In this document: positions 1 through 64,000 of the stretch, piece by piece
How positions within the stretch are numbered: the first letter of the stretch is position 1
How the letters are laid out: every line of letters begins with the position of its first letter
Virus record (IMG/VR): IMGVR_UViG_3300005976_000005
Span: 85,282 to 149,281 of that record
Strand: one strand, 5' to 3'
Source of the DNA: a virus
Length of the DNA stretch: 64,000 nt
Notes under the pieces: generated by a model
What the model saw: the letters and a program-made list of their open reading frames with translations, nothing else
Databases searched by the model: none
What the model was told of the DNA's origin: nothing
Program-made: the position numbers and the translations under genes

Positions 1-118
1 CATACTTATTGGCGAGAGATTGACCTCTTCTCATTAGTTTTTTATCCTCTTTGGATAAATTAGTATCCTTTAACTTGATCGTTTTCTCTATCATATAAAA
101 TTCTCTAAATTGTAACAT
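1..118 (-). CDS. Hypothetical protein, N-terminal part only (runs off window)
   Basis: An open frame starts with ATG at 118 and runs off the left edge after 39 codons. It is preceded by a GGGAGAAA Shine-Dalgarno sequence. The visible protein is basic and lysine-rich (MLQFREFYMIEKTIKLKD... then KKLMRRGQSLANKY). It lies just downstream of the tmRNA gene and is probably co-transcribed with it. No family is recognisable from this much sequence. Confidence 0.6.
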   Translation of the reverse strand, partial: MLQFREFYMIEKTIKLKDTNLSKEDKKLMRRGQSLANKY

Positions 119-134
119 TTTTTCTCCCAAAATG

Positions 135-499
135 TGGTGGAGCTGACGGGGACTTGAACCCCGTGTCCTGAATACGTCGCTGAAAACCTCGTTCACATGG
201 TTAGTCTCTTTCTAATCAGTCATCATAATCGTAAAAAAGACAAAGACAATTATGATGACCCAACAAAGTCAATTCGGTCCCCTTCTCTATGTTGGCTTCG
301 GTTGTCCTATCCTTCTGTCTTTTCCCTAATCCATCTTAGAAGGAGTCAGATGTTTCGGGCGCTACTTTAATTAAGCAGCTTGTGCGTAAGCGTAATCTTC
401 TGCGCTTGTCTTTCGGTCAGCTTTTTTTCGTGGCCAACTGACCAACCACGCCATGCAGCTTTTCAACTAACACACCCAGTCGAAAACCATTACAGCCCC
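135..499 (-). ncRNA. ssrA: tmRNA (SsrA), complete one-piece, tag AEDYAYAQAA
   Basis: The 5' end GGGGCUG (499-493) pairs over 7 bp, with one G-U pair, with CAGCUCC (145-139), followed by the encoded ACCA ending at 135. The T-arm GGGGUUCAAGUCCCC and the 5' GGUUUUCGACUGGG segment are typical of tmRNA. A pseudoknot matching PK1 is present: CGUGG pairs with CCACG and GGUCAG with CUGACC. Exactly 11 nt after it comes GCA and a reading frame A-E-D-Y-A-Y-A-Q-A-A-stop (403-371). The same 11-nt spacing separates PK1 from the resume codon in E. coli tmRNA. The product would rescue stalled ribosomes and tag the nascent chain. There is no promoter of its own in the 6 bp after the upstream 128-aa gene, so it is probably processed from that transcript. 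Confidence 0.95.
371..403 (-). other. tmRNA tag-peptide reading frame (AEDYAYAQAA)
   Basis: The resume codon is GCA at 403 and the frame ends with UAA at 371-373. The ten-residue tag ends in a small hydrophobic -AQAA, comparable with the -LAA degron of bacterial tags. The frame assignment rests on the PK1 spacing. The same frame is open upstream but would run into the pseudoknot. Confidence 0.85.
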
Positions 500-505
500 A
501 TATTT

Positions 506-892
506 TTAGTCTTCGGATGATGCCTTGAAAGTTGGTCTTCCCAAAGGTTCTCCACCGATAGCACTTGGTTCGTATTCGTTCTGTCTTATTTGCTCAGCTC
601 TTACGTACTTCCAATCCTTTCCTTTGAGACCAATCTGGTCTTCAACCTTGGAAAGTAATCCCTCTACACCCTCTGATGGAATGCCTTCAAACTTACCAAT
701 CTTGGTAATTGTACAAGCATCTGAGTAATACTTTGACCATTCTACGACACCCTTCTCTGCTCTACAAAGATTAAGGAATTTCTTTGGTTCGCCAGCATTA
801 TGTCTTTCTACATTGATAATTGCTACTTCCTGAGAAAGTCTCTCCAATTGTTGCTTGGATAGCATTTCGCTAAGCACTTCTACAAAAGCCAT
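506..892 (-). CDS. Hypothetical acidic protein (128 aa)
   Basis: A complete gene with ATG at 892 preceded by AGGAGAAACC and by a strong sigma-70-like promoter (926-954). The protein is mixed alpha/beta in character, has two cysteines (in NLCRAEKG and SDACTITK) and ends in an acidic ASSED tail. I recognise no family. Its stop is 6 bp upstream of the tmRNA 5' end, so the two form one transcription unit. Its first six codons and whole 5' leader are duplicated exactly at 2148-2238 (91-bp repeat), so this gene start has acted as a recombination joint. Confidence 0.75.
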   Translation of the reverse strand: MAFVEVLSEMLSKQQLERLSQEVAIINVERHNAGEPKKFLNLCRAEKGVVEWSKYYSDACTITKIGKFEGIPSEGVEGLLSKVEDQIGLKGKDWKYVRAEQIRQNEYEPSAIGGEPLGRPTFKASSED

Positions 893-966
893 TTTAGGTT
901 TCTCCTGTTAGATACGATTTATTACAATATAACATAATTATTTATAGTTGTCAAATGTTTTTCTAA
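876..966. repeat. 91-bp direct repeat, copy 1 (promoter + gene start)
   Basis: Identical base for base to 2148-2238 (offset 1272). Read on the minus strand, the unit holds the stop codon of the upstream glycan gene, a TTGACA-N17-TATATT promoter, an AGGAGA ribosome site and the first six codons MAFVEV of the 128-aa gene. The two copies flank an exostosin-like gene plus a damaged gene. This suggests insertion by recombination between gene starts, or a tandem duplication followed by replacement. Confidence 0.95.
926..954 (-). promoter_or_regulatory. Sigma-70-like promoter (copy 1)
   Basis: On the minus strand TTGACA (954-949) is separated by 17 bp from TATATT (931-926), 34 bp before the ATG at 892. 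A TATAAATA box (946-939), the T4 late-promoter motif, lies inside the spacer. It should drive the 128-aa gene and the tmRNA. Confidence 0.75.
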
Positions 967-1745
967 ATTTCCTTTTCTTTAATTTTTTCAAATATGAAAT
1001 TAGCAATTGATTTTTCACTACAAATACGATTCCACCAATCTAAAGTTTTATTTTGATATTCTTGTTGTATATTCTCATCTAATATTATATCATAAACTTT
1101 TGCAACAATTTCTTTATCATTAATGTTTAACATAGGACATTCTTCATAAATGTAATTTTGGGGCTGATTAACCGACAAAACAATACATCCACTTTTGGCA
1201 GCCTCAAAAAATCTGAAAGTTTCGCTATTAATATTACCAGTTGGACAAAAAGCAATTTTTGTATTCATCAAAAAATTGGAATAATCTTTTCCAGAAAGTC
1301 CTTTTGCAAATCCATTACTAATATTCAACTTAACCAAATCTGCAAAGTTATTTGTAATAAAATTAAGAAGATTTCTTCTATGATTTGTTGGTACTTGACC
1401 GGAGAAACCGATATAGATGTTTCTATCTTTAATACTTTTCATTTCAATATCTTGAAAATTTTTAGTATAACCCAAAGGAATTTCAAAAATATTTTCTTGA
1501 TTTCTGTTATAGTGTCTAAATCCTAAAAATATATCATTATTAAAACTAATAGGTCTTCTCCATTCATCACTAAGAATTAAAGCAATTGTTTTTTTACAAT
1601 TATGTGATTGACATGATAATTGTTCTAAACTACCAATCAAAAAATCATATTTTTCAAAATCTAAATCTTTTTTTGAAAGCTCATTTAAAATTTTGTCTAT
1701 GTATTTTTTTTCATAAAAATTTTCAGCAAGCCATTGTATTTTCAT
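963..1745 (-). CDS. Exostosin-like (GT47-type) glycosyltransferase
   Basis: A 260-aa protein starting at ATG 1745 behind GGGAGGATAATTAA. The C-terminal half carries the pattern usual in exostosin/GT47-like GT-B domains: IGFSGQ, then FAKGLSG, DYSNFLMNTKIAFCP, and SETFRFFEAAKSGCIVLS, the nucleotide-sugar-binding segment. The N-terminal region (LIGSLEQL, IALILSDEWRRP) fits the acceptor half. It probably transfers a sugar to a cytoplasmic glycan intermediate. It is the last gene of the glycan operon, sits between two copies of a 91-bp repeat, and ends inside copy 1. Donor and acceptor cannot be read from the sequence. Confidence 0.7.
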   Translation of the reverse strand: MKIQWLAENFYEKKYIDKILNELSKKDLDFEKYDFLIGSLEQLSCQSHNCKKTIALILSDEWRRPISFNNDIFLGFRHYNRNQENIFEIPLGYTKNFQDIEMKSIKDRNIYIGFSGQVPTNHRRNLLNFITNNFADLVKLNISNGFAKGLSGKDYSNFLMNTKIAFCPTGNINSETFRFFEAAKSGCIVLSVNQPQNYIYEECPMLNINDKEIVAKVYDIILDENIQQEYQNKTLDWWNRICSEKSIANFIFEKIKEKEI

Positions 1746-1749
1746 TTAA

Positions 1750-2164
1750 TTATCCTCCCACAATTTCTTCAACTGGTTTTTTTAGAGACCAATCCGCGTC
1801 CATAATGTTCTTTGGAAATTTTAATTCGCCTGCTTTTATCAAAGGAATTTTATCAGTCTCTCCCCTCCAAACAATATACCTCCATTGTTGTTCATTCAAC
1901 TTTGATCTTGAAATATATTTATTCGAACGAGAATGCCATAAATGATAAGTATTAAATTCATCTAAATCAACTTCAAATTGATTTCTTGTTTACAATTATA
2001 TTGTAATGATTCAAAATCTATTCTATTCTTTTGTGCCGGAGTAATTTGTGATAAAATACTACTCAATTCTTTAGAGTATCCACTTATTTCTAAAAAATCA
2101 ACTAATCCCTCGTCACAATTGCTAATACAGGTTTGTTCACAAATGCAACTTCTACAAAAGCCAT
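1750..2164 (-). pseudogene. Chimeric gene remnant (SPASM-like Cys cluster?)
   Basis: The copy-2 ATG at 2164 opens with MAFVEV, reads into foreign sequence and stops after 20 codons. Two other frames hold clear coding remains. One reads RSCICEQTCISNCDEGLV then DFLEISGYSKELSSIL. The other reads EVDLDEFNTYHLWHSRS, then YIVWRGETDKIPLIKAGE, ending VEEIVGG at 1750, just before the ribosome site of the exostosin-like gene. At least one frameshift and a lost 5' end separate them. The clustered cysteines recall the C-terminal SPASM region of radical SAM proteins such as the gene at 4051-5187, but that is inference. Confidence 0.6.
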
Positions 2165-2238
2165 TTTAGGTTTCTCCTGTTAGATACGATTTATTACAAT
2201 ATAACATAATTATTTATAGTTGTCAAATGTTTTTCTAA
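2148..2238. repeat. 91-bp direct repeat, copy 2
   Basis: Exact copy of 876-966. Here the duplicated gene start MAFVEV is fused to an unrelated broken reading frame. The left-hand part of the repeat supplies the stop codon of the Gfo/Idh-type gene (2235). Confidence 0.95.
2198..2226 (-). promoter_or_regulatory. Sigma-70-like promoter (copy 2)
   Basis: Duplicate of the promoter at 926-954: TTGACA (2226-2221), 17-bp spacer, TATATT (2203-2198). It now lies upstream of the broken gene at 1750-2164 and the exostosin-like gene, which it would drive. Confidence 0.7.
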
Positions 2239-3104
2239 TTCGTTCTTTCCAATATTTGAGTTATTCTTATAGCATCATCAATATTACTTTCTACTTTATC
2301 ATCTAACAAATCTTTAAAATAACCAATTGAATTATTTAAGTTATTCATTTCATCAAACGCAATATTTTGTTTGGACTTAATCATTTCGTCAGGAAGAGCC
2401 GAATACTTCTTATCATATCTAACTATCGAAACTGGAATGCTATTAGTCGTATCATATCTTGCAAATCCTTTACTTCCATAGACATTGACACAAAATTCTT
2501 TTTGATAAAAATTCAGACTAACATCTAATCTAGCTTTAAACTTTTTATCAATCTTAGAAATACATTCTATCGAACCATTTGTACATTTTCCGTCATAATA
2601 CATGTATTCTTTGAAACTAAAATCAAGTTCATATAAACTAAAAAATCTAGGAAGAACTGATAAGTGATGAGATGCTAGTAACCAAAACACATCATAGTTC
2701 ATAAATCTACCCAAATGTTTAGTTGACATTTCAATAAACTCTATTTCACCAATATCCTGAGATTGAATATAATCTAAACCTTTTGAGAACATTTGAGTAT
2801 ATTCAACAGCAATTTTCAAATTTCTCTCTTGTGCTAATTCTGCCAATTCTTTTGCTTCTTCATATTTTAGAGTTATTGGTTTTTCTACAAATACATTTTT
2901 ACCAGCAAGAAGAGCTTTCTTTGTCAATTCATAATGTGTCTGTATTGGAGTTACTATAATCACAGAATGAATAGATTTGTCATTCCAAATAATGTTTAAA
3001 TCCGTCTTAGAATCTGCCGCAATAACTAAATCAAAATATTTAGGAATGTATTTTATTATTTTACTTCCCCAATAACCTTTTCCAATTAACGCTACTCTAT
3101 TCAT
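2235..3104 (-). CDS. Gfo/Idh/MocA-family NAD(P)-dependent oxidoreductase
   Basis: A 289-aa protein. The N-terminal Rossmann fold has the glycine motif ALIGKGYWGSK (residues 5-15), the strand VIIVTPIQTHYEL and the family signature VFVEKPITLKYEEAKEL (about 91-107) with the catalytic Lys of EKP. The C-terminal half is the usual alpha/beta substrate domain and contains the HLGRF and ASHHLS segments. In glycan clusters such enzymes oxidise or reduce UDP- or dTDP-sugars on the way to amino sugars, which is the likely role here. ATG at 3104 overlaps the end of the preceding gene (3101). The stop lies in the 91-bp repeat. The exact substrate is unknown. Confidence 0.85.
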   Translation of the reverse strand: MNRVALIGKGYWGSKIIKYIPKYFDLVIAADSKTDLNIIWNDKSIHSVIIVTPIQTHYELTKKALLAGKNVFVEKPITLKYEEAKELAELAQERNLKIAVEYTQMFSKGLDYIQSQDIGEIEFIEMSTKHLGRFMNYDVFWLLASHHLSVLPRFFSLYELDFSFKEYMYYDGKCTNGSIECISKIDKKFKARLDVSLNFYQKEFCVNVYGSKGFARYDTTNSIPVSIVRYDKKYSALPDEMIKSKQNIAFDEMNNLNNSIGYFKDLLDDKVESNIDDAIRITQILERTN

Positions 3105-4054
3105 AATTTTGATAACATCCTTTTAAATTGTTCAAACCTATGATACTCTGTATGATTTGATAAAACAAACTTTCTTCCGTTAAATCTTATATGGTCAAAG
3201 CTTCCTGGATAACTTATTATCGCACTCATCACTTCCCCAAAATTCAAAGCATCTACATGAATATAATTGACTGAATGAACGAATCCAAGTTTCTTCATAT
3301 CTTCACAAGAATCCGATAACAATAAAGAACCAACAGAAGGAATCTCAAAATGTTTCATCAAAGTATATCTCACAATCGCACACGAAGACAAACAACATCT
3401 ATATTGATAAAGTGTATTTAAAAAGTCATACTTAAATTTAAAACCAGCTCGAAGCGCTTCTTCTGTTTTAATTTTGTAACCGGGGTGGTTAAGATTTTCA
3501 ACAAAATTTCCATATTTTTTTAAAACCGTTTGTCTTAAAGGATAGTAAAAACCCAACGCACCAGATACTAAACACTTATTTTTAGGATTTTCATTCATAG
3601 GAAGTCTTCTTGAATAATCTGAATTACCAACAAATTGAGGAAACCATTCTGCCTTTTTTACAAACTGAGGCCACATATTTCTAAAAGCTTCATCATACGC
3701 ATACATTATTCTGTCACATCTTTCCATTAACTTTTCACTTGCTTCAAAAAATTTGTTATTTTCCTCTTCCCTTTTAAATTTTTCATGCCAAGGATGAAGA
3801 TCAATAAAATATCCAATAAGTTTTTGGCTTTTAGGTAATTTGTATAAACTCTTCATCAAATCTGGTTCGTTCTTTTGGGGACTCTTGAATGTCATAACAA
3901 CATCATATTTCTTCAATTTAGTCGGACTAATATCATTACATACAATTCTATCAAACCCAAGATTATTCTCAATCAACTCAAACAAAGGCAAATATGTTTC
4001 AAATGAAGCAAAGTTACCACTATAAACTTCTGGAATCAACAGACACCCTTTCAT
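3101..4054 (-). CDS. GT-B glycosyltransferase-like protein (317 aa)
   Basis: It starts MKGCLLIPEVYSGNFASFE at ATG 4054 behind AGGAGTTGAATAA and overlaps the radical SAM stop by 4 bp. The layout suits a GT1/CgeB-like GT-B fold: an N-terminal domain (DVVMTFKSP, LIGYFIDLHPWHEKF), a hinge with DRIMYAYDEAFRNMWPQF, then a C-terminal domain with ALGFYYPLRQTVLKKY and SVGSLLLSDSCEDMKKLGF. The last is the nucleotide-sugar-facing segment of glycosyl_trans_1_2-type enzymes. It probably acts in the cytoplasm on the same glycan as its neighbours. The family is inferred from pattern, not from a search. Confidence 0.6.
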   Translation of the reverse strand: MKGCLLIPEVYSGNFASFETYLPLFELIENNLGFDRIVCNDISPTKLKKYDVVMTFKSPQKNEPDLMKSLYKLPKSQKLIGYFIDLHPWHEKFKREEENNKFFEASEKLMERCDRIMYAYDEAFRNMWPQFVKKAEWFPQFVGNSDYSRRLPMNENPKNKCLVSGALGFYYPLRQTVLKKYGNFVENLNHPGYKIKTEEALRAGFKFKYDFLNTLYQYRCCLSSCAIVRYTLMKHFEIPSVGSLLLSDSCEDMKKLGFVHSVNYIHVDALNFGEVMSAIISYPGSFDHIRFNGRKFVLSNHTEYHRFEQFKRMLSKL

Positions 4055-5187
4055 TTATTCAACTCCTGATATGCTTTATTTATCTCAAGACCCATTCTGT
4101 TACAACGCAGATTACAACCAAAACAACTTTTCTGAGCATTCCAATTCGGATTATAGTTTTTCATAATCATATCCTTGAATTTATCCAAGTCAGAAGTTAC
4201 TTTACCTATCCGGCATTGCTTACCTGTAGGGGTAGCCGTCGTGCTACACTTATACACATATCCATCAGCACCATAAGTAATCTGATAATATCCATAAACA
4301 CACTTCTCAAAGTCAAACTTATCAACATCTGTAAACTCTGGTCCTGTATAAAATATATATGGCTTCTCTGATTTACTTCTTGAAAGATAAGGACTCAAGC
4401 GATTATAATAATCTTCATCGTCTGGAAGTTCTCTTTTGTATTTGTATTCTCTAACCTTATCAAAAGTCTGATTATAGTTGGCAAACGGAATAGAGAATCG
4501 CAAACTATCGACTCCTATTCTTCTAGCATGTTTAACAATGGCTTCAAAATTTTCATCGTTATCACTATCATGAGATATCAAATAACACATTCTGATAGCA
4601 TGACTCGGCTTACCTACTTTACGACGAATCTCGGTTGCCATCTCCAAACCTTTTAAAATCTCGTCAGTAAATAGCTCTTTATGCTTAGTCCCCTTTGTTT
4701 TAGCCCAAGAGTCGGGCAAACCGGCATCAACGCTCACTGAGAGATAATCAACATCGTCAGTAGAGATTCTATTCAACTCCGTCAAGAAACCCGTTTTCTC
4801 TTCAAGAGTTGCTAGTAGACTTCCGTTTGTGTGAATACCGAAATGATTTCCATACATTTTAGTAGTTGCCAGATAAGCCATACAGTATGGATTCATCAAG
4901 GGTTCCGTGTATGCTCCACCATAAATATGAAAAGGAATTGCTCCTTCAAGTTTGTGTAGTAAAGCGAGACCATCAGATTCCCAGGTTCCTAATGATTTAT
5001 CAAACAATTTACCAGCACAATGAGGACAGTGAAGATTACATGCTTTTTTATGGTCACCAGGAAGATGTATTTCAAATTGCCTTGGAAATATGAAATCTCC
5101 ATTAAAAAAGACTTTAGGGTCTTTTATATGAGCAATTAACTGGTCATAATAATGATAAGGCGGTAGTCTCATGTCAATTCTTTTCAT
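4051..5187 (-). CDS. Radical SAM / SPASM-domain enzyme
   Basis: A 378-aa protein with CNLHCPHC near residue 51, the CxxxCxxC motif that binds the [4Fe-4S] cluster used to cleave S-adenosylmethionine. IYGGAYTEPLMNP and FGIHTNGSLL are the usual following strands of the radical SAM barrel, and DYLSVSVDAG is the later SAM-contacting strand. The C-terminus holds further cysteines (FEKCVYGYY, YKCSTTATP, KQCRIGK, KSCFGCNLRCNRMG), a SPASM-type auxiliary cluster domain. ATG 5187 follows TTGGAGAATTGAT. Its place among glycosyltransferases suggests a sugar or linker modification, but peptide maturation cannot be excluded. Confidence 0.9.
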   Translation of the reverse strand: MKRIDMRLPPYHYYDQLIAHIKDPKVFFNGDFIFPRQFEIHLPGDHKKACNLHCPHCAGKLFDKSLGTWESDGLALLHKLEGAIPFHIYGGAYTEPLMNPYCMAYLATTKMYGNHFGIHTNGSLLATLEEKTGFLTELNRISTDDVDYLSVSVDAGLPDSWAKTKGTKHKELFTDEILKGLEMATEIRRKVGKPSHAIRMCYLISHDSDNDENFEAIVKHARRIGVDSLRFSIPFANYNQTFDKVREYKYKRELPDDEDYYNRLSPYLSRSKSEKPYIFYTGPEFTDVDKFDFEKCVYGYYQITYGADGYVYKCSTTATPTGKQCRIGKVTSDLDKFKDMIMKNYNPNWNAQKSCFGCNLRCNRMGLEINKAYQELNK

Positions 5188-5188
5188 A

Positions 5189-5860
5189 TCAATTCTCCAA
5201 ATAAAAATGTGGATATTTTTCTCTCAACTTCTGTTTATTATTTTCTTTATTTATTGTTGCTCTATTTGAATTAAAATTTGTCCCAATCCGATAATACAAA
5301 AAAGTATCTGGACATTTCTTGAACTTAAAACCATGGTAAGCACAATTTAACCAAAAATCATAGTCGGAAGAACCGTTAATAAACGATTCATCAAAACCAC
5401 CAACAGACTTCCAAACATTCCTTTTAAACATTGCAGAACAATGAATGAAAGGTCCGCGACGAATTCTTTCAATATCAAATTCTGGCCAGTTGAACATTCT
5501 ATTTAATTCTCCAAAACATTGAGAATTTGAGTAAGAAATGTCGACTTCATTTTCAACAATGTTGTCATAGTTTGATTGTATGTAGTTACTTGGAATCTTA
5601 TCGTCAGCATCAAGACAAATTATATATTCACCTTTAGTATTTGCGATTCCAATATTTCTTGTACTTGGTGTCTGTAGATTATTTTTGTTTCTAATAACTT
5701 TACAACCCAAACTTCTCGCAATATCATATGAACCATCTGAACTACAATCATCTACAACCAAAATATCATAGTACAAACTTGTCTGATTACGATTAATGGA
5801 TTCAACACACTCACTAATATACTGTTCTTTATTATAACAAGTAACTACAATAGAAACCAT
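5189..5860 (-). CDS. GT2 family glycosyltransferase (GT-A)
   Basis: N-terminal GT-A fold: VSIVVTCYNKEQYISECVES, then ILVVDDCSSDGSYDIA (UDP-sugar binding), NIGIANTKGEYIICLDADD with the metal-binding DxD, and GGFDESFINGSSDYDFWLN, the acceptor/catalytic region. I use ATG 5860 rather than the TTG two codons upstream, since AAGGATGAATTGGAA precedes it. At about 223 aa it is a minimal single-domain enzyme, cytoplasmic, with no membrane segment. It ends 1 bp before the radical SAM start. Confidence 0.9.
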   Translation of the reverse strand: MVSIVVTCYNKEQYISECVESINRNQTSLYYDILVVDDCSSDGSYDIARSLGCKVIRNKNNLQTPSTRNIGIANTKGEYIICLDADDKIPSNYIQSNYDNIVENEVDISYSNSQCFGELNRMFNWPEFDIERIRRGPFIHCSAMFKRNVWKSVGGFDESFINGSSDYDFWLNCAYHGFKFKKCPDTFLYYRIGTNFNSNRATINKENNKQKLREKYPHFYLEN

Positions 5861-5920
5861 TTCCAATTCATCCTTTACAATAGGTTTTCATCAAGTCTTC
5901 TAAAATTAACTCAACAATTT

Positions 5921-6532
5921 CTATATATTTTGATTTATAATTTCAATCAGTTCTGATGATCTATTATCATAAGTATGTTTCGACTTTACAGTTTTATGTC
6001 CGTGTTGACTGATCTTCATCATCTCTAATGGATTATCAAGGTAAAAATAAAGCTTTTCAAAAAAATCTTCCAAAGAATTATATATAACCAAATCCTTTTC
6101 TAAATCAAATAAGTTATCAATTTTGTCAGTCTTGTTAGTAAACAACAAAGTATTACATCCTAATGTTTCGAAAGTCCTATAGTTTATGTCATTACTAATA
6201 TTTCTATTCCAATGTATTTTGTATGAATTCACTGCTCTAACCATTTCCTCACCTATTACAAATATATCCTTCTTAATAGGAAAATGTTTAGATATGTTAT
6301 CCAACCAATTTTTACGATTACAATAATTGCCACAAAAACCCAAATCAACATTCTTTTCAACTTCATCCATTGGAAAAATTAAGTCGCATGGGTACGCATT
6401 TGGAAACCAATACTTTTTTGGAACTCTAAACTTGGGGATGTATTCTGAAGTAGAATTCAGCAAAACATCAATATTTTGTCTCTTACAAGTTGATATATGT
6501 TGATTCAGAACAGTTAGATATTTTATGTACAA
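5921..6532 (-). CDS. CgeB-like GT-B glycosyltransferase, probably 5'-truncated
   Basis: The frame has no ATG: it opens after a TAG near 6550 and the first possible start is TTG at 6532. The protein keeps the C-terminal GT-B half: VDLGFCGNYCNRKNWLDNI, IHWNRNISNDINYRTFETLG, CNTLLFTNKTDKIDNLF and HTYDNRSSELIEII, the usual ending of CgeB/spore-maturation-type glycosyltransferases. The N-terminal half of such enzymes is missing. The 160 bp upstream to the next gene has only a different-frame 52-codon ORF. I read this as a decaying or shortened gene in the glycan cassette. Confidence 0.55.
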   Translation of the reverse strand: MYIKYLTVLNQHISTCKRQNIDVLLNSTSEYIPKFRVPKKYWFPNAYPCDLIFPMDEVEKNVDLGFCGNYCNRKNWLDNISKHFPIKKDIFVIGEEMVRAVNSYKIHWNRNISNDINYRTFETLGCNTLLFTNKTDKIDNLFDLEKDLVIYNSLEDFFEKLYFYLDNPLEMMKISQHGHKTVKSKHTYDNRSSELIEIINQNI

Positions 6533-6695
6533 ATATGCAACATGATGTTGCTATTGTGAGAAAATAACCTAAAAGAATTTCCAAAGAATTTATCTTTGGA
6601 AAAAAGAAACCTATAACTGGATTTAGATTTCTTAAAAACATTATATAGTTCTATCCATGATTTAATATTGTTTGATTTTAATCATTTATATATCC
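6533..6695. other. Gene-poor gap upstream of truncated GT
   Basis: These 163 bp hold no credible gene. A short frame (MFLRNLNPVIGFFFPK...) reads from about 6640 but has no ribosome site. It may be part of the lost N-terminus of the adjoining glycosyltransferase in a shifted frame. I see no promoter or terminator. Confidence 0.4.
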
Positions 6696-7496
6696 CTATT
6701 TAAAATCTTTTAATCCAGCATTCCATAAGTTATTCTCAAGACTACAATATGATAAAGCCTTTTTATAGTTTTCAACAACAGCATCTTTCATTCGGTTATA
6801 CTTCTCAAATGACAAACCCTCTATGATTCTTCCCACTTCATCAATTGATTCAATCAATATCATCCCATCTGTATTGAAGAACTTTTCTATCTCTGGACAA
6901 CCCCAATAAATCGGAACCGTGCCTGTAATGAAACAATCTATCAACTTTTCAGTAAAGTAATATTTCAGAGATGAGTTCTCAATAGCAAAAGAAAAACAAT
7001 ATTCTCCCAAACCGTCTGCTTTATTATCTATTGGTTTGAATTCTCGACCATATAAGTCCATCTGAGAACCATATCTATCCATGATTTCGATTCTTTTTCT
7101 TTGACCAATGGTATTCTTTTTCAGAGAAGTAACCATTGATAATAGTTTACTCTTTTGGTGTATTTTCCTATCTTCAGTAAAGACCCAAGAACCACCCAGA
7201 GGATAAAAGGAAGCGTTCTCATATCTCTGTGCCAAATCGTAATCGAAAGTCAATACCAAATCGAACAATCCAATATGCTGTTCAACAAATTCGTATTGGG
7301 CAGGAATAATGATTGGTGGTTCAACAAGCCAAGCAATCTTAACATCTACATCATCCTTCATTGCTTCGGCAAACCTTCTATCAGTATAGACAACAGGAGA
7401 GACATTCAAATCCCATTCCCAACGAAAATAGTCTCCAAGTCTCTTATAACTATTGCGGTCAAAATTAGAATCTTTAATTGAAATCTTAGGAAGCAT
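6696..7496 (-). CDS. GT10-like (alpha-1,3-fucosyltransferase-type) glycosyltransferase
   Basis: The C-terminal half (about residues 165-215) carries the GT10 signature: FSFAIENSSLKYYFTEKLID followed by CFITGTVPIYWGCPEIEKFF. The conserved EN, TEK and GTVPIYWG positions bind the GDP-sugar in fucosyltransferases. The N-terminal half (VKIAWLVEPPIIIP, FDLVLTFDYDLAQRY, YPLGGSWV) matches the acceptor-side Rossmann domain. ATG 7496 overlaps the preceding gene by 11 bp and has AAGGA seven bases upstream. It probably adds fucose or a related 6-deoxy sugar. A GT11-like gene close by supports GDP-fucose use. Confidence 0.85.
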   Translation of the reverse strand: MLPKISIKDSNFDRNSYKRLGDYFRWEWDLNVSPVVYTDRRFAEAMKDDVDVKIAWLVEPPIIIPAQYEFVEQHIGLFDLVLTFDYDLAQRYENASFYPLGGSWVFTEDRKIHQKSKLLSMVTSLKKNTIGQRKRIEIMDRYGSQMDLYGREFKPIDNKADGLGEYCFSFAIENSSLKYYFTEKLIDCFITGTVPIYWGCPEIEKFFNTDGMILIESIDEVGRIIEGLSFEKYNRMKDAVVENYKKALSYCSLENNLWNAGLKDFK

Positions 7497-8028
7497 GTAT
7501 CAGTTCCTTGACGTTTTCCAAGTTCGTATATTGATTGAGAACTTCAATAAAATCATCACCTCTATTCCTGAGATAGACTAAGTGCTTAATCTTATCTGGT
7601 CTACTACTAATGTATTCTCTATACTCTACAAATCTTAATGCGTCTTCATAGACTGGAAGCGGAACATAAACATTTCTGTCGTTCAGCACACGAGTCTCCA
7701 ATAAGACTTGTTTCAATAACGGGTCAATGTAAGTCTTTGAATAAATTTCAAAGCTATCAAATAAGTCAAACTTGATGTCCAATTGTCTTGGACTAGAATA
7801 ATAGTCCACATGAATTCTTCCCGGTAAATGACTAACACGAATATCACCATAAAAAGATATTACGTTTTGAATTAAAGAAGCCATTCTTGATTTGTCTTCA
7901 CAGAAGATATCTAAGTCAGAATATTCCCTATAGTTTGGATAGTATTTCGGCAACCTAACTATAACATAACGCAATTCTTTCAGTTGTTCAAATAAATGTC
8001 TCAAGTCAATAATATTAGAAAATTTCAT
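7486..8028 (-). CDS. Nucleotidyltransferase-fold protein
   Basis: About 180 aa. YSDLDIFCED is a DxD pair as in Pol-beta/MNT nucleotidyltransferases, and RQLDIKFDLFDS could supply the third acidic residue. A preceding GS motif is not evident. ATG 8028 is used, with AAAGGATTGAAG before it; the upstream TTG is less well spaced. It lies in the glycan operon between a ParB-like protein and the GT10-like gene, overlapping the latter. It might activate a non-sugar substituent, but nothing fixes the substrate. Confidence 0.5.
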   Translation of the reverse strand: MKFSNIIDLRHLFEQLKELRYVIVRLPKYYPNYREYSDLDIFCEDKSRMASLIQNVISFYGDIRVSHLPGRIHVDYYSSPRQLDIKFDLFDSFEIYSKTYIDPLLKQVLLETRVLNDRNVYVPLPVYEDALRFVEYREYISSRPDKIKHLVYLRNRGDDFIEVLNQYTNLENVKELIHAS

Positions 8029-8038
8029 CTTCAATCCT

Positions 8039-8902
8039 TTATTGAATTACAGCAACATTAACTTTATCAAATCCTTTTGATAATAGAATGGCTGCTCGGT
8101 GAGCCCCGTCCAATATCCTATATTTATTTCCTTCACGGCGAACCACAATCAAATTAGGTAGTTGACCAGAATATTCAAACCTATTTATCAATCTGTCAAA
8201 TGCTTGTGGAGAGTGGTCCTCTAAAAGAAAAATTCCCCAATGAGTATTCCAATAATCTTCATACATTTTCTTAGCTTGAAAGTCTCCTGTCACATATCCA
8301 TAATGAAAACTTTGTTCAACAGGAACACAACCAGCATTCACATGAGAAACCAATAAGTCATTTAGACTGACTTCTTGAACATCAAAATTAAAAGGACTTA
8401 AATATGGAGAAGTGTCAATAGCAGGATTTGGTTTGAAAATAAATTTTTCCTTTGTTTGTAAACCCAATACTTTCAAAGTATGGTCTACTTGAGTTTCATA
8501 GTCAGAACTATGTATGACATGTTCTTCAGTACGAGTACCGTCTGGTCTCCTTGGATTAAACTTATTACGTATTGCCTCTTTTAAATCTTTGACCTTCTTA
8601 CATTGTATGTGTCCAAAAACTCCTTCACCATACCAACGTTCGTCTGGGTTTTTATTCGTAACAAAAACAAAGACAACTCGTGGTGGATACTTTAACAAAT
8701 AACGACTTTTTGCAACCAAGTGGGGCCACGGAACCGTATCACAAACATACACATTTTTAATAAAATTCTCCGTAGATGTTTCAAATTTCTTTCTAATGAT
8801 TGCATGAATAATAAAGTTCTCGTCTTTTCTTATCTCGTCAACAATATCTAAGGCTTTATCATATCCATTGCCCCAAATCATAAAATAATCAAATCTTGAC
8901 AT
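8039..8902 (-). CDS. ParB/sulfiredoxin-like domain protein
   Basis: The C-terminus reads LPNLIVVRREGNKYRILDGA then HRAAILLSKGFDKVNVAVI. This is the ParB N-terminal-like fold signature (strand, then DGxHRxxA helix, then strand). The N-terminal two thirds (FDYFMIWGNGYDKALDIVDE, VVFVFVTNKNPDERWYG) are not recognised. ATG 8902 is preferred because GGAG lies eight bases upstream; longer starts would lie inside the GT11-like gene. ParB-like domains occur in small nucleotidyltransferases and kinases of capsule clusters as well as DNA-binding proteins. Given the neighbours, a glycan role is more likely than partition. Confidence 0.6.
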   Translation of the reverse strand: MSRFDYFMIWGNGYDKALDIVDEIRKDENFIIHAIIRKKFETSTENFIKNVYVCDTVPWPHLVAKSRYLLKYPPRVVFVFVTNKNPDERWYGEGVFGHIQCKKVKDLKEAIRNKFNPRRPDGTRTEEHVIHSSDYETQVDHTLKVLGLQTKEKFIFKPNPAIDTSPYLSPFNFDVQEVSLNDLLVSHVNAGCVPVEQSFHYGYVTGDFQAKKMYEDYWNTHWGIFLLEDHSPQAFDRLINRFEYSGQLPNLIVVRREGNKYRILDGAHRAAILLSKGFDKVNVAVIQ

Positions 8903-8915
8903 ATACATTTCTCCG

Positions 8916-9677
8916 TTATAATAAAATCCAATTCTTACGAAATACGTCTTTATATTCTTCATACTTTCTATCAATCAACCAATTCTTCGGAGCAATAACC
9001 TTAGTCTTTTCCTTTATTAAGAAAGAAGACCACCACGAAAAACTACTATTACAAAGTACAAGAGAGTCGCATTTAGAAAGCAAACATAAGTCTTCAATTT
9101 CATTCTTAAATGGCGACTTCACTGCGTTTGAAAAACTCATTTCCTTGTTAACTGAAGTCCAATCATCAGTGCAAACAACAGCCGAACTTTTTCCAACAAT
9201 CTTTGAAGCTTCGCTATAATATTTTGCGTCCTGTATTGCGTGAACATTTGAAAATTTAATATAATCACCACGGCGAATATGCACACCAACAACTGGTCTT
9301 GCCAATGTGTTCAAAAAAGAGTCAACCATTTCTTCAATATCTTTTGGAAAAACAAACAGACTTCTAATAATATCTGTAGCATCTTCAAAATATTTCTCTG
9401 ATTGGAAATATCCGTCAAACAAAACTCCATCCATCTTTGGAATTTGGTGATATTTCATTCCAAATTCTTGATAAACTTTCGTTGGTAATTCCGTAGTTGT
9501 ATGAATATTCCGAAACAAATTATCTTTATATTTGCTGGCTGTAAATCCCTGGTTTGGACAAAAACTTAATCCGTAGTTAATACCCCAGTCCAATCCATAT
9601 CTCTTTGCATACGCACATGCGTTCGCAATCTGAAACATTTGATTTCCTAGACCACCTGCTAATTTTGGAACAACCAT
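8916..9677 (-). CDS. GT11 alpha-1,2-fucosyltransferase
   Basis: All three GT11 signatures are present in order: GGLGNQMFQIANACAYAKR (residues 8-26), VVGVHIRRGDYIKF (about 139-152, the GDP-fucose-binding HxRRGDY) and CNSSFSWWSSFLIKEKTKVI near the C-terminus. ATG 9677 follows AAGGATATTTTT. At 253 aa it is close to the usual length of bacterial family members. It transfers fucose from GDP-fucose to a galactose-type acceptor in the family as known. The product would decorate a surface-like oligosaccharide. No transmembrane segment is seen. Confidence 0.93.
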   Translation of the reverse strand: MVVPKLAGGLGNQMFQIANACAYAKRYGLDWGINYGLSFCPNQGFTASKYKDNLFRNIHTTTELPTKVYQEFGMKYHQIPKMDGVLFDGYFQSEKYFEDATDIIRSLFVFPKDIEEMVDSFLNTLARPVVGVHIRRGDYIKFSNVHAIQDAKYYSEASKIVGKSSAVVCTDDWTSVNKEMSFSNAVKSPFKNEIEDLCLLSKCDSLVLCNSSFSWWSSFLIKEKTKVIAPKNWLIDRKYEEYKDVFRKNWILL

Positions 9678-9692
9678 AAAAATATCCTTATA

Positions 9693-9773
9693 TCAATTAT
9701 TTATTATGTGTTCCAACATATAAGTATAAAATGCTCTAACATTGATATTATCAAACTTCTTATAAATATCCAT
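9693..9773 (-). CDS. Small ORF of 26 aa, possible gene remnant
   Basis: ATG 9773 has an excellent ribosome site, AAGGAGATATGAG, overlapping the stop of the preceding GT2 gene. The frame (MDIYKKFDNINVRAFYTYML, then EHIINN) stops after 26 codons. It could be a real peptide or the start of a glycosyltransferase gene whose body was lost when the GT11-like gene arrived. Confidence 0.4.
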   Translation of the reverse strand: MDIYKKFDNINVRAFYTYMLEHIINN

Positions 9774-9774
9774 C

Positions 9775-10533
9775 TCATATCTCCTTATATTGTTGTAATG
9801 ATTTTATGTATCTTGCTGTTAACAATTGTAAATTAACATTCTTCTTAGAATCTCCAATAGGATTTTGGTTGTTGTATATATAGAGAATTTTATCAATGTA
9901 TCTAATACGGTTGTTTCCAGCCATTTCTATCATAGGATACATTATGGCTAAATCCCATGCCATTGCAAAATATTTTCCATCAAGACCTCTCAAGTCATTG
10001 TTTTTCACTTTTGTCCAAATTTTATATTTGAATGTCCTCAAATGTGAAGTAAACCACGGAAACTCCTTCCTATATCTTTGTGTATGAAAGTCCATAAATC
10101 TACCAATACCCTTTCTACCATTACTCAAATCTGAATAACTTCCATACGTCAACCACACACTATCGTTTTGATACACACCATTCAGATGCTCAAAAACATC
10201 ATGTGATGCCAACCAATCGTCACCATCAAGAAGAACAATAATATCTTCTGGATTATCACAAATAAGTTTCGTACCATAAACAATATTCTCAAGAGCACCA
10301 ACATTTTCAGTTCTTTGTAGAACCCTAAACTTTTTTTTCTTGTGTTGCTCTTCTTTCGGTATATCCAACATGAACTTCTTTATTTTCTCAAGGGTTTCAT
10401 CAGTGGAGCAGTCATCTATAATAACACACTCCCAATTCTCATAGCTTTGATTGTACAAAGACCTGATACACTTTTCTATCCAGTTCTCTGAATTGTAAAC
10501 TGGAATAACTACTTTGAATTTGTTATCTTTCAT
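9775..10533 (-). CDS. GT2 family glycosyltransferase
   Basis: GT-A fold motifs: KVVIPVYNSENWIEKCIRSL, CVIIDDCSTDETLEKI and the metal-binding IVLLDGDDWLASHDVF (DxD about residue 105). WFTSHLRTFKYKIW then AMAWDLAIMYPMIEMAG is the acceptor/ED-type region found in GT2 enzymes. ATG 10533 lies inside the end of the previous gene, with GGAGTGAGATGGA in front, so the two are translationally coupled. It is soluble and cytoplasmic. Confidence 0.9.
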   Translation of the reverse strand: MKDNKFKVVIPVYNSENWIEKCIRSLYNQSYENWECVIIDDCSTDETLEKIKKFMLDIPKEEQHKKKKFRVLQRTENVGALENIVYGTKLICDNPEDIIVLLDGDDWLASHDVFEHLNGVYQNDSVWLTYGSYSDLSNGRKGIGRFMDFHTQRYRKEFPWFTSHLRTFKYKIWTKVKNNDLRGLDGKYFAMAWDLAIMYPMIEMAGNNRIRYIDKILYIYNNQNPIGDSKKNVNLQLLTARYIKSLQQYKEI

Positions 10534-11336
10534 TCCATCTCACTCCAAAATAATTCAGTTTCTTCACAAATCTTTCTGTATGTTTTACCCTTCTGTCTGT
10601 CCCAGTAGCAGATTTTCCAATCCTGATATTTCTTGTTATCCCATGTACCAGGATGTATAACAAATACGTTCTCAAGCACATAGTATCCGAATTTATGTTT
10701 ATACATATCTTGAATAAGGATAGCATCGTCATAACCGTAAACTCCTATTATCTGATAACCATTTATCTTTTTCCATGCTTCCATGCTTATGAACAAACAG
10801 CATCCTTGAATTCCACCAGGAGCGCTTGCCCATGAAAGAGTATTTTTACCAATGTTCATCCTATTATCAAACTGTTTTATCCAGTGCCCGTTATCCTTTT
10901 CAATATTAGGAGCAATCATTCCTGTCTTCTTTCCTGTAACTTTTTCAGCGCTTTTAGCACAATCTATTAGATTTTGAATGAAGTTATGTTCATTCTCCTT
11001 GAATATTATGTCAGAGTCGCATGTCAACATATATTCTTTACTATTAGACTTTTCCCACTTCCTAGTCATGTTATTTACATAATATGCCTTACCAAAGTTC
11101 TTTTCAAATTTGAAAAGCTTTATTTCAGAAGCATATGGCTTTATCTCTTCTTTTATTATTTTGATAATCTTTTCCCAATAATCGTCTTTACAGAACCCTC
11201 CAAAGATACAGTCAATCTCTATATTCTGCGTTCTAAGCAATCTACCAAGCGACTTCAAAGATTCTGCGTTCTGATTAAACATATATTCGTTCGGGGAAAA
11301 TATAGGATAGCAGCCAAACACATTGTCAATTTTCAT
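10530..11336 (-). CDS. GT-A glycosyltransferase-like protein
   Basis: FEKNFGKAYYVNN and YMLTCDSDIIFKENEHNF hold a DxD motif in the position expected for GT-A enzymes. APGGIQGCCLFISMEAWKKI then GVYGYDDAILIQDM matches the galactosyl/glucosyltransferase pattern in which GYDD closes the active site. ATG 11336 is chosen (AAGGAGATTGGCT precedes it); TTG 11342 is too near the ribosome site. It overlaps both neighbours slightly, as expected of a tight operon. Confidence 0.75.
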   Translation of the reverse strand: MKIDNVFGCYPIFSPNEYMFNQNAESLKSLGRLLRTQNIEIDCIFGGFCKDDYWEKIIKIIKEEIKPYASEIKLFKFEKNFGKAYYVNNMTRKWEKSNSKEYMLTCDSDIIFKENEHNFIQNLIDCAKSAEKVTGKKTGMIAPNIEKDNGHWIKQFDNRMNIGKNTLSWASAPGGIQGCCLFISMEAWKKINGYQIIGVYGYDDAILIQDMYKHKFGYYVLENVFVIHPGTWDNKKYQDWKICYWDRQKGKTYRKICEETELFWSEME

Positions 11337-12123
11337 AGCCAATCTCCTTGACCCAGTTTTTAACTATTTCTTTCTTGTCCATCTCCCAGTAACCATCGGT
11401 GGAACTGTTACCGTGGTATTCTGTATTTGTCATTTTACATTCACCCTTTATGTATCCCCATGTCTCTAACTTTGATGAATGGTAAACATCTGTTACAGAA
11501 TCGTATATCTTCTGTTTATTCTCTTCAAAACCCATAAAAACAACTTTGTCACCATCAACCATATGCTGGACTTTGGTTTGCCAATACCACGGGTCTGCAA
11601 TAACTCCATATATAAGAACCTTATCACAACCATCATCAAGCGCCCTTTTAATGGAAATATGGACTCTTTTGTTTTTGTCAATGGAACCAACTATTCCAGC
11701 AATCTTACCACTTGGTTTTTTGTTTGGTTTCAGATCGTCAAGAACATTTGGAAGTATGAAGTGTGGATGATCTATGGAATGGAAATCTCTCTGGTGCTCA
11801 CTGACATAATGAATCTTGTCAAAAATCTCGTACTTGATATCTTTCAATGGAAATATATCCTGTTCATGACATGACAAGAAGAACCCTTTTATCGGTGGTC
11901 TCTGTATGAAGTTATTTCTGAAGTGTACTATTAGAATGTCTTCTTTCTTTATTTTCAGCTTTTCACCTGGTTTACAACATATAGATTTACACTTGTCAAG
12001 ATGAAATGGATGAGGACCCATAAAGACAGTCTCATACCCAAATTCATTCAGCGCGTTTGTCAGATTTATGAATGCTGTTGTAGAACCACCAGGATTTGAC
12101 CAACCAGATAATATACGAATCAT
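11326..12123 (-). CDS. GT4-like (GT-B) glycosyltransferase
   Basis: The N-terminus RILSGWSNPGGSTTAFINL is the glycine-rich acceptor-domain loop of GT4 enzymes. FDKIHYVSEHQRDFH then FILPNVLDD marks the hinge. IAGIVGSIDKNKRVHISIKR and KVLIYGVIADPWYW form the donor-domain strands. The usual EPFGxxxxEA segment is replaced by YHSSKLETWGYIKGECKMTN, a shortened version. The start is ATG 12123, sharing TGATG with the stop of the GT61-like gene, with GGAGG upstream. Confidence 0.75.
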   Translation of the reverse strand: MIRILSGWSNPGGSTTAFINLTNALNEFGYETVFMGPHPFHLDKCKSICCKPGEKLKIKKEDILIVHFRNNFIQRPPIKGFFLSCHEQDIFPLKDIKYEIFDKIHYVSEHQRDFHSIDHPHFILPNVLDDLKPNKKPSGKIAGIVGSIDKNKRVHISIKRALDDGCDKVLIYGVIADPWYWQTKVQHMVDGDKVVFMGFEENKQKIYDSVTDVYHSSKLETWGYIKGECKMTNTEYHGNSSTDGYWEMDKKEIVKNWVKEIGYEN

Positions 12124-13160
12124 CAAACCTCCAACATCGCTTTAATTTTACTTTCTAGTTTATTAACATCAACAAAAAAATTTTGGTTTGTATCCTTACC
12201 AAAACCGATAATAGCATTGTAGTAAATTCCTTTTTGTTTTGATAACCAATAATAATGTGGTGGGAAATCGATGTCCGTATGAACTTCTAACATTTTACAT
12301 TCACTTCTACAAAAAGCCAAATTTGCTAAAGAAGCCCCATGAATACCTATAATATTCTTGGCATTTTTGAAGTAAGAAATTTGCTTTTCTATGGATTCAT
12401 CATCAAACTCAACATACTTGAAACCATTCTTTGTCAGAACTTTTTTAACTTCGTCAATGTTCTTTATATGCCTTCTTGTAGAATGACTTCTTCCAACAAA
12501 TATATTCATAGGAGTTTTTTCTAATTCAAGTATACTGTTAGCATTCGTATCTATAAATTCCCAATTTAGCTTCGTATTTATAGAATTTCTAATCAATATA
12601 AGTTTGTCACATTCAACTATTTCGTTTCCCTGAAAATAGAAATTCAACGTTTTACCAAAGTCAGTCCTTCTAAAAAAATCAAAAGCTTTACTATTTCTTA
12701 AATAATCTGGAATAAGTATAGTAATATTTTTGTCAATCCATTCCCTTAGTTTTATAAGTTGTCCTATTAGATCATTATAAAAATGCCAATAGTTATTAGA
12801 AGCGTATCTTAAATTAAAAGAGTATGCTATATCAAACTTTTTACCAGATTCTATTCTGTTGATATTATTACAAATTTCATAACTTGGGATTCTGAGGGAT
12901 TCCAAAGAGTCGCAGTTTTCCCAGTAATAAAGAACCGATGCCTCCAAAACATCATTATCTTCAGATACCGCCCATCCGACAGGTGTTACCTTGGTTCTCT
13001 TGTCAAAAAAGAAAAAGTATCCTTCTTGAGCTTTTAGACTATTGAGTTCAACCATTCTATCAGAAATTGCCTTTTCATCAGAATAAGTGTCAAACAACTT
13101 GAAAGGATAACTCTTTTCGTAATGTAAACAATATGGTTTTTTATTAACAGGAATAATCAT
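12123..13160 (-). CDS. GT61-like glycosyltransferase
   Basis: About 345 aa. NYWHFYNDLIGQLIKLREW and, after an arginine-rich linker (IFVGRSHSTRRHIKNIDEV), GFKYVEFDDESIEKQISYFK then NAKNIIGIHGASLANLAFC are the family hallmarks (the GxHGAxLxN loop). Longer in-frame starts exist, but GAAGGAGGTTTG sits immediately before ATG 13160, so I use that one. It is the first gene of the glycan operon, and a consensus promoter lies 27-55 bp upstream. Bacterial GT61 enzymes act in capsule or O-antigen-like assembly. Confidence 0.88.
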   Translation of the reverse strand: MIIPVNKKPYCLHYEKSYPFKLFDTYSDEKAISDRMVELNSLKAQEGYFFFFDKRTKVTPVGWAVSEDNDVLEASVLYYWENCDSLESLRIPSYEICNNINRIESGKKFDIAYSFNLRYASNNYWHFYNDLIGQLIKLREWIDKNITILIPDYLRNSKAFDFFRRTDFGKTLNFYFQGNEIVECDKLILIRNSINTKLNWEFIDTNANSILELEKTPMNIFVGRSHSTRRHIKNIDEVKKVLTKNGFKYVEFDDESIEKQISYFKNAKNIIGIHGASLANLAFCRSECKMLEVHTDIDFPPHYYWLSKQKGIYYNAIIGFGKDTNQNFFVDVNKLESKIKAMLEV

Positions 13161-13186
13161 CAAACCTCCTTCAAACTTTATTTTCA

Positions 13187-13215
13187 ATTATATCATGTTA
13201 TTCATTTTTCGTCAA
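13187..13215 (-). promoter_or_regulatory. Sigma-70-like promoter of the glycan operon
   Basis: On the minus strand TTGACG (13215-13210), 17-bp spacer, TATAAT (13192-13187). It lies just upstream of the GT61-like start at 13160 and has no competing gene between. It should drive the whole string of overlapping glycosyltransferase genes down to about 2.2 kb. Confidence 0.8.
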
Positions 13216-13320
13216 TCATAAAAATTTTTCTAACTGTCGCCTTACAAATTGTAGTTTGTTAAAATCTTCTACTGAACCACCAGGTTTATCAGGGTGGTAT
13301 TTCAAACATAGAATATCAAA
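13216..13320 (-). pseudogene. DnaJ-like J-domain remnant
   Basis: Reading toward 13216, the frame gives FDILCLKYHPDKPGG, then SVEDFNKLQFVRRQLEKFL-stop. HPDKPGG is the J-domain HPD turn and following helix III. Helices I and II are missing and a stop lies upstream, so only a tail is left. It borders a short direct repeat (atagaatatc at 13308 and 13323). The -35 box of the glycan promoter overlaps its last codons. Confidence 0.45.
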
Positions 13321-13401
13321 AATAGAATATCAAAAGAAATATGTCAAAGAAAATAAAAAAAATAAACACAAGACTTAGAAAATATCAAAAAACATAATAA
13401 A

Positions 13402-13920
13402 CTAATTTAAAATTTCGTCAATATTTTTCGGAGTAAAATTTATCATTTCAACTGAACAATTAAACATATTACTTTTTAATTTATCGTTCTCTGAATTGTT
13501 ATGAATGTGACCACATAATTCATAATCTTGTTCAAATTCATAAATTGGTTCATGACACAGAAGAATACTTTTACCTTTATATTCAAGATAGACTGGTTCT
13601 TCATAAGCATTTATATTTGTAAATTTGTTAAGGTGTGTATCGTGATTTCCTAAAAGAAATTTTTTGATTCCGGGAAGACTATCAAATAATATTTGAGCAG
13701 TTTCATATTTATTTGGATGTCCAATAACCCAATCACCCAAATGAAATATAACATCATTTTCTGAAACTGTTTCGCACCAGTTACTAAAAATAGTCTCATT
13801 CATCTCATCAATAGAACTAAATTGAGTTCTTAAACCAAAATCAAAAGCTAATCTACTATGAAACCAATGACAATCTGAAATAACATAAAAAGGTTTTTCA
13901 AAATTTCCTATAAACTTCAT
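13402..13920 (-). CDS. Calcineurin-like metallophosphoesterase
   Basis: A 172-aa single-domain enzyme with the metal-ligand motifs in order: VISDCHWFHSR (DxH, with the first Asp at residue 16), VIFHLGDWVIG (GD), FLLGNHDTHLN (GNHD), ILLCHEPIYEF (H) and ELCGHIHNN (GHxH). The length and the DCHWFH motif resemble the small COG4186-type phosphoesterases often found in phages. It would hydrolyse a phosphomono- or diester with two divalent metals in the cytoplasm. Substrate unknown. AAGGAGTTTATAATTAA precedes the ATG. Confidence 0.88.
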   Translation of the reverse strand: MKFIGNFEKPFYVISDCHWFHSRLAFDFGLRTQFSSIDEMNETIFSNWCETVSENDVIFHLGDWVIGHPNKYETAQILFDSLPGIKKFLLGNHDTHLNKFTNINAYEEPVYLEYKGKSILLCHEPIYEFEQDYELCGHIHNNSENDKLKSNMFNCSVEMINFTPKNIDEILN

Positions 13921-13939
13921 TTAATTATAAACTCCTTCT

Positions 13940-14497
13940 TCAATATTTTTTATAATGTACGTAAAAATCTACAATGTCATTGTCCTTTATCAATGTCTTG
14001 AATGTATTTAGAGCATCTTCATGCGACTGGATTATTCTTTCCATTGGTATTGGATTTCTCTCGCCGGTCTCTACTCTCTTCTGTGCTTGTTTAGATGCTA
14101 TCTCTGGTTTGGTATCGATCAGTACAAGTACTGTTGTGAAGTTATTTTCTTTGGCTCTTTGTATTCTTTTTCTTGCGGCATTCACATTTTGGTTAGTTCC
14201 CATATGTACAAATGATTTATCACCTTCTAATGCTTTATTCAATGCCTTATTGAACTTGGCTCTTCCTGCTCCTAGGTTGGCTCTACTATATTTACCACCA
14301 CCAACTTCAGAAACGTAATCGTCAACATCTATAATAGGAAGTTCTACAATTTTCTTTGTCAAGAATGTTTTTCCTGCTCCAATTCCACCACCAACACTAA
14401 CAAACAACTTATCGTCTTTGATGTTGTTGATTTGGTCAAGTTCTATCTGTGTTGACTCGTTAATACTGTAGTAATTGTAAAAACTAGTAATTGACAC
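13940..14497 (-). CDS. P-loop kinase (zeta-toxin/polynucleotide-kinase-like)
   Basis: Walker A FVSVGGGIGAGKTFL is followed by IIDVDDYVSEVGGG, FVHMGTNQNVNAARKRIQRA and TVLVLIDTKPEIASKQAQ then KRVETGERN. This is the layout of zeta-toxin/PNK-like small kinases: phosphate loop, acidic base, lid arginines. An ATG at 14524 opens the frame, but GTG 14497 is favoured, with GGAG eight bases upstream. From the GTG the N-terminus SITSFYNYYSINE resembles the capsid-targeting-like peptides of the adjacent genes. The phosphorylated substrate cannot be told. Confidence 0.75.
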   Translation of the reverse strand: MSITSFYNYYSINESTQIELDQINNIKDDKLFVSVGGGIGAGKTFLTKKIVELPIIDVDDYVSEVGGGKYSRANLGAGRAKFNKALNKALEGDKSFVHMGTNQNVNAARKRIQRAKENNFTTVLVLIDTKPEIASKQAQKRVETGERNPIPMERIIQSHEDALNTFKTLIKDNDIVDFYVHYKKY

Positions 14498-14897
14498 CCG
14501 GTGATTCTCCTGCTGTTGGTTCATCGCTCATTAAGGGATTACCACCCATTGGAGGTGGTTGTTGTGGTTTACGTTTTGGTTGAATCTTTATCTTCTCAAC
14601 TTTATTATATACGTCGTGAAGAAACTTACTCTTAGCTTTGGTTATTATTTCGTGTATTCTTTTCTTCACTTTCTTTACGTAACTATTATCACCAACCATA
14701 TGCTTGCGAATCTCATTACCTACAGCAACATCAAAATCACCATAATTTGGAAAACACTTCTCCAAATAATTACACATACCAGCTATGAAAGCAGAATCTA
14801 TTCCAATAGAAGGAGACTCATCCTCAAGGATAATTCTTACTTCATTTGCAAATTGCTTTGCTTCACTTTCTCTAAAATAGTATTCTGTAAATTTCAT
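14484..14897 (-). CDS. Hypothetical protein with capsid-targeting-like N-terminus
   Basis: ATG 14897 gives MKFTEYYFRE|SEAKQF. The N-terminus resembles the T4 internal-protein targeting peptide, though F replaces L/I before xE. The body is helical and basic (YVKKVKKRIHEIITKAKSKF) and the tail is proline-rich (KPQQPPPMGGNPLM). A GTG three codons upstream is an alternative start. It sits between genes with similar N-termini. No enzymatic motif is visible; a structural or DNA-associated head protein is the best guess. Confidence 0.6.
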   Translation of the reverse strand: MKFTEYYFRESEAKQFANEVRIILEDESPSIGIDSAFIAGMCNYLEKCFPNYGDFDVAVGNEIRKHMVGDNSYVKKVKKRIHEIITKAKSKFLHDVYNKVEKIKIQPKRKPQQPPPMGGNPLMSDEPTAGESPGVNY

Positions 14898-14911
14898 ATA
14901 ATACACGCGCT

Positions 14912-15106
14912 TTAAGACATTATTCTTTCTATTTTATCACTAATATCTTTAACAATATTGTTAGCCATTCTACCAATAGCTTCGTCTGAAAATCTCTGAT
15001 CTACTCCACTACTCATCATATAGTTAATAATTGAATTAGTCAACTCATCAACATCAGTTTCTACATTTCCACCAATATTTTCTTTTAGATATTTATTGAA
15101 ACTCAT
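14912..15106 (-). CDS. Small protein (64 aa) with capsid-targeting-like N-terminus
   Basis: MSFNKYLKE|NIGGNVE starts at ATG 15106 behind AGGAGTACAAGAA. The first nine residues fit the pattern of T4 internal proteins, ending in LxE where the head protease would cut. The remainder (DELTNSIINYMMSS, GRMANNIVKDISDKIERI) is a short helical protein. The start overlaps the ligase stop by 4 bp, so the two are co-translated. Confidence 0.65.
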   Translation of the reverse strand: MSFNKYLKENIGGNVETDVDELTNSIINYMMSSGVDQRFSDEAIGRMANNIVKDISDKIERIMS

Positions 15107-16082
15107 TTCTTGTACTCCTGATTGTAAGCTTTCTTTGCTTCCTTAAAACGGTCACTAACTACTTTGAACATAACATTGTTTGATAACTCAAATACAAGAC
15201 CTTCGTACTCATCACCAAACTTACCTGACTTTATTAGACTACCAAGCTTCTTTGAGAAGTCCTTCTGCATCTGGAGCAATTCTTGTTTGATTCTTCTCTT
15301 TTGTTCCATAGCGGGTTTCTTTCTGCTTGGATTCATAATGATTTCATCAATCTTCTGTCCATATTCCTTCTCAATGTTATTTATAAATTTCTCAACTCTC
15401 TGAATTTCAGGAGTCAAATCAACTTCATTGAAATCCGAAATATCACCATAGTCAAATCTTATTCCATTGGTGCTCAAATTCTTCAAGTCTTCTTTTATCT
15501 TCTGGACCTTTTCCTGCTCTAAAGGTCTTCCCTTTCCATCCGTCGCATTTATAACAACGAATGTTGCCCACTCACCAAGCTTTTCCTTTTTGTACCAAGT
15601 AGCAACAAACTTTACAAGCGAGCTATCTTCTTCCGAACCTTTTCCAATTGGAAGATAAAAAGCCTCTGTTTGGATTTTTATTCCACTTGGTGTGTTTATT
15701 GACTTGAGATATTTCTGAAGCTTATCATAATTCTTCAATCTTTTCAGAATATCCTCATAACCTTCTGTAACTGGGTCTGTCTGTCCCCTCTTACCAATAG
15801 TAAACTGTCTGAATTTTCCCTCGTCAAATATAGGTCCCGAATGCGATGACTCAACAAAGAACTTACCGTCTTTATCAACTCCAAAAAAAAAAACGAAAAC
15901 CGTCCATTTTTTCACTCAAATTAGTATTCACTCTATTTAATTTTCCTTCATTTGAAGATTTAATAAATCTAATAATATCTAAAAAATCTTTAGGTTTCAT
16001 ACTATACTTATCATGATAAATATGTTGGATTCCAGTTCTCGGTGAAGATGAAACTTCACTAAAATAATGTTTGATAAAATTC
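15103..16082 (-). CDS. DNA/RNA ligase-type nucleotidyltransferase, frame broken at T11 tract
   Basis: The gene is read in two frames joined at a homopolymer (15883-15893). The 5' part, from ATG 16082, gives MNFIKHYFSE|VSSSPR..., SMKPKDFLDIIRF and NLSEKMDGFRFFF. KMDG is the KxDG motif I whose lysine carries the AMP in ligases. The 3' part continues GVDKDGKFFVESSHSGPIF, then YEGLVFELS (motif IV) and MFKVVSDRF (motif V). One T fewer in the run restores a single frame. The break may be a sequencing error, a mutation, or a slippage site. Joined, the protein is about 325 aa, typical of small phage ligases. Its N-terminus resembles a capsid-targeting peptide. DNA versus RNA substrate is undecided. 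Confidence 0.7.
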
Positions 16083-17177
16083 ATTTTCCAAGACCTCATT
16101 AATATTTTCATTAAAATCAATTCTCAATAATTTTATATTATTATCCTTACAATATTTATTCTTAATTTCATCTTTAACTTTCTGATTTAAAAAATCTTCT
16201 TTTGTCGTTTGATATTTTCCAATAAATGAAAAAGGTTTAAAATGTTGTTCTCCATCATATTCAATACAAGTATTATATTTTGGAAGATAAAAGTCAAACG
16301 GCAATGGTAATTTATACCTACAATCTTTAAATCGTTTTTGACAAACAAACTTAATATTGTTTTTAATTAGCCAACTCTCTATTTTTCTTTCACCGTTTGA
16401 GTTTTGACATTTTGGACAACCTCTAGCATTATTCTTGTGATTATTAGGAGTTTGCCAAAATTCACCATGTTTCGGACAAATGATACAAACTTTCGTAAAA
16501 ATATCCTTAAATTGAACTTTACTATAATCGTATTTATTATTATGAACCATATTACAAATATTTATAAAATCTTCATTTGTTAAATGTTGTCCGGCACATT
16601 TTGGACAACCTTTACCAGCTAAATGATTGTCCGGTATTTGTTCAAAAACTCCATGTTCTTTACAAATAATTTTGATTGATAAATTTGTTCTTTTGTAATT
16701 AACTAAAGAGTAGTCATATTTATTTTTATGTACCTTTTGAAATTTCTCTAACATTTCATCCAATGAATTTCTATGACTATTTGCTCTTTTGATTTTTCCA
16801 CAAAAAGGACATCCTATTCCAGAAACATGAGAAGATGGTATTTGTTCAAAAACTCCATGTTCTTTACAAATAATTTTTATTTTTAAATTATTCTTTAATT
16901 TTTCAAAGTTAACTAAAGAATATTCATATTTGTTCTTATGTGTTTTTAAAACTTTCCTTACAAAATCTTCTATGCTATTTATTCTACCGGCACATTTTGG
17001 ACATCCTTGACCTTTCCAATGTTTTTGAGGTGATTGTTCAAAAACTCCATGTTCTTTACAAATAATTTTTACCTTAGAACGATTATTTTTATATTTAACT
17101 AAAGAATATTCATATAAATCTCTATGAACTTTTATAGCTTTTTGAATAAAAATATCGTTTGTAATAATTTTTGGCAT
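16059..17177 (-). CDS. Homing-endonuclease-like protein: four zinc-ribbon repeats + PD-(D/E)XK-like nuclease
   Basis: Four copies of a ~60-residue unit, pattern Y(E/D)YSxVxYxxxxxxxxIxCxxHGxFxQxPxxHxxGxGCPxC, fill residues 1-260; each is a small zinc-binding DNA-reading module as in DUF723-type proteins. The C-terminus has LPFDFYLPKYNTCIEYDGEQ then HF, and NNIKLLRIDF, an endonuclease core of the PD-(D/E)XK/Vsr-like class. ATG 17177 is the natural start. The gene ends inside the first codons of the ligase gene and is flanked by two homologous ligase 5' segments, as if it had landed in that gene. Confidence 0.8.
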   Translation of the reverse strand: MPKIITNDIFIQKAIKVHRDLYEYSLVKYKNNRSKVKIICKEHGVFEQSPQKHWKGQGCPKCAGRINSIEDFVRKVLKTHKNKYEYSLVNFEKLKNNLKIKIICKEHGVFEQIPSSHVSGIGCPFCGKIKRANSHRNSLDEMLEKFQKVHKNKYDYSLVNYKRTNLSIKIICKEHGVFEQIPDNHLAGKGCPKCAGQHLTNEDFINICNMVHNNKYDYSKVQFKDIFTKVCIICPKHGEFWQTPNNHKNNARGCPKCQNSNGERKIESWLIKNNIKFVCQKRFKDCRYKLPLPFDFYLPKYNTCIEYDGEQHFKPFSFIGKYQTTKEDFLNQKVKDEIKNKYCKDNNIKLLRIDFNENINEVLENEFYQTLF

Positions 17178-17192
17178 TCAGTTTACCTCTAA

Positions 17193-17312
17193 TTAGAGAT
17201 CACTTATGTCTCCTAAGAATCTAATAATCTCAAGAAAGTCATTAGGCTTCATAGAATCTGGACTAAAATAAACAACAGCTTCGTCAAAATGATCTTCGTT
17301 TAATTTTTCCTT
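17193..17312 (-). pseudogene. Second copy of the ligase 5' segment (remnant)
   Basis: This frame reads KEKLNEDHFDEAVVYFSPDS then MKPNDFLEIIRFLGDISDL-stop. The core SMKPxDFLxIIRF is the same as in the ligase gene (15967-16020), in both protein and DNA. There is no start codon, and the stop follows within 15 codons of the matching core. It looks like the original 5' end of a ligase gene cut off by the homing endonuclease gene at 16059-17177. Confidence 0.65.
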
Positions 17313-17326
17313 CGAAACTTATTCTC

Positions 17327-17602
17327 CTATGCTGGACGCTTACCAAGGTCTGGTTTTGTTTTGCTTGCCAATGTAGAAAGTTCATTTCTAACTCTACCAA
17401 AAGCCTTATCTGCCGCCTGGTTGAAAGATTGATAAGCATAATCTATAGCGAGTACATCATCAACTTTGGTAGAATCCATATACTCCCAAAAAGCACTGTA
17501 CGCTTTGTCTACAGCTCTCTCTACTGCTTCTTGAAAAGAATATGGTCTAACCTCTATACCTTTGTTAAATTCTTCTGATAGATACTTCTGATATTCTTTC
17601 AT
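17327..17602 (-). CDS. Small protein (91 aa) with capsid-targeting-like N-terminus
   Basis: MKEYQKYLSE|EFNKG is the closest match here to the T4 targeting peptide MKTYQEFIAE: Met-Lys-x-Tyr-Gln-x-aromatic/hydrophobic, then (L/I)xE. The rest is helical (SFQEAVERAVDKAYSAFWEY, FNQAADKAFGRVRNELSTLA). The start overlaps the stop of the 620-aa gene by 4 bp. Candidate internal head protein. Confidence 0.7.
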   Translation of the reverse strand: MKEYQKYLSEEFNKGIEVRPYSFQEAVERAVDKAYSAFWEYMDSTKVDDVLAIDYAYQSFNQAADKAFGRVRNELSTLASKTKPDLGKRPA

Positions 17603-19461
17603 TTTTTAATCCCCTTCTTTCTTTTTAAGTCTTGATAGAATGGTAACACGAAATCTCTCAATTGCTCATCACTCATTTTGAATTGAGGAAAGACTTTCGC
17701 AAACTCGTCATAAGCAGCTTTCTTTGCCTCAAAGTCATTCATTTGTATTCCGTCTTTCCAAGCATCTGGTCCTTGTTCTATTTCCTGTCCCTTTCTCCAT
17801 ATAATGTCCATAAAGTTATTATATACCATCTTTATAGTGTCGTTGTCAAGATATTTTTTCATTAACTTCAAAATACCTACAAACGAATGGAAGTCTTTCT
17901 TTTCTACTGGTGTAGGCTTCTTCTCAAAAACAAAAGCAAAAATATCTTCAATATCTCTTTCGTAGTTTGAAACTTTCGTTGGAATTTCCTTATATATTGG
18001 CTTTCCTTCAGGTGTTCTTTGAATCTCACCCTTATCATCAAGGACTGGCTCAAAAGCAACTCTCATTCCCTTATCAACAGAGAACTTTCTCATTGCTGGG
18101 TTGTCATATTTAGTGCTTGTTGAAATCTTACCAGTTGGTGTTTGAATAGCAATATCTCCAAGTCTTTGCTTTGCTGATACAAGCGATCTCATAAGAAGCT
18201 TTGAGAAAGCTCCCTTTACCTTATTCTTTATGTCCTGCCAAGAACTGTAGTGAGCAAATGTTGAAAATTCGTTTGGTACACCGTCCTCAAAAAATGTTGG
18301 CTCAAAGTCAATCTGAATATTCTTCACTAAGTCGGGAACAACAGATGAAACGAATATTGTGTTTTCCTGTGTTTGTGATTTACCACCTTTACCTAAGAAA
18401 GTCATCTTACCAAACTTCTGTCCTTCATTATCCTTGAGGAATTCCTTAAGAAGAGGTCTTAGCTCTTCTGGATATTGTAAATCCATATCTCCAACTGCCT
18501 TTTTATGCTTACTGAATTCATCATAAGGCTTGGAAAAGAACAATCTTGTAGAACCAGAGAATAGTTTTCCACTCTTAACATTCTCTTCAAATTTTGGGAA
18601 CAATGGTTTGTTGTATTTCTTCTCGAATTCTTTATTGAATGCTCTTAGTGCGTCGACTATTTCCTTCTGTAATTCTCTAAACTGTTTTGCGGAAATCTTA
18701 TCCATCGGAATTTTTTCTGCTGGAACTTCTTTACCATCTTTAGTGATAACCTTTACATTACCACCTTCTTTCAAATAGTAAAATTTATCAAATCTCATTG
18801 TATTATGGCTCTCTATAATATTGTTCTTTTTTAGCATATCAATCATCATATCATATACTGACTCTTCATAACCAGTAAGTCTCAAAAACTCTTCCTTGTT
18901 TTTATCAAGGAGAGCCCTTCTAACTTTTGTACCAGAAGTATCTTCTTCTCCACGACTTTCAAGAAAGAAGTATTCACCCTTTCCGAAATCAGAATCAGAT
19001 GGATCAGTAGTTCCTTCGTTCTTTGGATCATACTCAACGAAATATCTCTGGAAGTCCTTTATTCTGTCTGGACCTACTATGAATACTGGTCTATCAACAC
19101 CAGCCTGAACTACTCTTGTAAACATTCTAATTGGAATTGAGGAGTCCACACGAATAAATCTTGCTCCGGTAGCCTCCTCAATTATCTTCTTTTTCTGTTC
19201 ATCAGTAAAAATGTCGACCTTTGGGTCGACTTTCTTTCTGGTTGGAGAAACGATTACAACGTCATCAAAATGTTGCTTAGCAAAATCAACAAGCCTACCG
19301 TGCCCCTTTTTTCCAGTCCAGGGAGCAAATTTCCCAAAGATGACAGCGGTAGGCTTCTCATTCTTGTCAATTACATAACGATTTAGTTCAACCGTTTTAG
19401 ATGGGTCGTTCCTATCTGGAACTTCAACTGTTATCATTCCTTCCAGAATTGTAGAAAACAT
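17599..19461 (-). CDS. Fusion: HIGH-type nucleotidyltransferase + Pol-beta-like nucleotidyltransferase
   Basis: Residues about 40-210 form a cytidylyl/NMN-adenylyltransferase-like domain: AVIFGKFAPWTGKKGHGRL (HxGH-type loop, first His replaced), FIVGPDRIKDFQRYF, and EEDTSGTKVRRALLD (the S/T-x-x-x-R lid). A second domain starts with Met at nt 18798: MRFDKFYYLKEGGN, itself a targeting-like peptide. It continues SGKLFSGSTRLFFSK and KKAVGDMDLQYPEEL, a GS...DxD nucleotidyltransferase signature. ATG 19461 is preferred (AAGGAGAATGGG upstream); another ATG lies six bases upstream. The product would be about 620 aa. Both activities are inferred from motifs only. Confidence 0.65.
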   Translation of the reverse strand: MFSTILEGMITVEVPDRNDPSKTVELNRYVIDKNEKPTAVIFGKFAPWTGKKGHGRLVDFAKQHFDDVVIVSPTRKKVDPKVDIFTDEQKKKIIEEATGARFIRVDSSIPIRMFTRVVQAGVDRPVFIVGPDRIKDFQRYFVEYDPKNEGTTDPSDSDFGKGEYFFLESRGEEDTSGTKVRRALLDKNKEEFLRLTGYEESVYDMMIDMLKKNNIIESHNTMRFDKFYYLKEGGNVKVITKDGKEVPAEKIPMDKISAKQFRELQKEIVDALRAFNKEFEKKYNKPLFPKFEENVKSGKLFSGSTRLFFSKPYDEFSKHKKAVGDMDLQYPEELRPLLKEFLKDNEGQKFGKMTFLGKGGKSQTQENTIFVSSVVPDLVKNIQIDFEPTFFEDGVPNEFSTFAHYSSWQDIKNKVKGAFSKLLMRSLVSAKQRLGDIAIQTPTGKISTSTKYDNPAMRKFSVDKGMRVAFEPVLDDKGEIQRTPEGKPIYKEIPTKVSNYERDIEDIFAFVFEKKPTPVEKKDFHSFVGILKLMKKYLDNDTIKMVYNNFMDIIWRKGQEIEQGPDAWKDGIQMNDFEAKKAAYDEFAKVFPQFKMSDEQLRDFVLPFYQDLKRKKGIKK

Positions 19462-19472
19462 TCCCATTCTCC

Positions 19473-21482
19473 TTATCCTCTTGCTCCACCCTTCTTGTAT
19501 TCAGATGGTATTTGAGGAGATGGAACTTTCTCAATCTTCTCCTTTGGCTTTGAAGGAGACTTTGTGTAGTTTCCAGATGGTGCTGCCTTCTTGTCACTCT
19601 TTGGAACTTTACCAGCAGGTTCCATCTTATGCTTTGGCTTAGATGGAGACTTTGTGTAGTTTCCAGATGGTGCTGGTTTAGATGGAGACTTTGGTGCCGA
19701 TGGAACCTTCTCAATCTTTTCCTTTGGTTTCGAAGGATTCGATGTGAAGCCGTCAGCACTATGGTCAGATGCGTTGTAAATTTCTTCCTCGTCCATCTCC
19801 ATATATCTGTTTGCTAACTTAGCAAAACTCAATCCTTCTTCTGCCATTTCTTCCATTTCTTCTTCACTTCTATTCAGTGCGTTCTTCCACTGACTCTTGA
19901 ATTTAGATGAGTAATCGTCTTCACTTCTACTCTTATTTCTCTTCAACGCATCCTTCCACTGACTCTTGAATTTAGATTGGTAGTCCATTTCTTCTTCACC
20001 ATCTATAGCGACACTTATAGCAGCGTGGATCACATCTATTTCTTCGTCGGAAAGTCTTTCTCCAGAATGAAGCTTATCCATTACGTTGTCAAGAACCGCT
20101 GTGTCAGATTTTCCTTCTTTAGCGGCGGCGATAGCTCCGGCAATTATATCTCTTTCTGGTTCTGAAAGATTTTCACCGTCACGAACCTTTGCCATAACAT
20201 CTTCCAAGCCACCGTCGTCTTCCATTTCTTCTTCAGCATATTCCATTTCTTCTTCAGCATATTCCATCTCTTCTTCAGAAGTTCCTGGTCCAATAACCTC
20301 AAGCTGTTCAATAGGTGCCTCATACTCCTCACCATCCTGGTCAGTAACATAAGCAATATCACCTTCAAATCCAGCAACCATACAAGGCATTCCCTTGTAA
20401 AGAACTTCCTGACCATTCTTCAATGGGCAACCCATTTCTTCTTCACTGTATTTCATACCACACTCTTCTTCAGCATCATATTCCATTTCTTCAACTTCAT
20501 CAATAGTAAACTTAGACTTCTTCTTGTTGATATCCACACCAACAATCTCTTTATCTTTGGTAACTGAAACAACATTATACCAATCTTCGTTGACTTTTAC
20601 AAGTTTACCAACAAGCTTATTGAGGTCAAGGCTTTCTAAGTCATACATAGAAGAACCAGCATAACCTCTCTTTCTCATTGTCATTTCTTCTTCTGCTTCT
20701 TCATCATCACCACCAAGATCAGCGATGTCTTCCCAGTTTATAGCATCAGCATCTTCAGGTTCTTCTCCTGCGTCTTCTGACTCTTCACCAGCATCTTCAG
20801 GTTCTTCTCCTGCGTCTTCTGGCTCTTCACCAGCATCCTCAGGTTCTTCTTCCTCTGCTTCTCTAATGCTCTTGGATTCTGGATACATCTCTTCTTCAGC
20901 TTCTCCACCTTCTTCTGGCTCTTCCATCTGAACTGTAAATCCTTTGAAAAGAGTCTCAAGAGAATCTGTAAATGCCTTTAATTCTTCTTCACTATCAAAT
21001 TCGTGTTCTGACTTTTCAAGACCAGTTCCATCAGAAGGCTCTACCATTACCTTCATTCCTTCAACAGAAACCTTTACAATCTTTTCTTCCTCTGGTTCTT
21101 CTGTTTCCTCTTCAACAACGTCCTTTCTCGGTCTTCCTCTTTTCTTACCAGTAGATTCCATACCAAGACCAGACGATCTGTTTTTATCAACGTCATTATT
21201 GATAGTGATTCTGATTTCACCTTCATCAAGTGAGTTGACCTTCTCAACAACGTAATCCATATTGTTCTTAAGGAATTCAACGTCAATTGTTGAAGGAGCA
21301 ATTCTTTCATCTACGAATTCATTCTGAATTCTGTGAAGTGCTGTCTTCTTGTCTGAGTAATCATCATCAAAAGCTTCTCTGACGATGGATACAACCTTAT
21401 CCCATCTTTCCTTAATTATCTTCTCAGAAGCGGAAACATCCTCATTGAAGTTTTCTTTAAGATACTTTGTAAATTCTAACAT
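19473..21482 (-). CDS. Large acidic repeat protein with AT-hook and capsid-targeting-like N-terminus
   Basis: 669 aa, starting MLEFTKYLKE|NFNEDVS behind AGGAGAGAAGAT. In order: a helical N-terminal region; the AT-hook KKRGRPRKD near residue 115; tandem EEPEDAG repeats (about 215-245); beta-rich segments with VGKLVKVNEDWYNVVSVTKD; EEEMEYA repeats; two copies of SKFKSQWK(D/N)AL; and a Lys/Ser/Pro tail with repeated GNYTKSPSKPK. The strongly acidic middle and basic AT-hook and tail suggest a DNA-associated or scaffold-like internal protein. I know no homologue. Its place beside other targeted proteins supports packaging in the head. Confidence 0.7.
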   Translation of the reverse strand: MLEFTKYLKENFNEDVSASEKIIKERWDKVVSIVREAFDDDYSDKKTALHRIQNEFVDERIAPSTIDVEFLKNNMDYVVEKVNSLDEGEIRITINNDVDKNRSSGLGMESTGKKRGRPRKDVVEEETEEPEEEKIVKVSVEGMKVMVEPSDGTGLEKSEHEFDSEEELKAFTDSLETLFKGFTVQMEEPEEGGEAEEEMYPESKSIREAEEEEPEDAGEEPEDAGEEPEDAGEESEDAGEEPEDADAINWEDIADLGGDDEEAEEEMTMRKRGYAGSSMYDLESLDLNKLVGKLVKVNEDWYNVVSVTKDKEIVGVDINKKKSKFTIDEVEEMEYDAEEECGMKYSEEEMGCPLKNGQEVLYKGMPCMVAGFEGDIAYVTDQDGEEYEAPIEQLEVIGPGTSEEEMEYAEEEMEYAEEEMEDDGGLEDVMAKVRDGENLSEPERDIIAGAIAAAKEGKSDTAVLDNVMDKLHSGERLSDEEIDVIHAAISVAIDGEEEMDYQSKFKSQWKDALKRNKSRSEDDYSSKFKSQWKNALNRSEEEMEEMAEEGLSFAKLANRYMEMDEEEIYNASDHSADGFTSNPSKPKEKIEKVPSAPKSPSKPAPSGNYTKSPSKPKHKMEPAGKVPKSDKKAAPSGNYTKSPSKPKEKIEKVPSPQIPSEYKKGGARG

Positions 21483-21509
21483 ATCTTCTCTCCTATAATT
21501 ATGTGAAAA

Positions 21510-21656
21510 TCAATCATCATCTGTTTTAATAAATATTGTTTCTCCAAAGTCCAATTCTTCTGGCTCTTCATCTTCATCTTCAAAGCCATAGAAATCTTTG
21601 AAATCTTCGAAATCTTCAATGTCATTCTCGTCCCTAATATAATCATTGTTAGACAT
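21510..21656 (-). CDS. Small very acidic protein (48 aa)
   Basis: ATG 21656 overlaps the regA stop; GGAGTCGTTAG precedes it. The product (MSNNDYIRDENDIEDFEDFK, then DFYGFEDEDEEPEELDFGET) is nearly all acidic and aromatic residues. A TATAAATA box lies at 21682-21675 within regA. Function unknown; such peptides can mimic DNA or act as inhibitors, but there is no direct evidence here. Confidence 0.6.
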   Translation of the reverse strand: MSNNDYIRDENDIEDFEDFKDFYGFEDEDEEPEELDFGETIFIKTDDD

Positions 21657-22053
21657 CTAACGACTCCTTATTTGTATTTATAGTCTTAAAATTAAATTTA
21701 TGACTTATCTTCCATTCCATCTTCTGGTTATGAGGCAAGACAAATACAAACTTATTATGAGGTTCTATTTCTTCATCACCAACTTCAATCAAACCCCAAT
21801 TTTTAAGACAGAAAGCAATTGCGTTTCTTCTTAGTAAGTCATCTTCACATACTGAGTTATAGGCTGAATCTCTTGTCAAAAGAAACATCTGTTTAAAATG
21901 TACCAAAAAGGTCTTTCCATCCTGCTCATAAAGATAACAACTTGGATACAAAATCTTTTTCTTCTTGTTTGCGATTCCGATTCTATTAAGAGTTTCCTTT
22001 ATTACCTTATCATCAACAAGAACTTTCACTTCAAGCAAATCATTAAAAGTCAT
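21649..22053 (-). CDS. regA: RegA translational repressor
   Basis: The N-terminal half closely follows T4 RegA: DKVIKETLNRIGIANKKKKI corresponds to T4 VKETLTRMGIANNKDKV, LYPSCYLYEQDGKTFLVHFK to LYQSCHILQKKGLYYIVHFK, and NAIAFCLKNWGLIEV to DSIAWLLEDWGLIEI. At 134 aa it is near T4 RegA (122 aa). RegA binds early mRNAs at their ribosome sites and blocks translation. AAAGGAGGAAAT precedes ATG. In T4 it lies in the replication region; here it sits next to head and tail genes. Confidence 0.93.
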   Translation of the reverse strand: MTFNDLLEVKVLVDDKVIKETLNRIGIANKKKKILYPSCYLYEQDGKTFLVHFKQMFLLTRDSAYNSVCEDDLLRRNAIAFCLKNWGLIEVGDEEIEPHNKFVFVLPHNQKMEWKISHKFNFKTINTNKESLDV

Positions 22054-22111
22054 ATTTCCTCCTTTATATTAACTCTACAAACTTCCCAACCCTTATATTT
22101 CCTCTGTTGTT

Positions 22112-22295
22112 TTATTGATTGTTGTTTGATAAACTATCCTTAAATTTTATCAAAATAGGTTCTAATCCACATTTCAATAATTTCCTAATCTTATTTACCA
22201 ACATAAAATGGTTCATAATCAAACTCATACTCACCATACTTATATTTTCCTGGCTTTCTTGAATCCAAATAAACATATACATAATACTTATTCAT
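22112..22295 (-). pseudogene. GIY-YIG endonuclease remnant with internal deletion
   Basis: From ATG 22295 the frame reads MNKYYVYVYLDSRKPGKYKY, then EFDYEPFYVGK-stop. This is the start of a phage GIY-YIG nuclease (YVYxYLDxRKPGxY...FYVGKG). One frame over, VNKIRKLLKCGLEPILIKFK is the later helix-strand of the same domain. The middle, with the catalytic Arg, is gone, as is the 3' end. Mobile endonuclease wreckage between regA and a tail gene. Confidence 0.7.
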
Positions 22296-22297
22296 AA

Positions 22298-22864
22298 TTA
22301 ATATCCACAATTACCAGTAGTTGTTTTTGTTTCATATATTATTTCCTGATATGAGAAATTACCGGTAAAAGTAACTTCCTCACTTATACCAGCATTCAAT
22401 GAAATAGAACCAAGTGTTACTAGAAATGCTTCTGTAAATCTCCAAACAACAATTGGCCTTTTCTGGTTGTCAAGGATATTTAGGTTAATTGACTTTATGG
22501 TGTATTTTCTAAAAAAATCTTCCTCACTATTAAAATCACCAACCTGTCCATATTTAAGAGCCTGCATCCACTCAAAAAGATTTAGATAGTTCTTCATATC
22601 CTCCGACAGTTTGAACTCTACCTGTAATTGTGACAAGTCTTCATTAGCCTTAACACCACCAATAGGATGCCTAATACGAAACCCTTTTATATCAGAATTG
22701 ATTTCAAGAAGGTTATAATCTGGAAATACAACACTCTTAACGTAGTTATCGTACATTCTCATATCCCTAATTGTTTCCAATGATGGTATGTTAGAAAAGC
22801 TAACCTGCCACTTATCATTATGGAAAGTATTCGGGAAGTTTGCTGCTGGTGATGGATTAGTCAT
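22298..22864 (-). CDS. gp19-like tail tube family protein (third paralogue)
   Basis: 188 aa. WQVSFSNIPSLETIRDMRMY, VKSVVFPDYNLLEINSDIKG, LQVEFKLSEDMKNYLNLFEW and IKSINLNILDNQKRPIVVWRF give the two-sheet layout of the T4 gp19/gpV-type tube fold. Two other tube-like genes lie at 47542-48195 and 48298-48846. Its position beside the fibre genes, far from the tube, suggests a baseplate or hub ring rather than the main tube. The ribosome site is weak (AGGTAATAAAA). Family call from pattern only. Confidence 0.65.
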   Translation of the reverse strand: MTNPSPAANFPNTFHNDKWQVSFSNIPSLETIRDMRMYDNYVKSVVFPDYNLLEINSDIKGFRIRHPIGGVKANEDLSQLQVEFKLSEDMKNYLNLFEWMQALKYGQVGDFNSEEDFFRKYTIKSINLNILDNQKRPIVVWRFTEAFLVTLGSISLNAGISEEVTFTGNFSYQEIIYETKTTTGNCGY

Positions 22865-22922
22865 TTTTATTACCTAATTTTTTCATCAATCTTTTGGCGG
22901 TCTTTTCCATTTCTTCTGTGAC
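22857..22922 (-). pseudogene. 3' end of an interrupted gene
   Basis: Directly after the IS hairpin the minus strand is open and reads VTEEMEKTAKRLMKKLGNKN-D-stop, overlapping the start of the tube-like gene. It has no start and looks like the C-terminus of a gene cut by the tnpB-type element next to it. Confidence 0.4.
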
Positions 22923-22925
22923 ACT

Positions 22926-23042
22926 CCACGGGGCAAGCCCCGTGGCTTCTGCTTAGTTTTCTAAGCATTCTTTTTCTTGCTTCAACGACAGTTCTATTGA
23001 ACCATCTCCACAAGCGTTAATTCCGCTGTGCCCCAGCGTATT
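22926..23042 (-). mobile_element. IS200/IS605-type element remnant A (tnpB 3' end + end hairpin)
   Basis: 23042-22953 reads NTLGHSGINACGDGSIELSL then KQEKECLEN-stop, the typical C-terminus of TnpB proteins (G-INACGD, then KQE). It is followed by a perfect 9-bp inverted repeat with an AA loop (CCACGGGGC/GCCCCGTGG, 22926-22945). This stands where the right-end hairpin, and in intact elements the 3' part of the guide (omega) RNA, is found. The rest of tnpB is absent. The GC-rich hairpin stands out in this AT-rich region. Confidence 0.75.
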
Positions 23043-23059
23043 TCCTATCATTCCTATAT

Positions 23060-23260
23060 TTAGAATTTGTCAAGTGTTTTTTGAAAATATTTTGCCAATT
23101 CATCCCCGCCGCAAGCGGGAGGGGTTTTCTTGGTGTTTCCTATAACAGTAATACAATCGTCCAAACATCCTTCATAGTGAAACTCTACAAATCCGTTACC
23201 ATCGTCGTCTATTTTTGAACTAGTCAATTTCAACATATGGTTTAAGAAATATTTTTCCAC
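23060..23260 (-). CDS. Small hypothetical protein (66 aa)
   Basis: It starts at GTG 23260 with GAGGAATTACTATA upstream and overlaps the stop of the preceding gene. The first 45 residues (DDDGNGFVEFHYEGCLDDCI) look like an ordinary small domain with two cysteines. The last part is encoded by a GC-rich palindrome (23104-23124), giving TPPACGGDELAKYF. The palindrome resembles IS200/IS605-type ends, so the original C-terminus may have been replaced. GGDEL here is not evidence of a GGDEF cyclase. Confidence 0.5.
   Translation of the reverse strand: MEKYFLNHMLKLTSSKIDDDGNGFVEFHYEGCLDDCITVIGNTKKTPPACGGDELAKYFQKTLDKF
23104..23124. repeat. GC-rich imperfect palindrome
   Basis: CCCCgCCGC-AA-GCGGgaGGGG, with the same GCAAGC apex as the hairpin at 22926-22945, 160 bp away. 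It could be the other end of the same degraded insertion element. It lies inside the 66-aa gene. Confidence 0.5.
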
Positions 23261-23751
23261 TATAGTAATTCCTCTATCTCCTCGTCGCTTTCTTTTACCA
23301 GAACTCTTAAAACATCAAAATTGAAATTTGTAGGAAGAGCCTCAAATCTACATTGAATGATGTCAACTTCTACTTCCTCTTTCAGTATCTCATTGTAAAT
23401 CTCAATTTCTTTTTCTCTTTCTTCTATAGCACTCTTAAATTTTTCTACCAACTTCATTACTTCATTCTGACATTCCAATTTTACTTCATCTGATGGAAAT
23501 ACAGGAATATTATCATTTACAGAAGAAGCATATTTCTTTATAGTTTCTATCTTCTTTGACTCAAATTCTCTATATTCCTGAACACTACTTTCTCTTGACT
23601 TTACCAATTCGGAAGCGATTGGTTGAATGTTTGATAATGTTCTTGAAACTGCAAAGTTAAACCTCTTGTCATACTTTGTCAAGTCAGGATAATTTGCTTT
23701 CAAAGAATAAACAATGTCAAAAATCTGTCGGTTTGTCAAATTAACTTTCAT
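23260..23751 (-). CDS. Hypothetical coiled-coil protein (163 aa)
   Basis: ATG 23751 follows AAGGAGGATTAC. The N-terminus KVNLTNRQIFDIVYSLKANY then FAVSRTLSNIQPIASELVKS resembles DUF1617-type phage tail-region proteins. The centre and C-terminus are charged heptads (VMKLVEKFKSAIEEREKEIE) ending in an acidic tail. It follows a large fibre gene and may be a fibre assembly chaperone. That is inference from position. Confidence 0.6.
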   Translation of the reverse strand: MKVNLTNRQIFDIVYSLKANYPDLTKYDKRFNFAVSRTLSNIQPIASELVKSRESSVQEYREFESKKIETIKKYASSVNDNIPVFPSDEVKLECQNEVMKLVEKFKSAIEEREKEIEIYNEILKEEVEVDIIQCRFEALPTNFNFDVLRVLVKESDEEIEELL

Positions 23752-23768
23752 GTAATCCTCCTTAAACT

Positions 23769-26618
23769 CTATAAGAAAGCTCTATAAGTAATACAACAAT
23801 TCAATAATCCTTTTTCTCCACTTGTATTCCAATGATAACCATCTATACTAGCATCCGTTCTGTTAACGTATATAAAAGAAGTTGAAAATTTAATATATCC
23901 AACTAAATAATCTCCATTGAAATTTATAGGAACTGGCACAAACGAATTAACAGGAGGCTTTATTTCACTAGGTATACCACCAACTGCTACTAAAGCAAAT
24001 AAAGAACTGTTACTTTCTCCTTCTATAATTGGTATTTCCCAAGTTACAACATCTCCAATTCTTGTATATAGTATGGTGTAAGTGATAGTATCAGTTGTCT
24101 CAAATACATCAGAGAATGGTTCTACTTCAAACGATCCTGTCTTATAATATGTCAAATTACTCTGTCCAAATGTTATAGAATCTGTTTCTATAGCATCTGT
24201 TTGTATAGAATCTGTTTGTATAGCATCTGCTTGAATGAGATCAGCATCAACCTCCGTTGCGTGAACATCTATAGAATTTACATCATGAGCAAACACATTA
24301 TTAAATCTTTTGTCAGAAGTACCAAGATTAGTCACTTCATCCTGAATAGGTGTTATTAAAAGAGATTCAAATCTAACTATACCTGCAACCAAAAACAAAT
24401 CTGATGGTATTTCTATCAAATCATCCATAGGGTCCGGCAAACCTTCTCCCATTTTTTCTACTATGTCTTCGTAAGAAACGTCCGACTTCACACCAGCCCC
24501 AATAAACATCCTATTCTGAGGGTCTCTCGAAATTATTATAGCATTATTTTCATCGCCATCATCATTCTTAACCAGACTCTGGATTTCTATCGGTCCACGC
24601 AAACTTATCTTGTCTTCAGCAGTAATGTCTAATTCTAACGATCTGGCACTTATAGAAGATACTTTTAAATCGAAGAAAGATGCTTCTTCTATAAACGCAT
24701 TCTCAACGTTAATTTCTTCAATGTATAAATTTTTAAACTTATAGCCGGGAGTACCAAGTAAAGTTCTTCCATCCTGAAGTGGCATTATTGTATAAGCCTC
24801 AACTCTAATATCATTGGAAACTAGATACAAAACTGAAATGTCATCTACCAAATCACTCATTGCGGGAATAAAGATACCGGAGCCCATTCTATTTGCTATT
24901 GTTTTGTGAGAAACGTCCGACTTCACACCAGCCCCAATAAACATCAAATTCTGAGGGTCTCTCGAAAGTATTATAGCATTATTTTCATCGCCATCATCAT
25001 TCTTAACCAGACTCTGGATTTCTATTGGTCCGTGTAAACCTATTTCCCCCCTAGCAGCAATATGTAATTCTGCTTCTGGTGCCAATCCATCATCATCACC
25101 AGCAGAAATTAATCCATATTGATCTATTCCGTTCATTATATTTTTATGAGTTGCACCAGATTGTCCATCAGTTATTGAGAAAGTGTAATCTAAATTTAGA
25201 CCAGCAAACAAATATATGTTTTCTGCTTCATTATCTCCGCTTGTTGTATTGTAAATTAATAAATCCGTATTATCTCTTACAATATCCCCACCTTTGAAGG
25301 CTCCGTATAAATCATTACCACTTGTAATTTCAACTCCAAGATCATTTAATCTCAAAGAGAATTTATCATCGCCCATTTGTCCATCTGATTTACCAATTAA
25401 AACCTGATTTCCATTGAATTGTGCGGCGTAATTTTCTGAAAAATTCTCAACATTCAAAGTTATAATATCATCGAGACCACCATAGTTCCATAACCACAAC
25501 TCCCTAAACGAATTATCAAACGTTCCGAGAGAAATGGAAGAATCTATAAAAGGTTTTATAGCTAAAGCATCTCCAGTATATTCTTCCCAACCAGGATTAA
25601 TAACCATATCACCACCATCAACCTCACCACTTCTAATGTCGTGCCCATCCGATACAACTTCTATTGTCCAATACTTATTATCATCCTGGTCAATTCTGAG
25701 TTGTGGAATATCATCATCTATTTCTCCATCTTTTCTTTCTCTTCTAATGTGCATAGTAGCACTTATTTCTTTCTGTCCATCCTCAAAAACACCAACACCA
25801 ATTCTACCAGGATAATAAAGTCCACCAGGGCTGTGACTCCAATAATCAGCGGAAGACGAATAAAACACATCGTTCCAATCAGCAGATACACCACTAAGAT
25901 CAATTTGAACATCTGCCTCAAACAAATCATACCCAACACCAATGTCTGATCTAACAGCAACATTAGAAAGATATGCTTCACCAAAATATCCAATACTATT
26001 AGGTATGTCATCTCCATTAGCATCAACAGCAACAGCATACATTGCTATCTTGTTGAATTTTATATTTCCCCAATTACTATCAATTTGAAACTTGAATGAT
26101 CCTCTCAATCTATCTTCATCGGGACCATCGTATGTTGGGTAATATCCAACAGTAGTTCCAAATCCATCAGCACCAGTACCTGGTTGCGAATCATCCCCTT
26201 CTATACCTTGACCACCCGCAATTGCTTCCCAAGTCCAAAGAGATTCTCCGCCTGTTGCTGACCAGCTTGTGGCGCTAACTTGATTCGAAAGTGGGGTTCC
26301 ACCATACAAGTTTGTTACAACGGAAGATTTCTGGTACGTATTAGTCAATTTAGAAGAATTGAAATCAACAGCAGAAATCAAAAATGTAGAAGCGTCTCCA
26401 AGAGTATGCTTTCTTTTCCAAAGCTTTTCACCATAAGGCTCTGTTATAGTTTTGTCGGCAATATCTGAGAATGAAGAAAGTACTGGTGAATTTCTTACAC
26501 TTGAGTCTATTCTATCATCATAAACAGGGATAAAATATCGCAAGTCAATGTAGATACCATTGTCGTTTGCTGATGATACAAAGTCCATTCCCTTATCTGT
26601 AATGAGTACATTAGGCAT
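23769..26618 (-). CDS. Tail fibre protein (949 aa) with internal duplication
   Basis: The N-terminus MPNVLITDKGMDFVSSANDN fits a baseplate-attachment domain. The body is beta-rich and aspartate/serine-heavy. A ~45-residue block (GPIEIQSLVKNDDGDENNAI, then SRDPQN-MFIGAGVKSDVS) occurs twice, about residues 525-570 and 680-725. Before the C-terminus a repeat of short steps (IQADAIQTDSIQTDAIETDS) looks like a trimeric fibre shaft. The last ~100 residues should be the tip domain. GGGAGACGTAAA precedes ATG. It probably binds the host surface. Confidence 0.75.
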   Translation of the reverse strand: MPNVLITDKGMDFVSSANDNGIYIDLRYFIPVYDDRIDSSVRNSPVLSSFSDIADKTITEPYGEKLWKRKHTLGDASTFLISAVDFNSSKLTNTYQKSSVVTNLYGGTPLSNQVSATSWSATGGESLWTWEAIAGGQGIEGDDSQPGTGADGFGTTVGYYPTYDGPDEDRLRGSFKFQIDSNWGNIKFNKIAMYAVAVDANGDDIPNSIGYFGEAYLSNVAVRSDIGVGYDLFEADVQIDLSGVSADWNDVFYSSSADYWSHSPGGLYYPGRIGVGVFEDGQKEISATMHIRRERKDGEIDDDIPQLRIDQDDNKYWTIEVVSDGHDIRSGEVDGGDMVINPGWEEYTGDALAIKPFIDSSISLGTFDNSFRELWLWNYGGLDDIITLNVENFSENYAAQFNGNQVLIGKSDGQMGDDKFSLRLNDLGVEITSGNDLYGAFKGGDIVRDNTDLLIYNTTSGDNEAENIYLFAGLNLDYTFSITDGQSGATHKNIMNGIDQYGLISAGDDDGLAPEAELHIAARGEIGLHGPIEIQSLVKNDDGDENNAIILSRDPQNLMFIGAGVKSDVSHKTIANRMGSGIFIPAMSDLVDDISVLYLVSNDIRVEAYTIMPLQDGRTLLGTPGYKFKNLYIEEINVENAFIEEASFFDLKVSSISARSLELDITAEDKISLRGPIEIQSLVKNDDGDENNAIIISRDPQNRMFIGAGVKSDVSYEDIVEKMGEGLPDPMDDLIEIPSDLFLVAGIVRFESLLITPIQDEVTNLGTSDKRFNNVFAHDVNSIDVHATEVDADLIQADAIQTDSIQTDAIETDSITFGQSNLTYYKTGSFEVEPFSDVFETTDTITYTILYTRIGDVVTWEIPIIEGESNSSLFALVAVGGIPSEIKPPVNSFVPVPINFNGDYLVGYIKFSTSFIYVNRTDASIDGYHWNTSGEKGLLNCCITYRAFL

Positions 26619-26711
26619 TTTACGTCTCCCAAATCAATTTATTAGATTTCTTCAAATTATTTTCTTTTATCAATATTTGTATTTTCAAAACATCATTCTT
26701 TTACTTTCAAT

Positions 26712-26719
26712 TATTTATA
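26712..26719 (-). promoter_or_regulatory. T4-type late promoter box TATAAATA (fibre gene)
   Basis: An exact TATAAATA lies on the minus strand 94 bp upstream of the fibre start at 26618, in a non-coding stretch. T4 late genes use this -10 box through gp55. An 8-bp AT box occurs by chance in such DNA, so the position is the main support. Confidence 0.45.
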
Positions 26720-26737
26720 TTATCCGTTCTGAAAAAC

Positions 26738-26871
26738 TTATAGAATCTTTGCAAGACTCATGTTTTCTTCCTGCTTCGTAGAAACCGCCTCTTCAAAACC
26801 TAAATTTTGATTTGGTCTTACGCTTTCTCCACAGGCTTTAATTCTACTTTATAGGCTTTATTTATTTTCAT
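26738..26871 (-). mobile_element. tnpB remnant B (5' end fused to 3' end)
   Basis: ATG 26871 opens MKINKAYKVELKPVEKA-stop, the usual start of IS605 OrfB/TnpB proteins. In another frame 26848-26738 reads SRIKACGESVRPNQNLGFEE then AVSTKQEENMSLAKIL-stop, the usual TnpB C-terminus (ACGxxVRP, KQE). The two overlap around TTAAAGCC, as expected for a large internal deletion of a tnpB gene. It fills most of the 309-bp gap (26619-26927) between the fibre and baseplate genes. The remainder of that gap holds two TATAAATA boxes. Confidence 0.7.
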
Positions 26872-26912
26872 TTTTATTAGATTTAGTTAGATTTTGCTAA
26901 ATTTCTATAAAT

Positions 26913-26920
26913 TATTTATA
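26913..26920 (-). promoter_or_regulatory. TATAAATA box
   Basis: Exact match to the T4 late -10 box, in the non-coding gap just after the stop of the upstream gene (26928). It could drive transcription of the fibre gene across the tnpB remnant. Confidence 0.35.
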
Positions 26921-26927
26921 TCTGCTA

Positions 26928-28571
26928 TTATCCCCAACCATTACTATATCCATCCGATTCAATGACGGCGTACCTTGTCATTCTAACATATCCACCAACA
27001 TATATATTCAAAACTCTATTTACATATCCGACAAGTTTCCTAAACACTGTATTTATTGGTCTGATTGATTCTATTGCTCTTATAACCTTTTGTCTTCTCT
27101 GTATATCTGTTGAGATATCCTCGCTTACGTCAAAATCAACACTCACTGCGAAATGCGGGGTCGGAAAAAAGTTATCCGGAATTGTACTCAAATCTCCATG
27201 TTGATCCAATATCCATTTTCCACCAGCACTTGTTGGTAAGTAGCTATCCGTAAAATATTCTAAAACTTCAGCAACCAATCCAAAGGAATAAAGCATAACC
27301 TTGATAGAATTTCTTGTTGTTTTTATCTTATACCAAGTTGGTAAGTTTCTCACAACAAATCTGAGATACTTATTTATGTCACTAGCAGAACAAGCACCAC
27401 CAAACTCGGTAGTACCGAATGTATCTGTTGAACCAACAACTTCTACTTCTTCTCTTGAGACATTTACGTTATACCCAAGATTGGCTGCGAAAAACTGAAT
27501 GAATTCTATATCTATCAAGTCAGGATCGTGTAACTCCGTCAACCTATGTACTTTCTCAAGAATTGAAATCTTTTGAGCCGAAGTAGCATATTGAGCATTT
27601 GTTGGCCAATGAAGTTCTATTTGCTCTGCGTCAGTAGATTCGGTTGGAGTATCAGTTCCACAAAGGTCATAAGTAAACTCCCTGTTTACTTCAGCAGAAA
27701 CTGAACCTACAGATGACACTGACCAGTCCTCAGTAATATTTAGTTCGTTTGCGCTTAACTGCCATCCACAAAGACCATTGAACATATTGTTGAGGAAGTC
27801 CTCAAAAAATATCACGAAGTCCTCTGTTTCTCCTCCCTTCAAGTAAAGAGGAAGGTAATCTCTGAGATTTATTCTTCTACAGTCACCGTACCTACCTAGC
27901 ATATCAGGACCACATACAGTTATGTAATCCTCCTTTGCCTCGCAGACATCACCACCCAATATACTTATGGAAGCAGTATCCGATCCACCATTTCCACTAA
28001 CATCGTAAGCCGTCACAGAAACAATATAAGTTCCTACTGAAGAATATGTATGCTCAAGAGTTGCCGTCAAGTCTGTTGTTGATGAAGTGGAACCATCTCC
28101 AAAATCCCAATCAGCACTAACAACAGTGTTAGCAAAGTAGTTGGCTCCATTAGCATCACTGAAACCCAAAGCGGAGTTTGGTAAAGGAGTTCCTGAGAAC
28201 TGAATATCTGGTAATGGGTTAATCTTCAGTGTCAATGAATAATCTGTGTCTGTTACAACAAGACTTCCATTTGCGTAAACATCACTCTTGACACCAGCAC
28301 CAGCAAACGTCCCCTTGACAGGATATTGGTACTGAAGCGAAGAACTATTAGTAGAAGATGTTTCTCCATTGTATACAAACTTGAACTCATTTTCTATTGT
28401 CCAAGTTGGATCAAATGAATCAGAATCTGATAATGCCGAGAATGTAATATCGTTGTTTACGAAATTTATGTTGGAGTCTACGGCAGCAGAAATGCTGTAA
28501 TCAAAACTTCCAAAGTAGAAAGCTCCTACACCATCTCTATCGTTTCCCCACAGTCCAGTATTATAACTCAT
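26928..28571 (-). CDS. Baseplate/tail protein with PKD domain and P2 I-like C-terminus
   Basis: 547 aa. The N-terminus NTGLWGNDRDGVGAFYFGSF is a module shared with the next genes. Residues about 120-205 are a PKD fold (SADWDFGDGSTSSTT ... HTYSSVGTYIVSVTAYD). From about 215 comes a domain like phage tail protein I: LPLYLKGGETEDFVIFFEDF, KVHRLTELHDPDLIDIEFIQ, and YLRFVVRNLPTWYKIKTTRN. In P2-like tails this protein links baseplate to fibre. AGAGVKSDV near residue 90 is also found twice in the large fibre protein. Confidence 0.75.
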   Translation of the reverse strand: MSYNTGLWGNDRDGVGAFYFGSFDYSISAAVDSNINFVNNDITFSALSDSDSFDPTWTIENEFKFVYNGETSSTNSSSLQYQYPVKGTFAGAGVKSDVYANGSLVVTDTDYSLTLKINPLPDIQFSGTPLPNSALGFSDANGANYFANTVVSADWDFGDGSTSSTTDLTATLEHTYSSVGTYIVSVTAYDVSGNGGSDTASISILGGDVCEAKEDYITVCGPDMLGRYGDCRRINLRDYLPLYLKGGETEDFVIFFEDFLNNMFNGLCGWQLSANELNITEDWSVSSVGSVSAEVNREFTYDLCGTDTPTESTDAEQIELHWPTNAQYATSAQKISILEKVHRLTELHDPDLIDIEFIQFFAANLGYNVNVSREEVEVVGSTDTFGTTEFGGACSASDINKYLRFVVRNLPTWYKIKTTRNSIKVMLYSFGLVAEVLEYFTDSYLPTSAGGKWILDQHGDLSTIPDNFFPTPHFAVSVDFDVSEDISTDIQRRQKVIRAIESIRPINTVFRKLVGYVNRVLNIYVGGYVRMTRYAVIESDGYSNGWG

Positions 28572-28584
28572 TCTATCTCCGTTA

Positions 28585-30831
28585 TCATATCAATTCCAAT
28601 GTTACACAGCATTTGACAGAGTACTTCTGTCCTCTATATCCAGTGTAAACATGTGTGTATGGATTTTGTGTTGTCGTCACCCAAGGAATATTACAAGTCT
28701 CATTGTCGTAATCATAATCAAAACACCATCTATAGTTCTTTACTTTGTATTTACCTTTCAACTCAGGTGATAGATTTACTCTTGCAGTAAATTCAACAGA
28801 CAGTGGAGAACTTCCTCTTAAAGGCGTTCCTACGAAATCTACCTCAAAATCCTGAGTAGCATACACATTCAGTGGTTGAAGCATCTGACAATTCACTATC
28901 AGTGAAACAGGAGTAACGGTCGCAGAAACAGCATTTTGTGCTGATATAGTTGGCTGTAACATAACAGCTGATAATTCCATCACATTAGCTGAGACTGTTT
29001 CGCTTATAGGACCGAAGTAGAATGCTCCAATATGACCATTTCCTGGTGTTGAATAGAAATAGAAAGCTCCAACACCATCTCTTGTCAATCCTCCAATACC
29101 ATATGGAATATCGTCATACCTATTGGAAGGAGTCACAGAAAATCCAAAGTCTTCGTATATATAGTTCTCTTTGTCAAAGCTGAGATACGTAGCGGATTGA
29201 ATTGCTGTTACTGCGTCCGACTCGTTTACGACAGCAGATACTTCATATGCGCTAGTATCATTGGCAGACATATTAGTCTCAACATTCATCAATTTAACGT
29301 AATCGTCTGGTAAAAATTGATATGGATTTCCAGCTGGTCCACTATCAATATAAATCACTGTATCCTTTATTATCGTGTCAGCACTAAATGAATTCTCAGT
29401 TAATAGATTGTAATATCCTCGAATAGTAACTCCTTCAATAGTCAAACCATCTGTTGTGTCGTTACCAATAATGATCGATCCACCACTTTCTCCGAGTAGT
29501 ATCATTGAGTTTAGGTATTTGAAACTCTTAGTTTTATGATTAGTAATGTAATATCTACCTATTCCTATTGCGGCATTAGAACCATCATTCGCAAGTATTA
29601 CATTATCTCTTATTACAAAAGAAGCAGCTGAAGCTTCACCTCCCAAGTTTATTATATTATATTCGTCTGAATTTGCTGATGATGTATCAAATCCCCAAAG
29701 TCCATAATCACTTAAACTCCACGATTCGAACGTAACAGTTCCAGACAATCCCGACAATGTATATCCCGCTGGTCTTCCAAGAAGCTCATACGACCATATA
29801 GGATTTGTTGTAAAAACATTCTCTATACCTCTCATCTTGAAAGTAGAATTTGGTGGAAGATAATTTGAAATAACTTCGTTCGATTGTCTTCCTGTCCAAG
29901 GACTTCCAGATGTTCCTATTCCGCTTGTAGCAGAATCAGCCGAAAGATCAACATATAATACATCTGGAAAGTAGAAAGCTCCTATTCCGTATCTTCCATA
30001 TCCCCAAAGTCCGGTTTCATATTCATTATACCAGTCCCAAGTTCCATATGGATAATATGGTATGGTACTACTTGTTGCGATCAAAAACTGGTTGAAATTG
30101 AAACTCTCTTTTGCTAATGTCACTTCAGAAGGCCAAGCCGGATTGCTCCATCCAAAATAGCAATTGTTTGCTGTTACTGATGTGGAACCAGCGGAAACAC
30201 TCGTAGCATCGTCGGTAAATAAGCTGTTGTTTAGGTGAAGACTGTGACCAGTTCCCTGAACCGAGAAGCTTCCATCGACAACACAGTTCTCAATATATAC
30301 AACATCTGAAGTCCCAACATTAGTCTCTATTGTAGAAGCTACAATGGTACATCCATAAGCGCTCAATGGAACTGACTTTTCAAGTTGAACACTTCCTTGT
30401 AGCCAGCAATTGTACGTTTCATCAGCATAAAGATCACAAACAGAACCGTCAATCATGGCACCTTCAACTTTGTCAGTTGCCGCAGAAGTAGTTATACCAA
30501 AATCGATATTAGTACCACTCAATATCCAAGGACCATGAGCAGACAAACTCCAAGGCTCAAAATTAACAAAACCTTCTACAGAACCATTTGTAAGTGAAAT
30601 AGTAGACGATTCATATGTCCCTTTTATCTTGTAAACGACTTGAACGTAGCTTACAAGATTATTAAGAGAGTCCTTGAAATCATTGTAATCGAATGGGTCT
30701 GCTAAAGTACCGGCATTACCACTTGTACCAAGGTCCAAGTCAACATAGTAAGTCGTAGTGCTGACTGAACCAAAATAGAAAGCACCAACACCATCTCTTT
30801 CGCTTCCCCACAATCCTGTATTATATGCCAT
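28585..30831 (-). CDS. Adhesin/fibre protein, probable beta-helix, GLWG modules
   Basis: 748 aa. The N-terminal 20 residues AYNTGLWGSERDGVGAFYFG nearly repeat those of the neighbouring gene. ETGLWGYGRYGIGAFYFPDV and GGLTRDGVGAFYFYS are further copies inside. After the copies come segments such as YYVDLDLGTSGNAGTLADPF, the pattern that opens right-handed beta-helix (pectate-lyase-like) repeats. The C-terminal ~90 residues form a PKD-like fold (VDFVGTPLRGSSPLSVEFTA). Likely virion surface adhesin. Confidence 0.65.
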   Translation of the reverse strand: MAYNTGLWGSERDGVGAFYFGSVSTTTYYVDLDLGTSGNAGTLADPFDYNDFKDSLNNLVSYVQVVYKIKGTYESSTISLTNGSVEGFVNFEPWSLSAHGPWILSGTNIDFGITTSAATDKVEGAMIDGSVCDLYADETYNCWLQGSVQLEKSVPLSAYGCTIVASTIETNVGTSDVVYIENCVVDGSFSVQGTGHSLHLNNSLFTDDATSVSAGSTSVTANNCYFGWSNPAWPSEVTLAKESFNFNQFLIATSSTIPYYPYGTWDWYNEYETGLWGYGRYGIGAFYFPDVLYVDLSADSATSGIGTSGSPWTGRQSNEVISNYLPPNSTFKMRGIENVFTTNPIWSYELLGRPAGYTLSGLSGTVTFESWSLSDYGLWGFDTSSANSDEYNIINLGGEASAASFVIRDNVILANDGSNAAIGIGRYYITNHKTKSFKYLNSMILLGESGGSIIIGNDTTDGLTIEGVTIRGYYNLLTENSFSADTIIKDTVIYIDSGPAGNPYQFLPDDYVKLMNVETNMSANDTSAYEVSAVVNESDAVTAIQSATYLSFDKENYIYEDFGFSVTPSNRYDDIPYGIGGLTRDGVGAFYFYSTPGNGHIGAFYFGPISETVSANVMELSAVMLQPTISAQNAVSATVTPVSLIVNCQMLQPLNVYATQDFEVDFVGTPLRGSSPLSVEFTARVNLSPELKGKYKVKNYRWCFDYDYDNETCNIPWVTTTQNPYTHVYTGYRGQKYSVKCCVTLELI

Positions 30832-30841
30832 TTAAATTTCC

Positions 30842-32635
30842 TTACCAATCATTAGAGCCAGTGATTGTTATTCCTGCTCCCAAAATATCATCAGAATAGC
30901 TTACTTTTGTAGCACTAAAGCTTGGCCAACTGATGTTAGGTGTCCAACCGAACTGCATGTTATCGTTTGTATAATTCAGTACATCTCCTCTAAGAGTTGC
31001 TGAATTGGCTACATTAGTAGCAACGTAATTCAGGTCTGCCGATATATTATCACCTGCTGTTTTTCCATTGTTTGCCGATGTAGTTGCCATGGCAGAGCAT
31101 TGTAAAACGGAATCCTTCAAGAACAAAGAAAATTCATGAGGAGATTCAAAAAGAACTTCTCTAAGAACATCATCTTTCTCACAAAGTATCGTACATCCTC
31201 TGAATGTTGAACTTACTGGTATATCAGGAACTTTATTTGAATCATTGTAACTATAATAACTAAAATAACCACAGAACTCATATGACCTGAAGGAGACTGT
31301 AGATGATCTCATAAACAAATTATCTCCGCTCTTACAATACATTACTAATTTAGCAGCTGATGCGTCCACCGCAGAAGTATCATTATGTATTATTCCGTTT
31401 TCAAGTTCATAACCAGGAAAATGTAACTCGTTGTTATATTCGTAAATTCTCCAAGGTCCATATGCTGAAGTATCCCAAGCATACATCTTATATTTCTTTC
31501 TTGAGAAGAACTTACCATCATTAGGGCTGTTCGTTATATCTATCTCTCCCCTTAGATAGAACTCGTCATTATCCACAACATCTACTGCCGGAGTTGTTTC
31601 TGCGTCATAGTAATCAGTTCCCGCTTTACCAGTAAACTCAAAAAAGTCGTCCCAGTTAAAAGGGTCTCCAGATGTTCCAGAATGACCACTAGTGGATGCC
31701 GACAAATCAACGTATATACCAATGTCAGTAAAATAGAAAGAACCAGGTCCGAATCTAGGGGAGTAGTAAGAACCATGTTGGTAGTTATATAGTCCACTCG
31801 TATCCTCTCCAAAACTATCATACCAGTCAAATCCACTATAGAACTCTCTTCTATCAAGACTTCTTTCAGGAAGACCGAAATCTTCATATCTTAAATTAGT
31901 TTTATCAGAACCGGATATCTCATGAAAACTTGGCATTGGTGCTGATGGTACCCATTCAAAAGTACATCCTGAGAAAATAGTTGTTCCATCAATATTACTG
32001 TCAATGCTTGCTGATGTGACTGTAAAAACACAACTGTTAAACCTAACAACTTGGCCAGAATACACAGTATCTCCTGATATAGTATAATCATAGAAAACAC
32101 AATCATTGAAAGTTGCTGAAGAGTTGTCGCTTTGAGGTTGTATGTCTAAATAACCATTATAAAACGTACATCCATCAAATTCTTGTATATTATAATAGTC
32201 TGCATAGGCTGTATCGGAAACTGTTTCCACCTGAACGTCACCATAAAAAATACAGTTATAAAATTTTCTTCTAATTTGGCTTGATATATGCGTATAATAT
32301 GGTGTTGTTGTTGAAACAGCAAGCCCTCTAAAAAATTCTAATGTTCCAGCGTCACTTACGTCAGTAAAAAATACACCAGAATCCACACCAGAAAGCTTCC
32401 AATAATTAAAATCTTCAAAATCTCCCCAAGGCATAACAATATTAAAATTATTGTTATTAGCATTTTGAACAAAGAAATCACCGGATTCAAGTAAACCTAA
32501 ACCTTTCGTCTTAAAATCATGACCCTGAGATGCTGTTTGGTAAAAACTCTGAAAATCATATAAATTAAACGGTTGATCTTCTGTTCCATTTCCATTTGGA
32601 GTCCCACTATCAAAATTACAGTAATAGGTTGCCAT
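30842..32635 (-). CDS. Adhesin/fibre protein, probable beta-helix (597 aa)
   Basis: Starts ATYYCNFDSGTPNGNGTEDQ then PFNLYDFQSF, a beta-helix-opening pattern that recurs near residue 315 as YVDLSASTSGHSGTSGDPF then NWDDFF, just after FGPGSFYF, a diverged GAFYF module. Between them are short hydrophobic-turn repeats (FNDCVFYDYTISGDTVYSGQ, RFNSCVFTVTSASI) typical of stacked coils. No enzymatic residues are evident. Same operon as the other adhesins, 3-7 bp spacing. Confidence 0.65.
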   Translation of the reverse strand: MATYYCNFDSGTPNGNGTEDQPFNLYDFQSFYQTASQGHDFKTKGLGLLESGDFFVQNANNNNFNIVMPWGDFEDFNYWKLSGVDSGVFFTDVSDAGTLEFFRGLAVSTTTPYYTHISSQIRRKFYNCIFYGDVQVETVSDTAYADYYNIQEFDGCTFYNGYLDIQPQSDNSSATFNDCVFYDYTISGDTVYSGQVVRFNSCVFTVTSASIDSNIDGTTIFSGCTFEWVPSAPMPSFHEISGSDKTNLRYEDFGLPERSLDRREFYSGFDWYDSFGEDTSGLYNYQHGSYYSPRFGPGSFYFTDIGIYVDLSASTSGHSGTSGDPFNWDDFFEFTGKAGTDYYDAETTPAVDVVDNDEFYLRGEIDITNSPNDGKFFSRKKYKMYAWDTSAYGPWRIYEYNNELHFPGYELENGIIHNDTSAVDASAAKLVMYCKSGDNLFMRSSTVSFRSYEFCGYFSYYSYNDSNKVPDIPVSSTFRGCTILCEKDDVLREVLFESPHEFSLFLKDSVLQCSAMATTSANNGKTAGDNISADLNYVATNVANSATLRGDVLNYTNDNMQFGWTPNISWPSFSATKVSYSDDILGAGITITGSNDW

Positions 32636-32637
32636 TA

Positions 32638-35600
32638 TTATTCTCCTCTATCGTAGTCCTTTCTACTATATCCAAACAACCCTGTTTCATAATTAGGATA
32701 TGTGTAGTAGTTTCGACCCGGATTTGGTGGCGCTGTTATTCCATCGAAAGGCTTTAGATACTTCTTGTTACTATTTATAAAGTCAATATCTTTGTTATAA
32801 AGAGCATTGCTCGGTGTAAACGGATAATCAGTTGGTGGTATCCATCCAAACTGGTTCTCGTCGTTGGTTTCAACGGTAAAGTTTCCACTAATAGTAGAGT
32901 AAGAGTTGCTGAATGTGCTGTTCATCAAAATCAACCCACAAGCACTAAATTGTTCTGATGTCTCTTTTGTTAGATTAGTTATCACAGAGTCTATTATACT
33001 TACATCATAATCTGACTGGTCAAAAGCAGAGTATGTTGCTGAATTGAAATAGTCTGACCATCCATCACCACTCAAATAAATCGTAGAACCTATGATATTA
33101 GAACCGGCACTAGCTACAATATAACCAGCAGAATCTACTCCAATAGTAGTTGAGCTTATTCCACTTGTCCATGTTTCAGGAAATCCATATTCTGCCTGCC
33201 AATACAGAGGTCCTGTTCCCCAAGCATTTTCTCCACTATCACCTGTTATATATGAGCAACCAGAATATTCAGCAGAACCAGCAAAGTAATATACACCAGT
33301 TGTTTCACCGACGGCGCTAACTGTTTCATTAAAATCGTGTTTGTAGGATGCTGAAATTACATTGCTACCACTTTCTCTTTCTATCTTAAACCATATATAA
33401 TATCCAGGTACCTCATTAAATTGGGAAACAACTTCCGAATTATATTCTATTCGATCACCACCCTGAGTATTAAAGTCAAAAATTTCTGTGCCGTCTTGCT
33501 CATTCAATACAAGATGAACCGATTTGTTTCCACCAGACTCTCCAATGAATATCTGAGTCTCTATTATAAATCCACCACTGAAGCACGTAGACGAAGTATT
33601 GTAATTAATTTCGTCAGTACCGTATCTAACACATCCAGAAAAAGTAGATGTGTCCACAGCACTAAAACTTCCAGCAGAAACACCACTACTCCAGAAAGGA
33701 TTTACATTACCACAACCCAAATCTTCGTAATTATAATCTTCAAAAATGTAAGTATCGTAATCTACCCAAGATGGTTTGTCAGAGCTTGTTCCTGTTACAA
33801 TAACAGACTCCGTTGTTCCTGACAACATGTAATTCATCGGGTCTATCTGTATTCTACTATATTCACCCTGATACACTACAAACATATTATAAGTTCTACT
33901 AAGAATAATTTTACCACCAAAACCAGGAGAACTATATCTTTTATTGTATATGATACCGTTTCTCAATGTACATCCACCAGCAGAAAGAACTGAGTTTTCG
34001 TCAAAAACGGAAAAGTCTTCAACGATCCAAACCCAAGGTCCGTAAGCAGAAACATCCCAGTCTCTTATTGTAAAGTTCTTTCTTCTATCTACTGACAAAA
34101 CATTCCTATTAGAAGTAGAGCCATAGTCAAGGTTTCTTGATCCTCTTAATCTATAAGTGTCGTTGTAATCTCCACTTGTCTCGACTCTTCCTCTAAATTC
34201 TCCCCAATTGAAAGGATCAGCGGAAGTTCCAACATTACTTCCACACACATCGTATGAAGAATTTATGTCCACAAAGTAAATAGCGGAAGTTGAAAATATA
34301 CTCAATGTGGCGGTATCTGTTGAAGACACACTCGAATCATCTAAAGCATATCCTGATAGACCTATTGTAAAAGTTGCTCCACTTGTGTAATACTTTGTTT
34401 CAGTATCAGAGTCCCCGGAAGTACCATCTCCAAAATCCCATTTATATGAACCAGCAGCTAATCCTATAGTACTTGCTAAAAATGTTAAGTTGTCAAAAAA
34501 TGTAGCACTGGAATTAGTTATATCGTTACCGTTTTTGTAAATTGAAATAGTAACAATAAAATCGCCAACTAATATTTCAAAGGTATTCGTTGTAAATGTG
34601 TACCATTCATTTCTCGAAGTTATTGTAGCAAAAACATCAAATGAACCATTAGATGTAAACGAATGAGTCAGAGTATCATTGAAGTTTACAGCGGATGTGT
34701 AACCGTCATCAAAATTGTAAACCGCGGATGTCGCGCTAAATGCTGTAAACGGATCATTGCCACTCAAAACAAAATCTACACTAGAATCAATTGGTGAAGT
34801 TGCTGAGCTTGCCGAAATAGATATTCCTGATAATGATGGAAAGAAAAGAGCACCAATACCGTCTCTTGTTCCATTCCACCAAATACCATCATTATAAGAA
34901 GTATCCCCAGTAACAGAAATATCTTCAAAACCACCAGATAAATAATTGAAATCATTAGGAGTCACTGCGCTAATATCTGCGCTAAGTGCTGCTGGTTGTG
35001 AGAAATTGAATTGACAATTAGTAACAGCAGACGATCCAATTTCGTAATATTCGCCAGCTGTGAATTCTGATGAATCAGTAATACAATTATCTATTGATAC
35101 TGTTGTTTCACTATATCCAAAAAATGTCGTTGGTCCTATTATAATACTGTTGACAATATTTACAGCAGAAGATGAGAAAAAAATAAAACTACCCGGAGAA
35201 CCTGACTTTTTAGAAAATGTACAGTTTATGATATTAATATTAGCGCAGTTTGATATATTAATGCTAATACCCATACCCTCATCAGCATTTTCTTTTCCAA
35301 GAAAATAGCAGTTATCATATGTAAGATTTTGAGTAAAATCATATGCTCCTTCTCCACCCAATATATCACAAGGACTACCACTCGATTCGAACATTCCATT
35401 TTGAACCTTGAACGAATCGATTCCTGAAAGATTAAAACCAAATGTGAAGTTATCATTATAAATCTTAAATGGCTCTGTTCCCCAGTTAGTTATAGTTATT
35501 GAATTTCCTTTTACATAATACAAGTTGTCAAAATTTATATTAACATTTCTATATCCTGAAAGATAGTATGTTTCAGTAGACGGAACACCATTCCCACCAC

Positions 35601-35700
35601 TAAGCACGTTGGTAAATTCATCCCAGTTTAGTGGATCAGACTCAGTACCAGCATTACCTGTATCAACGTAATCTTCATTTATGTTTACAAAAATGGCCAT
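32638..35700 (-). CDS. Large adhesin/fibre protein with two PKD-like domains (1020 aa)
   Basis: It opens with FVNINEDYVDTGNAGTESDP then LNWDEF, the beta-helix start. NGTRDGIGALFFPSLSG (about residue 280) and the C-terminal ETGLFGYSRKDYDRGE are diverged GLWG modules. Two PKD-like domains lie near 300-385 (YNFDDGYTSAV ... HSFTSNGSFDVFATI) and 390-475 (YKWDFGDGTSGDSD). A second beta-helix entry is DINSSYDVCGSNVGTSADPF. Probably a long receptor-binding protein. Confidence 0.65.
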   Translation of the reverse strand: MAIFVNINEDYVDTGNAGTESDPLNWDEFTNVLSGGNGVPSTETYYLSGYRNVNINFDNLYYVKGNSITITNWGTEPFKIYNDNFTFGFNLSGIDSFKVQNGMFESSGSPCDILGGEGAYDFTQNLTYDNCYFLGKENADEGMGISINISNCANINIINCTFSKKSGSPGSFIFFSSSAVNIVNSIIIGPTTFFGYSETTVSIDNCITDSSEFTAGEYYEIGSSAVTNCQFNFSQPAALSADISAVTPNDFNYLSGGFEDISVTGDTSYNDGIWWNGTRDGIGALFFPSLSGISISASSATSPIDSSVDFVLSGNDPFTAFSATSAVYNFDDGYTSAVNFNDTLTHSFTSNGSFDVFATITSRNEWYTFTTNTFEILVGDFIVTISIYKNGNDITNSSATFFDNLTFLASTIGLAAGSYKWDFGDGTSGDSDTETKYYTSGATFTIGLSGYALDDSSVSSTDTATLSIFSTSAIYFVDINSSYDVCGSNVGTSADPFNWGEFRGRVETSGDYNDTYRLRGSRNLDYGSTSNRNVLSVDRRKNFTIRDWDVSAYGPWVWIVEDFSVFDENSVLSAGGCTLRNGIIYNKRYSSPGFGGKIILSRTYNMFVVYQGEYSRIQIDPMNYMLSGTTESVIVTGTSSDKPSWVDYDTYIFEDYNYEDLGCGNVNPFWSSGVSAGSFSAVDTSTFSGCVRYGTDEINYNTSSTCFSGGFIIETQIFIGESGGNKSVHLVLNEQDGTEIFDFNTQGGDRIEYNSEVVSQFNEVPGYYIWFKIERESGSNVISASYKHDFNETVSAVGETTGVYYFAGSAEYSGCSYITGDSGENAWGTGPLYWQAEYGFPETWTSGISSTTIGVDSAGYIVASAGSNIIGSTIYLSGDGWSDYFNSATYSAFDQSDYDVSIIDSVITNLTKETSEQFSACGLILMNSTFSNSYSTISGNFTVETNDENQFGWIPPTDYPFTPSNALYNKDIDFINSNKKYLKPFDGITAPPNPGRNYYTYPNYETGLFGYSRKDYDRGE

Positions 35701-35703
35701 TTA

Positions 35704-38436
35704 TTACCTCTTATATTGATAAGTCAAGTCTATATTCACCTTTACAATTTCGTTTCCAAGTGAATATCCACCTTTTATTGGTACTCCTTCGGAATCAACA
35801 GCAACGTCATCTGCTATATTTCCCTGAGTATCTATCAAATTGTATCTTATTATTCTCAGGTAATCCTTTCTTATATCACTAATCAACTTCATAAAATTAT
35901 CACTATCTACCCAAGAACTATACACAGATTCTGTCTTCAAATCCACATAAAGCCCCTTAGCAAATTCTTCCAAGAAGGTCCTCTCGGTTATTCCTCTGCT
36001 CCACTCAAGACTGTAAGACTGAACCTGTTTTGTGTTTTCATCTATTGTATAGCTAACATTTCTTTCACTTGCTCCAATAGTATCACTAAATGTAGCATTA
36101 GTAACATAGTTGTTCAATCTCGTATTGATATTATCATAAAGATCATTCTTTTGAGTAGTGCTAAATCCAGCAGTTTCAATAGATGAATGTGCTGAGAAGT
36201 TATAAAAATTTCCACCAGCAGGGTTCGTTGGATAACTTGGAGCAAATCTCACATCAGCATAAAGGACTGATGGGAACTGCTCTATAATTTCAACAACATT
36301 AGAAATATATATTTCCTCATTGAAATCAGCATTGTTGTTGAACCACTCGTAAACAGCATCCTCTATTTTTACTTTTTCACTTTGTCTATCATACAAGTTC
36401 TTTATGTAAACATTTCCAACCAAATCTATAGTCTGTATTATAGGACTTATGTAAATGTTTCTTATTGTTACCTGACTTCTAGCATCAAGATCGTCAACAA
36501 CATCTATTATTTTACTACTAAGTTCTCTATTTGTTGTTACAAGAAATGCTGCAGCTGAGGAAATACCAATATCAGCAGCAGCGTCATCTGACTGGCCTGT
36601 CAATCCTTCTATTGAATATATGTAAGCAGGAGTATCAGGACTATGTGCTATTGTGAATTTATTGGTGTCAGAGTTGAATGATACTGTTACACTATCATCA
36701 ACCTTCTGTCCAAAGTTAGCATTTTGAACATTATTGGTTCCTCTATTATCTACAAGATTTCTAAGCTCTGACTGAAGTCTTGAAGCAATTTCATCCATCG
36801 CGTTTGAGAATACGGTCTCTTCGCTTAGATTATCAACATCAATAGTCACGTCAGTAGTTCCACTCAATAACTTATTATTAGCAGCAACGTCTGTTGTATA
36901 ATTCACGGAAAAAACCATACTATCTCCATATGTATTGGAGAAGTAAACCCCGTCTTTACTTGTATCTACCTGATCTCCTCTCAACTTCCATACAAACGTT
37001 GATGTTTGGTAGTTCTTCAATTGTTGAACAAGATTGCTACTATCCTCCGATCCCTTAATGTAAACATTGAAGTAGTTTCTTTGGTTCAATTCATCATCAT
37101 CGTAGTTGAAATCAAGAACTGATGTGTCCAGTCCCGTTGACTTATCCTTTACATAATATGGAGAAACTTCTGTCTGATAAAGAGGTCCAACTACACTAAA
37201 GAAAACAATGTTGAACATTCTTAGAAGTGCGTCGGTTCCTCTCTCATTCAATTCCTCCTGCTCTCCCCACGCTATTGCGTTCTTGATATCTATTGGACTT
37301 GTTAACGATTTCAAGTAGCTTACATAGTCTCTTCTGGAAACAAGTCTATCAAGAGAGTAATAAATGTTTGGGGCATTGACACGAATGGAATCAATACTCT
37401 CCATATCTGCTCCACCAGTAATATTACTTTCAAAGTAGAATTCTATTCTGTCAGTGACATCATTTCCATTGCTATCAAAAACTCTTCCAGAAAATTGTAT
37501 TTTCTTATCCTTGGCACCAACCTGGTTGGCTTTTGATCCCTTGGTAGCAAGATATTGGATGTAAACATTGTCATTAGAAGTGCCAGCACCCTGACCATAT
37601 GTTGATGCTCCAACTTGAGCAAATCTTCCATCACCGAAAAGTACTTCAACACCTTCAGTAATAGCAGTTCTTACAACACATACCTTAGTAACCTCACCGG
37701 CATTGGCAGCGTCTATTACTTCCCAGTCTATAAGAGACCTTCTGTTTATATTATATTCAGTTTCATCACTCTTTACATTTCCAACCCAAACCTTTGTTGT
37801 TGGAAAATCATAGTCTTCCTCACCATATCTATTACTGAATTCGGAATCATCTATTCTGTATAATTGAAAAGTTGAACCAATCTGTGGGTTTGTGTTTCCT
37901 TCAATAACCTTTTCCTTTATTTCACCTTGAACAACTTCAATGCTATTGTTCTGATAGTCCTTTAGTATGAAGTTTGTTTCTGCGTTCTGAGATGTAAGTA
38001 TAGTGCTATAATCAGCATAGTTCAATGTCAATGTTCTCTTCAAGACAAATTTCAATCCATTGTAAGAGAATACTGATTGAACAGGAATTTGTATAGTTGA
38101 TTGATTGTTCAATCCAAGTCCAGTCCAATCACCTTTCAACTTTATCTTGATTTTAGCTTCTGCTGGAATAGGTCTTTGTGTCACATATCCTAAACCTCTA
38201 GCCAAGAGAATAACAGAACTACGAAGTCTTGCGGTGTCAAAGAATGACTCTTCTGCGCGGCGTTCTAACATATAGGTAACTAAATCTGCTGTTCCGGCAA
38301 ATATCTCTGCCATTGTTTGTGCTATTGCCGATTCTCTAAAGTTTGCGAATCGCTCATCAGAGTTAAACTTATCGTTTATCTGATTAAGAATTTCGTCATA
38401 TGTAAGTCCAGAATATTTCAAAAAATTGTTGGCCAT
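35704..38436 (-). CDS. 6: Baseplate wedge protein gp6-like (Baseplate_J family)
   Basis: 910 aa. The N-terminus FLKYSGLTYDEILNQINDKF, ERFANFRESAIAQTMAEIFA and RLRSSVILLARGLGYVTQRP is typical of gp6/gpJ baseplate wedges. It continues with PAEAKIKIKLKGDWTGLGLN, the beta-domain, and a C-terminal half with VRFAPSYPTNP. gp6 forms the ring that holds the wedges together. The protein is longer than T4 gp6 (660 aa), so an extra middle domain is likely. It lies next to gp25, as in most contractile tails. Confidence 0.88.
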   Translation of the reverse strand: MANNFLKYSGLTYDEILNQINDKFNSDERFANFRESAIAQTMAEIFAGTADLVTYMLERRAEESFFDTARLRSSVILLARGLGYVTQRPIPAEAKIKIKLKGDWTGLGLNNQSTIQIPVQSVFSYNGLKFVLKRTLTLNYADYSTILTSQNAETNFILKDYQNNSIEVVQGEIKEKVIEGNTNPQIGSTFQLYRIDDSEFSNRYGEEDYDFPTTKVWVGNVKSDETEYNINRRSLIDWEVIDAANAGEVTKVCVVRTAITEGVEVLFGDGRFAQVGASTYGQGAGTSNDNVYIQYLATKGSKANQVGAKDKKIQFSGRVFDSNGNDVTDRIEFYFESNITGGADMESIDSIRVNAPNIYYSLDRLVSRRDYVSYLKSLTSPIDIKNAIAWGEQEELNERGTDALLRMFNIVFFSVVGPLYQTEVSPYYVKDKSTGLDTSVLDFNYDDDELNQRNYFNVYIKGSEDSSNLVQQLKNYQTSTFVWKLRGDQVDTSKDGVYFSNTYGDSMVFSVNYTTDVAANNKLLSGTTDVTIDVDNLSEETVFSNAMDEIASRLQSELRNLVDNRGTNNVQNANFGQKVDDSVTVSFNSDTNKFTIAHSPDTPAYIYSIEGLTGQSDDAAADIGISSAAAFLVTTNRELSSKIIDVVDDLDARSQVTIRNIYISPIIQTIDLVGNVYIKNLYDRQSEKVKIEDAVYEWFNNNADFNEEIYISNVVEIIEQFPSVLYADVRFAPSYPTNPAGGNFYNFSAHSSIETAGFSTTQKNDLYDNINTRLNNYVTNATFSDTIGASERNVSYTIDENTKQVQSYSLEWSRGITERTFLEEFAKGLYVDLKTESVYSSWVDSDNFMKLISDIRKDYLRIIRYNLIDTQGNIADDVAVDSEGVPIKGGYSLGNEIVKVNIDLTYQYKR

Positions 38437-38448
38437 TCAAACACCCCT

Positions 38449-38844
38449 TTATGCGTTACTAAATATCTTCTTTTTGAAGGTACTTTGTATATTAGTTCTT
38501 CTTATGATGTAAGGAATTATCAAAATTACAAAATTCCTATCAACATCAGCGATGACTCTCATTTCACTTTCAAGAACCGTAATTCTATCTTCCCATATTC
38601 TCAGTACCTCAGCAATCTCATCCAGAATAGATTCTGCTTCTTCCTGTGAAAAAAGATTGAATATTCTATACTGTAGTCCATATCCAAAAGAAGGATTGAA
38701 CAATCTTTCACCAGGAAGTGTTCCAAGTATTAATTCAATACTTTGGTTTATAACATCAACATCCCAGATTTCACCAACGTCAATAGGGTTCTTGTCAATG
38801 TCGTATGCCCATCTTTCTGATATGTTTCTTATTGTCTTAGCCAT
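38449..38844 (-). CDS. 25: Baseplate wedge protein gp25 (GPW/gp25 family)
   Basis: 131 aa, the usual gp25 length. DVINQSIELILGTLPGERLF followed by NPSFGYGLQYRIFNLFSQEE is the family signature (the GER...P.yG core), and AEVLRIWEDRITVLESEMRV the following helix-strand. gp25 sits in the inner baseplate, binds gp6 and seeds sheath assembly. Confidence 0.95.
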   Translation of the reverse strand: MAKTIRNISERWAYDIDKNPIDVGEIWDVDVINQSIELILGTLPGERLFNPSFGYGLQYRIFNLFSQEEAESILDEIAEVLRIWEDRITVLESEMRVIADVDRNFVILIIPYIIRRTNIQSTFKKKIFSNA

Positions 38845-38868
38845 AATATCGTTCCTTATCTGTATTTA

Positions 38869-40749
38869 TTATAAATCAAATACACCTTGGTTGTTTTTTA
38901 GTCTTTCCAAAACATTCGACGGGTCTATACTGTTTACTTCTGCAGTTATCGATGTTTTAATACCATTTGCATAGACTGAAAATGCGTTCTCAATAGATGA
39001 AGTTATTTGATTTTGAATTCCATAATCCGGGTCAGTGATATTGACATCTAACTGTGGTAAAGGTGTCGATTCTTTTAATAGATTATAAGATGCTTCGTTA
39101 GCGGCGAAAGCAGCCGCAGTCGATGGATTGTTTGCGTTTGTTTCATTTGATACTTTTATTGTTGCCAACAAAGAACTTGCGGCCGTAAGAGCCGCACTAT
39201 TTGATGTCTTTTTTGACTCAGCAACAATCTTAACAGCATTCTGAACCAATAAAACCAAAGCCGATATACTCTCATAAGAACTTTCAACATCATCATATGA
39301 AAATACACTTTCGTCATTTGGAAAATATATTGGTTGAATAGCACCATTGACTAATTTACTTGAAGCAATTTCAATAATAGACTGAATTCCAACAATTCCC
39401 AAATTATCAGCCAAACCATCAACAGAATTTACCATGTTTGTTATAGATGTATTTATATTAGGAATGGTATTTATGTATATTGGTAAAATTTCTTCTAGGT
39501 AAATAGAATACCCATAAGGTTGAATTGCTGTTAATGAAGTTCCCCAAACAACTATTCTTTGAGTCCTTGTCATTAGCTTAGTAGCATTCTCTATTGCTAT
39601 TCCTATATTTGAAATTAAGTAATCAGCAACAGGATTAATCAAGCTTTCAAGAGTTCTCATAAGTTCAACAACATAATTAACTATCTCTAATTCTGATAGG
39701 TTAGAATCATTTGTTAACTTCATATATATAAAGTTAGATTCTTCATTGATAGACTGTTTTACTTCAGTTATTAAATTATCCAAAATATTTGTTGTGGAAC
39801 CTTCAATTTTACCAATGGGAACATTAACATCTATAGTTGTTTCAGAACCTTTTGACAAATCACTATAAGTTATACTTGGGAAACCTGGATTAACTTTTAC
39901 TGAATATGGTTGCTTCATATCTGGTATTCCTAAAACACCAGGAACAACTATCATATCCAAGTTAACATAATAATCTGTTCCGAACGAAGCAACCCCTTCC
40001 GTATATCCCAAAGCGGGTGGTAATAGTGGAACAGGCGATGCCAACATAGTACCTGCGTAAACAGCACCAACACCAACATCCGCTTGGCTGGAGTAAACTT
40101 CATTTAAATTAATGAAGTCAACTATAGCAGAACCCAATACGTCCCAAAATATCTTTTGGTTAATATTTCCCTGGTTTATTAGGTTGTCAAACTTATTAAG
40201 AACTTTATCAATAGTATTATCAATTTCATCATACGCAGAACCAAACCCAAATACTAAATCAATATCAAAATAAAACTTGTCGTCGAGATAATGGCTTTTT
40301 GCGGTCATAAAAGGAACACTTAACCAAAGAAGAATAGTTCTTAAAAATTTCTCCATTCCTTCTTTTCTATCAGTAACGTATCCAGTTTCTGTTGGTCTAA
40401 GAATCATTGGCATCATATAAAGTGGAAAAAAATCCAAGTCTTTAGGATCAATCAAACCAACGGTTGGTGCGTTCTGTAAAGACCATCCTATTTCAACACC
40501 TTGAGCATAGCCGTTCTGATTCAAATTAATATAGCAGTAATTATTGATGTATTCTTGTATACCATACACAACCGAGAAATGAGAGACAATACCATTTACT
40601 CTAGCAGATACAGAAGAATTATCAGAAGCAGAAAAAACGTTATAAACATCTGAATCCGGTGTGTCATACTTTCTAAAATATTCTTCTACTCTATTTCTAA
40701 CTATTGACGAAAGTTTTTCACCGGCTGCTGTAATAGATTGTTCAGCCAT
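38869..40749 (-). CDS. Unassigned baseplate-region structural protein (626 aa)
   Basis: It lies between gp5 and gp25 and shares their transcription unit. It contains long amphipathic helices (LLVQNAVKIVAESKKTSNSA, ALTAASSLLATIKVS), hydrophobic segments (SPVPLLPPALGYTEGVASF) and a beta-rich C-terminus. I do not recognise a family. Position suggests a baseplate or wedge component. No signal peptide. Confidence 0.55.
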   Translation of the reverse strand: MAEQSITAAGEKLSSIVRNRVEEYFRKYDTPDSDVYNVFSASDNSSVSARVNGIVSHFSVVYGIQEYINNYCYINLNQNGYAQGVEIGWSLQNAPTVGLIDPKDLDFFPLYMMPMILRPTETGYVTDRKEGMEKFLRTILLWLSVPFMTAKSHYLDDKFYFDIDLVFGFGSAYDEIDNTIDKVLNKFDNLINQGNINQKIFWDVLGSAIVDFINLNEVYSSQADVGVGAVYAGTMLASPVPLLPPALGYTEGVASFGTDYYVNLDMIVVPGVLGIPDMKQPYSVKVNPGFPSITYSDLSKGSETTIDVNVPIGKIEGSTTNILDNLITEVKQSINEESNFIYMKLTNDSNLSELEIVNYVVELMRTLESLINPVADYLISNIGIAIENATKLMTRTQRIVVWGTSLTAIQPYGYSIYLEEILPIYINTIPNINTSITNMVNSVDGLADNLGIVGIQSIIEIASSKLVNGAIQPIYFPNDESVFSYDDVESSYESISALVLLVQNAVKIVAESKKTSNSAALTAASSLLATIKVSNETNANNPSTAAAFAANEASYNLLKESTPLPQLDVNITDPDYGIQNQITSSIENAFSVYANGIKTSITAEVNSIDPSNVLERLKNNQGVFDL

Positions 40750-40760
40750 TCAAAAACTCC

Positions 40761-41444
40761 TTATGGGACTGCCGGACCTGTTGGTGCTACATTTCCAGAA
40801 TGAGGTGCTCCAGTGAACAAACACGCCGGCAAAGCACAAAGAGGTCCACCAGGCGGTGGTATTGGACTTGCTACAGTTCCCTGAACTTTTATAGAACCTG
40901 GAGAATGATTCAATTTCAAATCTCCGATACTAAAAATTTCTGTAGAACCATCGGCATTTATCAAAACCTTTGTACCTGAATTATGATGAAAAGTGGTTTC
41001 CTTACTCTTTCTATTTATTGTAAAGTAATCACCTTCATCAGTCTCAAACATTACCATGTTATCAGGATAGTCAACATCCTTTTGTGTTGGTTGACTATTT
41101 ATGTTTACTGCTTTAGTTGTATAATGTGGCAAGTAGATATCTCCTCTATCGAAGTAAACCTTCACAAGAGCACCATTAGGAGGAACCACAAATGAACCGA
41201 GAGTACTTCCAATAAACCCAAAGTCTGGTAGTGCCCATGGTAAATCATTATCTGGTACCTCTTCTCCAAAGACACCATATACTCTTATCTGACATTTGCC
41301 TTGTTTGTCTGGGTCGTTGTTGTTTACGACAATTCCAGTATGAAGGTCAACATCGGCATCAATAGAATCGAAATCCTTATCAATGAAATCATTCATTGTC
41401 TCTATTGGACTTTTACCAACCTGTCTTCTTACTTCATTTCTCAT
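40761..41444 (-). CDS. 5: Baseplate spike/hub gp5-like protein, OB-fold, no lysozyme domain
   Basis: 227 aa. The OB-fold is clear: DLHTGIVVNNNDPDKQGKCQ, IRVYGVFGEEVPDNDLPWAL, then FVVPPNGALVKVYFDRGDIY. A short beta-stretch follows (ETDEGDYFTINRKSKETTFH), then a Pro/Gly/Cys-rich end (PLCALPACLFTGAPHSGN) that recalls PAAR-like tips. T4 gp5 has an inserted lysozyme domain; there is no room for one here. The stop overlaps the gp27-like gene end-to-start at 41444. Confidence 0.8.
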   Translation of the reverse strand: MRNEVRRQVGKSPIETMNDFIDKDFDSIDADVDLHTGIVVNNNDPDKQGKCQIRVYGVFGEEVPDNDLPWALPDFGFIGSTLGSFVVPPNGALVKVYFDRGDIYLPHYTTKAVNINSQPTQKDVDYPDNMVMFETDEGDYFTINRKSKETTFHHNSGTKVLINADGSTEIFSIGDLKLNHSPGSIKVQGTVASPIPPPGGPLCALPACLFTGAPHSGNVAPTGPAVP

Positions 41445-42652
41445 TATGACTCTACCTCATAAAAATCTACTTCTGGTGACTTATTCATTCCATTTCTACT
41501 TATAGCTACCTTTTTTCTATATGTACTTCCGTTTGAAATCTCATGTTGGACTCCAGCTACTAAATAGAATCCAGACATAACCTCGTTTGATTGCTCAAAA
41601 GATATCAAAGAAGGAATGTCCACATCTATAGTATCCATAAGATTTACCTGACTAAGAGCATTTACATTCAACACAACAGAATTAGCAAAAAAGTTCTGCT
41701 TCAGAAACTTGTTTCTTGCGAGAGACTCAAAGTACTCAACTCCATAAATGTTTCTTTCTATAAAGTCTCCACCACCACAATCTGAGCATCTTACAGGTTC
41801 TCCAGCAAGACTACTGTTTCTGAATGAAAGGTCTGTTAGACTTCTGTTTATATTTGAATATATTCTATAAACACTGTTATTCTCTAAATCATAGTATCCG
41901 TGAGTTACTCCATACGTCATTTTTTTGTTGAAGTAACCAGAGTAGTTTACTATATTGTATGAGTTGAACCATATCGTATCGTCTGGATCATCTTCATCAA
42001 CATCATTTCTTTCGTAATTCTCTACACTGAATTTGGCTCTACCAATTTCTTTTTTGGAAATTTCTGAGTTGAGAGATGTCAATATAAAATTGTTTTGACT
42101 ATTTGCGTAGAAAAACATTACATCGTCTGGTAGATAAGCCCTCTTCAGAACGTGTTTTATGAAATCAAGATTACTCAAGGATGCTTGATACCAAATCATA
42201 TTATCCGAAGGAATTATGTTGTGAGGGTTTCTAAATGTCAGTCCCGCTTCAGAAGCAATGGTTGACAGCACTGAAGAAGAATTCTGTCTTGAGAAGCTCC
42301 TAGTCTTCAATACAAACATATCATCTACTTTCAAATGTCCTGTTATCGTAATAATACTTCTTCTATTATCACCAACTATTCCAACATTATAGTCATCCAA
42401 GGAGAAAGTCATCTCAAGAGGATTTTCGTCGTCTTCATGTTTACCAAGCAAAATCTCAATATCCTCTTGATCCTGCATAGGGATAACTTCTGTCAAGTAA
42501 CCTTCATCAACAATTTGAATTTCTATTGTTGGAAGAATATTAAAAATCCATTCTCTTATAACCAAGTACTGAATATTGTTTGGATTATATCTCTCATCTC
42601 CAATACTCAACTCAAGATAGAAATTTTGTCCTGGTAATTGGCCAAATTCCAT
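41444..42652 (-). CDS. 27: Baseplate hub protein gp27-like (gpD/VgrG N-domain type)
   Basis: About 402 aa. EFGQLPGQNFYLELSIGDER, IREWIFNILPTIEIQIVDEG, ITITGHLKVDDMFVLKTRSF and SSVLSTIASEAGLTFRNPHN follow the hub plan, ending in FYLVAGVQHEISNGSTYRKK. It joins tube to spike. A cysteine pair (RCSDCGGGDF) suggests a small metal or disulphide site. ATG 42652 is used (GGAGAATCTTGATT upstream). Confidence 0.75.
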   Translation of the reverse strand: MEFGQLPGQNFYLELSIGDERYNPNNIQYLVIREWIFNILPTIEIQIVDEGYLTEVIPMQDQEDIEILLGKHEDDENPLEMTFSLDDYNVGIVGDNRRSIITITGHLKVDDMFVLKTRSFSRQNSSSVLSTIASEAGLTFRNPHNIIPSDNMIWYQASLSNLDFIKHVLKRAYLPDDVMFFYANSQNNFILTSLNSEISKKEIGRAKFSVENYERNDVDEDDPDDTIWFNSYNIVNYSGYFNKKMTYGVTHGYYDLENNSVYRIYSNINRSLTDLSFRNSSLAGEPVRCSDCGGGDFIERNIYGVEYFESLARNKFLKQNFFANSVVLNVNALSQVNLMDTIDVDIPSLISFEQSNEVMSGFYLVAGVQHEISNGSTYRKKVAISRNGMNKSPEVDFYEVES

Positions 42653-42673
42653 AATCAAGATTCTCCAATCTTA

Positions 42674-43012
42674 CTATCCATTATTCTTCCTTCTTTTCCT
42701 GACAGCAGAGTACCAATCCTCAATATCTCTAATATTAGGAACTGAAATAACATCTTCAACTTCAATGTCATTCCACCAATCTTGAACTTCTGGATTAGCT
42801 TTTGCCAATATCCACCAGTAGTTCATTTTACCATAAAGTTTCAGAGATAGTAAATCCGGTCTTCCTATATAACTTCTACCAACTGTAAAAAATGTCATTG
42901 GTCTTTTTATCTCAAACAAGTCCCAGTTGTTGTCAAGCAAATCCTGTTCAAGAACACCATTAACTTCTACTTCTTCTGTGAAGTTACTTCTACGATATTT
43001 ATTTGTTGCCAT
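42674..43012 (-). CDS. 53: Baseplate wedge protein gp53-like
   Basis: 112 aa. DLFEIKRPMTFFTVGRSYIG, RPDLLSLKLYGKMNYWWILA and KANPEVQDWWNDIEVEDVIS match the gp53/LysM-like wedge family (YG...WWxIL..N, then a VxxP ending). It lies between the hub gene and the probable tube-cap gene. Confidence 0.82.
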   Translation of the reverse strand: MATNKYRRSNFTEEVEVNGVLEQDLLDNNWDLFEIKRPMTFFTVGRSYIGRPDLLSLKLYGKMNYWWILAKANPEVQDWWNDIEVEDVISVPNIRDIEDWYSAVRKRRKNNG

Positions 43013-43013
43013 A

Positions 43014-44039
43014 TTATAATCCAGTTGCGTTAGAACCTCTATCCTCTAATAATGTATTACCTTGAACAGAAAGATATCTACTCTTCTTTTGAGCTCCATG
43101 TAAACCAACACTTGACAAATCAGTCAATATTCTTCTTGTACTCAAATCCAAATTAACTTTTACAAAAAGTGGACCAGCCTCTGTCATCTCCTTGGAGAAC
43201 TCAAAATCAACTCCTTTTATAATCATATCATTATTGCTAAAATATTGACCTATTTCTACAGTAACAGATGTAGGAGATGCTCTCAAGATAAAAGCGTCAT
43301 CTATACTTCCAATGTTTTCTTTCGATTTTATAAATGCCTCTCTCAAAGCTGGTACATTATCACTAACATATTCTTTTAACTTTTGAGTATAATCTTTACC
43401 AACTTCAACACCCTCTGCAGCAAAACTACCAGCAGTTCCAACGGCCCTTTCTCCTAAACTACTATCCTTACTAGTAGCCATTTCATTCAATTTCTCTTGC
43501 AGTTTTTCAACACCTTGTTCTACAGCTTCTCTAAGCTCTTTGGCTTTCCTTTTAATATCTTCACCCTCATAGATATTGTCTGGTAAACAATATCTTGACA
43601 ATAATAATGAACTAATAATCGGTTGACCTATACCGTCCCAGTCAACTATAATCATAGGAACTTTTATAGTCAAATAACCGCTTTTTTGATATATAAGCTG
43701 AGATGTCAGACCTGCTCCAATATTTGACAAACCACCGACACTAGCCGCTTGATTTGATTTTTCAATAGCACCTTTAATTTTATTAGAAAATGTTGGTAAT
43801 ACAGCCCCACCAATACCACCCAAATCTGCCCAATTTGCTTCAATATTAAAACTAAGACCTCCACTCGAAGCATCATATACACCTTTTATAGATGGGTCTC
43901 TATCTTTCTTCATCAACCTATTAGAATTTGGAATTATTCTTACAACAGCATATCCGTTATTATCACCCTTTCCAATAGCACTACCATAAGATTCTCTATT
44001 GAATACAGATTTGTCAAAAGTTCCTGCTAAAAATCCCAT
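43014..44039 (-). CDS. Probable baseplate tube-cap/initiator protein (gp48/54-like)
   Basis: 341 aa. YLTIKVPMIIVDWDGIGQPI and, at the C-terminus, AFILRASPTSVTVEIGQYFS then MIIKGVDFEFSKEMTEAGPL with VKVNLDLSTRRIL form a two-strand-pair pattern like tube-initiator proteins. The middle (KAKELREAVEQGVEKLQEKL) is a coiled coil. Its place after the tape measure gene agrees with T4 gp48/gp54. The assignment is tentative. Confidence 0.5.
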   Translation of the reverse strand: MGFLAGTFDKSVFNRESYGSAIGKGDNNGYAVVRIIPNSNRLMKKDRDPSIKGVYDASSGGLSFNIEANWADLGGIGGAVLPTFSNKIKGAIEKSNQAASVGGLSNIGAGLTSQLIYQKSGYLTIKVPMIIVDWDGIGQPIISSLLLSRYCLPDNIYEGEDIKRKAKELREAVEQGVEKLQEKLNEMATSKDSSLGERAVGTAGSFAAEGVEVGKDYTQKLKEYVSDNVPALREAFIKSKENIGSIDDAFILRASPTSVTVEIGQYFSNNDMIIKGVDFEFSKEMTEAGPLFVKVNLDLSTRRILTDLSSVGLHGAQKKSRYLSVQGNTLLEDRGSNATGL

Positions 44040-44040
44040 T

Positions 44041-46368
44041 TTATCCTCTCATTTCTGCTGAAGCACCAAGTGCCCCTCTTGATTGTCTTGGAATAGCACC
44101 TTTGAAAGAAGCTCCCATTGCGTTTGCGAGTGCTTGTATAGTAGAATCTGATAAGTCAAGTTTTTCTTTCTGATTAGAACTTGACTTTCCAGCGATTTGA
44201 TTTCTTGGCATATTCAGACCACCACCACCAAAGTCAGTTTTTCCTTGGGCAACAGCATGTCTTATAGCAAAGTTATTAGTGTTTCTTGGACCATAATCAC
44301 TGCCTGGATATGGCTCAACGTGCCAAGTCTCTTTCTTCTCTTCCCAGTTCAAAAGAGGTCTGTGGAATCCCCACTTCTTCATCAATCCCATTCTTTCAAG
44401 TGCGTTTGCGTTTGAAGAATTTATATCAATTGCGTATCCAGCTCCATGAACACTATCTCTCTGATTTCTATATGCTGAGTTTATCTGAATCAAGTCACCT
44501 GTTTCACTGAAATATTCTTTAGCCATTCCTGTAAAGTTATTCCACATATCTTTATTGAGATCACCTATCTGAGGACTCCAAGGTTTGTATGTGTACCAAC
44601 CAACTCCTCTCTCACCAGCAATTGATTCAATTCCTCTCTTTCTCGAATCTTTCTCGGGTCTTTCGTTTTCATACATCATCTCCTGGGCACCTGATACCAT
44701 TCCACCAAGAGAACTAGCAACCTTTTTCTTAAACTTCTGTAACAACCCTTTCTTCTGTTTTGCTGATTGTGGGGTTACCTGTGGAGCTTTTCTGGCTGCT
44801 GTTGTTCTCAATTCTTCTTCTACAGATTTATCTAATTTCTGTATAGCATCAGACGCTTTTTTACCTTTGTCGGCTACCCATCCACGAATACTGCCAGCTT
44901 TACTTTTTATCCAATCAGCAGCACCAAAAATAGCATTGCCAGCTTTAAGAACCAAATCACCAGAACCAGGAATCATATTATTCATAAAATTAGCGATATT
45001 TTCTACTCCCTTCTTTGGGTCTTTAGCAAAATTAATAATTCCTTCTATTCCGCTTATGTACCACCCAATAACGGGAACTTTTTTCAACGTTTTGTATGCT
45101 GCTGGTGCCATAGAAACCGCAGCTTTAGCAGTCTTTCCAATAAATCCTGGTATGGTTTTAATCAACCACGAAGCACCATCAACCAAAGGAAATAGTGTTT
45201 TAGAAATTAACCAATCCATACCTGGTATTTGAAAAGTATTCAAACCAAGTAATGCCATCTTAATTCCTTCCATTGGCGCGCCACCGAAAATCATTTTCAC
45301 ACCCTCGAAAAAATCAATATAACCACCAATGAATGGAACTTTCCTCATATCAATCTTTGAACCCTTTTTTGGTTTCTTTTCCTTCTTCTTTCCAATAGAC
45401 TTGAAATCTTTTAATAACAACAAAGCATCAATAGCAAGGGAAATAGGTACTCCCGCTCCTGGTAATAGAGTAGGAATGACTCCAGAAACAATTTCACCAA
45501 TACCACCAAGAATATCACCTTTTCTGAATCTGTTTATTCCGAACATTATTCCCAAAATGGTACCAATACCTGGAATTTTCGTAGCTGCTTTTTTAGACAT
45601 AGTTTTACCAATTTTTCTACCAACCAATGTACCAACACCCTTGAATCCAAATCTACTAAAGGTCTTTGACAAAAGTCTTCCAAACTTTCCTATATCTTTA
45701 ACTACATCAACAATTTTAAATAAGCTTTTAGCTGGTTTCAAAGATTTCAGACCTTTAAATCCACTAAACATTAATTTAGGAATATCCCAAACAGCTTTTT
45801 TAATACCCTTAACAACACTGTGTAAGAATTCGCTTTTTCCTGTTAATAAGAAACCAATAAGTCCACTACCGGCAATAGCAGCGGACAAACCAACACCAAT
45901 CATACCAAGCATTCCCAGAAGACCTTTACCTTTCTTCTTCTCTTTCTCAAGTTTCAATCGTTCTTTTGAAAGTTCTTCAAGGTCATCAACCCCCTTAATT
46001 AACTTCTTAACTGGGTCTTCTCTACGAACGAAAGACTTCTTTTCTTGAGATGGTTTTGTCATCTTCTTAAGTTTCAATTGTTCTTTTGAAAGTTCTTCAA
46101 GGTCATCAACCCCCTTAATTAACTTCTTTACTAGGTCTTTACTAACGAAAGACTTCTTTTCTTGAGATGGTTTTGTCATCTTAAGGATATTTTGATTAAG
46201 AACGGACATTTGTTTGGTTAGATTATCAAGAGCCTTGATATTCCTTGTTGAAAAGGAACTCATAGTCCTATTAAGAGCCCCTACATCTTCGTTTTTCTTT
46301 CCAAACAACTGGTTCTTTAGGTTTCTCTGCGAAACAAAGTCCTGTCCTTTATTTTGTTCCTCTAGCAC
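44041..46368 (-). CDS. Tape measure protein with C-terminal M15 peptidase domain
   Basis: 775 aa, GTG start at 46368 with GGAGG five bases upstream, overlapping the previous gene. It is rich in Lys/Gly/Ile and has hydrophobic glycine-rich segments (MLGMIGVGLSAAIAGSGLIG, PTLLPGAGVPISLAIDALLL), as tape measures do. A 39/40-residue duplication lies near the N-terminus. Residues about 640-710 carry a VanY/M15 zinc peptidase signature: INSAYRNQRDSVHGAGYAID (SxHxxGxAxD) and ETWHVEP (HxE). This would cut peptidoglycan cross-links during entry. At about 1.5 angstrom per residue the tail would be near 115 nm. Confidence 0.85.
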   Translation of the reverse strand: MLEEQNKGQDFVSQRNLKNQLFGKKNEDVGALNRTMSSFSTRNIKALDNLTKQMSVLNQNILKMTKPSQEKKSFVSKDLVKKLIKGVDDLEELSKEQLKLKKMTKPSQEKKSFVRREDPVKKLIKGVDDLEELSKERLKLEKEKKKGKGLLGMLGMIGVGLSAAIAGSGLIGFLLTGKSEFLHSVVKGIKKAVWDIPKLMFSGFKGLKSLKPAKSLFKIVDVVKDIGKFGRLLSKTFSRFGFKGVGTLVGRKIGKTMSKKAATKIPGIGTILGIMFGINRFRKGDILGGIGEIVSGVIPTLLPGAGVPISLAIDALLLLKDFKSIGKKKEKKPKKGSKIDMRKVPFIGGYIDFFEGVKMIFGGAPMEGIKMALLGLNTFQIPGMDWLISKTLFPLVDGASWLIKTIPGFIGKTAKAAVSMAPAAYKTLKKVPVIGWYISGIEGIINFAKDPKKGVENIANFMNNMIPGSGDLVLKAGNAIFGAADWIKSKAGSIRGWVADKGKKASDAIQKLDKSVEEELRTTAARKAPQVTPQSAKQKKGLLQKFKKKVASSLGGMVSGAQEMMYENERPEKDSRKRGIESIAGERGVGWYTYKPWSPQIGDLNKDMWNNFTGMAKEYFSETGDLIQINSAYRNQRDSVHGAGYAIDINSSNANALERMGLMKKWGFHRPLLNWEEKKETWHVEPYPGSDYGPRNTNNFAIRHAVAQGKTDFGGGGLNMPRNQIAGKSSSNQKEKLDLSDSTIQALANAMGASFKGAIPRQSRGALGASAEMRG
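45951..46190. repeat. Tandem ~120-bp duplication inside the tape measure gene
   Basis: 45951-46070 and 46071-46190 are near-identical direct repeats. They encode MTKPSQEKKSFV...VKKLIKGVDDLEELSKE(Q/R)LKL twice. Differences cluster in one short stretch (VSKD-L versus VRREDP). Confidence 0.9.
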
Positions 46369-46621
46369 CTTGTCCTCCTAACATATCAGCTATTGACATA
46401 TTACCTTGACCTTTCTTAGCTTCTTCATTCTCTTTGTTTCTTTGCTCAGCCATTCTCTCGTACATCCAAATCAACTCAAAGAATTCCATATCGTTAAAGC
46501 TGGGTCTTATACCCATCGCGTAACCTAGTTGAAACTCAACTTCAAGTATATCACTCAAACTTATATTCGGGAATAAAGAAGTCGCTGCGAAAGGACACCG
46601 CCACAGCGGCGGTACCTCCAC
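46349..46621 (-). CDS. 51: gp51-position tail assembly protein (90 aa or less)
   Basis: The frame overlaps the gp26-like gene by 71 bp and the tape measure start by 20 bp. Core: LSDILEVEFQLGYAMGIRPS, NDMEFFELIWMYERMAEQRN. GTG 46621 is the longest start. TTG 46558, straddling the gp26 stop, would give a 69-aa protein by translational coupling; neither has a strong ribosome site. The position directly before the tape measure matches tail assembly chaperone pairs. The frame is +1/-2 relative to gp26, so a frameshifted fusion is possible. Confidence 0.6.
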   Translation of the reverse strand: MEVPPLWRCPFAATSLFPNISLSDILEVEFQLGYAMGIRPSFNDMEFFELIWMYERMAEQRNKENEEAKKGQGNMSIADMLGGQGARGTK

Positions 46622-47525
46622 ATTGCTTACATGTGATATTTACAAATGGCTTGATACCCATTCCTTTCTTCTCCATGTAAGTTCTCAAGTAAGAGTAATC
46701 TCCCGGTTCTAGTTCTATAATCCAATGGTACTTCTGTAACAATGTCTGCTCTTTACCATTGATTGTCTTTATCATCTGAGCCATTGCTAAAAGCTCATCA
46801 TCAATATCACCAACAGTATTATAGTTCAACTCTTTAAATCTGTCAATGAAAAGCTCATCCTTAATTCTGAGATAGTCATATGTTATAGTATCATTAATCA
46901 ACTTTATTTCTTTATTTGGATCAAAGTCATCTGAAATCTGCTGGACTTCAAGATTGTCAAGTTCAAAATGATATTCTGACTTTTTCTCACACTTTTGACA
47001 AATGAAAGGAACGACGTAACCACTGTCTCTATAAGTGTTTGCTCTCAACCAAAAAAGAATGTATAGTTTGTCAGCAACATACAAATCGTCGTGAACGATA
47101 CCAGTTGTTGTCCTTCTGACAATATCATTTAGAATGAAATCTCCATTCTCTTCTCCAAGAGACGAAACCTTCTTTACCTCCAAAACCTTCATAGGTCTAC
47201 CTAGAATTTCAGTACCAGCAGAATAAAACTTTCCTTTAGATGGAAGTCCGTTTATCTTCCAAAAGTTAGAATTTGTATTCGTGTTCGAATTCATCTGACT
47301 AGTAAATTGTGCTGGTGATGCCACCTCTTGTGTTCTTGGCATTTCTGGTTCCACAATATTCTGGTTTTGCTGTTGACCCTGTTGAACGGGATTTTTACCT
47401 TCTTTAATTTGCTGTACCATATCGATTATCTTACTGTCAGGAACTTCATTTGGATTTGAATTGGATTGTCTTGAATTCTTTTCAAGTTGTCTAAGTTCAT
47501 CATCACTAACATCTTTCATTTGCAT
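46551..47525 (-). CDS. 26: Baseplate hub/assembly protein gp26-like (T4_baseplate family)
   Basis: 324 aa. After a Gln/Asn-rich N-terminus comes INGLPSKGKFYSAGTEILGR (LPSKGxxY start of the family), FILNDIVRRTTTGIVHDDLY then ADKLYILFWLRANTYRDSGY. Two zinc-ribbon pairs follow: FICQKCEKKSEYHFELDNLE and NITCKQCGGTAAVAVSFRSD. It is close to proteins that act in T4 hub assembly. AGGAGGTTTAT precedes ATG. Confidence 0.8.
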   Translation of the reverse strand: MQMKDVSDDELRQLEKNSRQSNSNPNEVPDSKIIDMVQQIKEGKNPVQQGQQQNQNIVEPEMPRTQEVASPAQFTSQMNSNTNTNSNFWKINGLPSKGKFYSAGTEILGRPMKVLEVKKVSSLGEENGDFILNDIVRRTTTGIVHDDLYVADKLYILFWLRANTYRDSGYVVPFICQKCEKKSEYHFELDNLEVQQISDDFDPNKEIKLINDTITYDYLRIKDELFIDRFKELNYNTVGDIDDELLAMAQMIKTINGKEQTLLQKYHWIIELEPGDYSYLRTYMEKKGMGIKPFVNITCKQCGGTAAVAVSFRSDFFIPEYKFE

Positions 47526-47541
47526 ATAAACCTCCTAAAGT

Positions 47542-48195
47542 TTATGTACGGCGACCGGCTACCGCATTCTGTATTCCACCTACAATACCACTAGCAGCAC
47601 CAACCCCTTGAGCTAAAACATTCTGTTTTGCAAACACCGTGCTCATCCTATCACAAGCAAAAGTCAATGTTCTCTTTACACTCTCATTACCAGTATAAGA
47701 ATATGTTGCACTGCTAGCATTCAAAAAATACATATCATGAAATATATAGTAAACAACAGGAACTCCAGTTTTATCCTGGACTTCAACCGTAAATGCTCTC
47801 ATTTTTACTTTGTTAGGAGCATTATAGTATCCACTACTATTTATTATATTTCTTTGGTTCCAGTTTATGAAATACTCTACAGTACCTTGTTCATCTTCTT
47901 CCATTGCAACTTCCACTTCAAATCCTTCAAACTCAAGCACTGGAAAAGTTCTTGGAACCTGACCATACATCATTATTTCTTTCTTAAAGCTGTATGTAGG
48001 AATAGTAACATCCAAAATATGAAATGGTTGAATTACTGGAGGGAACTCAACGTTTCTTCCAACCGTGTCACCTTGAAATGGATTGTAAAGAAAAAATCCA
48101 TAGAACTGCCAGTTCCTTTGAATAGATTTTCCAAAGGCATTTTCTGGTTGTCTAAAGTACCTGAGTAATTCTATACCATTTATACCTATTGGCAT
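47542..48195 (-). CDS. Second tail tube-like protein (217 aa)
   Basis: NWQFYGFFLYNPFQGDTVGR, FHILDVTIPTYSFKKEIMMY, FPVLEFEGFEVEVAMEEDEQ and KVKMRAFTVEVQDKTGVPVV then YYIFHDMYFLNASSATYSYT keep the gp19 two-sheet order. It lies next to the main tube gene and may be the tube terminator-side or hub-side ring (T4 gp54 has this fold). A hairpin and a TATAAATA box precede it. Confidence 0.65.
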   Translation of the reverse strand: MPIGINGIELLRYFRQPENAFGKSIQRNWQFYGFFLYNPFQGDTVGRNVEFPPVIQPFHILDVTIPTYSFKKEIMMYGQVPRTFPVLEFEGFEVEVAMEEDEQGTVEYFINWNQRNIINSSGYYNAPNKVKMRAFTVEVQDKTGVPVVYYIFHDMYFLNASSATYSYTGNESVKRTLTFACDRMSTVFAKQNVLAQGVGAASGIVGGIQNAVAGRRT

Positions 48196-48233
48196 ATTTC
48201 TGTCCTTGATGTGATTAGTGCTAAAATCAATTC

Positions 48234-48260
48234 AGTGCGAGACATATAATGCCTCACACT
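48234..48260 (-). other. 11-bp stem hairpin between tube genes
   Basis: On the minus strand AGTGTGAGGCA ... TGTCTCGCACT form an 11-bp stem (two G-U pairs) around a 5-nt loop, between the tube stop (48298) and the next start (48195). There is no U-run, so it is more likely an mRNA processing or stability element than a terminator. A weaker ATATC/GATAT stem followed by CTTTCTTTTT lies directly after the tube stop. Confidence 0.6.
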
Positions 48261-48268
48261 TATTTATA
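48261..48268 (-). promoter_or_regulatory. TATAAATA late-type box
   Basis: Exact T4 late -10 box on the minus strand, intergenic, 66 bp upstream of the second tube-like gene and immediately before the hairpin. Confidence 0.4.
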
Positions 48269-48297
48269 AATTGAAAAAGAAAGATATCTTGAAGATA

Positions 48298-48846
48298 TTA
48301 CGCAAATGACCAGAAATCGAACTGGAAAGTACATGAAAACTGAACAGCCGCATTGTCACTGTATGCCATTGCGACATCACCAACGTTCTGAACGAAACAG
48401 TTGTAGAAACGAATTCTTTCTCTCATTTCGTCACCATTATATCTATACATAAGCAAATAAACATCCTTAGCAACATCTCTCTTCAATGGTCTCAATGACT
48501 GACCACCATCAACAGCATTTGGTGAGATGTTGAATATTAAATTCTGCCAGTTAGTTAGTGCTCTATGTACTATCTGATCTTCAGTCTCTTCTATAGTAAC
48601 TTCAAATGTATTACCAAATGTTGGTTTACCAGGGAAGAACTGTTTCATACCTATGAACTGGCTTTCAATTGGTTCGTTTCCACGAGCAGGGATCGATGCT
48701 GTTCTTGCTCTGATGACCAAGTCCTCTACATCACCCATAATATTATCCGTAACATCAGCAATGGATGGGATAAATAGTTCCCACATCCATGTTCTCTGAA
48801 TGTCAGGTAATGTTTTTGCTCTTCCTTCTATTGTTAAATTTGCCAT
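48298..48846 (-). CDS. 19: Tail tube protein gp19
   Basis: 182 aa (T4 gp19 is 163). QRTWMWELFIPSIADVTDNI, EDLVIRARTASIPARGNEPI, FGNTFEVTIEETEDQIVHRA and IRFYNCFVQNVGDVAMAYSD then AVQFSCTFQFDFWSFA are the tube fold strands in order. It polymerises as hexameric rings inside the sheath. AGGAGGAAAAA before ATG is the strong ribosome site expected of an abundant protein. Confidence 0.92.
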   Translation of the reverse strand: MANLTIEGRAKTLPDIQRTWMWELFIPSIADVTDNIMGDVEDLVIRARTASIPARGNEPIESQFIGMKQFFPGKPTFGNTFEVTIEETEDQIVHRALTNWQNLIFNISPNAVDGGQSLRPLKRDVAKDVYLLMYRYNGDEMRERIRFYNCFVQNVGDVAMAYSDNAAVQFSCTFQFDFWSFA

Positions 48847-48887
48847 TTTTTCCTCCTAAAATTTCTTCAGCTTAATTAGATGTAATT

Positions 48888-49173
48888 TTAAATTTCAAAA
48901 AACCTTGAAAGACCATCTAATTCACTTCTTGCTTCTTCCATTTGTTTTCTGTACATTTCAGCATATCGTAAAGCTTTTTGTTGATTAACTTCTTCAGCCG
49001 AAAACTTTTTTTGGATTCTTACACATTTTAATTATAGCGTCTTTGATAGAAAATGCTTTAACATATCCAACTAAGCCGCTTTCTAGGTCATTTCCATAAC
49101 CAAAAACGCGAAAAACTTTTTCACCTTCATTAGAGTTTAAAACTTCATTCAAATATTCTTTAAATCCATTCAT
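48888..49173 (-). pseudogene. Small protein with capsid-targeting-like N-terminus, frame broken at A7
   Basis: ATG 49173 behind AAGGAGAAATAAA gives MNGFKEYLNE|VLNSNEGEK..., then DAIIKMCKNPKKV and a stop. If one base of the seven-A run (49006-49012, T on the plus strand) is dropped, the frame continues FSAEEVNQQKALRYAEMYRK then QMEEARSELDGLSRFFEI to the stop at 48888, about 94 aa in all. The N-terminus fits the targeting-peptide pattern. Either the gene is mutated, the assembly has a homopolymer error, or slippage is used. It occupies most of the 412-bp interval 48847-49258. Confidence 0.65.
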
Positions 49174-49258
49174 TTTATTTCTCCTTATTTCTTAAATTAT
49201 TTTTTAAATTGTCTTCTTTTAAAAGTATTTGTAATACATTTACAAAAATCTCTCAAAT

Positions 49259-50941
49259 TCATCTTTGTAAGTATTTATACTTTAATTGTCCCGAATTATA
49301 TATTCTATAAATTTTTCTTTCTGTCATAATCTCACGTTCTGACATATTTTCATCAAATCCATCTTCTATAAGTTTATCTTTACGATATTTAAACCTATTT
49401 TCTTTAATGTTATTTATATAAAAATAATTGGGCTTACTTATAGAATCTAAATCAAATCCCAATTTATCATAAAGGGTTTGCCCGTTATTCATTGTCCAAC
49501 TCCTATCGGCATAACTTATAACATCTTTAGGACAATAATTTCCGATGAAATATTTAAATAATTTACTAGCCCCACCAACAACATTAGTATTTATCTTATT
49601 ACAAAATCTTAACAATTCAAACGAACCCTCTTTATTTTTATTACCTAAACATTTTCTTAATTTACCAAATGTCATTAATGAGACTAATTCATCTTGGTAG
49701 TAAAGTCCAAATCTAATCTTTGACATACAGTTACCTTGAATATGGTTTTGTTCGAGAAATTCCTTCGAATCCTTGTAAGAGACTTCTTTAATTTCGGTTT
49801 TTCTAGCATAAACCTTTTTGGATTTACCAAGCAAATTTAAAATCCTAGATTTTACAACTTCTTGTTTGTAAATCCAATCATCTTCATAAATATGGACTAA
49901 ATGTATTCCGATCTCTTCGCATTGTTCGGTTTTATTTAAGTGATAATTTTTATCTTTATATAATTCCGAATGCCAATAAAGGCCATTGAACTCAAATGCT
50001 AATTTCAAATCTGGCAAATAAATGTCTAACTCATATGGGGTTATTATGTTTCTAACGTTTTCTTTAATGTTGTTTGAATAATTTTCTTTAACAAAATTTA
50101 TCATTTCTTTTTCTAAATGAGAAATTCCCATACATTTACATTTTTTACAACCATTTTTACCATTCATATGATTGTCTGGTCTTTGATAAAATATTTCATT
50201 ATGTTCTTTACATTTAATAGGAACACCTATTTGAACATTTTCTATTTCTTTTATTAAAGAATAATCAAAAGTATCGCCATGTATCTTAACACTTTTTTCA
50301 ATAAAATTTTCAACAGATATGCGATGGTTTAATCCATTTTCTTTATTAGCACAAAATTTACAACCATGGCCTCTATAATGTAAAATTGCCCTTTGTTTAA
50401 AAATTCCATGTAACGGACAAATTATATCTATCATAGATTGGCCGTTATTTATATTATTTACTAGAGAATAGTCGTACTTATCTCCATGAATATTATTAAA
50501 AACTTTCAAATAATCTTCTAAACTTTTCTTATAGTTTACACAACACTTGGGACAACCTTTTCCATTTTTTCTTAGATGTACTGTTGGTCTTTGTTCAAAT
50601 TTTCCATGTATAGGACATATTATTGTAACATTGTCATAATTGTTTTTACAATTTACTAAAGAATAATCGTACTTATTTCCATAAATTTTTATAGCTTCTT
50701 TTATAAATTTGGTTGTATTTAATCTTTTATAATTGTTTCTGTTTTCATTAGCACAAGATGGGCATCCAGATTTCTGTTTACCTATATGATATTGAGGTTG
50801 TTGCCAAAAATATCCATGTTTTGGGCATTTTATACAAACTTTAGTTTCACAATTAATATATTTTACTTTAGAATAATCGTACTTATCTCCATGAACTTTT
50901 TTTGACTTTTGTATAAAAATTGAATCGTTTAATTTTTTCAA
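49259..50941 (-). CDS. Free-standing homing endonuclease (zinc-ribbon repeats + Vsr-like core)
   Basis: Start taken at TTG 50941 (AAGGAGATTATA upstream), giving LKKLNDSIFIQKSKKVHGDK; a longer ATG frame from 51019 lacks a ribosome site. Five KYDYSxV...CPxHGxFxQxPxxH...C..C units come first. Then comes the Vsr/EDxHD-type nuclease: LPDLKLAFEFNGLYWHSELY, NYHLNKTEQCEEIGIHLVHI, YEDDW. The last ~190 residues (FLEQNHIQGNCMSKIRFGLY, VVGGASKLFKYFIGNY, ISYADRSWTMNNGQTLYDKL) look GNAT-like and are shared by all the large endonucleases here. It splits the sheath from the tube gene and has its own consensus promoter. Confidence 0.85.
   Translation of the reverse strand: MKKLNDSIFIQKSKKVHGDKYDYSKVKYINCETKVCIKCPKHGYFWQQPQYHIGKQKSGCPSCANENRNNYKRLNTTKFIKEAIKIYGNKYDYSLVNCKNNYDNVTIICPIHGKFEQRPTVHLRKNGKGCPKCCVNYKKSLEDYLKVFNNIHGDKYDYSLVNNINNGQSMIDIICPLHGIFKQRAILHYRGHGCKFCANKENGLNHRISVENFIEKSVKIHGDTFDYSLIKEIENVQIGVPIKCKEHNEIFYQRPDNHMNGKNGCKKCKCMGISHLEKEMINFVKENYSNNIKENVRNIITPYELDIYLPDLKLAFEFNGLYWHSELYKDKNYHLNKTEQCEEIGIHLVHIYEDDWIYKQEVVKSRILNLLGKSKKVYARKTEIKEVSYKDSKEFLEQNHIQGNCMSKIRFGLYYQDELVSLMTFGKLRKCLGNKNKEGSFELLRFCNKINTNVVGGASKLFKYFIGNYCPKDVISYADRSWTMNNGQTLYDKLGFDLDSISKPNYFYINNIKENRFKYRKDKLIEDGFDENMSEREIMTERKIYRIYNSGQLKYKYLQR
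49272..49279 (-). promoter_or_regulatory. TATAAATA late-type box
   Basis: Exact box on the minus strand near the 3' end of the endonuclease gene, 99 bp upstream of the gene at 49173. It could restore late transcription of the tube genes downstream of the insertion. Confidence 0.4.
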
Positions 50942-51033
50942 TATAATCTCCTTGATAGATTTAATAAAAAAGTGGTAATCCTTACTAATCAAGGTTTCAG
51001 GAAATGGTTTGCAACCCACTGTCCCACTTTTAT

Positions 51034-51062
51034 ATTATAACATATTTATTAACATTTGTCAA
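51034..51062 (-). promoter_or_regulatory. Perfect consensus sigma-70 promoter (endonuclease gene)
   Basis: TTGACA (51062-51057), exactly 17 bp, TATAAT (51039-51034) on the minus strand. The -35 box begins at the stop codon of the sheath gene. It would drive the homing endonuclease gene early, with host polymerase, independent of late transcription. Confidence 0.9.
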
Positions 51063-52970
51063 TTACGCAGTAGCAATTCTAACTTCTTCGAATGAAATTC
51101 CTGTACGTGTTATAACAGTAGTCAACTGGATGAATTCAATCGCTCTTGTTGGCTGTACGTAAATGTCAACATTCAATCTATTAGCATCAATGACAGCAGG
51201 AGTATTATTACTCTCATCAACGACAACCTGATATGCTGTCAATCCACCACCAGCCTGAACACCTGCCAAGAACTCATCTATCAAGCTAAAGACTCTCAAT
51301 CTTGTCTTAGCAGTATTATTCTCAAAAACAAATGGAAGCAATGCTGTCTCGATGTTGTTCTCAATGTAAAGAAGATTTCTTCTTACGTTAATTCTATCAA
51401 GAGCAGATGCCTTCAACTGAGCAGTCTTCTGACCCCACATAACATGACCAGTTCCTCTTATGAACCTCGGCACGTTGATATTTCTATCGTAAAGCTTACC
51501 AATCTCATCGAATGTCCAAATCTTTCTCTGGTCAAGAACCGAAAGCGTACCTCTATTGATACCAGCAGGAGCTTCCCAAGGATTAGCAATGTTGTCTACT
51601 CTTGCGAACAAAGATGCTCCAAGAATCGCATTTGGCAAGAAAACGAACTTATCGTTGTACTTGTCATAGATTTTTGAATATCCTGCATAGATAGCAACAT
51701 AAGATGGTGTTCTGTAACCATACAATTCAGCATTTCTAACTTGCGTTGTCGTATCGGCATCAAGATCACCAGCCTGAACTGTTGCAATACAGTCCGCTCT
51801 TGTTGCTGCTATTCTTCCCATTTCCTGCTTGACAGCAGTATTATGAGAACTTCCGATAAGTATCTGTACATTGACGTTCTCTCTATCCTCGAATATATTC
51901 CATCCAGTAATGTCATTCAATCCATCATCCTTCACACTTTCACCACCAGAAAGTATCATCAATCTATTACTATTAGATTGTGTTGTCGCAGAAGAAACAA
52001 ACTTAACATACTCTTCTTCAGTATCAGATATTTCTGCTGTTGGTATAAGGTCATCACTAGGACCATTCTCAATTTCCCATTCTACACCAACACTATTTCC
52101 CTTCTTGACATAAATGTACTGAGAGTTCCCATTGATAACCTTTTCGATGAAAAGGTTGTTTCCATTTTCATCCTTCAAGTCTTCACTAAGAGAACCATAG
52201 AATGTTTCTACTGGAGACAAGAAAAGTCTTCCATCGTTTCTATCATCGTTGTTTCTATAAAGATCATCCCAACTCTGTGTTGTTGACTTTACGTAAACAT
52301 TGATTTTAGCAACCTTACTACCGATTGGATACCACTCAGCACAATCATCATTTGTCAATGTGTCAGATGAAACCGCATGTGCTGAAGTTGGATATTCATC
52401 ATATGTGAACTTCCAGTCTGCTGATGGGCTAAATGGCTCAATAGTAACAGCAATACTGTTACCATCTGTACCAGGACCAAGTGCTCCAATAACAAATTTG
52501 TCGTGACCATCTGAATCGTCTGCGTAATCATCAATTATACTAATATAGTCAAGCGTGTCAAGTCTATTACCTCTTTCCCATCTTGTTCCAGAAATACCAG
52601 CACTCTGAATAGTAAAGTCCAATGTAGATGGTGAAACATCTACATGAGCATAGTTGTCTGAACCAGGCGTGAAATCTCTAACAACGTAGAGATTGTTGGA
52701 CTCTTTCAAATATTCAAGTGCTCCATAAGCACCATATCCGTATTCTGGAATAAGCTTTCCATTTGTTGTGGAATCTGTTCCAGAAGTGAAAATTGGTTCA
52801 CCAAAAACCTCAATAAATTCCTTGTCGTTTGTGACAAGAACTGGTCTATTGACAGGTCCTTTCTTTGATCTAACTACAATTCCACCATTGGAAATGCCAG
52901 TTGGGACTAATATTTCAGAAAGATCAATCTCTCTGCGATAGACACCAGGGGTTGTGAATACTCTTGCCAT
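51063..52970 (-). CDS. 18: Tail sheath protein gp18
   Basis: 635 aa (T4 gp18 is 659). FTTPGVYRREIDLSEILVPT then GISNGGIVVRSKKGPVNRPV is the classic sheath N-terminus. The C-terminus has RNLLYIENNIETALLPFVFE, FLAGVQAGGGLTAYQVVVDE and NVDIYVQPTRAIEFIQLTTV, the handshake domain. The middle is a variable insert. It forms the contractile sheath. GGAGGTAAACA precedes ATG. Confidence 0.95.
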   Translation of the reverse strand: MARVFTTPGVYRREIDLSEILVPTGISNGGIVVRSKKGPVNRPVLVTNDKEFIEVFGEPIFTSGTDSTTNGKLIPEYGYGAYGALEYLKESNNLYVVRDFTPGSDNYAHVDVSPSTLDFTIQSAGISGTRWERGNRLDTLDYISIIDDYADDSDGHDKFVIGALGPGTDGNSIAVTIEPFSPSADWKFTYDEYPTSAHAVSSDTLTNDDCAEWYPIGSKVAKINVYVKSTTQSWDDLYRNNDDRNDGRLFLSPVETFYGSLSEDLKDENGNNLFIEKVINGNSQYIYVKKGNSVGVEWEIENGPSDDLIPTAEISDTEEEYVKFVSSATTQSNSNRLMILSGGESVKDDGLNDITGWNIFEDRENVNVQILIGSSHNTAVKQEMGRIAATRADCIATVQAGDLDADTTTQVRNAELYGYRTPSYVAIYAGYSKIYDKYNDKFVFLPNAILGASLFARVDNIANPWEAPAGINRGTLSVLDQRKIWTFDEIGKLYDRNINVPRFIRGTGHVMWGQKTAQLKASALDRINVRRNLLYIENNIETALLPFVFENNTAKTRLRVFSLIDEFLAGVQAGGGLTAYQVVVDESNNTPAVIDANRLNVDIYVQPTRAIEFIQLTTVITRTGISFEEVRIATA

Positions 52971-52986
52971 TGTTTACCTCCAAAAA

Positions 52987-53151
52987 TTAATTATCTTGAC
53001 TAGAAGTTTTCTTTCTTCTACTAACTTTCTTTTCCGATGACTGTTTGACTTCAACAACTTCTGGTTCTTTCAATTTATCAGTCTCTTTCTTATTTATATT
53101 AGCAGTGCTTTTGACTGCTAATCCTGCTCTTGGCTTTCTCGAATCTCTCAT
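52987..53151 (-). CDS. Small basic protein (54 aa)
   Basis: ATG 53151 behind TTTGGAGGATTT, between gp17 and gp18. MRDSRKPRAGLAVKSTANIN then KKETDKLKEPEVVEV and KKVSRRKKTSS: lysine/arginine-rich, probably disordered. It could bind DNA or the packaging motor. No family recognised. Confidence 0.7.
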   Translation of the reverse strand: MRDSRKPRAGLAVKSTANINKKETDKLKEPEVVEVKQSSEKKVSRRKKTSSQDN

Positions 53152-53164
53152 AAATCCTCCAAAA

Positions 53165-53192
53165 TATTTATACTAATTCAGTTGTATTTATA
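53165..53192 (-). promoter_or_regulatory. Tandem TATAAATA late-type boxes
   Basis: Two exact TATAAATA boxes (53192-53185 and 53172-53165) lie on the minus strand between gp17 and the 54-aa gene, 20 bp apart. This is the most convincing late-promoter site in the window, directly ahead of the abundant sheath gene. Confidence 0.6.
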
Positions 53193-53198
53193 CTTTTA

Positions 53199-55382
53199 CT
53201 ACAAATCTCCATCAAAAATAACTGAAGGCATCCATCTCGGATCAGCTTCACTATCTTTCTCTTCCCTCATGTCAGGGATATCATCTTCCCATTCACCAAC
53301 ACGAATATTATACTCGTCTTCAATTGACTTGGAATCATAGGTCCTTCCCTCAAAATCATCCGTTATGATAAAGTAAAGAGCCCAAAGTAAAGAAGTAACA
53401 CAATTATGAACAACAATTCCATCACATACAAAACTTTCATCCTCATCAACACTAATATTATATACTGTTCCTTTAAAATGACTTTTTTTGATTTGTTTTA
53501 TATTCTTTGATTTTGATATTTTATGACTAACTTCAAAATTTGAAATTTCATTTATACTTTTACTATTACAATTTCCGTTGTAATCATCATAAATTGTAAC
53601 GTGATATTGATCCTTTTCATTTATTTTTTTCTTGTGAACGTGTTGGATGTTTGCTTTTTTGCCTATTGAAATTGCTATATCTCTCATATCTAAAGCTAGC
53701 TTTTTACTAATAGTAGCCCCAACAAAACATTTAGAATGTTTACTTCTTTCACAAACATAACCGTCACCTTTCAACCAATATTCTAATACATATTTTAAAT
53801 CGTAACCTAATTTAAACGCATAAAAAGGTAATACTTTATTTCTTGAGTCGTCATAGCAATAACTCATAAGATAATGTAATAATTTGTTTGCAAACTGAAT
53901 TGTACAACCATTATTGTCTTTTTCAAATCTTAATGAAGTAGAAATTCCTAAAGAATTCAAATATTCTTTCATTTCCGTAATCAAGTCAGTGTGTTTTTTA
54001 TCAAAAGCAATTGTCATTCTATAATGATATTTTTTACCATCTTTATAAGCGTGGCCATTTGCTAAAAATAAACCCAAAAACTTAGCAAAGTTATCATCCA
54101 TTTTTATATCAATTTTCTTATTATTTCCCTTACTTTCAACATAGTCTTCATACAAATATTTTTCATCTTCATTATCTTTCAGGGGCATTTTTACACTAAT
54201 ACACGATTGTTCATTCCAATCTCTAGCGAAGACCCAATCTCTATCCGATGTATAAATTGGATGATTATAACTACAAGACAAATTCAATTGACCTTCGAAT
54301 TTTATATCGTACCAATCACCATCAAATTCTTTTTCAATTAAATTTGTTACTTTTCTCCATCTTCCTTTGTGAGTCAAAACTTCGTCACCGATTACTACAT
54401 CTACGATTGGTATATAACCTCTTTTAGTTTTGACTAAAGCATCTTTCTTAAAACAGTCATCATGGTCATGTCTTCCAGCAGCAAATACATTCGGTCTAAC
54501 TTCCTCATATCTACTAAGCTCGTAAAGCGTCTTTTCATCGCATATAGAAAGTCTATCCTTTTCAAGATACTCCTTCAATAACATGTTAGCTTTTAGCTTT
54601 GTCTTCTTTGTGCTTCTTATTCCAAGTCCCTTAGGATCAGCATTAATCAAATTCTCATATTCAAACTCATGCCAAACTGAATCAGCAACAGTCTGTCCAA
54701 TATCATTATTTTCAACCATCATATGAGCATTATTGTAATACTTTGCTACAGAGACACATACTTGAGCGAAGTCATGTGGTCTTATCAAGTTGTTTCTATA
54801 AATTGCCACCTGTTCAACATCAAATTCATTCTTTATACGAAGAACCTGAATAACAGAATAATCCTTTCCGGTTCCTTTCGCAGTATCTACACCAAGCACA
54901 TATTCACCACCAGGCACAGGCTGCTTAAATATAGAAAGAAGTCCTTCCCACTTTGTAGCAACTGGGTCCTTGAAATGTATTCTCTCAAGCACATCGGAGT
55001 CAATAAGAGTTGACTGACTTCCAAGAAACTTACAATTCTTACTAACAATATCATTTGTATAATAAGAATTATCGGAAGATTCTACTTCAAGAAGAGTATA
55101 AACTTTTTCTTTCTTTTTGTTTAATTCAACCTTAACTATTTCTTTTAATCCATCTTTTGTTTCTAAAACATCTCCTTCAAGAAGATACTTGGCAATTTCT
55201 TCGTTCCCGTTTATAATAAATGTATGGTCAGTGGAAACTTCAATTACATTACCATCTTCCAAAGTAAATTTAAGAATTTGAACTTCTTCTTCAATTTCAC
55301 CAACCCCAGCAAAAGGTTTAAATCCTTCTGGTGTTTCAACTTCATAACTATTCAATAATTTCGTGTTTGTTTTTAAACTCAT
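53199..55382 (-). CDS. 17: Large terminase gp17, fragment 3 (intein-3 C-half, nuclease domain, intein 4)
   Basis: Residues 1-116 are the C-half of split intein 3, ending SKN|C. Residues 117-309 are terminase: CKFLGSQSTLID, YVLGVDTAKGTGKDYSVIQV (first nuclease Asp), MMVENNDIGQTVADSVWHEF (Glu), and GRHDHDD. Residues 310-660 are intein 4. Residues 661-727 (CVTSLLWALYFIITDD...) finish the terminase. D, E and HDD correspond to the RuvC-like nuclease residues of T4 gp17. ATG 55382 follows a modest GGAAG and overlaps the upstream endonuclease gene. It needs trans-splicing to the fragment at 58567-60891 to give a whole motor. Confidence 0.92.
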   Translation of the reverse strand: MSLKTNTKLLNSYEVETPEGFKPFAGVGEIEEEVQILKFTLEDGNVIEVSTDHTFIINGNEEIAKYLLEGDVLETKDGLKEIVKVELNKKKEKVYTLLEVESSDNSYYTNDIVSKNCKFLGSQSTLIDSDVLERIHFKDPVATKWEGLLSIFKQPVPGGEYVLGVDTAKGTGKDYSVIQVLRIKNEFDVEQVAIYRNNLIRPHDFAQVCVSVAKYYNNAHMMVENNDIGQTVADSVWHEFEYENLINADPKGLGIRSTKKTKLKANMLLKEYLEKDRLSICDEKTLYELSRYEEVRPNVFAAGRHDHDDCFKKDALVKTKRGYIPIVDVVIGDEVLTHKGRWRKVTNLIEKEFDGDWYDIKFEGQLNLSCSYNHPIYTSDRDWVFARDWNEQSCISVKMPLKDNEDEKYLYEDYVESKGNNKKIDIKMDDNFAKFLGLFLANGHAYKDGKKYHYRMTIAFDKKHTDLITEMKEYLNSLGISTSLRFEKDNNGCTIQFANKLLHYLMSYCYDDSRNKVLPFYAFKLGYDLKYVLEYWLKGDGYVCERSKHSKCFVGATISKKLALDMRDIAISIGKKANIQHVHKKKINEKDQYHVTIYDDYNGNCNSKSINEISNFEVSHKISKSKNIKQIKKSHFKGTVYNISVDEDESFVCDGIVVHNCVTSLLWALYFIITDDFEGRTYDSKSIEDEYNIRVGEWEDDIPDMREEKDSEADPRWMPSVIFDGDL
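53403..54455 (-). other. Intein 4 (351 aa, contiguous, LAGLIDADG) in gp17 nuclease site
   Basis: It starts with Cys in HDHDD|CFKKDALVKT and ends VVHN|CVTSLL, so both splice junctions are canonical (Cys1, His-Asn, Cys+1). Block B is LNLSCSYNHPIYTSD. The endonuclease motifs are FLGLFLANGHAY and LEYWLKGDGYV. The first has Asn where the catalytic acid usually is, so cutting is doubtful. It is inserted directly after the catalytic Asp-Asp pair. Confidence 0.9.
55035..55382 (-). other. Split intein 3, C-terminal half (116 aa)
   Basis: It begins at the ATG MSLKTNTKLLNSYEVETPEG. Block B is VIEVSTDHTFIINGN. It ends VYTLLEVESSDNSYYTNDIV then SKN|C+1. The penultimate His of most inteins is Lys here. 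Its partner is the 30-residue N-half at 58570-58659. Confidence 0.88.
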
Positions 55383-55411
55383 ATTTTATACTTCCACTAT
55401 CATATATTCTA
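55331..55411. repeat. 81-bp exact repeat, copy 1
   Basis: Identical to 56982-57062 (offset 1651). Read on the minus strand it encodes the last ~20 codons of an endonuclease gene (RIYDSGSIKYEFKNKHEIIE) and, in another frame, the first codons of the intein-3 C-half (MSLKTNTKLLNSYEVET). Confidence 0.95.
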
Positions 55412-56841
55412 TAAATATTTCTTTCTAACATAATCTGATGTTCTGATTTATTAACATCGAAACCCTGTTCAACTAAAACATTTTTACGATATTTAAATCT
55501 ATTTTCTCTAATTCCTTTATTCACATAATAGTAATTTGGTTGTGTGATACAATGTAATTTAAAACCTAAATTATCATATAAAGTTTTACCATTATTCATT
55601 GTCCAACTTCTGTCAGCATAACTAATAATAGAACTAAACGTATAATTATTTATAAAATACTTAAACAACTTATTAGCACCACCAACAACAGAAGTATTTA
55701 TCTTGTTACAAAACCTTAACAATTCATATAAACCTTCTTTTGATTGTTGTCCTAAACATTTTCTTAATTTACCAAAAGTCATTAAAGAAACTAATTCGTT
55801 TTCATAATAAAGTCCCAATCTAATTTTAGATATACAATTACCTTGAATATGATTTTTTTCGAGAAATTCTCTACTTTCTTTATATGAGACTTCTTTTATT
55901 TCAGTCTTTCTTGCAAAAATCTTTTTAGATTTACCAAGTAAATTAAGTATCCTAGACTTAACAATATCTTGTTTATATGTCCAGTCGTCTTCATATATGT
56001 GTATTAAATGGATTTCTTTATCATTCAACTCACATTTTAAAGTTTTATCTAAATGATAATTTTTATGAACAAATTTTTCAGAGTGCCAATATAATCCATT
56101 AAATTCAAAAGCCAATTTTAAATCTGGTAAATAAACATCTAATTCATATGGGTTAATAATATTTTTTACATTTACCAACACTTCACCAAAATAATTTTTT
56201 TCAATAAATTTTAAAAAATCCTTTTCAACATTAGAAAAATTAGCGTTACATTTTGGACAACCTCTATTATATCTCAAATGATTAGATGGTAATTGTTCAA
56301 ATTCACCATGTACTAAACAAACTATTTTGACATTTTTATGAGTTTTAATATATTCTACTTTTGAATAATCATACTTATCACCATGTACTTCTCTTGCTTT
56401 TTTAATAAAATATTCATTATTCATTGGTTGACATTGAGTCTTATTTAACATTCCACATTTTTTACAACCAAATTTTCTTGGAATATGTTTAGAAGGCGAT
56501 TGCCAAAATTCACCATGTTCTGGACAAATTATACAAACTTTAGTATGATAATTAATATATTCAACTTTACTATAGTCATATTTATCATTATGTACTTCTC
56601 TTGCTTTTTTAATAAATTCATTTTTATTCATTTTTAATTTTCTTTTTCTTTCTTCTTTTGCACATATTTTACAACCCTTTCCCCTCAAATGATTATTCGG
56701 ATTCTGTTTAAATTCTAAATCATGCTTTTTACATATTATTACTATTTTACTTTTATAATTCACATTATTATCCAACAAAGAATAATCATACTTTTCACCA
56801 TGAATCTTTTTTGCCTTTTTAATAAACAATTCTCTTTTCAT
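55348..56841 (-). CDS. Free-standing homing endonuclease inside split intein 3 (497 aa)
   Basis: Three zinc-ribbon units (KYDYSxVxY ... CPxHGEF(W/E)Q) follow MKRELFIKKAKKIHGEKYDY. The Vsr-like core follows: LPDLKLAFEFNGLYWHSEKF, YHLDKTLKCE, IHLIHIYEDDW. Then the shared GNAT-like end. The stop lies inside the intein-3 C-half gene, so the endonuclease has fused itself to the split point. TTTAAGGAGTTTATAA precedes ATG. This is the arrangement described for fractured phage genes with split inteins. Confidence 0.9.
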   Translation of the reverse strand: MKRELFIKKAKKIHGEKYDYSLLDNNVNYKSKIVIICKKHDLEFKQNPNNHLRGKGCKICAKEERKRKLKMNKNEFIKKAREVHNDKYDYSKVEYINYHTKVCIICPEHGEFWQSPSKHIPRKFGCKKCGMLNKTQCQPMNNEYFIKKAREVHGDKYDYSKVEYIKTHKNVKIVCLVHGEFEQLPSNHLRYNRGCPKCNANFSNVEKDFLKFIEKNYFGEVLVNVKNIINPYELDVYLPDLKLAFEFNGLYWHSEKFVHKNYHLDKTLKCELNDKEIHLIHIYEDDWTYKQDIVKSRILNLLGKSKKIFARKTEIKEVSYKESREFLEKNHIQGNCISKIRLGLYYENELVSLMTFGKLRKCLGQQSKEGLYELLRFCNKINTSVVGGANKLFKYFINNYTFSSIISYADRSWTMNNGKTLYDNLGFKLHCITQPNYYYVNKGIRENRFKYRKNVLVEQGFDVNKSEHQIMLERNIYRIYDSGSIKYEFKNKHEIIE

Positions 56842-56888
56842 TTATAAACTCCTTAAAAAACAAATCTTTAATTGTTCCTTTTGTATAT

Positions 56889-56918
56889 ATTATAATTTTG
56901 TAAATAAAAAAAAGTCAA
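56889..56918 (-). promoter_or_regulatory. Sigma-70-like promoter of the inner endonuclease gene
   Basis: On the minus strand TTGACT (56918-56913), 18 bp, TATAAT (56894-56889), 48 bp before ATG 56841. The spacer includes a run of Ts. Confidence 0.7.
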
Positions 56919-56981
56919 CTTTAACAAATTATTTACTTTTAATATCTCTAAAGTAAATTTTAAAATTTAAACTTCTTCCTA

Positions 56982-57062
56982 GTGTTTCAACTTCATAACT
57001 ATTCAATAATTTCGTGTTTGTTTTTAAACTCATATTTTATACTTCCACTATCATATATTCTA
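56982..57062. repeat. 81-bp exact repeat, copy 2
   Basis: Copy of 55331-55411. Here the intein-3 C-half start (ATG 57032, MSLKTNTKLLNSYEVET) is intact for about 17 codons and then runs into unrelated sequence, so it is a dead stub carried along with the endonuclease gene. Confidence 0.95.
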
Positions 57063-58477
57063 AATAAACCTCTTTTTAACATTATTTCATGTTCTGATTT
57101 ATTAACATCGAAACCCTGTTCAACTAAAACATTTTTACGATATTTGAATCTTCCTTCACGTCTCCTATTAACAATATAATAATAATTTGATTTTGAAATA
57201 TGATATAACTTAAAACCAATCTTATCATACAATGTATTACCATTATTCATTGTCCAACTTCTGTCAGCATAACTTATAACTTCTTTTGGAGTAAACTCTC
57301 GAAGAAAATGTTTAAACAATTTTTGAGCACCACCAACAACCGTAGTGTTTAGCTTATTACAAAATCTAATTAGTTCGAACAATCCTTTTCCACTTTTATT
57401 ACCCAAACATTTTCTTAATTTACCAAAAGTCATTAAAGACACTAATTCATTATCATAATAAAGTCCCAATCTAATCTTAGATACACAATTTCCCTGTATG
57501 TGATTTTTTTCGAGAAATTCTTTTGAATCTTTATATGAGACTTCTTTTATTTCAGTCTTTCTTGCAAAAATCTTTTTAGATTTACCAAGTAAATTAAGTA
57601 TTCTTGATTTAACTATATCTTGTTTAAAAACCCAATCGTCTTCGTAAATATGTACTAAGTGAATTCCTTTTTCTTCACATTTATTAGTTTTATCTAAATG
57701 ATAATTTTTATCTTTATATTTTTCATTATGCCATTCAATTCCATTAAATTCGAATGCAATTTTTAAATCAGGTAAATAAATATCTAATTCTTTACCTTTT
57801 AAAATATTTCTATCATTTAATAATATTAAGCCTGTGTAATTTATTTTAATAAAATCTTTCAATTCATTCTCTAATTTAGAAATTCCATCAAAACCAAAAG
57901 GATTACATATTAAACAAATGTTTTCTTTATTTCTATATCTATCATATAAAATTTGAGAATCTAATTCAAAAAATTGTTTACATACTTCACAATAATATCT
58001 AACTTCAGATTTATTTAAATATTCAACTAAACTAATTTTTTGACCCAATTCATTTATTATATTATTAATATTTTGTATTGCTTTAGCTTTATTTCTTATT
58101 TTAGCTTTATTAATTGATTTAGAAATTTTACCAGCAGAATTTACTCCATATTTTTTTAAACAAGTCTTTTTTCTCTTTTCATTTTCTTTATCAACATCTC
58201 TCGTTTTAAAAGATTCAATAATTTTATTTCTAACATATTCAGACTTTTGTTGATGCTTTAAACAACAAAATTTAGCATATCCTTTATAATAACCATAAAA
58301 CTTAGTTTCTTTTCCACAATGTAAACATCTTCCTTCATCTTCTTTTCTAATACATTTATCATAATATTCTTTCATATTCATATTATGATTTGGTTTAAGA
58401 TGATATCTACTGAAACTATCAATTGTTAAATTGGTCTGAGTATTACAAATCTTACAAAATATTCTTTCTTTTTCCAT
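56999..58477 (-). CDS. Second homing endonuclease inside split intein 3 (492 aa, different N-terminus)
   Basis: The N-terminus is unlike the others: FCKICNTQTNLTIDSFSRYH, RCLHCGKETKFYGYYKGYAK then FCCLKHQQKSEY (zinc fingers), KKTCLKKYGVNSAGKISKSI (NUMOD-like), YYCEVCKQFFELDSQILYDR. The nuclease core is the same Vsr-like type: LPDLKIAFEFNGIEWHNEKY, YHLDKTNKCEEKGIHLVHIY, EDDW, followed by the shared GNAT-like region. ATAAGGAGTCCAAA precedes ATG 58477. It follows a structured RNA-like segment. Confidence 0.87.
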   Translation of the reverse strand: MEKERIFCKICNTQTNLTIDSFSRYHLKPNHNMNMKEYYDKCIRKEDEGRCLHCGKETKFYGYYKGYAKFCCLKHQQKSEYVRNKIIESFKTRDVDKENEKRKKTCLKKYGVNSAGKISKSINKAKIRNKAKAIQNINNIINELGQKISLVEYLNKSEVRYYCEVCKQFFELDSQILYDRYRNKENICLICNPFGFDGISKLENELKDFIKINYTGLILLNDRNILKGKELDIYLPDLKIAFEFNGIEWHNEKYKDKNYHLDKTNKCEEKGIHLVHIYEDDWVFKQDIVKSRILNLLGKSKKIFARKTEIKEVSYKDSKEFLEKNHIQGNCVSKIRLGLYYDNELVSLMTFGKLRKCLGNKSGKGLFELIRFCNKLNTTVVGGAQKLFKHFLREFTPKEVISYADRSWTMNNGNTLYDKIGFKLYHISKSNYYYIVNRRREGRFKYRKNVLVEQGFDVNKSEHEIMLKRGLFRIYDSGSIKYEFKNKHEIIE

Positions 58478-58501
58478 TTTGGACTCCTTATAAATAAATT
58501 T

Positions 58502-58564
58502 TAGAGGGACAGACAGGCCAATTGGACTCGCCTGTTTGCAGAATTGCCGTTCTGCTTACCTCTA
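58502..58564 (-). other. Predicted three-way-junction RNA structure
   Basis: Minus strand, directly after the stop of terminase fragment 2. The outer stem UAGAGG/CCUCUA (6 bp) encloses two perfect 6-bp hairpins: GCAGAA-loop-UUCUGC, and ACAGGC-loop-GCCUGU whose 11-nt loop contains most of a palindromic CCAATTGG. No U-run follows. It matches no ribozyme or riboswitch core that I know. Confidence 0.55.
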
Positions 58565-58566
58565 TA

Positions 58567-60891
58567 TTATTTATCTTTAAATAAATCTCCTATTTTCAAT
58601 TTTTTTATCAAATTTGTCTCTCTATCTCTAATATTTATAATAGTTTCTGATTTTACACAAGAAAATTCTTGGGCAAATCTAATAGGTCCAATATCAGCAA
58701 TCATCTCTTCCTTCCACTCTTCATCTCTACCAGGAACTTCCCACCAACCAACACGAATAGGAAAGAAGTTGTTTGACTTTTCCTTTCTTACTGCCTTTGA
58801 CCAGAACTCATAAAAGTGGTTCAAACCTTTGGGAGTTTGATGTCCGACATATCCGTTGTATAAAACTGAATGACACCATTTATCATCTTCAATATGATTC
58901 AATGAAAAATCAAAAACTTCATTCTCAGATTCTTCAATAGAATTTATTTTAAACCATTTTAAATCACTTCTAACATTATTTTCAATAAAAATTTTCAATT
59001 TATCATTTTCAGAATCAAGTATTTCTTTTTTTCTTTTCAATAAATATTTTCTCGAAAAAACCTTTTTACCAACTCCATTATTAAACAAATTCATTTTACG
59101 AACTTCATTAGAATAATTTTCTTTAATAATTTCTCTCGAAAATGGAATTATATCATGACTATTTCTAGTTCCTTTAAAATCAAGAAATTTTAAATTATTT
59201 TGTTTTCTTTCAAAATTAAATCCAACTAAATTATAAAATTTTAATGAATTTTCTTTATCCATCAATAATCTATAATTTTTAGTTATTTTTTTAACTTTTT
59301 TAGTTGGTTTTGTATCAATTTCTAAATAATCAGTAATAATTCCTAAATTTAATAATAACATTTTAATTTGTAATATCATTTTTTTTGAATTCATAGAAAT
59401 TCCAACAATACCATTATCTTTTCTTGAGTAACCATCTCCATCAAAAATTCCAGATAACATTGCTAAAATGTTTTTCTTACTCATCGAAAGAAGTTTATTT
59501 GGAATATATTTTTCTTCAGCCTTTAATTTTAAATTAAACCCAATATGCTCTAAAAATAAAACTAAGTCCTTACACATAATATTATAATGAAACTTACCAT
59601 CAAAATAATAACTTAAACCCAAATCATCTAAATATTTCTTTACATTATCTCCACATGTAATAGTTACAGAACCCCCAACAAATATATCATTCTCATTATA
59701 TTTTTTATAGACATTACCTTTCGCCAAAAATAAACCCAAAAAATAAGCCAATTTCTCATTTATTTTTTTACATTCGAAAATATTTTTAAATCTATTTGAT
59801 TTTTCTGAATTAAAACCCACAAAATCATCATTACCCCAAACATTCATACCATATTTAATAGAAATAAAATCTCCAACATCTAAATCAGATGATTTATACC
59901 AACCATATTTTCCATTTTTACATGCCCACAATTTATGATTTTTAGAGCATTCTAATTTTCCAAAAGTTGTTTTTAAAATATTAGTCTTAACACGTCCACT
60001 ATTATACATAGTAATACCTTTTCTAAGACCACCCATACCAACAACTTTATACTCTGGAACATCATATGATTCTTCTCTATTTTCATCAATAAAGTTTTCA
60101 ACAGTTCTAATACCTTTATCAGTAAACACAAAAGTATCTTTAGTAACGCAAGAAATCATTATTATCTTACAAGTTTTACCACTTGATATAACAGGATAAG
60201 TTGATGTGATGAATTCTTCTGCTACGTGTGCTGGTACCTTTGCGAACTCATCAAGGAAAAGAAGGTTGACCATCAATGATGTAAGAGCTTCAGCAGATGT
60301 TGCTGATGCTATTATTCTTGAACCATTTTCAAAAACAACAGACTTCTTATTCCATCCATCATCTGTCAATCCCTGTTGTAACCAAAGAGGTAGCATTCCA
60401 ATAGCCATTTTAATTCTCTTCAAGATATCAATTGCGGCATCTTGTTTATGAGCAACAATAGCTACCGTTTTGTCTTTATTAAACAATGCGTACCAAAGAA
60501 GGAATATTGTTGAAATAGTCGTATTATGTGAAAGTATTCCGTTTGTAAATAATGTATGATTCTTTGAATTAACTGTCAAATCAAACATTTCTTCTGGTTC
60601 AACTCTTAACTTTTCAACAGATATAATTTTTTGTAAACCAGACTTCGTAATAACTTTATCATCTTTAGTTAAATCTTTTACAAATTTTTCTTTCATCCCT
60701 TCAACCATTACAATATGATCGTCTGCACATTTAAGACTATATGATAATGTCTTTAGCTCCCAAACATCATATTTAACAGTTTTATGTAAATGAGTTATAT
60801 CTTTCCAACCATCTTCAGTTTCAATTTCCCATTCATCTAATTCAAAAGATTCATTAAATTTTTCATCTGTAGGTTCTATCTGTTTAATCAT
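58567..60891 (-). CDS. 17: Large terminase gp17, fragment 2 (intein-1 C-half, ATPase, intein 2, intein-3 N-half)
   Basis: Residues 1-123 are the C-half of split intein 1 (ends SHN|T). Residues 124-247 are ATPase: TTISTIFLLWYALF continues the Walker A, LMVNLLFLDEFAKVPAHVAE is Walker B, KTCKIIMIS the coupling strand. Residues 248-685 are intein 2. Residues 686-744 are terminase TPKGLNHFYEFW (T4 TTPNGLNHFYDIW) to IRFAQEFS. Residues 745-774 are the N-half of split intein 3. GGAG before ATG 60891. It thus needs trans-splicing at both ends. Confidence 0.93.
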   Translation of the reverse strand: MIKQIEPTDEKFNESFELDEWEIETEDGWKDITHLHKTVKYDVWELKTLSYSLKCADDHIVMVEGMKEKFVKDLTKDDKVITKSGLQKIISVEKLRVEPEEMFDLTVNSKNHTLFTNGILSHNTTISTIFLLWYALFNKDKTVAIVAHKQDAAIDILKRIKMAIGMLPLWLQQGLTDDGWNKKSVVFENGSRIIASATSAEALTSLMVNLLFLDEFAKVPAHVAEEFITSTYPVISSGKTCKIIMISCVTKDTFVFTDKGIRTVENFIDENREESYDVPEYKVVGMGGLRKGITMYNSGRVKTNILKTTFGKLECSKNHKLWACKNGKYGWYKSSDLDVGDFISIKYGMNVWGNDDFVGFNSEKSNRFKNIFECKKINEKLAYFLGLFLAKGNVYKKYNENDIFVGGSVTITCGDNVKKYLDDLGLSYYFDGKFHYNIMCKDLVLFLEHIGFNLKLKAEEKYIPNKLLSMSKKNILAMLSGIFDGDGYSRKDNGIVGISMNSKKMILQIKMLLLNLGIITDYLEIDTKPTKKVKKITKNYRLLMDKENSLKFYNLVGFNFERKQNNLKFLDFKGTRNSHDIIPFSREIIKENYSNEVRKMNLFNNGVGKKVFSRKYLLKRKKEILDSENDKLKIFIENNVRSDLKWFKINSIEESENEVFDFSLNHIEDDKWCHSVLYNGYVGHQTPKGLNHFYEFWSKAVRKEKSNNFFPIRVGWWEVPGRDEEWKEEMIADIGPIRFAQEFSCVKSETIINIRDRETNLIKKLKIGDLFKDK
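58570..58659 (-). other. Split intein 3, N-terminal half (30 aa)
   Basis: CVKSETIINIRDRETNLIKK then LKIGDLFKDK-stop, following AQEFS. This is intein block A only. The break falls about 30 residues in, as in the atypically split AceL-TerL-type inteins and unlike DnaE-type splits near residue 100. Confidence 0.88.
58837..60150 (-). other. Intein 2 (438 aa, contiguous, LAGLIDADG) in gp17 coupling motif
   Basis: Cys1 follows IIMIS; CVTKDTFVFTDKGIRTVENF is block A and KLECSKNHKLWACKNG block B. FLGLFLAKGNVY and LSGIFDGDGYS are the two LAGLIDADG motifs; the first has Lys in place of the catalytic acid. The end is VLYNGYVGHQ|TPKG: terminal Gln instead of Asn, and Thr+1, both seen in some inteins. 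Confidence 0.9.
60523..60891 (-). other. Split intein 1, C-terminal half (123 aa)
   Basis: It starts MIKQIEPTDEKFNESFELDE. Block B is LKCADDHIVMV. The end FDLTVNSKNHTLFTNGILSH-N|T is canonical block F/G with His-Asn and Thr+1. Its partner is the 33-residue N-half at 61147-61245. Confidence 0.9.
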
Positions 60892-60911
60892 TTAAAAACT
60901 CCAAACAGTCT

Positions 60912-61128
60912 TTTATTACTTTTTCAGGATTGTCTTTATAATCTTTTTTTCTTCAAATTTCTTTATCCATTTATCTTGTCTCTCTTGCCATCTTTTTAAA
61001 CCTTCTTCTTTACCATACTTTTTAATACAAATTTCTTTGCTAAATGTAGTCTGTCTTTCTTTAACTTTTTACGTAGATTCCTCTTCAGTAAATCCTTTCT
61101 TAATCCAATATTCAACCCAAAATGACAA
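60912..61128 (-). pseudogene. Homing endonuclease remnant between the halves of intein 1
   Basis: The frame reads WVEYWIKKGFTEEEST-stop-KVKERQTTFSKEI then YGKEEGLKRWQERQDKWIKK. After an A-run it continues one frame over as KDYKDNPEKVIKDCLEFL. Such Lys/Glu-rich WIKKGFxEEEA...KYGEEEGxxRWxxRQ segments are typical of N-terminal parts of phage endonucleases. It has one stop, one frameshift and no nuclease core. Confidence 0.6.
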
Positions 61129-61143
61129 AAAAATATAAAAAAA

Positions 61144-61500
61144 CTAAGATTTTTTTATCTTATCATAAAATTCACCAACAGATATTTCTTTAATTTCTCC
61201 AGTTTTTTTATTCCTAACCTTTATGTGATTGTTTTCACAAAAACATTTGCCACTTTGTCTGGCTATCTTAACGACACAATGCTTCTTACCACCCGGATTC
61301 TCTACGTAAGCTTTCAGAACCTTTTTCTGCCAGTCGTAAAGTGTTATCTTCTCTTTACCTCTATCAGGGTGAATTATGTAGAAATATTTCTCAGAAAAAT
61401 ATATGATATCTTGACTACATCTAATTAGTTCGTTTATCATATCTTGCGTGTAGTCTACCTTCTCTCCTGATCTTCTTAAGTTGGCATTACCTTGAAACAT
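61144..61500 (-). CDS. 17: Large terminase gp17, fragment 1 (N-terminus to Walker A + intein-1 N-half)
   Basis: ATG 61500 with AAGGATGATTGATT upstream. MFQGNANLRRSGEKVDYTQD, INELIRCSQDIIYFSEKYFY, LYDWQKKVLKAYVENPGGKK (the adenine-binding Q motif region) and CVVKIARQSGK, the first part of a Walker A as in T4 (RQLGKTT). The chain then enters the intein with CFCENNHIKVRNKKTGEIKE and stops 33 residues later. No ATPase is possible until this is joined to fragment 2. Confidence 0.93.
   Translation of the reverse strand: MFQGNANLRRSGEKVDYTQDMINELIRCSQDIIYFSEKYFYIIHPDRGKEKITLYDWQKKVLKAYVENPGGKKHCVVKIARQSGKCFCENNHIKVRNKKTGEIKEISVGEFYDKIKKS
61147..61245 (-). other. Split intein 1, N-terminal half (33 aa)
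   Basis: It begins at Cys directly after RQSGK and reads CFCENNHIKVRNKKTGEIKE then ISVGEFYDKIKKS-stop. Block A only, so an atypical early split, matching the 123-residue C-half at 60523-60891. Confidence 0.9.
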
Positions 61501-61502
61501 AA

Positions 61503-62018
61503 TCAATCATCCTTTCTATTTGGAATGTTTTCATTTTCTACTTCAAAATCTGCTTCTATAGCATTCATCTCACTTCTTTCACTTGCCTTGTTTATCATAT
61601 CAAGCAACTGCTCAGAACTCAGTGATATCTTGTTGTTCCCAATATCCTCAATATCTACTTGTCCTGTTTTAACATGAGCCTCAAATATGCTCTTGTTAAG
61701 TTCAAGAAGTGAGTTGTATAGTTTTCCGATTGACTCTATTAGTTTAGAGTAAACTTCTATCTTCCTATTGTCACATCCAATCTTTATATCCTGCTCGACC
61801 TTATATTGAACCGTCCTAGTTGACATAATCAACGTTCTCAATTCACTTCTTATAAAATCCTCGTCCTGGAAAACAGCAGGGTTCTTAGCTTGAGCTTTGA
61901 CAATCTCCTTTCTATTCTCTATTGTTTGAATATCATTCTTGACTAACTCAACCTCTTTGTCAAATTTTTCTTCTTCTTTTATGTCGAACGCGCTTGTTAA
62001 TCCTTCAAATCCTTCCAT
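61503..62018 (-). CDS. 16: Small terminase subunit gp16-like
   Basis: About 171 aa (T4 gp16 is 164), directly before gp17. The core is helical/coiled coil: TVQYKVEQDIKIGCDNRKIE then VYSKLIESIGKLYNSLLELN, with an acidic C-terminus (EADFEVENENIPNRKDD). In T4 gp16 forms a ring that recognises DNA and regulates gp17. ATG 62018 is chosen for its spacing to AAGGAG. Confidence 0.85.
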   Translation of the reverse strand: MEGFEGLTSAFDIKEEEKFDKEVELVKNDIQTIENRKEIVKAQAKNPAVFQDEDFIRSELRTLIMSTRTVQYKVEQDIKIGCDNRKIEVYSKLIESIGKLYNSLLELNKSIFEAHVKTGQVDIEDIGNNKISLSSEQLLDMINKASERSEMNAIEADFEVENENIPNRKDD

Positions 62019-62030
62019 AATAAACACTCC

Positions 62031-62969
62031 TTACGTTATTGTGTCTGCGCTTGTAAACCATCTAAAGCCCTTCTCATCATCCAAGTAATCTCCACTGAAT
62101 GTGTACTGAGCACTTGTTGGAAGTGCGCTTGTCGTGAGACTATCGGCAGAAGTAAACAAAAATCCTGAAGTACTAAATGTATCAGCAGAAACAACAATTC
62201 CATCAAAGTCTGAGCTACTTACTGATGTTGCTGAAACAGCAGGACTAGATGAATCAACAACAAAGTACTTACTATCAATGATCTTGATAATATTGCTATA
62301 TTCGAATGGTCTGTACATCCAAGCTTCTACTGTCAAATCTAGTGTTCCATTAACATATCTTCTATCATCATCTGATATCTCTGGTGATATAAACTCTGGA
62401 ACCACTCCTGGCATTGTAACTCTCAAGTCTCTTTCAACATTAAGAAACGAAAATTCCTTGACTCTTAGAAACAAAGCAGGGTTGAAATATGGTAAAACAT
62501 TTTCCATTATTTGAGAAAAGTAATCCATAGAGTCTGTCATTATATGCATCGTATAACTTATATCATATGGTGCTGGTTGGTAGTCTCTAAGAATTTCATC
62601 AACATTTACTCCACTGGTAGCAATTATCTCCTGAAACCATTCTCTCCATTCATTCACACCATATGCTCTTTCAGCGTTATAAGCGATACCATTCATAACT
62701 AGTGCGATTCTTGGTGTAGAAATCCAATATCTCTGACCGTGTGATTCAACTTGAGCATATCCATTCTCATCGGTCGCGCTTGCTATATATTCATGATCTT
62801 CTATTCTATTTTGGTGTTCTTTCTCCACGGGACCAAATGAAATAGGAACATTGTACTCCTTTACGAATTCACCTGTTGATGTGTACTTGTGAACCTTTAG
62901 ATCATTAAATAAGTCCATCAAAGCAACAGTTACATTTTTAATGGTTCGTGGATAATAATAAAAAATCAT
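62031..62969 (-). CDS. 15: Tail terminator / sheath stabiliser gp15-like
   Basis: 312 aa. FYYYPRTIKNVTVALMDLFN (T4 gp15 starts FGYFYNSSFRRYATLMGDLF), YNVPISFGPVEKEHQNR, YQPAPYDISYTMHIMTDSMD then FSQIMENVLPYFNPALFLRV, and LDLTVEAWMYRP all align with T4 gp15. The C-terminal ~80 residues are an added Ser/Thr-rich tail. gp15 caps the tail and joins it to the neck. The gene order 15-16-17-18-19 is that of T4. Confidence 0.9.
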   Translation of the reverse strand: MIFYYYPRTIKNVTVALMDLFNDLKVHKYTSTGEFVKEYNVPISFGPVEKEHQNRIEDHEYIASATDENGYAQVESHGQRYWISTPRIALVMNGIAYNAERAYGVNEWREWFQEIIATSGVNVDEILRDYQPAPYDISYTMHIMTDSMDYFSQIMENVLPYFNPALFLRVKEFSFLNVERDLRVTMPGVVPEFISPEISDDDRRYVNGTLDLTVEAWMYRPFEYSNIIKIIDSKYFVVDSSSPAVSATSVSSSDFDGIVVSADTFSTSGFLFTSADSLTTSALPTSAQYTFSGDYLDDEKGFRWFTSADTIT

Positions 62970-62978
62970 AAAAATACC

Positions 62979-63200
62979 TTAGTATTGCTGTTTATCTTCT
63001 ACTCCAAGAGCATTGATTATCTTTTGAAGATTATCTCCAATATATTCCCAACCGTACATTTTACCAAGCTCCATTCCAAGATCGTCGTCAAAGTAGTCTA
63101 TTCCTCTCTTCTTCATAATTCTTCTAGCCGTCTCAATAACATCATCAAGACCTTCAACTTCTTCTTCAGCATATCTGTCTAGTTCTTCTAAAAAGTTCAT
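62979..63200 (-). CDS. Small acidic protein (73 aa)
   Basis: ATG 63200 follows AAGGAGACTCAA; a longer frame to 63260 lies in the previous gene. MNFLEELDRYAEEEVEGLDD, ETARRIMKKRGIDYFDDDLG, MYGWEYIGDNLQKI. Helical, acidic, unknown. It is between a targeting-peptide protein and gp15. Confidence 0.7.
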   Translation of the reverse strand: MNFLEELDRYAEEEVEGLDDVIETARRIMKKRGIDYFDDDLGMELGKMYGWEYIGDNLQKIINALGVEDKQQY

Positions 63201-63210
63201 TTGAGTCTCC

Positions 63211-63588
63211 TTATTTCTGTATTTTCTCAAGTTTGGAATAATAATCTGACATTTTAGCAAGATTATCTAATGCTATTTTTCTAGCTATCGCTTCAGAGTC
63301 CGTATGTTTCATCTCAACCTTTATTCCCTTCTTCAGTTCTTCCTCGTCAATTTCTTCCGGTGGATTTCTTTTATACTCACCAGCATTAAAGAAATCTGAC
63401 AAAAGTTCATATATCTTTTCTTCAAGCTCATGCTCGTCTATTCCAAGCTGTTCTGCTAATTCATGAACTTCTTTATCTGTTGGTTTCTCACTAGAAGAAA
63501 AGAAATCTATAATAGCACCCATCACCATATCTTCCTTTTCCAGTGCTACATTTCTTTCTTGCTCTGCCAAAAACTTTTTGAATGACAT
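63211..63588 (-). CDS. Hypothetical protein with capsid-targeting-like N-terminus (125 aa)
   Basis: MSFKKFLAE|QERNVALEKED begins at ATG 63588 behind GAGGATAAA. The first nine residues end in LxE and fit the pattern of the other candidate head-internal proteins. The body is helical: MGAIIDFFSSSEKPTDKEVH, ELAEQLGIDEHELEEKIYEL (helix-turn-helix-like) and EELKKGIKVEMKHTDSEAIA. Confidence 0.7.
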   Translation of the reverse strand: MSFKKFLAEQERNVALEKEDMVMGAIIDFFSSSEKPTDKEVHELAEQLGIDEHELEEKIYELLSDFFNAGEYKRNPPEEIDEEELKKGIKVEMKHTDSEAIARKIALDNLAKMSDYYSKLEKIQK

Positions 63589-63595
63589 TTTATCC

Positions 63596-64000
63596 TCACA
63601 TATTAAAAATAAATTTTAATTGTCCTGAATTATACAATCTATAAATATTTCTTTCTAACATAATCTGATGTTCTGACTTATCACAATCAAATCCTTGCTT
63701 AATCAAAACGTCCTTTCTATAATTGAATCTATTTTCTCTAATTCCTTTATTCACATAATAGTAATTTGGTTGTGTGATACAATGTAATTTAAAACCTAAA
63801 TTATCATATAAAGTTTTACCATTATTCATTGTCCAACTTCTATCAGCATAACTAATAATCTGTTCTGTATTATATTCATTTATAAAATACTTAAACAACT
63901 TATTAGCACCACCAACAACAGAAGTATTTATCTTGTTACAAAACCTTAACAATTCATATAAACCTTCTTTTGATTGTTGTCCTAAACATTTTCTTAATTT
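63596..64000 (-). CDS. Homing endonuclease, C-terminal part (runs off right edge)
   Basis: From the right edge it reads KLRKCLGQQSKEGLYELLRF, then VVGGANKLFKYFINEYNTEQ, ISYADRSWTMNNGKTLYDNL and NIYRLYNSGQLKFIFNM-stop. Stretches are identical at DNA level to the gene at 55348-56841 (for example around 63745-63840 versus 55530-55625), so this is a recent copy. It lies upstream of the gp15-16-17 block. The nuclease core lies outside the window. Confidence 0.9.
   Translation of the reverse strand, partial: KLRKCLGQQSKEGLYELLRFCNKINTSVVGGANKLFKYFINEYNTEQIISYADRSWTMNNGKTLYDNLGFKLHCITQPNYYYVNKGIRENRFNYRKDVLIKQGFDCDKSEHQIMLERNIYRLYNSGQLKFIFNM

What the first reader, a model, noticed from the sequence alone, without database searches (positions are those of the whole stretch)
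53199..61500. Large terminase gene fractured in three ORFs with four inteins, two of them atypically split
Seen: gp17 sequence is divided between 61500-61144, 60891-58567 and 55382-53199, and conserved terminase blocks end and resume exactly at intein-like junctions (RQSGK|C...SHN|TT; MIS|C...GHQ|TPKG; EFS|C...SKN|CKFLG; HDD|C...VHN|CVTSL). The first and third inteins are encoded in separate genes with N-halves of 33 and 30 residues. Known: the AceL-TerL intein of a metagenomic phage terminase is split this early, and gene fracture at split inteins with a Vsr-like endonuclease between has been described. Inference: a functional motor of about 528 aa requires two orthogonal trans-splicing reactions plus two cis reactions. 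I know of no phage terminase with this full set.
Basis: partly seen in the sequence, partly recalled or inferred. Interest (0 to 1): 0.95.

Follow-up and report, generated by a model that had tools for sequence, protein, structure and literature searches.

The report
Phage DNA motor in three pieces
In this virus of bacteria the gene for the motor that packs DNA into the particle is broken into three separate genes and loaded with four self-removing protein inserts, two of them split across genes, so a working motor must be stitched together after translation; related phages carry the same kind of break and some look broken into four.

Summary
Confirmed. The only terL on this 149-kb T4-like phage record lies in three minus-strand ORFs (61506-61144, 60891-58567, 55382-53199) holding five exteins (528 aa from ATG 61500) and four inteins: split at Walker A (33+123 aa), cis at S|TPKG (438), split before the nuclease domain (30+116), cis at HDD|C (351). 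An intein-free relative (L007) matches the five exteins without a gap at any junction. Purifying selection on both C-halves, lower dS in inteins than exteins, and near-identity of a relative's site-3 C-half to the engineered Cat intein favour real trans-splicing. It is not alone: in a survey seeded with this window, 18 of 160 readable TerL clusters have two or more split inteins, and two (L223, L251) read as four-gene terminases with three. The 83 site-1 and site-3 split inteins put in a tree separate by site. Near-identical phages with (L231) and without (L232) the site-3 cassette differ chiefly beside the insertion, the mark of recent homing or replacement. In the window the site-1 endonuclease is decayed, site 3 holds two endonuclease genes, and both cis inteins' endonucleases look disabled. 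Splicing and orthogonality are inferred. A new, recurrent variant of the known fractured-gene/split-intein arrangement.

The parts
61246..61506 (-). Extein 1 (TerL N-terminus up to Walker A ...RQSGK); TTG 61506 or ATG 61500
   Evidence: phrog_5989/36964 terminase; gap-free to L007
61144..61245 (-). Intein 1 N-half, 33 aa, plus stop
   Evidence: Cys1; site 1 is scored split in 43 of 160 readable clusters
60892..61143 (-). Site-1 fracture: decayed homing-endonuclease gene
   Evidence: 57 codons 66.7% identical to the endonuclease ORF of L114, E 4e-26 in a small database
60523..60891 (-). Intein 1 C-half, 123 aa, ends LSHN|T
   Evidence: TIGR01443; profile matches VidaL 6vgv E 3.3e-8
60151..60522 (-). 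Extein 2 (ATPase core, Walker B FLDE)
   Evidence: PF03237; alignment A1
58837..60150 (-). Intein 2, cis, 438 aa, LAGLIDADG domain with first acidic residue replaced (LGLFLAKG)
   Evidence: PF14890, PF14528; alignment with seven site-2 inteins of relatives
58660..58836 (-). Extein 3
   Evidence: gap-free to L007
58567..58659 (-). Intein 3 N-half, 30 aa, plus stop
   Evidence: Cys1; homologues at the same site
56999..58477 (-). HEG-A, 492 aa, chimeric homing endonuclease in the site-3 fracture
   Evidence: phrog_3339 E 3.5e-113; residues 1-117 74% to the L005 ORF, 149-492 68% to HEG-B
56946..57033 (-). Remnant of the intein-3 C-half start, at the end of and behind HEG-A
   Evidence: tblastn hits; 925-column direct repeat, 79.9%
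55348..56841 (-). HEG-B, 497 aa, homing endonuclease; overlaps the intein-3 C-half start by 35 nt
   Evidence: phrog_559 E 6e-120; 80% to the L011 ORF
55035..55382 (-). Intein 3 C-half, 116 aa, ends VSKN|C
   Evidence: profile matches CatC 6dsl E 2.3e-12
54456..55034 (-). Extein 4 (nuclease domain to HDD)
   Evidence: PF17289; alignment A2
53403..54455 (-). Intein 4, cis, 351 aa, LAGLIDADG with first acid replaced (LGLFLANG), ends VVHN|C
   Evidence: PF14890, PF14528, TIGR01443
53199..53402 (-). Extein 5 (TerL C-terminus) plus stop
   Evidence: 36/67 identical to L007, no gap

Best explanation
This is the single known terL (T4 gp17-type) of a T4-like phage, loaded with four class-1-like inteins. 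Three genes give three polypeptides: E1-IntN1; IntC1-E2-[intein 2]-E3-IntN3; IntC3-E4-[intein 4]-E5. Inteins 2 and 4 remove themselves in cis. Cognate halves at site 1 (Walker A, GK|T) and site 3 (EFS|C, before the nuclease domain) associate and splice in trans, so one continuous motor of about 528 aa results. The fractures arose because homing-endonuclease genes lodged about 30-45 aa into mini-inteins; split intein plus endonuclease form mobile cassettes that home into empty terL alleles. In this phage the site-1 endonuclease has decayed, the site-3 slot has been invaded twice (HEG-A chimera, HEG-B), and the endonucleases inside the cis inteins look disabled. Shown from sequence: anatomy, junctions, selection, separation of the two families by site, recent exchange at site 3 in relatives. 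Inferred: splicing itself, orthogonality of the pairs, activity of the endonucleases, order and direction of events.
For: Gap-free extein match to intein-free L007; no second terL on the record. Terminase, intein and LAGLIDADG profiles. IntC1 profile to VidaL, IntC3 profile to CatC (54, 55, 62, 63); L230 IntC3 to CatC E 2e-55. dN/dS against six relatives: 15 of 19 extein comparisons under 0.1, IntC1 0.09-0.10, IntC3 0.05-0.15, IntN1 0.20; in the five relatives that share inteins, 9 of 11 intein dS values are 0.29-0.86 while every extein dS is 1.1 to saturated, i.e. inteins moved after the exteins diverged. Same fractures in relatives with different gap lengths and endonuclease types. 51 site-1 and 32 site-3 split inteins lie on two sides of one branch, SH-aLRT 99. 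L231/L232: 6 of 8 upstream mismatches in 3,224 nt lie within 49 nt of the insertion, 5 of 7 downstream in 1,400 nt within 72 nt. Contiguous forms: L020, L190, L240, L281 at site 1; L202, L203, L268, L269 at site 3.
Against: No protein data. Intein 3 has Lys instead of the usual penultimate His; intein 2 ends in Gln. IntN3 gives dN/dS 0.25-0.66 on only 30 codons; intein 2 gives 0.43; extein 5 0.10-0.62. Two intein dS values are not low (IntN3 1.37 to L005, IntC3 1.04 to L012). The record may be incomplete, so a second terL off the contig is not excluded. Separation by site would also follow from site-specific homing alone and does not prove orthogonality. The L231/L232 pattern does not tell gain from loss by recombination with an empty allele.
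Confidence: 0.88

Rival explanations
1. Gene in pieces without splicing: the fragments assemble non-covalently into a working motor, as claimed for an endonuclease-interrupted ribonucleotide reductase of a T4-like phage (recalled; title seen only in a reference list).
For: Precedent recalled; the site-3 break lies near a domain edge.
Against: Site 1 cuts inside Walker A and site 4 inside the HDD motif; the C-halves are under purifying selection; the N-halves keep Cys1 and the C-halves block-B His, terminal Asn and Thr/Cys+1.
Confidence: 0.05
2. RNA-level joining: introns, not split inteins, remove the fractures from the mRNA, as for the ICP1 terminase (PMC10448857).
For: Documented in another phage terL (passages read).
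Against: No RNA family over threshold in 53000-62100; extein borders coincide with intein ends, not with the ORF breaks; in L237, L268 and L270 the C-half frame opens within -4 to 6 nt of the N-half stop, leaving no room for an intron.
Confidence: 0.03
3. Dead copy: the fractured terL is a pseudogene or belongs to a defective phage; the real terminase lies off the contig.
For: The record is 149 kb and its completeness is not given (48).
Against: Exteins under strong purifying selection; the same arrangement on another contig; two or more splits in 15 groups of relatives; 16 related records, several of them short fragments, show no second intact terL (85).
Confidence: 0.04

Closest known systems
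AceL-TerL, GOS-TerL and Cat-TerL atypical split inteins (figures in review PMC11766414, passages read)
   Same: Terminase host, short N-half, Cys+1; the L230 site-3 C-half matches CatC (6dsl) at 2e-55 (that CatC and Cat-TerL are one intein is recalled); L233 at site 3 has Ser1, 37/115 aa and Cys+1, the figures listed for GOS-TerL
   Different: Those are single pairs studied out of context; here the pair is one of four inteins and coexists with a second split pair in the same protein
Fractured genes with split inteins and free-standing endonucleases (Dassa et al. 2009; not held; recalled, and cited in papers seen)
   Same: Gene broken by a split intein with a free-standing endonuclease gene in between (endonuclease family identity recalled, not tested)
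   Different: Two fractures plus two cis inteins in one gene; one fracture has two endonuclease genes and a C-intein remnant
Aeromonas phage PX29 genes 17A/17B (GenBank annotation)
   Same: terL split at site 3, annotated N-intein and C-intein
   Different: One fracture; GIY-YIG endonuclease fused to the C-half
VidaL split intein (PDB 6vgv)
   Same: Best PDB match of the site-1 C-half profile
   Different: E only 3.3e-8; native host site of VidaL not checked here
Campylobacter phage IBB_35 terL (PMC3322345, passages read)
   Same: terL interrupted by an intein and a mobE-like endonuclease
   Different: The authors report one intein plus an intron, not several split inteins

Membership tests
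T4 gp17-type large terminase | N-terminal ATPase and C-terminal nuclease profiles | tested here: met
   PF03237 and PF17289; terminase PHROGs
T4 gp17-type large terminase | Walker A, Walker B and nuclease acidic motifs kept in the exteins | tested here: met
   RQSGK|TT, FLDE, GVDTAKG, ENND, HDD by reading; motif roles recalled
Class 1 intein (all four) | Cys/Ser1, block-B His, terminal Asn/Gln, Cys/Thr/Ser+1 | tested here: met
   Read; requirement recalled. IN3 lacks the penultimate His
Atypical split intein | Two ORFs, short N-half, long C-half with its own start | tested here: met
   33/123 and 30/116; GGAG before the gene-2 start
Atypical split intein | Trans-splicing activity | not testable with these tools
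   Needs expression; homologues reported active in review PMC11766414
AceL/GOS/Cat-TerL family (intein 3) | Sequence similarity, and same insertion site in TerL | tested here: met
   CatC E 2.3e-12 for the profile, 2e-55 for L230, which sits at the same site. Sequences and native junctions of AceL and GOS themselves not compared
VidaL family (intein 1) | Sequence similarity plus same host site | tested here: inconclusive
   Similarity 3.3e-8; site of VidaL not checked
Fractured gene with endonuclease | Free-standing endonuclease gene between intein halves | tested here: met
   HEG-A, HEG-B in the site-3 fracture; only a remnant in the site-1 fracture
Fractured gene with endonuclease | Endonuclease of the Vsr-like type | tested here: inconclusive
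   PHROG names: homing / HNH endonuclease; PF18741 E 0.024 for HEG-A, below cut-off, none for HEG-B
Active LAGLIDADG inteins (2 and 4) | Acidic residue in both LAGLIDADG motifs | tested here: not met
   First motif has Lys (IN2) and Asn (IN4); relatives L017, L028 have Glu at site 2

The most novel reading that the evidence does not exclude
Phage terminases are a natural collecting point for several mutually orthogonal, site-locked split-intein families, so that in some phages the packaging motor is made only by two or three serial trans-splicing events between three or four polypeptides, and this requirement has become a built-in timing or checkpoint device for DNA packaging.
Probability: 0.15. 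Interest if true: 0.9.

Novelty: new variant of a known kind. Interest (0 to 1): 0.74.

Why it matters
Natural proteins that must be assembled from three or four chains by several different split inteins are, as far as my searches of open-licence papers show, not described, although engineers build such tandem schemes (PMC12707363, passages read). The survey supplies sets of split inteins that evolution has kept together in one protein, candidates for orthogonal tools. It also gives a close-up of recent exchange of a split-intein cassette at a terminase site (L230-L232), and a series of states (contiguous, split with endonuclease, split with decayed endonuclease, clean split) that makes the long-standing question of how split inteins arise testable.

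Tried and rejected
Intron explanation: the Rfam scan of 53000-62100 gave three snoRNA matches below threshold only. Second terL: none on the record, none intact in 16 related records that I chose. A search of the own record with the Pfam intein profile found one match below cut-off, in intein 4, and missed intein 2, so it says nothing about further inteins. Possible intein fragment at 21357-21656: rejected, an acidic frame with a stop. L016's site-2 'split' failed the script's test (no own start for the C-half) and I read it as a probable frame-shifted cis intein; it was outside the 160 anyway. L274, L019, L224, L267 and L279 had splits that failed the script's test and were not counted. L251's Walker-B split also failed, because Cys1 fell inside the query segment; I count it as a third split by reading the translation. 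No structure prediction was run.

Bias and dropped rows. Of 281 entries (280 loci plus the window), 261 had at least two extein pieces and made 193 clusters by identical E2 or E4 DNA; 33 clusters lacked a site and were left out of the 160. In the 115 readable clusters reached by the two extein scans, 4 have two or more splits. The tree holds 51 of 54 site-1 and 31 of 34 site-3 splits that passed filters, plus L230; the N-half of L247 was cut short by a shifted boundary. The 1,400-nt downstream stretch for L231/L232 was chosen by me: from about 1,556 nt on the two differ again (100 further differences by 2,581).
Full report
WHAT IS THERE. Pfam, PHROG and NCBIfam profiles identify terminase N and C domains, intein splicing domains and LAGLIDADG domains. 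Upstream lie a gp16-like small terminase gene (phrog_445, weak) and a gp15-like tail sheath stabiliser; downstream a gp18-like sheath, the T4 order (recalled).

JUNCTION TEST. Relative L007 carries terL as one open frame without inteins. The window's exteins fall along it with no gap or overlap at the four junctions: 74/87, 115/124, 56/59, 165/193, 36/67 identical. The 149,281-base record holds each extein piece once and no intact terL. The window is the last 64 kb of this record, whose completeness is unknown.

INTEIN FEATURES. All four start with Cys, have a block-B His (CADDH, CSKNH, STDH, CSYNH) and end LSHN|T, VGHQ|T, VSKN|C, VVHN|C (rules recalled). Intein 3 lacks the penultimate His; intein 2 ends in Gln. 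The site-1 C-half profile finds VidaL (E 3.3e-8) and the site-3 C-half profile CatC (2.3e-12) as best matches among solved structures. The site-3 C-half of L230 matches CatC at 2e-55. L233 has Ser1, halves of 37 and 115 aa and Cys+1 at site 3, the figures a review lists for GOS-TerL (PMC11766414, passages). So site 3 is very probably the site of the TerL split inteins studied in the laboratory; that CatC is the review's Cat-TerL is recalled.

SELECTION AND MOVEMENT. Nei-Gojobori estimates against five relatives that share inteins (L005, L011, L012, L013, L017) and the intein-free L007 (where dS was saturated it was set to 3): 15 of 19 extein comparisons under 0.1 (the others: E2 0.18 to L017; E5 0.10, 0.19 and 0.62), IntC1 0.09-0.10, IntC3 0.05-0.15, IntN1 0.20, IntN3 0.25-0.66 on 30 codons, intein 2 0.43. 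In the five, 9 of 11 intein dS values are 0.29-0.86 (exceptions: IntN3 1.37 to L005, IntC3 1.04 to L012) while every extein dS is 1.1 to saturated: the inteins reached these lineages after the exteins diverged.

SURVEY. Scans with window proteins and with alignments of extein 2, extein 4 and the two C-halves, plus nine named phage records, gave 280 loci besides a piece of the window's own record. 261 of 281 entries (window included) had two or more extein pieces. Merged by identical E2 or E4 DNA they made 193 clusters, 160 with sites 1, Walker B, 2 and 3 all readable. Verified splits per cluster: none 103, one 39, two 17, three 1. Two or more: 18 of 160, in 15 groups at 90% identity of the front part of extein 2. 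In the 115 readable clusters reached by the extein scans: 4. Site states among the 160: site 1 split 43, contiguous 3; Walker B region 8 and 3 (several exact positions); site 2 contiguous 5, split 0; site 3 split 29, contiguous 3. Site 4 was readable in 46 of 193 clusters and occupied only in the window's. The sample is seeded with the window and is not a population estimate. Eight of the nine GenBank phages fetched (PX29, Va1, VP-1, EniLVp02, 1.244.A, PSTRCR_127, 92A1, AsFcp_2) are split at site 3; these eight were picked because their match reached into the C-intein. PX29 is annotated as such. Va1 failed the start-residue test, its N-half reads ECVSGS....

FOUR-GENE TERMINASES. L251 (on a 235,765-base record) has E1-IntN1, then IntC1-E2a-IntN, an endonuclease ORF, IntC-E2b-[LAGLIDADG intein]-E3-IntN3, then IntC3-E4: three split and one cis intein in four genes, and no other terL match on its record. 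L223 (25,444-base record) also has four genes and three splits. Both are read from metagenome contigs.

TWO FAMILIES SEPARATED BY SITE. A tree of 83 split inteins (51 site 1, 32 site 3) needs one change of site, SH-aLRT 99, against a mean of about 25.6 in 500 shuffles (144 columns, 30 of 74 inner branches open). No intein in this set has switched between the two sites. This fits a need to keep pairs orthogonal but would also follow from homing specificity alone.

RECENT EXCHANGE AT SITE 3. L231 and L230 carry a 988-nt site-3 cassette with an endonuclease gene 83% identical to the GIY-YIG gene of L245; L232 has the site empty. Upstream, 8 mismatches in 3,224 nt separate L231 and L232, six within 49 nt of the insertion; downstream 7 in the first 1,400 nt, five within 72 nt (binomial 3e-10 and 7e-6, limits chosen after the fact). 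Beyond about 1,556 nt downstream the two diverge again. L230 shows only the inner part of the tract. This is what co-conversion at a repaired break leaves; replacement of a full allele by an empty one would leave the same, and the outgroups L245 and L233 do not settle the direction. It is direct for L230-L232, by analogy for the window.

STATE OF THE WINDOW. The 252-nt site-1 fracture is a decayed endonuclease gene (66.7% over 57 codons to the L114 ORF). The site-3 fracture has two endonuclease genes; their 3' parts form a direct repeat (925 columns, 79.9%) that runs into the start of the C-intein, leaving a truncated C-intein copy behind HEG-A. HEG-A is a chimera: its first 117 residues resemble the endonuclease ORF at this place in L005 (74%), its residues 149-492 HEG-B (68%) and the L011 ORF (61%). 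HEG-B overlaps the C-half start by 35 nt. The LAGLIDADG domains of inteins 2 and 4 have Lys and Asn in place of the first acid, where L017 and L028 have Glu at site 2: probably inactive. The gene starts carry Shine-Dalgarno-like sequences.

HOW IT LIKELY WORKS. Three chains are made, inteins 2 and 4 leave in cis, pairs 1 and 3 splice in trans. Since site 1 lies in Walker A and site 4 in the HDD nuclease motif, unspliced chains should be inactive (inference). Contiguous versions at sites 1 and 3, fractures with an ORF of 100 codons or more (71 of 98, not all identified), with decayed endonucleases and with none (L237, L268, L270) suggest that endonuclease entry splits a mini-intein and the endonuclease may later be lost; the direction is inferred.

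NOVELTY. Split inteins in terminases, fractured genes and several inteins per gene are known (PMC11766414, PMC3322345, PMC6195587, passages read; Dassa 2009 recalled). I found no paper on a natural protein with two or more split inteins (searches; listings seen, passages read in ten papers; open-licence PMC only, so a weak negative). I rate it a new variant of a known kind, and wider than the finding claimed.

Noticed in passing
L241, site-1 fracture of terL: A TnpB-like gene (PF01385, PF07282, PF12323) sits in the split-intein fracture where other phages have an endonuclease ORF.
   Followed up: partly
G015:C1:215976-216680 (record of L188): A second, divergent terL-like stretch, with a stop in one part, lies inside the site-1 fracture.
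   Followed up: no
window 49259-51019 (-): Third endonuclease of the same family downstream of the sheath gene, 69% identical to HEG-A's C-terminal part.
   Followed up: partly
window, whole: TATAAATA (T4-late-promoter-like, recalled) occurs 19 times on the terL strand and 4 times on the other; one lies inside the intein-3 N-half at 58639 and one in HEG-B at 55654. No chance expectation was computed.
   Followed up: no
L202 and L203, site 1: Two phages about 98% identical in three of four aligned pieces differ by a mostly deleted endonuclease in the site-1 fracture (gap 1440 versus 614 nt).
   Followed up: partly
L189, L197, L198, L202, L203, L221, L223, L236, L251, L267: Further inteins around Walker B at several exact positions (GKS|C, N|C..LDE, LI|CDE, DE|C), split in some and contiguous in others.
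   Followed up: partly

Follow-up and report, generated by a model that had tools for sequence, protein, structure and literature searches.

Between the two halves of a split intein (intein 3) in TerL, the terminase of the DNA-packaging motor, of a T4-like phage lie two putative homing endonuclease genes in tandem, HE-A and HE-B, separated by a defunct duplicate of the beginning of the intein C-half (IntC). We consider it likely that this tandem was created by one non-homologous crossover that joined two alleles with a single endonuclease each, followed later by gene conversion between HE-A and HE-B, so that the locus can be read as the fossil of two rival invaders of one gap that recombined together. 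The class to which it belongs is known (fractured genes and AceL-TerL-type inteins); the tandem-plus-stub form is new. Accounts of the passage from a contiguous to a split intein, and of the drift of the pieces, usually lack intermediates. Here, among relatives, a single insertion site occurs empty, with a contiguous intein, split without endonuclease, with one endonuclease (of several families) and with two, and the remains left at the joints (the IntC stub, an ORF remnant and retained tails) show which ends recombined.

TerL is distributed over three ORFs with split and complete inteins

The window, the stretch of 64,000 nucleotides that was analysed, is the terminal part of a 149-kb virus record, and TerL is spread across three ORFs within it; the T4-like protein would be assembled from several ORFs via predicted protein splicing. 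The TerL N-terminus (61144-61506) was placed by a 61% match to the N-terminus of a related locus (L013), and is followed in frame by an apparent short intein start. The middle piece (58567..60891, minus strand) comprises the IntC of split intein 1, the ATPase extein, a complete LAGLIDADG intein 2, a further extein and the IntN of split intein 3 (58570..58659, minus strand; 30 residues, CVKSETIINIRDRETNLIKKLKIGDLFKDK), which is matched in L011, L013, L018 and L021. The last ORF (53199-55382) holds IntC3, the nuclease extein, the complete intein 4 and the TerL C-terminus: the live IntC3 occupies 55035..55382 (minus strand; 116 aa, ending SKN/C), its ORF overlapping that of HE-B by 35 nt, and the nuclease exteins with the complete LAGLIDADG intein 4 occupy 53199..55034 (minus strand).

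As judged from its sequence, split intein 3 is of the AceL-TerL/GOS-TerL type, with a 30-aa IntN and a 116-aa IntC, and is predicted to splice in trans. The assignment to this AceL-TerL/Cat type was tested by comparison with CatC (PDB 6dsl), an engineered consensus of the GOS-TerL and AceL-TerL inteins, which IntC3 matches with an E value of 8e-7; the catalytic residues (Cys1, the TDH motif, Asn116 and Cys+1) are present in the sequence. Known atypical TerL split inteins have an IntN of 25-37 aa (PMC11766414). In two relatives (L017 and L019) TerL is intein-free and contiguous across the site, which identifies the host protein of the window as one divided between two ORFs, each carrying one of two complementary intein halves, at a single insertion site. 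A conserved element resembling a three-way-junction RNA, with covariation in six sequences, was found between IntN3 and HE-A (58484..58571, minus strand). It scores 87.9 bits against its model, although the model was built from that same element; it is shared upstream of the endonuclease with L013, L015, L018 and L038, and a comparison with Rfam gave no credible match.

HE-A and HE-B share a C-terminal domain that runs into the intein

HE-A (56999..58477, minus strand; 492 aa) consists of an N-domain of the DUF7487/HNH-endonuclease type (residues 1-132) followed by a Hef-like nuclease and a Mom/GNAT-like domain, and HE-B (55348..56841, minus strand; 497 aa) of DUF723/DUF4379-type N-terminal repeats, a Hef-like nuclease and a Mom/GNAT-like C-domain. 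Both match PHROG homing endonuclease families (E <= 1e-88), and their membership among Hef-like sequences follows from PHROG 559/3339 and from 52% identity to an annotated Hef-like protein of Tenacibaculum phage PTm1; the homing label, based on annotation and position, is putative. Their dN/dS values (0.23-0.30 for HE-A, 0.13-0.30 across both endonucleases) indicate that both genes are under constraint. The tandem noted in the preliminary description is thus present, but the window contains four Hef-like genes and not two, the additional ones being at 49259-51019 and at 63596, the latter cut by the contig end.

The two genes have different affinities. The N-domain of HE-A matches that of the sole endonuclease that resides in L013 and L020, at 69% over 124-132 aa, and HE-A is a resident-type N-domain fused to a Hef-type C-domain; HE-B has an orthologue (80% identity) in the sole endonuclease of L011. 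The nuclease part of these proteins has invariant E, D, E, H and H residues and found no match in PDB or Pfam, and the sole match of HE-A to PDB by sequence was spurious. A structure predicted for the C-terminal 303 residues of HE-B, with a pLDDT of 90, matches that of phage Mu Mom (8bv8, E 4e-7) as well as GNAT acetyltransferases. By sequence, the Mom-like match corresponds to the second half of this region, where a profile comparison with Mu Mom was collinear across 124 columns and not significant. Mom domains joined to REase-fold nucleases have been reported for jumbo phages (PMC7824862), and these 'homing endonucleases' may carry a DNA-modifying partner domain.

The 3' ends of HE-A and HE-B are linked by an exact identity of 81 nt (55331..55411 and 56982..57062, minus strand), which lies where the preliminary description had placed it and extends no further on either side. 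The left copy encodes the final 20 residues of HE-B (...YDSGSIKYEFKNKHEIIE), while a second frame, which opens at the ATG at 55382, gives the initial 17 residues of the live IntC3 (MSLKTNTKLLNSYEVET); the right copy encodes the C-terminus of HE-A and, from the ATG at 57033, the identical 17 residues, which continue into LGRSLNFKIYFRDIKSK and a stop. Translation of both copies therefore bears out the double coding that had been proposed, as well as the reading of the left copy as live and the right one as a stub, the former being intact and the frame of the latter destroyed by a deletion and a stop. What did not hold is the idea of an 81-bp unit: the repeat is the terminal part of an imperfect homologous block of about 0.9 kb, which contains the C-terminal domain common to HE-A and HE-B plus the 5' end of the TerL intein C-half. 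Since the copies lie in register within two blocks of about 300 nt with 85-86% identity, a chance origin of the match can be excluded.

A dead IntC stub precedes the joint

The stub of the intein-3 C-half (56947..57033, minus strand) is composed of 17 codons, a 38-nt deletion and a further 32 nt at 88% (28/32 nt identical, 56947-56978 against 55258-55289). It is dead because the deletion shifts the frame and a CAA codon has become a TAA stop. The preliminary description had counted the same 17 residues; the homology resumes after the deletion and reaches 56947, and the source of the stub must have comprised at least about 42 IntC codons. The stub was absent from every other lineage searched. 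Past it lies the 5' flank of the HE-B unit (56842..56910, minus strand), which is homologous to the flank of HE-B in L011 and has an identical starting sequence. The joint is located where this flank, as known from L011, begins (about 56910), and some 34 nt at the joint have no clear match to either proposed parent.

The insertion site is found in several states among related viruses

Two scans for IntC plus TerL yielded about 85 viral loci, on which we ran the comparison suggested at the outset, with relatives that have one or no endonuclease between the intein-3 halves; such loci were found. Besides the intein-free loci L017 and L019, they include more distant relatives with a contiguous intein (L066-L069) and split loci with no intact endonuclease (L034, L035, L049, L051 and L092). 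A single endonuclease is of the HE-B type in L011, of the DUF7487/HNH type in L013, L015, L018, L038 and L041, and of the GIY-YIG or HNH_3 type in many distant loci, and in L040 an endonuclease is accompanied by three other ORFs. Among the roughly 85 loci, the combination of two endonucleases with a stub is confined to the window and to records 3300005965_000014 and 3300025364_000014, where HE-A, stub and HE-B follow in the same order at 100% identity (the second record ends inside HE-B). All of these tandem records could represent one phage population, a caveat to the crossover discussed below.

The distance between the exteins is 4 nt in empty loci, about 400 nt with a contiguous intein, 447-803 nt where the endonuclease has been lost, about 1000-1500 nt with one GIY-YIG or HNH endonuclease, 2049 nt in L011 and 3629 nt in the window. 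The earlier suggestion that the halves were pushed apart step by step is therefore borne out in that the distance rises with the number of endonucleases, whereas the order of the steps in time is our reading of these states: mapped onto the TerL extein tree, the ten states call for 14 changes, and gains cannot be told apart from losses there. The neighbours of the window on this tree (L011, L013, L017, L015 and L019) display three other arrangements (one Hef-like endonuclease, one HNH-type endonuclease and an empty site). Megablast against named phages gave no match, and a TerL-intein relative was not found in GTDB genomes. A search for an allele with HE-A only returned the tandem records together with HE-B-type and other Hef relatives, which leaves one of the predicted parents missing. 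A candidate third endonuclease allele (L014) was set aside as a chimera, given its capsid/neck-type upstream genes and an endonuclease that switches to HE-B sequence within the repeat.

Origin of the tandem

In the explanation that we favour, the slot between the intein-3 halves is occupied by free-standing endonuclease genes that each end inside the IntC gene, which is why the IntC start lies in the endonuclease 3' end. The parents would have been IntN-HE-A-IntC and IntN-(X)-HE-B-IntC, and a single non-homologous crossover, probably triggered by a double-strand break made by one of the nucleases, would have joined the first allele, as far as roughly IntC codon 42, to the second, from about 68 nt upstream of HE-B. 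Both endonucleases would have been kept and the IntC of the first allele left as a stub that has since decayed, while later gene conversion between the similar C-domains would have produced identical tracts such as the 81 bp.

The comparison with L011 carries much of this argument. The window from 56910 to 54456 (the HE-B unit through TerL) is collinear with positions 910-3355 of L011 at 81%, and L011 is also collinear with 59390-58555 (IntN3), with no HE-A between. To the left of the HE-B border L011 has the remnant of a different occupant, namely the start of a 124-aa ORF of L020 (E 4e-13), which in L020 follows the endonuclease; at the corresponding position the window has the IntC stub. 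One HE-B border with different left flanks points to pre-existing alleles joined at this left edge of the unit.

The identical tracts add a second layer. Runs of 24, 20 and 19 codons are identical between HE-A and HE-B, the longest of them being reached in none of 5000 codon shuffles, and across those runs 11, 7 and 8 codons differ between HE-B and L011, synonymous sites included; such tracts, the 81 bp among them, have the pattern of gene conversion, and the same conversion-like pattern recurs between HE-B and the fragment HE-D at the contig end. Away from these tracts the closer partner of HE-B is L011 (22 nt mismatches in the first 75 columns, versus 53 with HE-A). This bears on an alternative in which one HE-IntC unit was duplicated in tandem by unequal crossing over, after which the upstream copy had its N-terminal domain replaced and its IntC decayed. 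Such a duplication would account for a whole C-terminal domain and IntC start held in common, in register and with stretches of 100% identity, but we find it unlikely: with HE-A farther from HE-B than HE-B is from L011, the HE-A/HE-B split is older than that between the window and L011, which argues against a recent duplication, and the identical tracts are scattered, as gene conversion would leave them. The proposal in the preliminary description that the second endonuclease arrived by recombination in the shared end is not supported either. Homologous exchange there would swap HE-A for HE-B and not line up both, the joint lies past the stub, and the exactness of the 81 bp does not mark an insertion because it is one of several conversion tracts.

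As to how the favoured crossover came about, HE-B may have homed into an HE-A-IntC allele cut inside IntC, with invasion through IntC/TerL homology on one side and end joining on the other, which would be a mechanism for the crossover and not a different structure. We regard this as possible, if somewhat doubtful. The right side is homologous and the left side non-homologous in both L011 and the window, the stub would end near the cleavage site, and phage nuclease genes are known boundaries of genetic exchange (PMC10448857); cleavage, however, is only predicted, and the joint is silent on direction (HE-B into HE-A or the reverse). That the stub region has been kept for a function, either as a recombination target for losing or exchanging HE-B or as a re-initiation site, seems very unlikely to us, for although the 81 nt are exact, including 17 nt of the right copy that fall 3' of the HE-A stop, decay has affected the remainder of the stub, and the ending of the exact tract resembles that of the other conversion tracts. 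An assembly artefact across the HE repeats is very improbable: these repeats do break or misjoin contigs in this phage, as is illustrated by the apparent chimera L014 and by the contig ends at HE-D and in L112, but the decayed stub leads uniquely into HE-B, no linear path other than the assembled one takes in HE-A, stub, HE-B and IntC, and the overlapping parts of three records are 100% identical.

Endonuclease 3' ends overlap the IntC start

The more interesting part of the locus is the generality of this overlap, together with the tails that it leaves behind. The earlier claim that the endonuclease gene ends at the intein can be sharpened, in that all 60 loci with an ORF (>= 60 codons) ending near the IntC start have it end inside IntC, with an overlap of 4-44 nt and in several unrelated endonuclease families. 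The overlap should be taken as a strong tendency rather than as a law, given that near-duplicates are numerous among the 60 loci and that a further ORF intervenes in loci such as L020 and L040. At other sites, Hef homologues terminate around KYxY without the KNKHEIIE tail, whereas HE-A, HE-B and the endonuclease of L011 carry an extra KNKHEIIE or KNKHKINE, which corresponds to the first codons of IntC read in the other frame. The five split loci without an endonuclease, which are separate on the tree, retain the last 25-80 nt or so of an endonuclease, placed immediately ahead of the IntC start or spanning it. In split intein 1 of the window, the gap (60892-61143) similarly ends in a decayed frame (...CLEFLND and a stop) that overlaps the ATG at 60891, and intact ORFs ending CLEFLN(E/G/V) have the same overlap arrangement in L034, L086 and L071. 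The tail thus appears to survive loss of the gene, which fits a role as IntC leader. Because a strong Shine-Dalgarno match precedes IntC in some loci only, it is position and tail retention, and not the motif, that suggest translation of IntC from inside the endonuclease.

We tentatively propose that this arrangement acts as a ratchet. The endonuclease 3' end would serve as the translation start region of the next piece of an essential gene; once in place, the endonuclease might decay, give way to another or gain a second beside it, but clean removal of its tail would not be possible, so that the broken gene would become fixed and the gap would grow. The overlap would then offer a concrete reason why such broken essential genes resist repair.

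Comparison with known systems

Fractured genes are reportedly interrupted by split inteins whose halves are separated by a free-standing endonuclease gene, the nuclease being said to belong to a Vsr/EDxHD-like family. Like the fractured genes (Dassa et al. 2009, Nucleic Acids Res. 37:2560; cited in PMC10448857 and PMC3229294), the locus described here is a phage gene in two ORFs with one intein half each and a nuclease ORF between them, but it has two nuclease genes and a dead IntC stub in that position, and its endonuclease 3' ends overlap the IntC start. With the atypical AceL-TerL, GOS-TerL and Cat split inteins (PMC11766414; 6dsl) it has in common the TerL host, the short IntN and the large IntC, and it differs in the endonuclease tandem at its flank and in that splicing is here predicted from sequence. 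Aeromonas phage PX29 (gp17A/gp17B, GU396103) also has a broken TerL, its 17A carrying an annotated N-intein and its 17B a GIY-YIG endonuclease beside the C-intein, although that single endonuclease is annotated in the same ORF as the C-intein. Finally, the likeness to Hef-like homing endonucleases (PHROG 559/3339; Tenacibaculum phage PTm1 and Bacillus phage AR9) is one of family and extends across 58-71% of HE-A, which differs from them in its N-domain of the DUF7487/HNH-endonuclease type and in a C-terminal tail read from the codons of IntC.

Inteins and cargo of the TerL gene

A single DNA-packaging terminase gene, TerL, carries four inteins in the window (53199–61506), of which inteins 1 and 3 are split and inteins 2 and 4 are contiguous and contain LAGLIDADG domains. 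The gap between the two halves of intein 1 (60892–61143) encloses a decayed endonuclease-like remnant, the end of which still overlaps the start codon of the C-terminal half, IntC1. At the TerL site occupied by split intein 3, distant relatives (L066–L069) possess a non-split, contiguous intein. Extra open reading frames lie between the intein-3 halves of two further loci (L040, 5547–7796; L020, 7387–7761) and gave no endonuclease match; the intein-3 slot therefore carries other cargo too.

An RNA-like element upstream of endonuclease genes

An RNA-like element of ~60–85 nt, with the predicted shape of a three-way junction, sits immediately 5’ of endonuclease genes that belong to several families and occupy several sites; two of its matches have no endonuclease gene after them. 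Copies are located in the window (58484–58571 and 50963–51050, both on the minus strand) and in the compared loci L013 (11851–11936), L037 (3725–3810), L117 (244–329), L020 (2334–2413) and L014 (6351–6430). The form found in TerL, which matches the other copies in the opposite orientation, shows compensatory changes in 7 of its 18 pairs (6 sequences), and a comparison with Rfam returned no family.

Contig ends at Hef-like repeats

A fourth Hef-like gene (63596–64000) is cut off by the end of the record. L112 is the terminal part of an 85-kb contig from the same metagenome as locus L010 and stops in the same Hef-like repeat as the window record. L014 looks like a chimera joined through this repeat during assembly. 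Another separate contig, L009, begins (position 1, window 56913) at the left border of the unit comprising the endonuclease gene HE-B and its 5’ flank, a start that might come from variants of the joint within the population or simply from a break at poly-T.

Predicted C-terminal fold of the Hef-like endonucleases

The C-terminal half of HE-B (55351–56259, minus strand) has a predicted Mom/GNAT-like fold (Foldseek, 8bv8, E 4e-7), as does, likewise by prediction, that of its neighbor HE-A. Because of this predicted resemblance, the Hef-like endonucleases may be fusions of a nuclease with a DNA-modification module.
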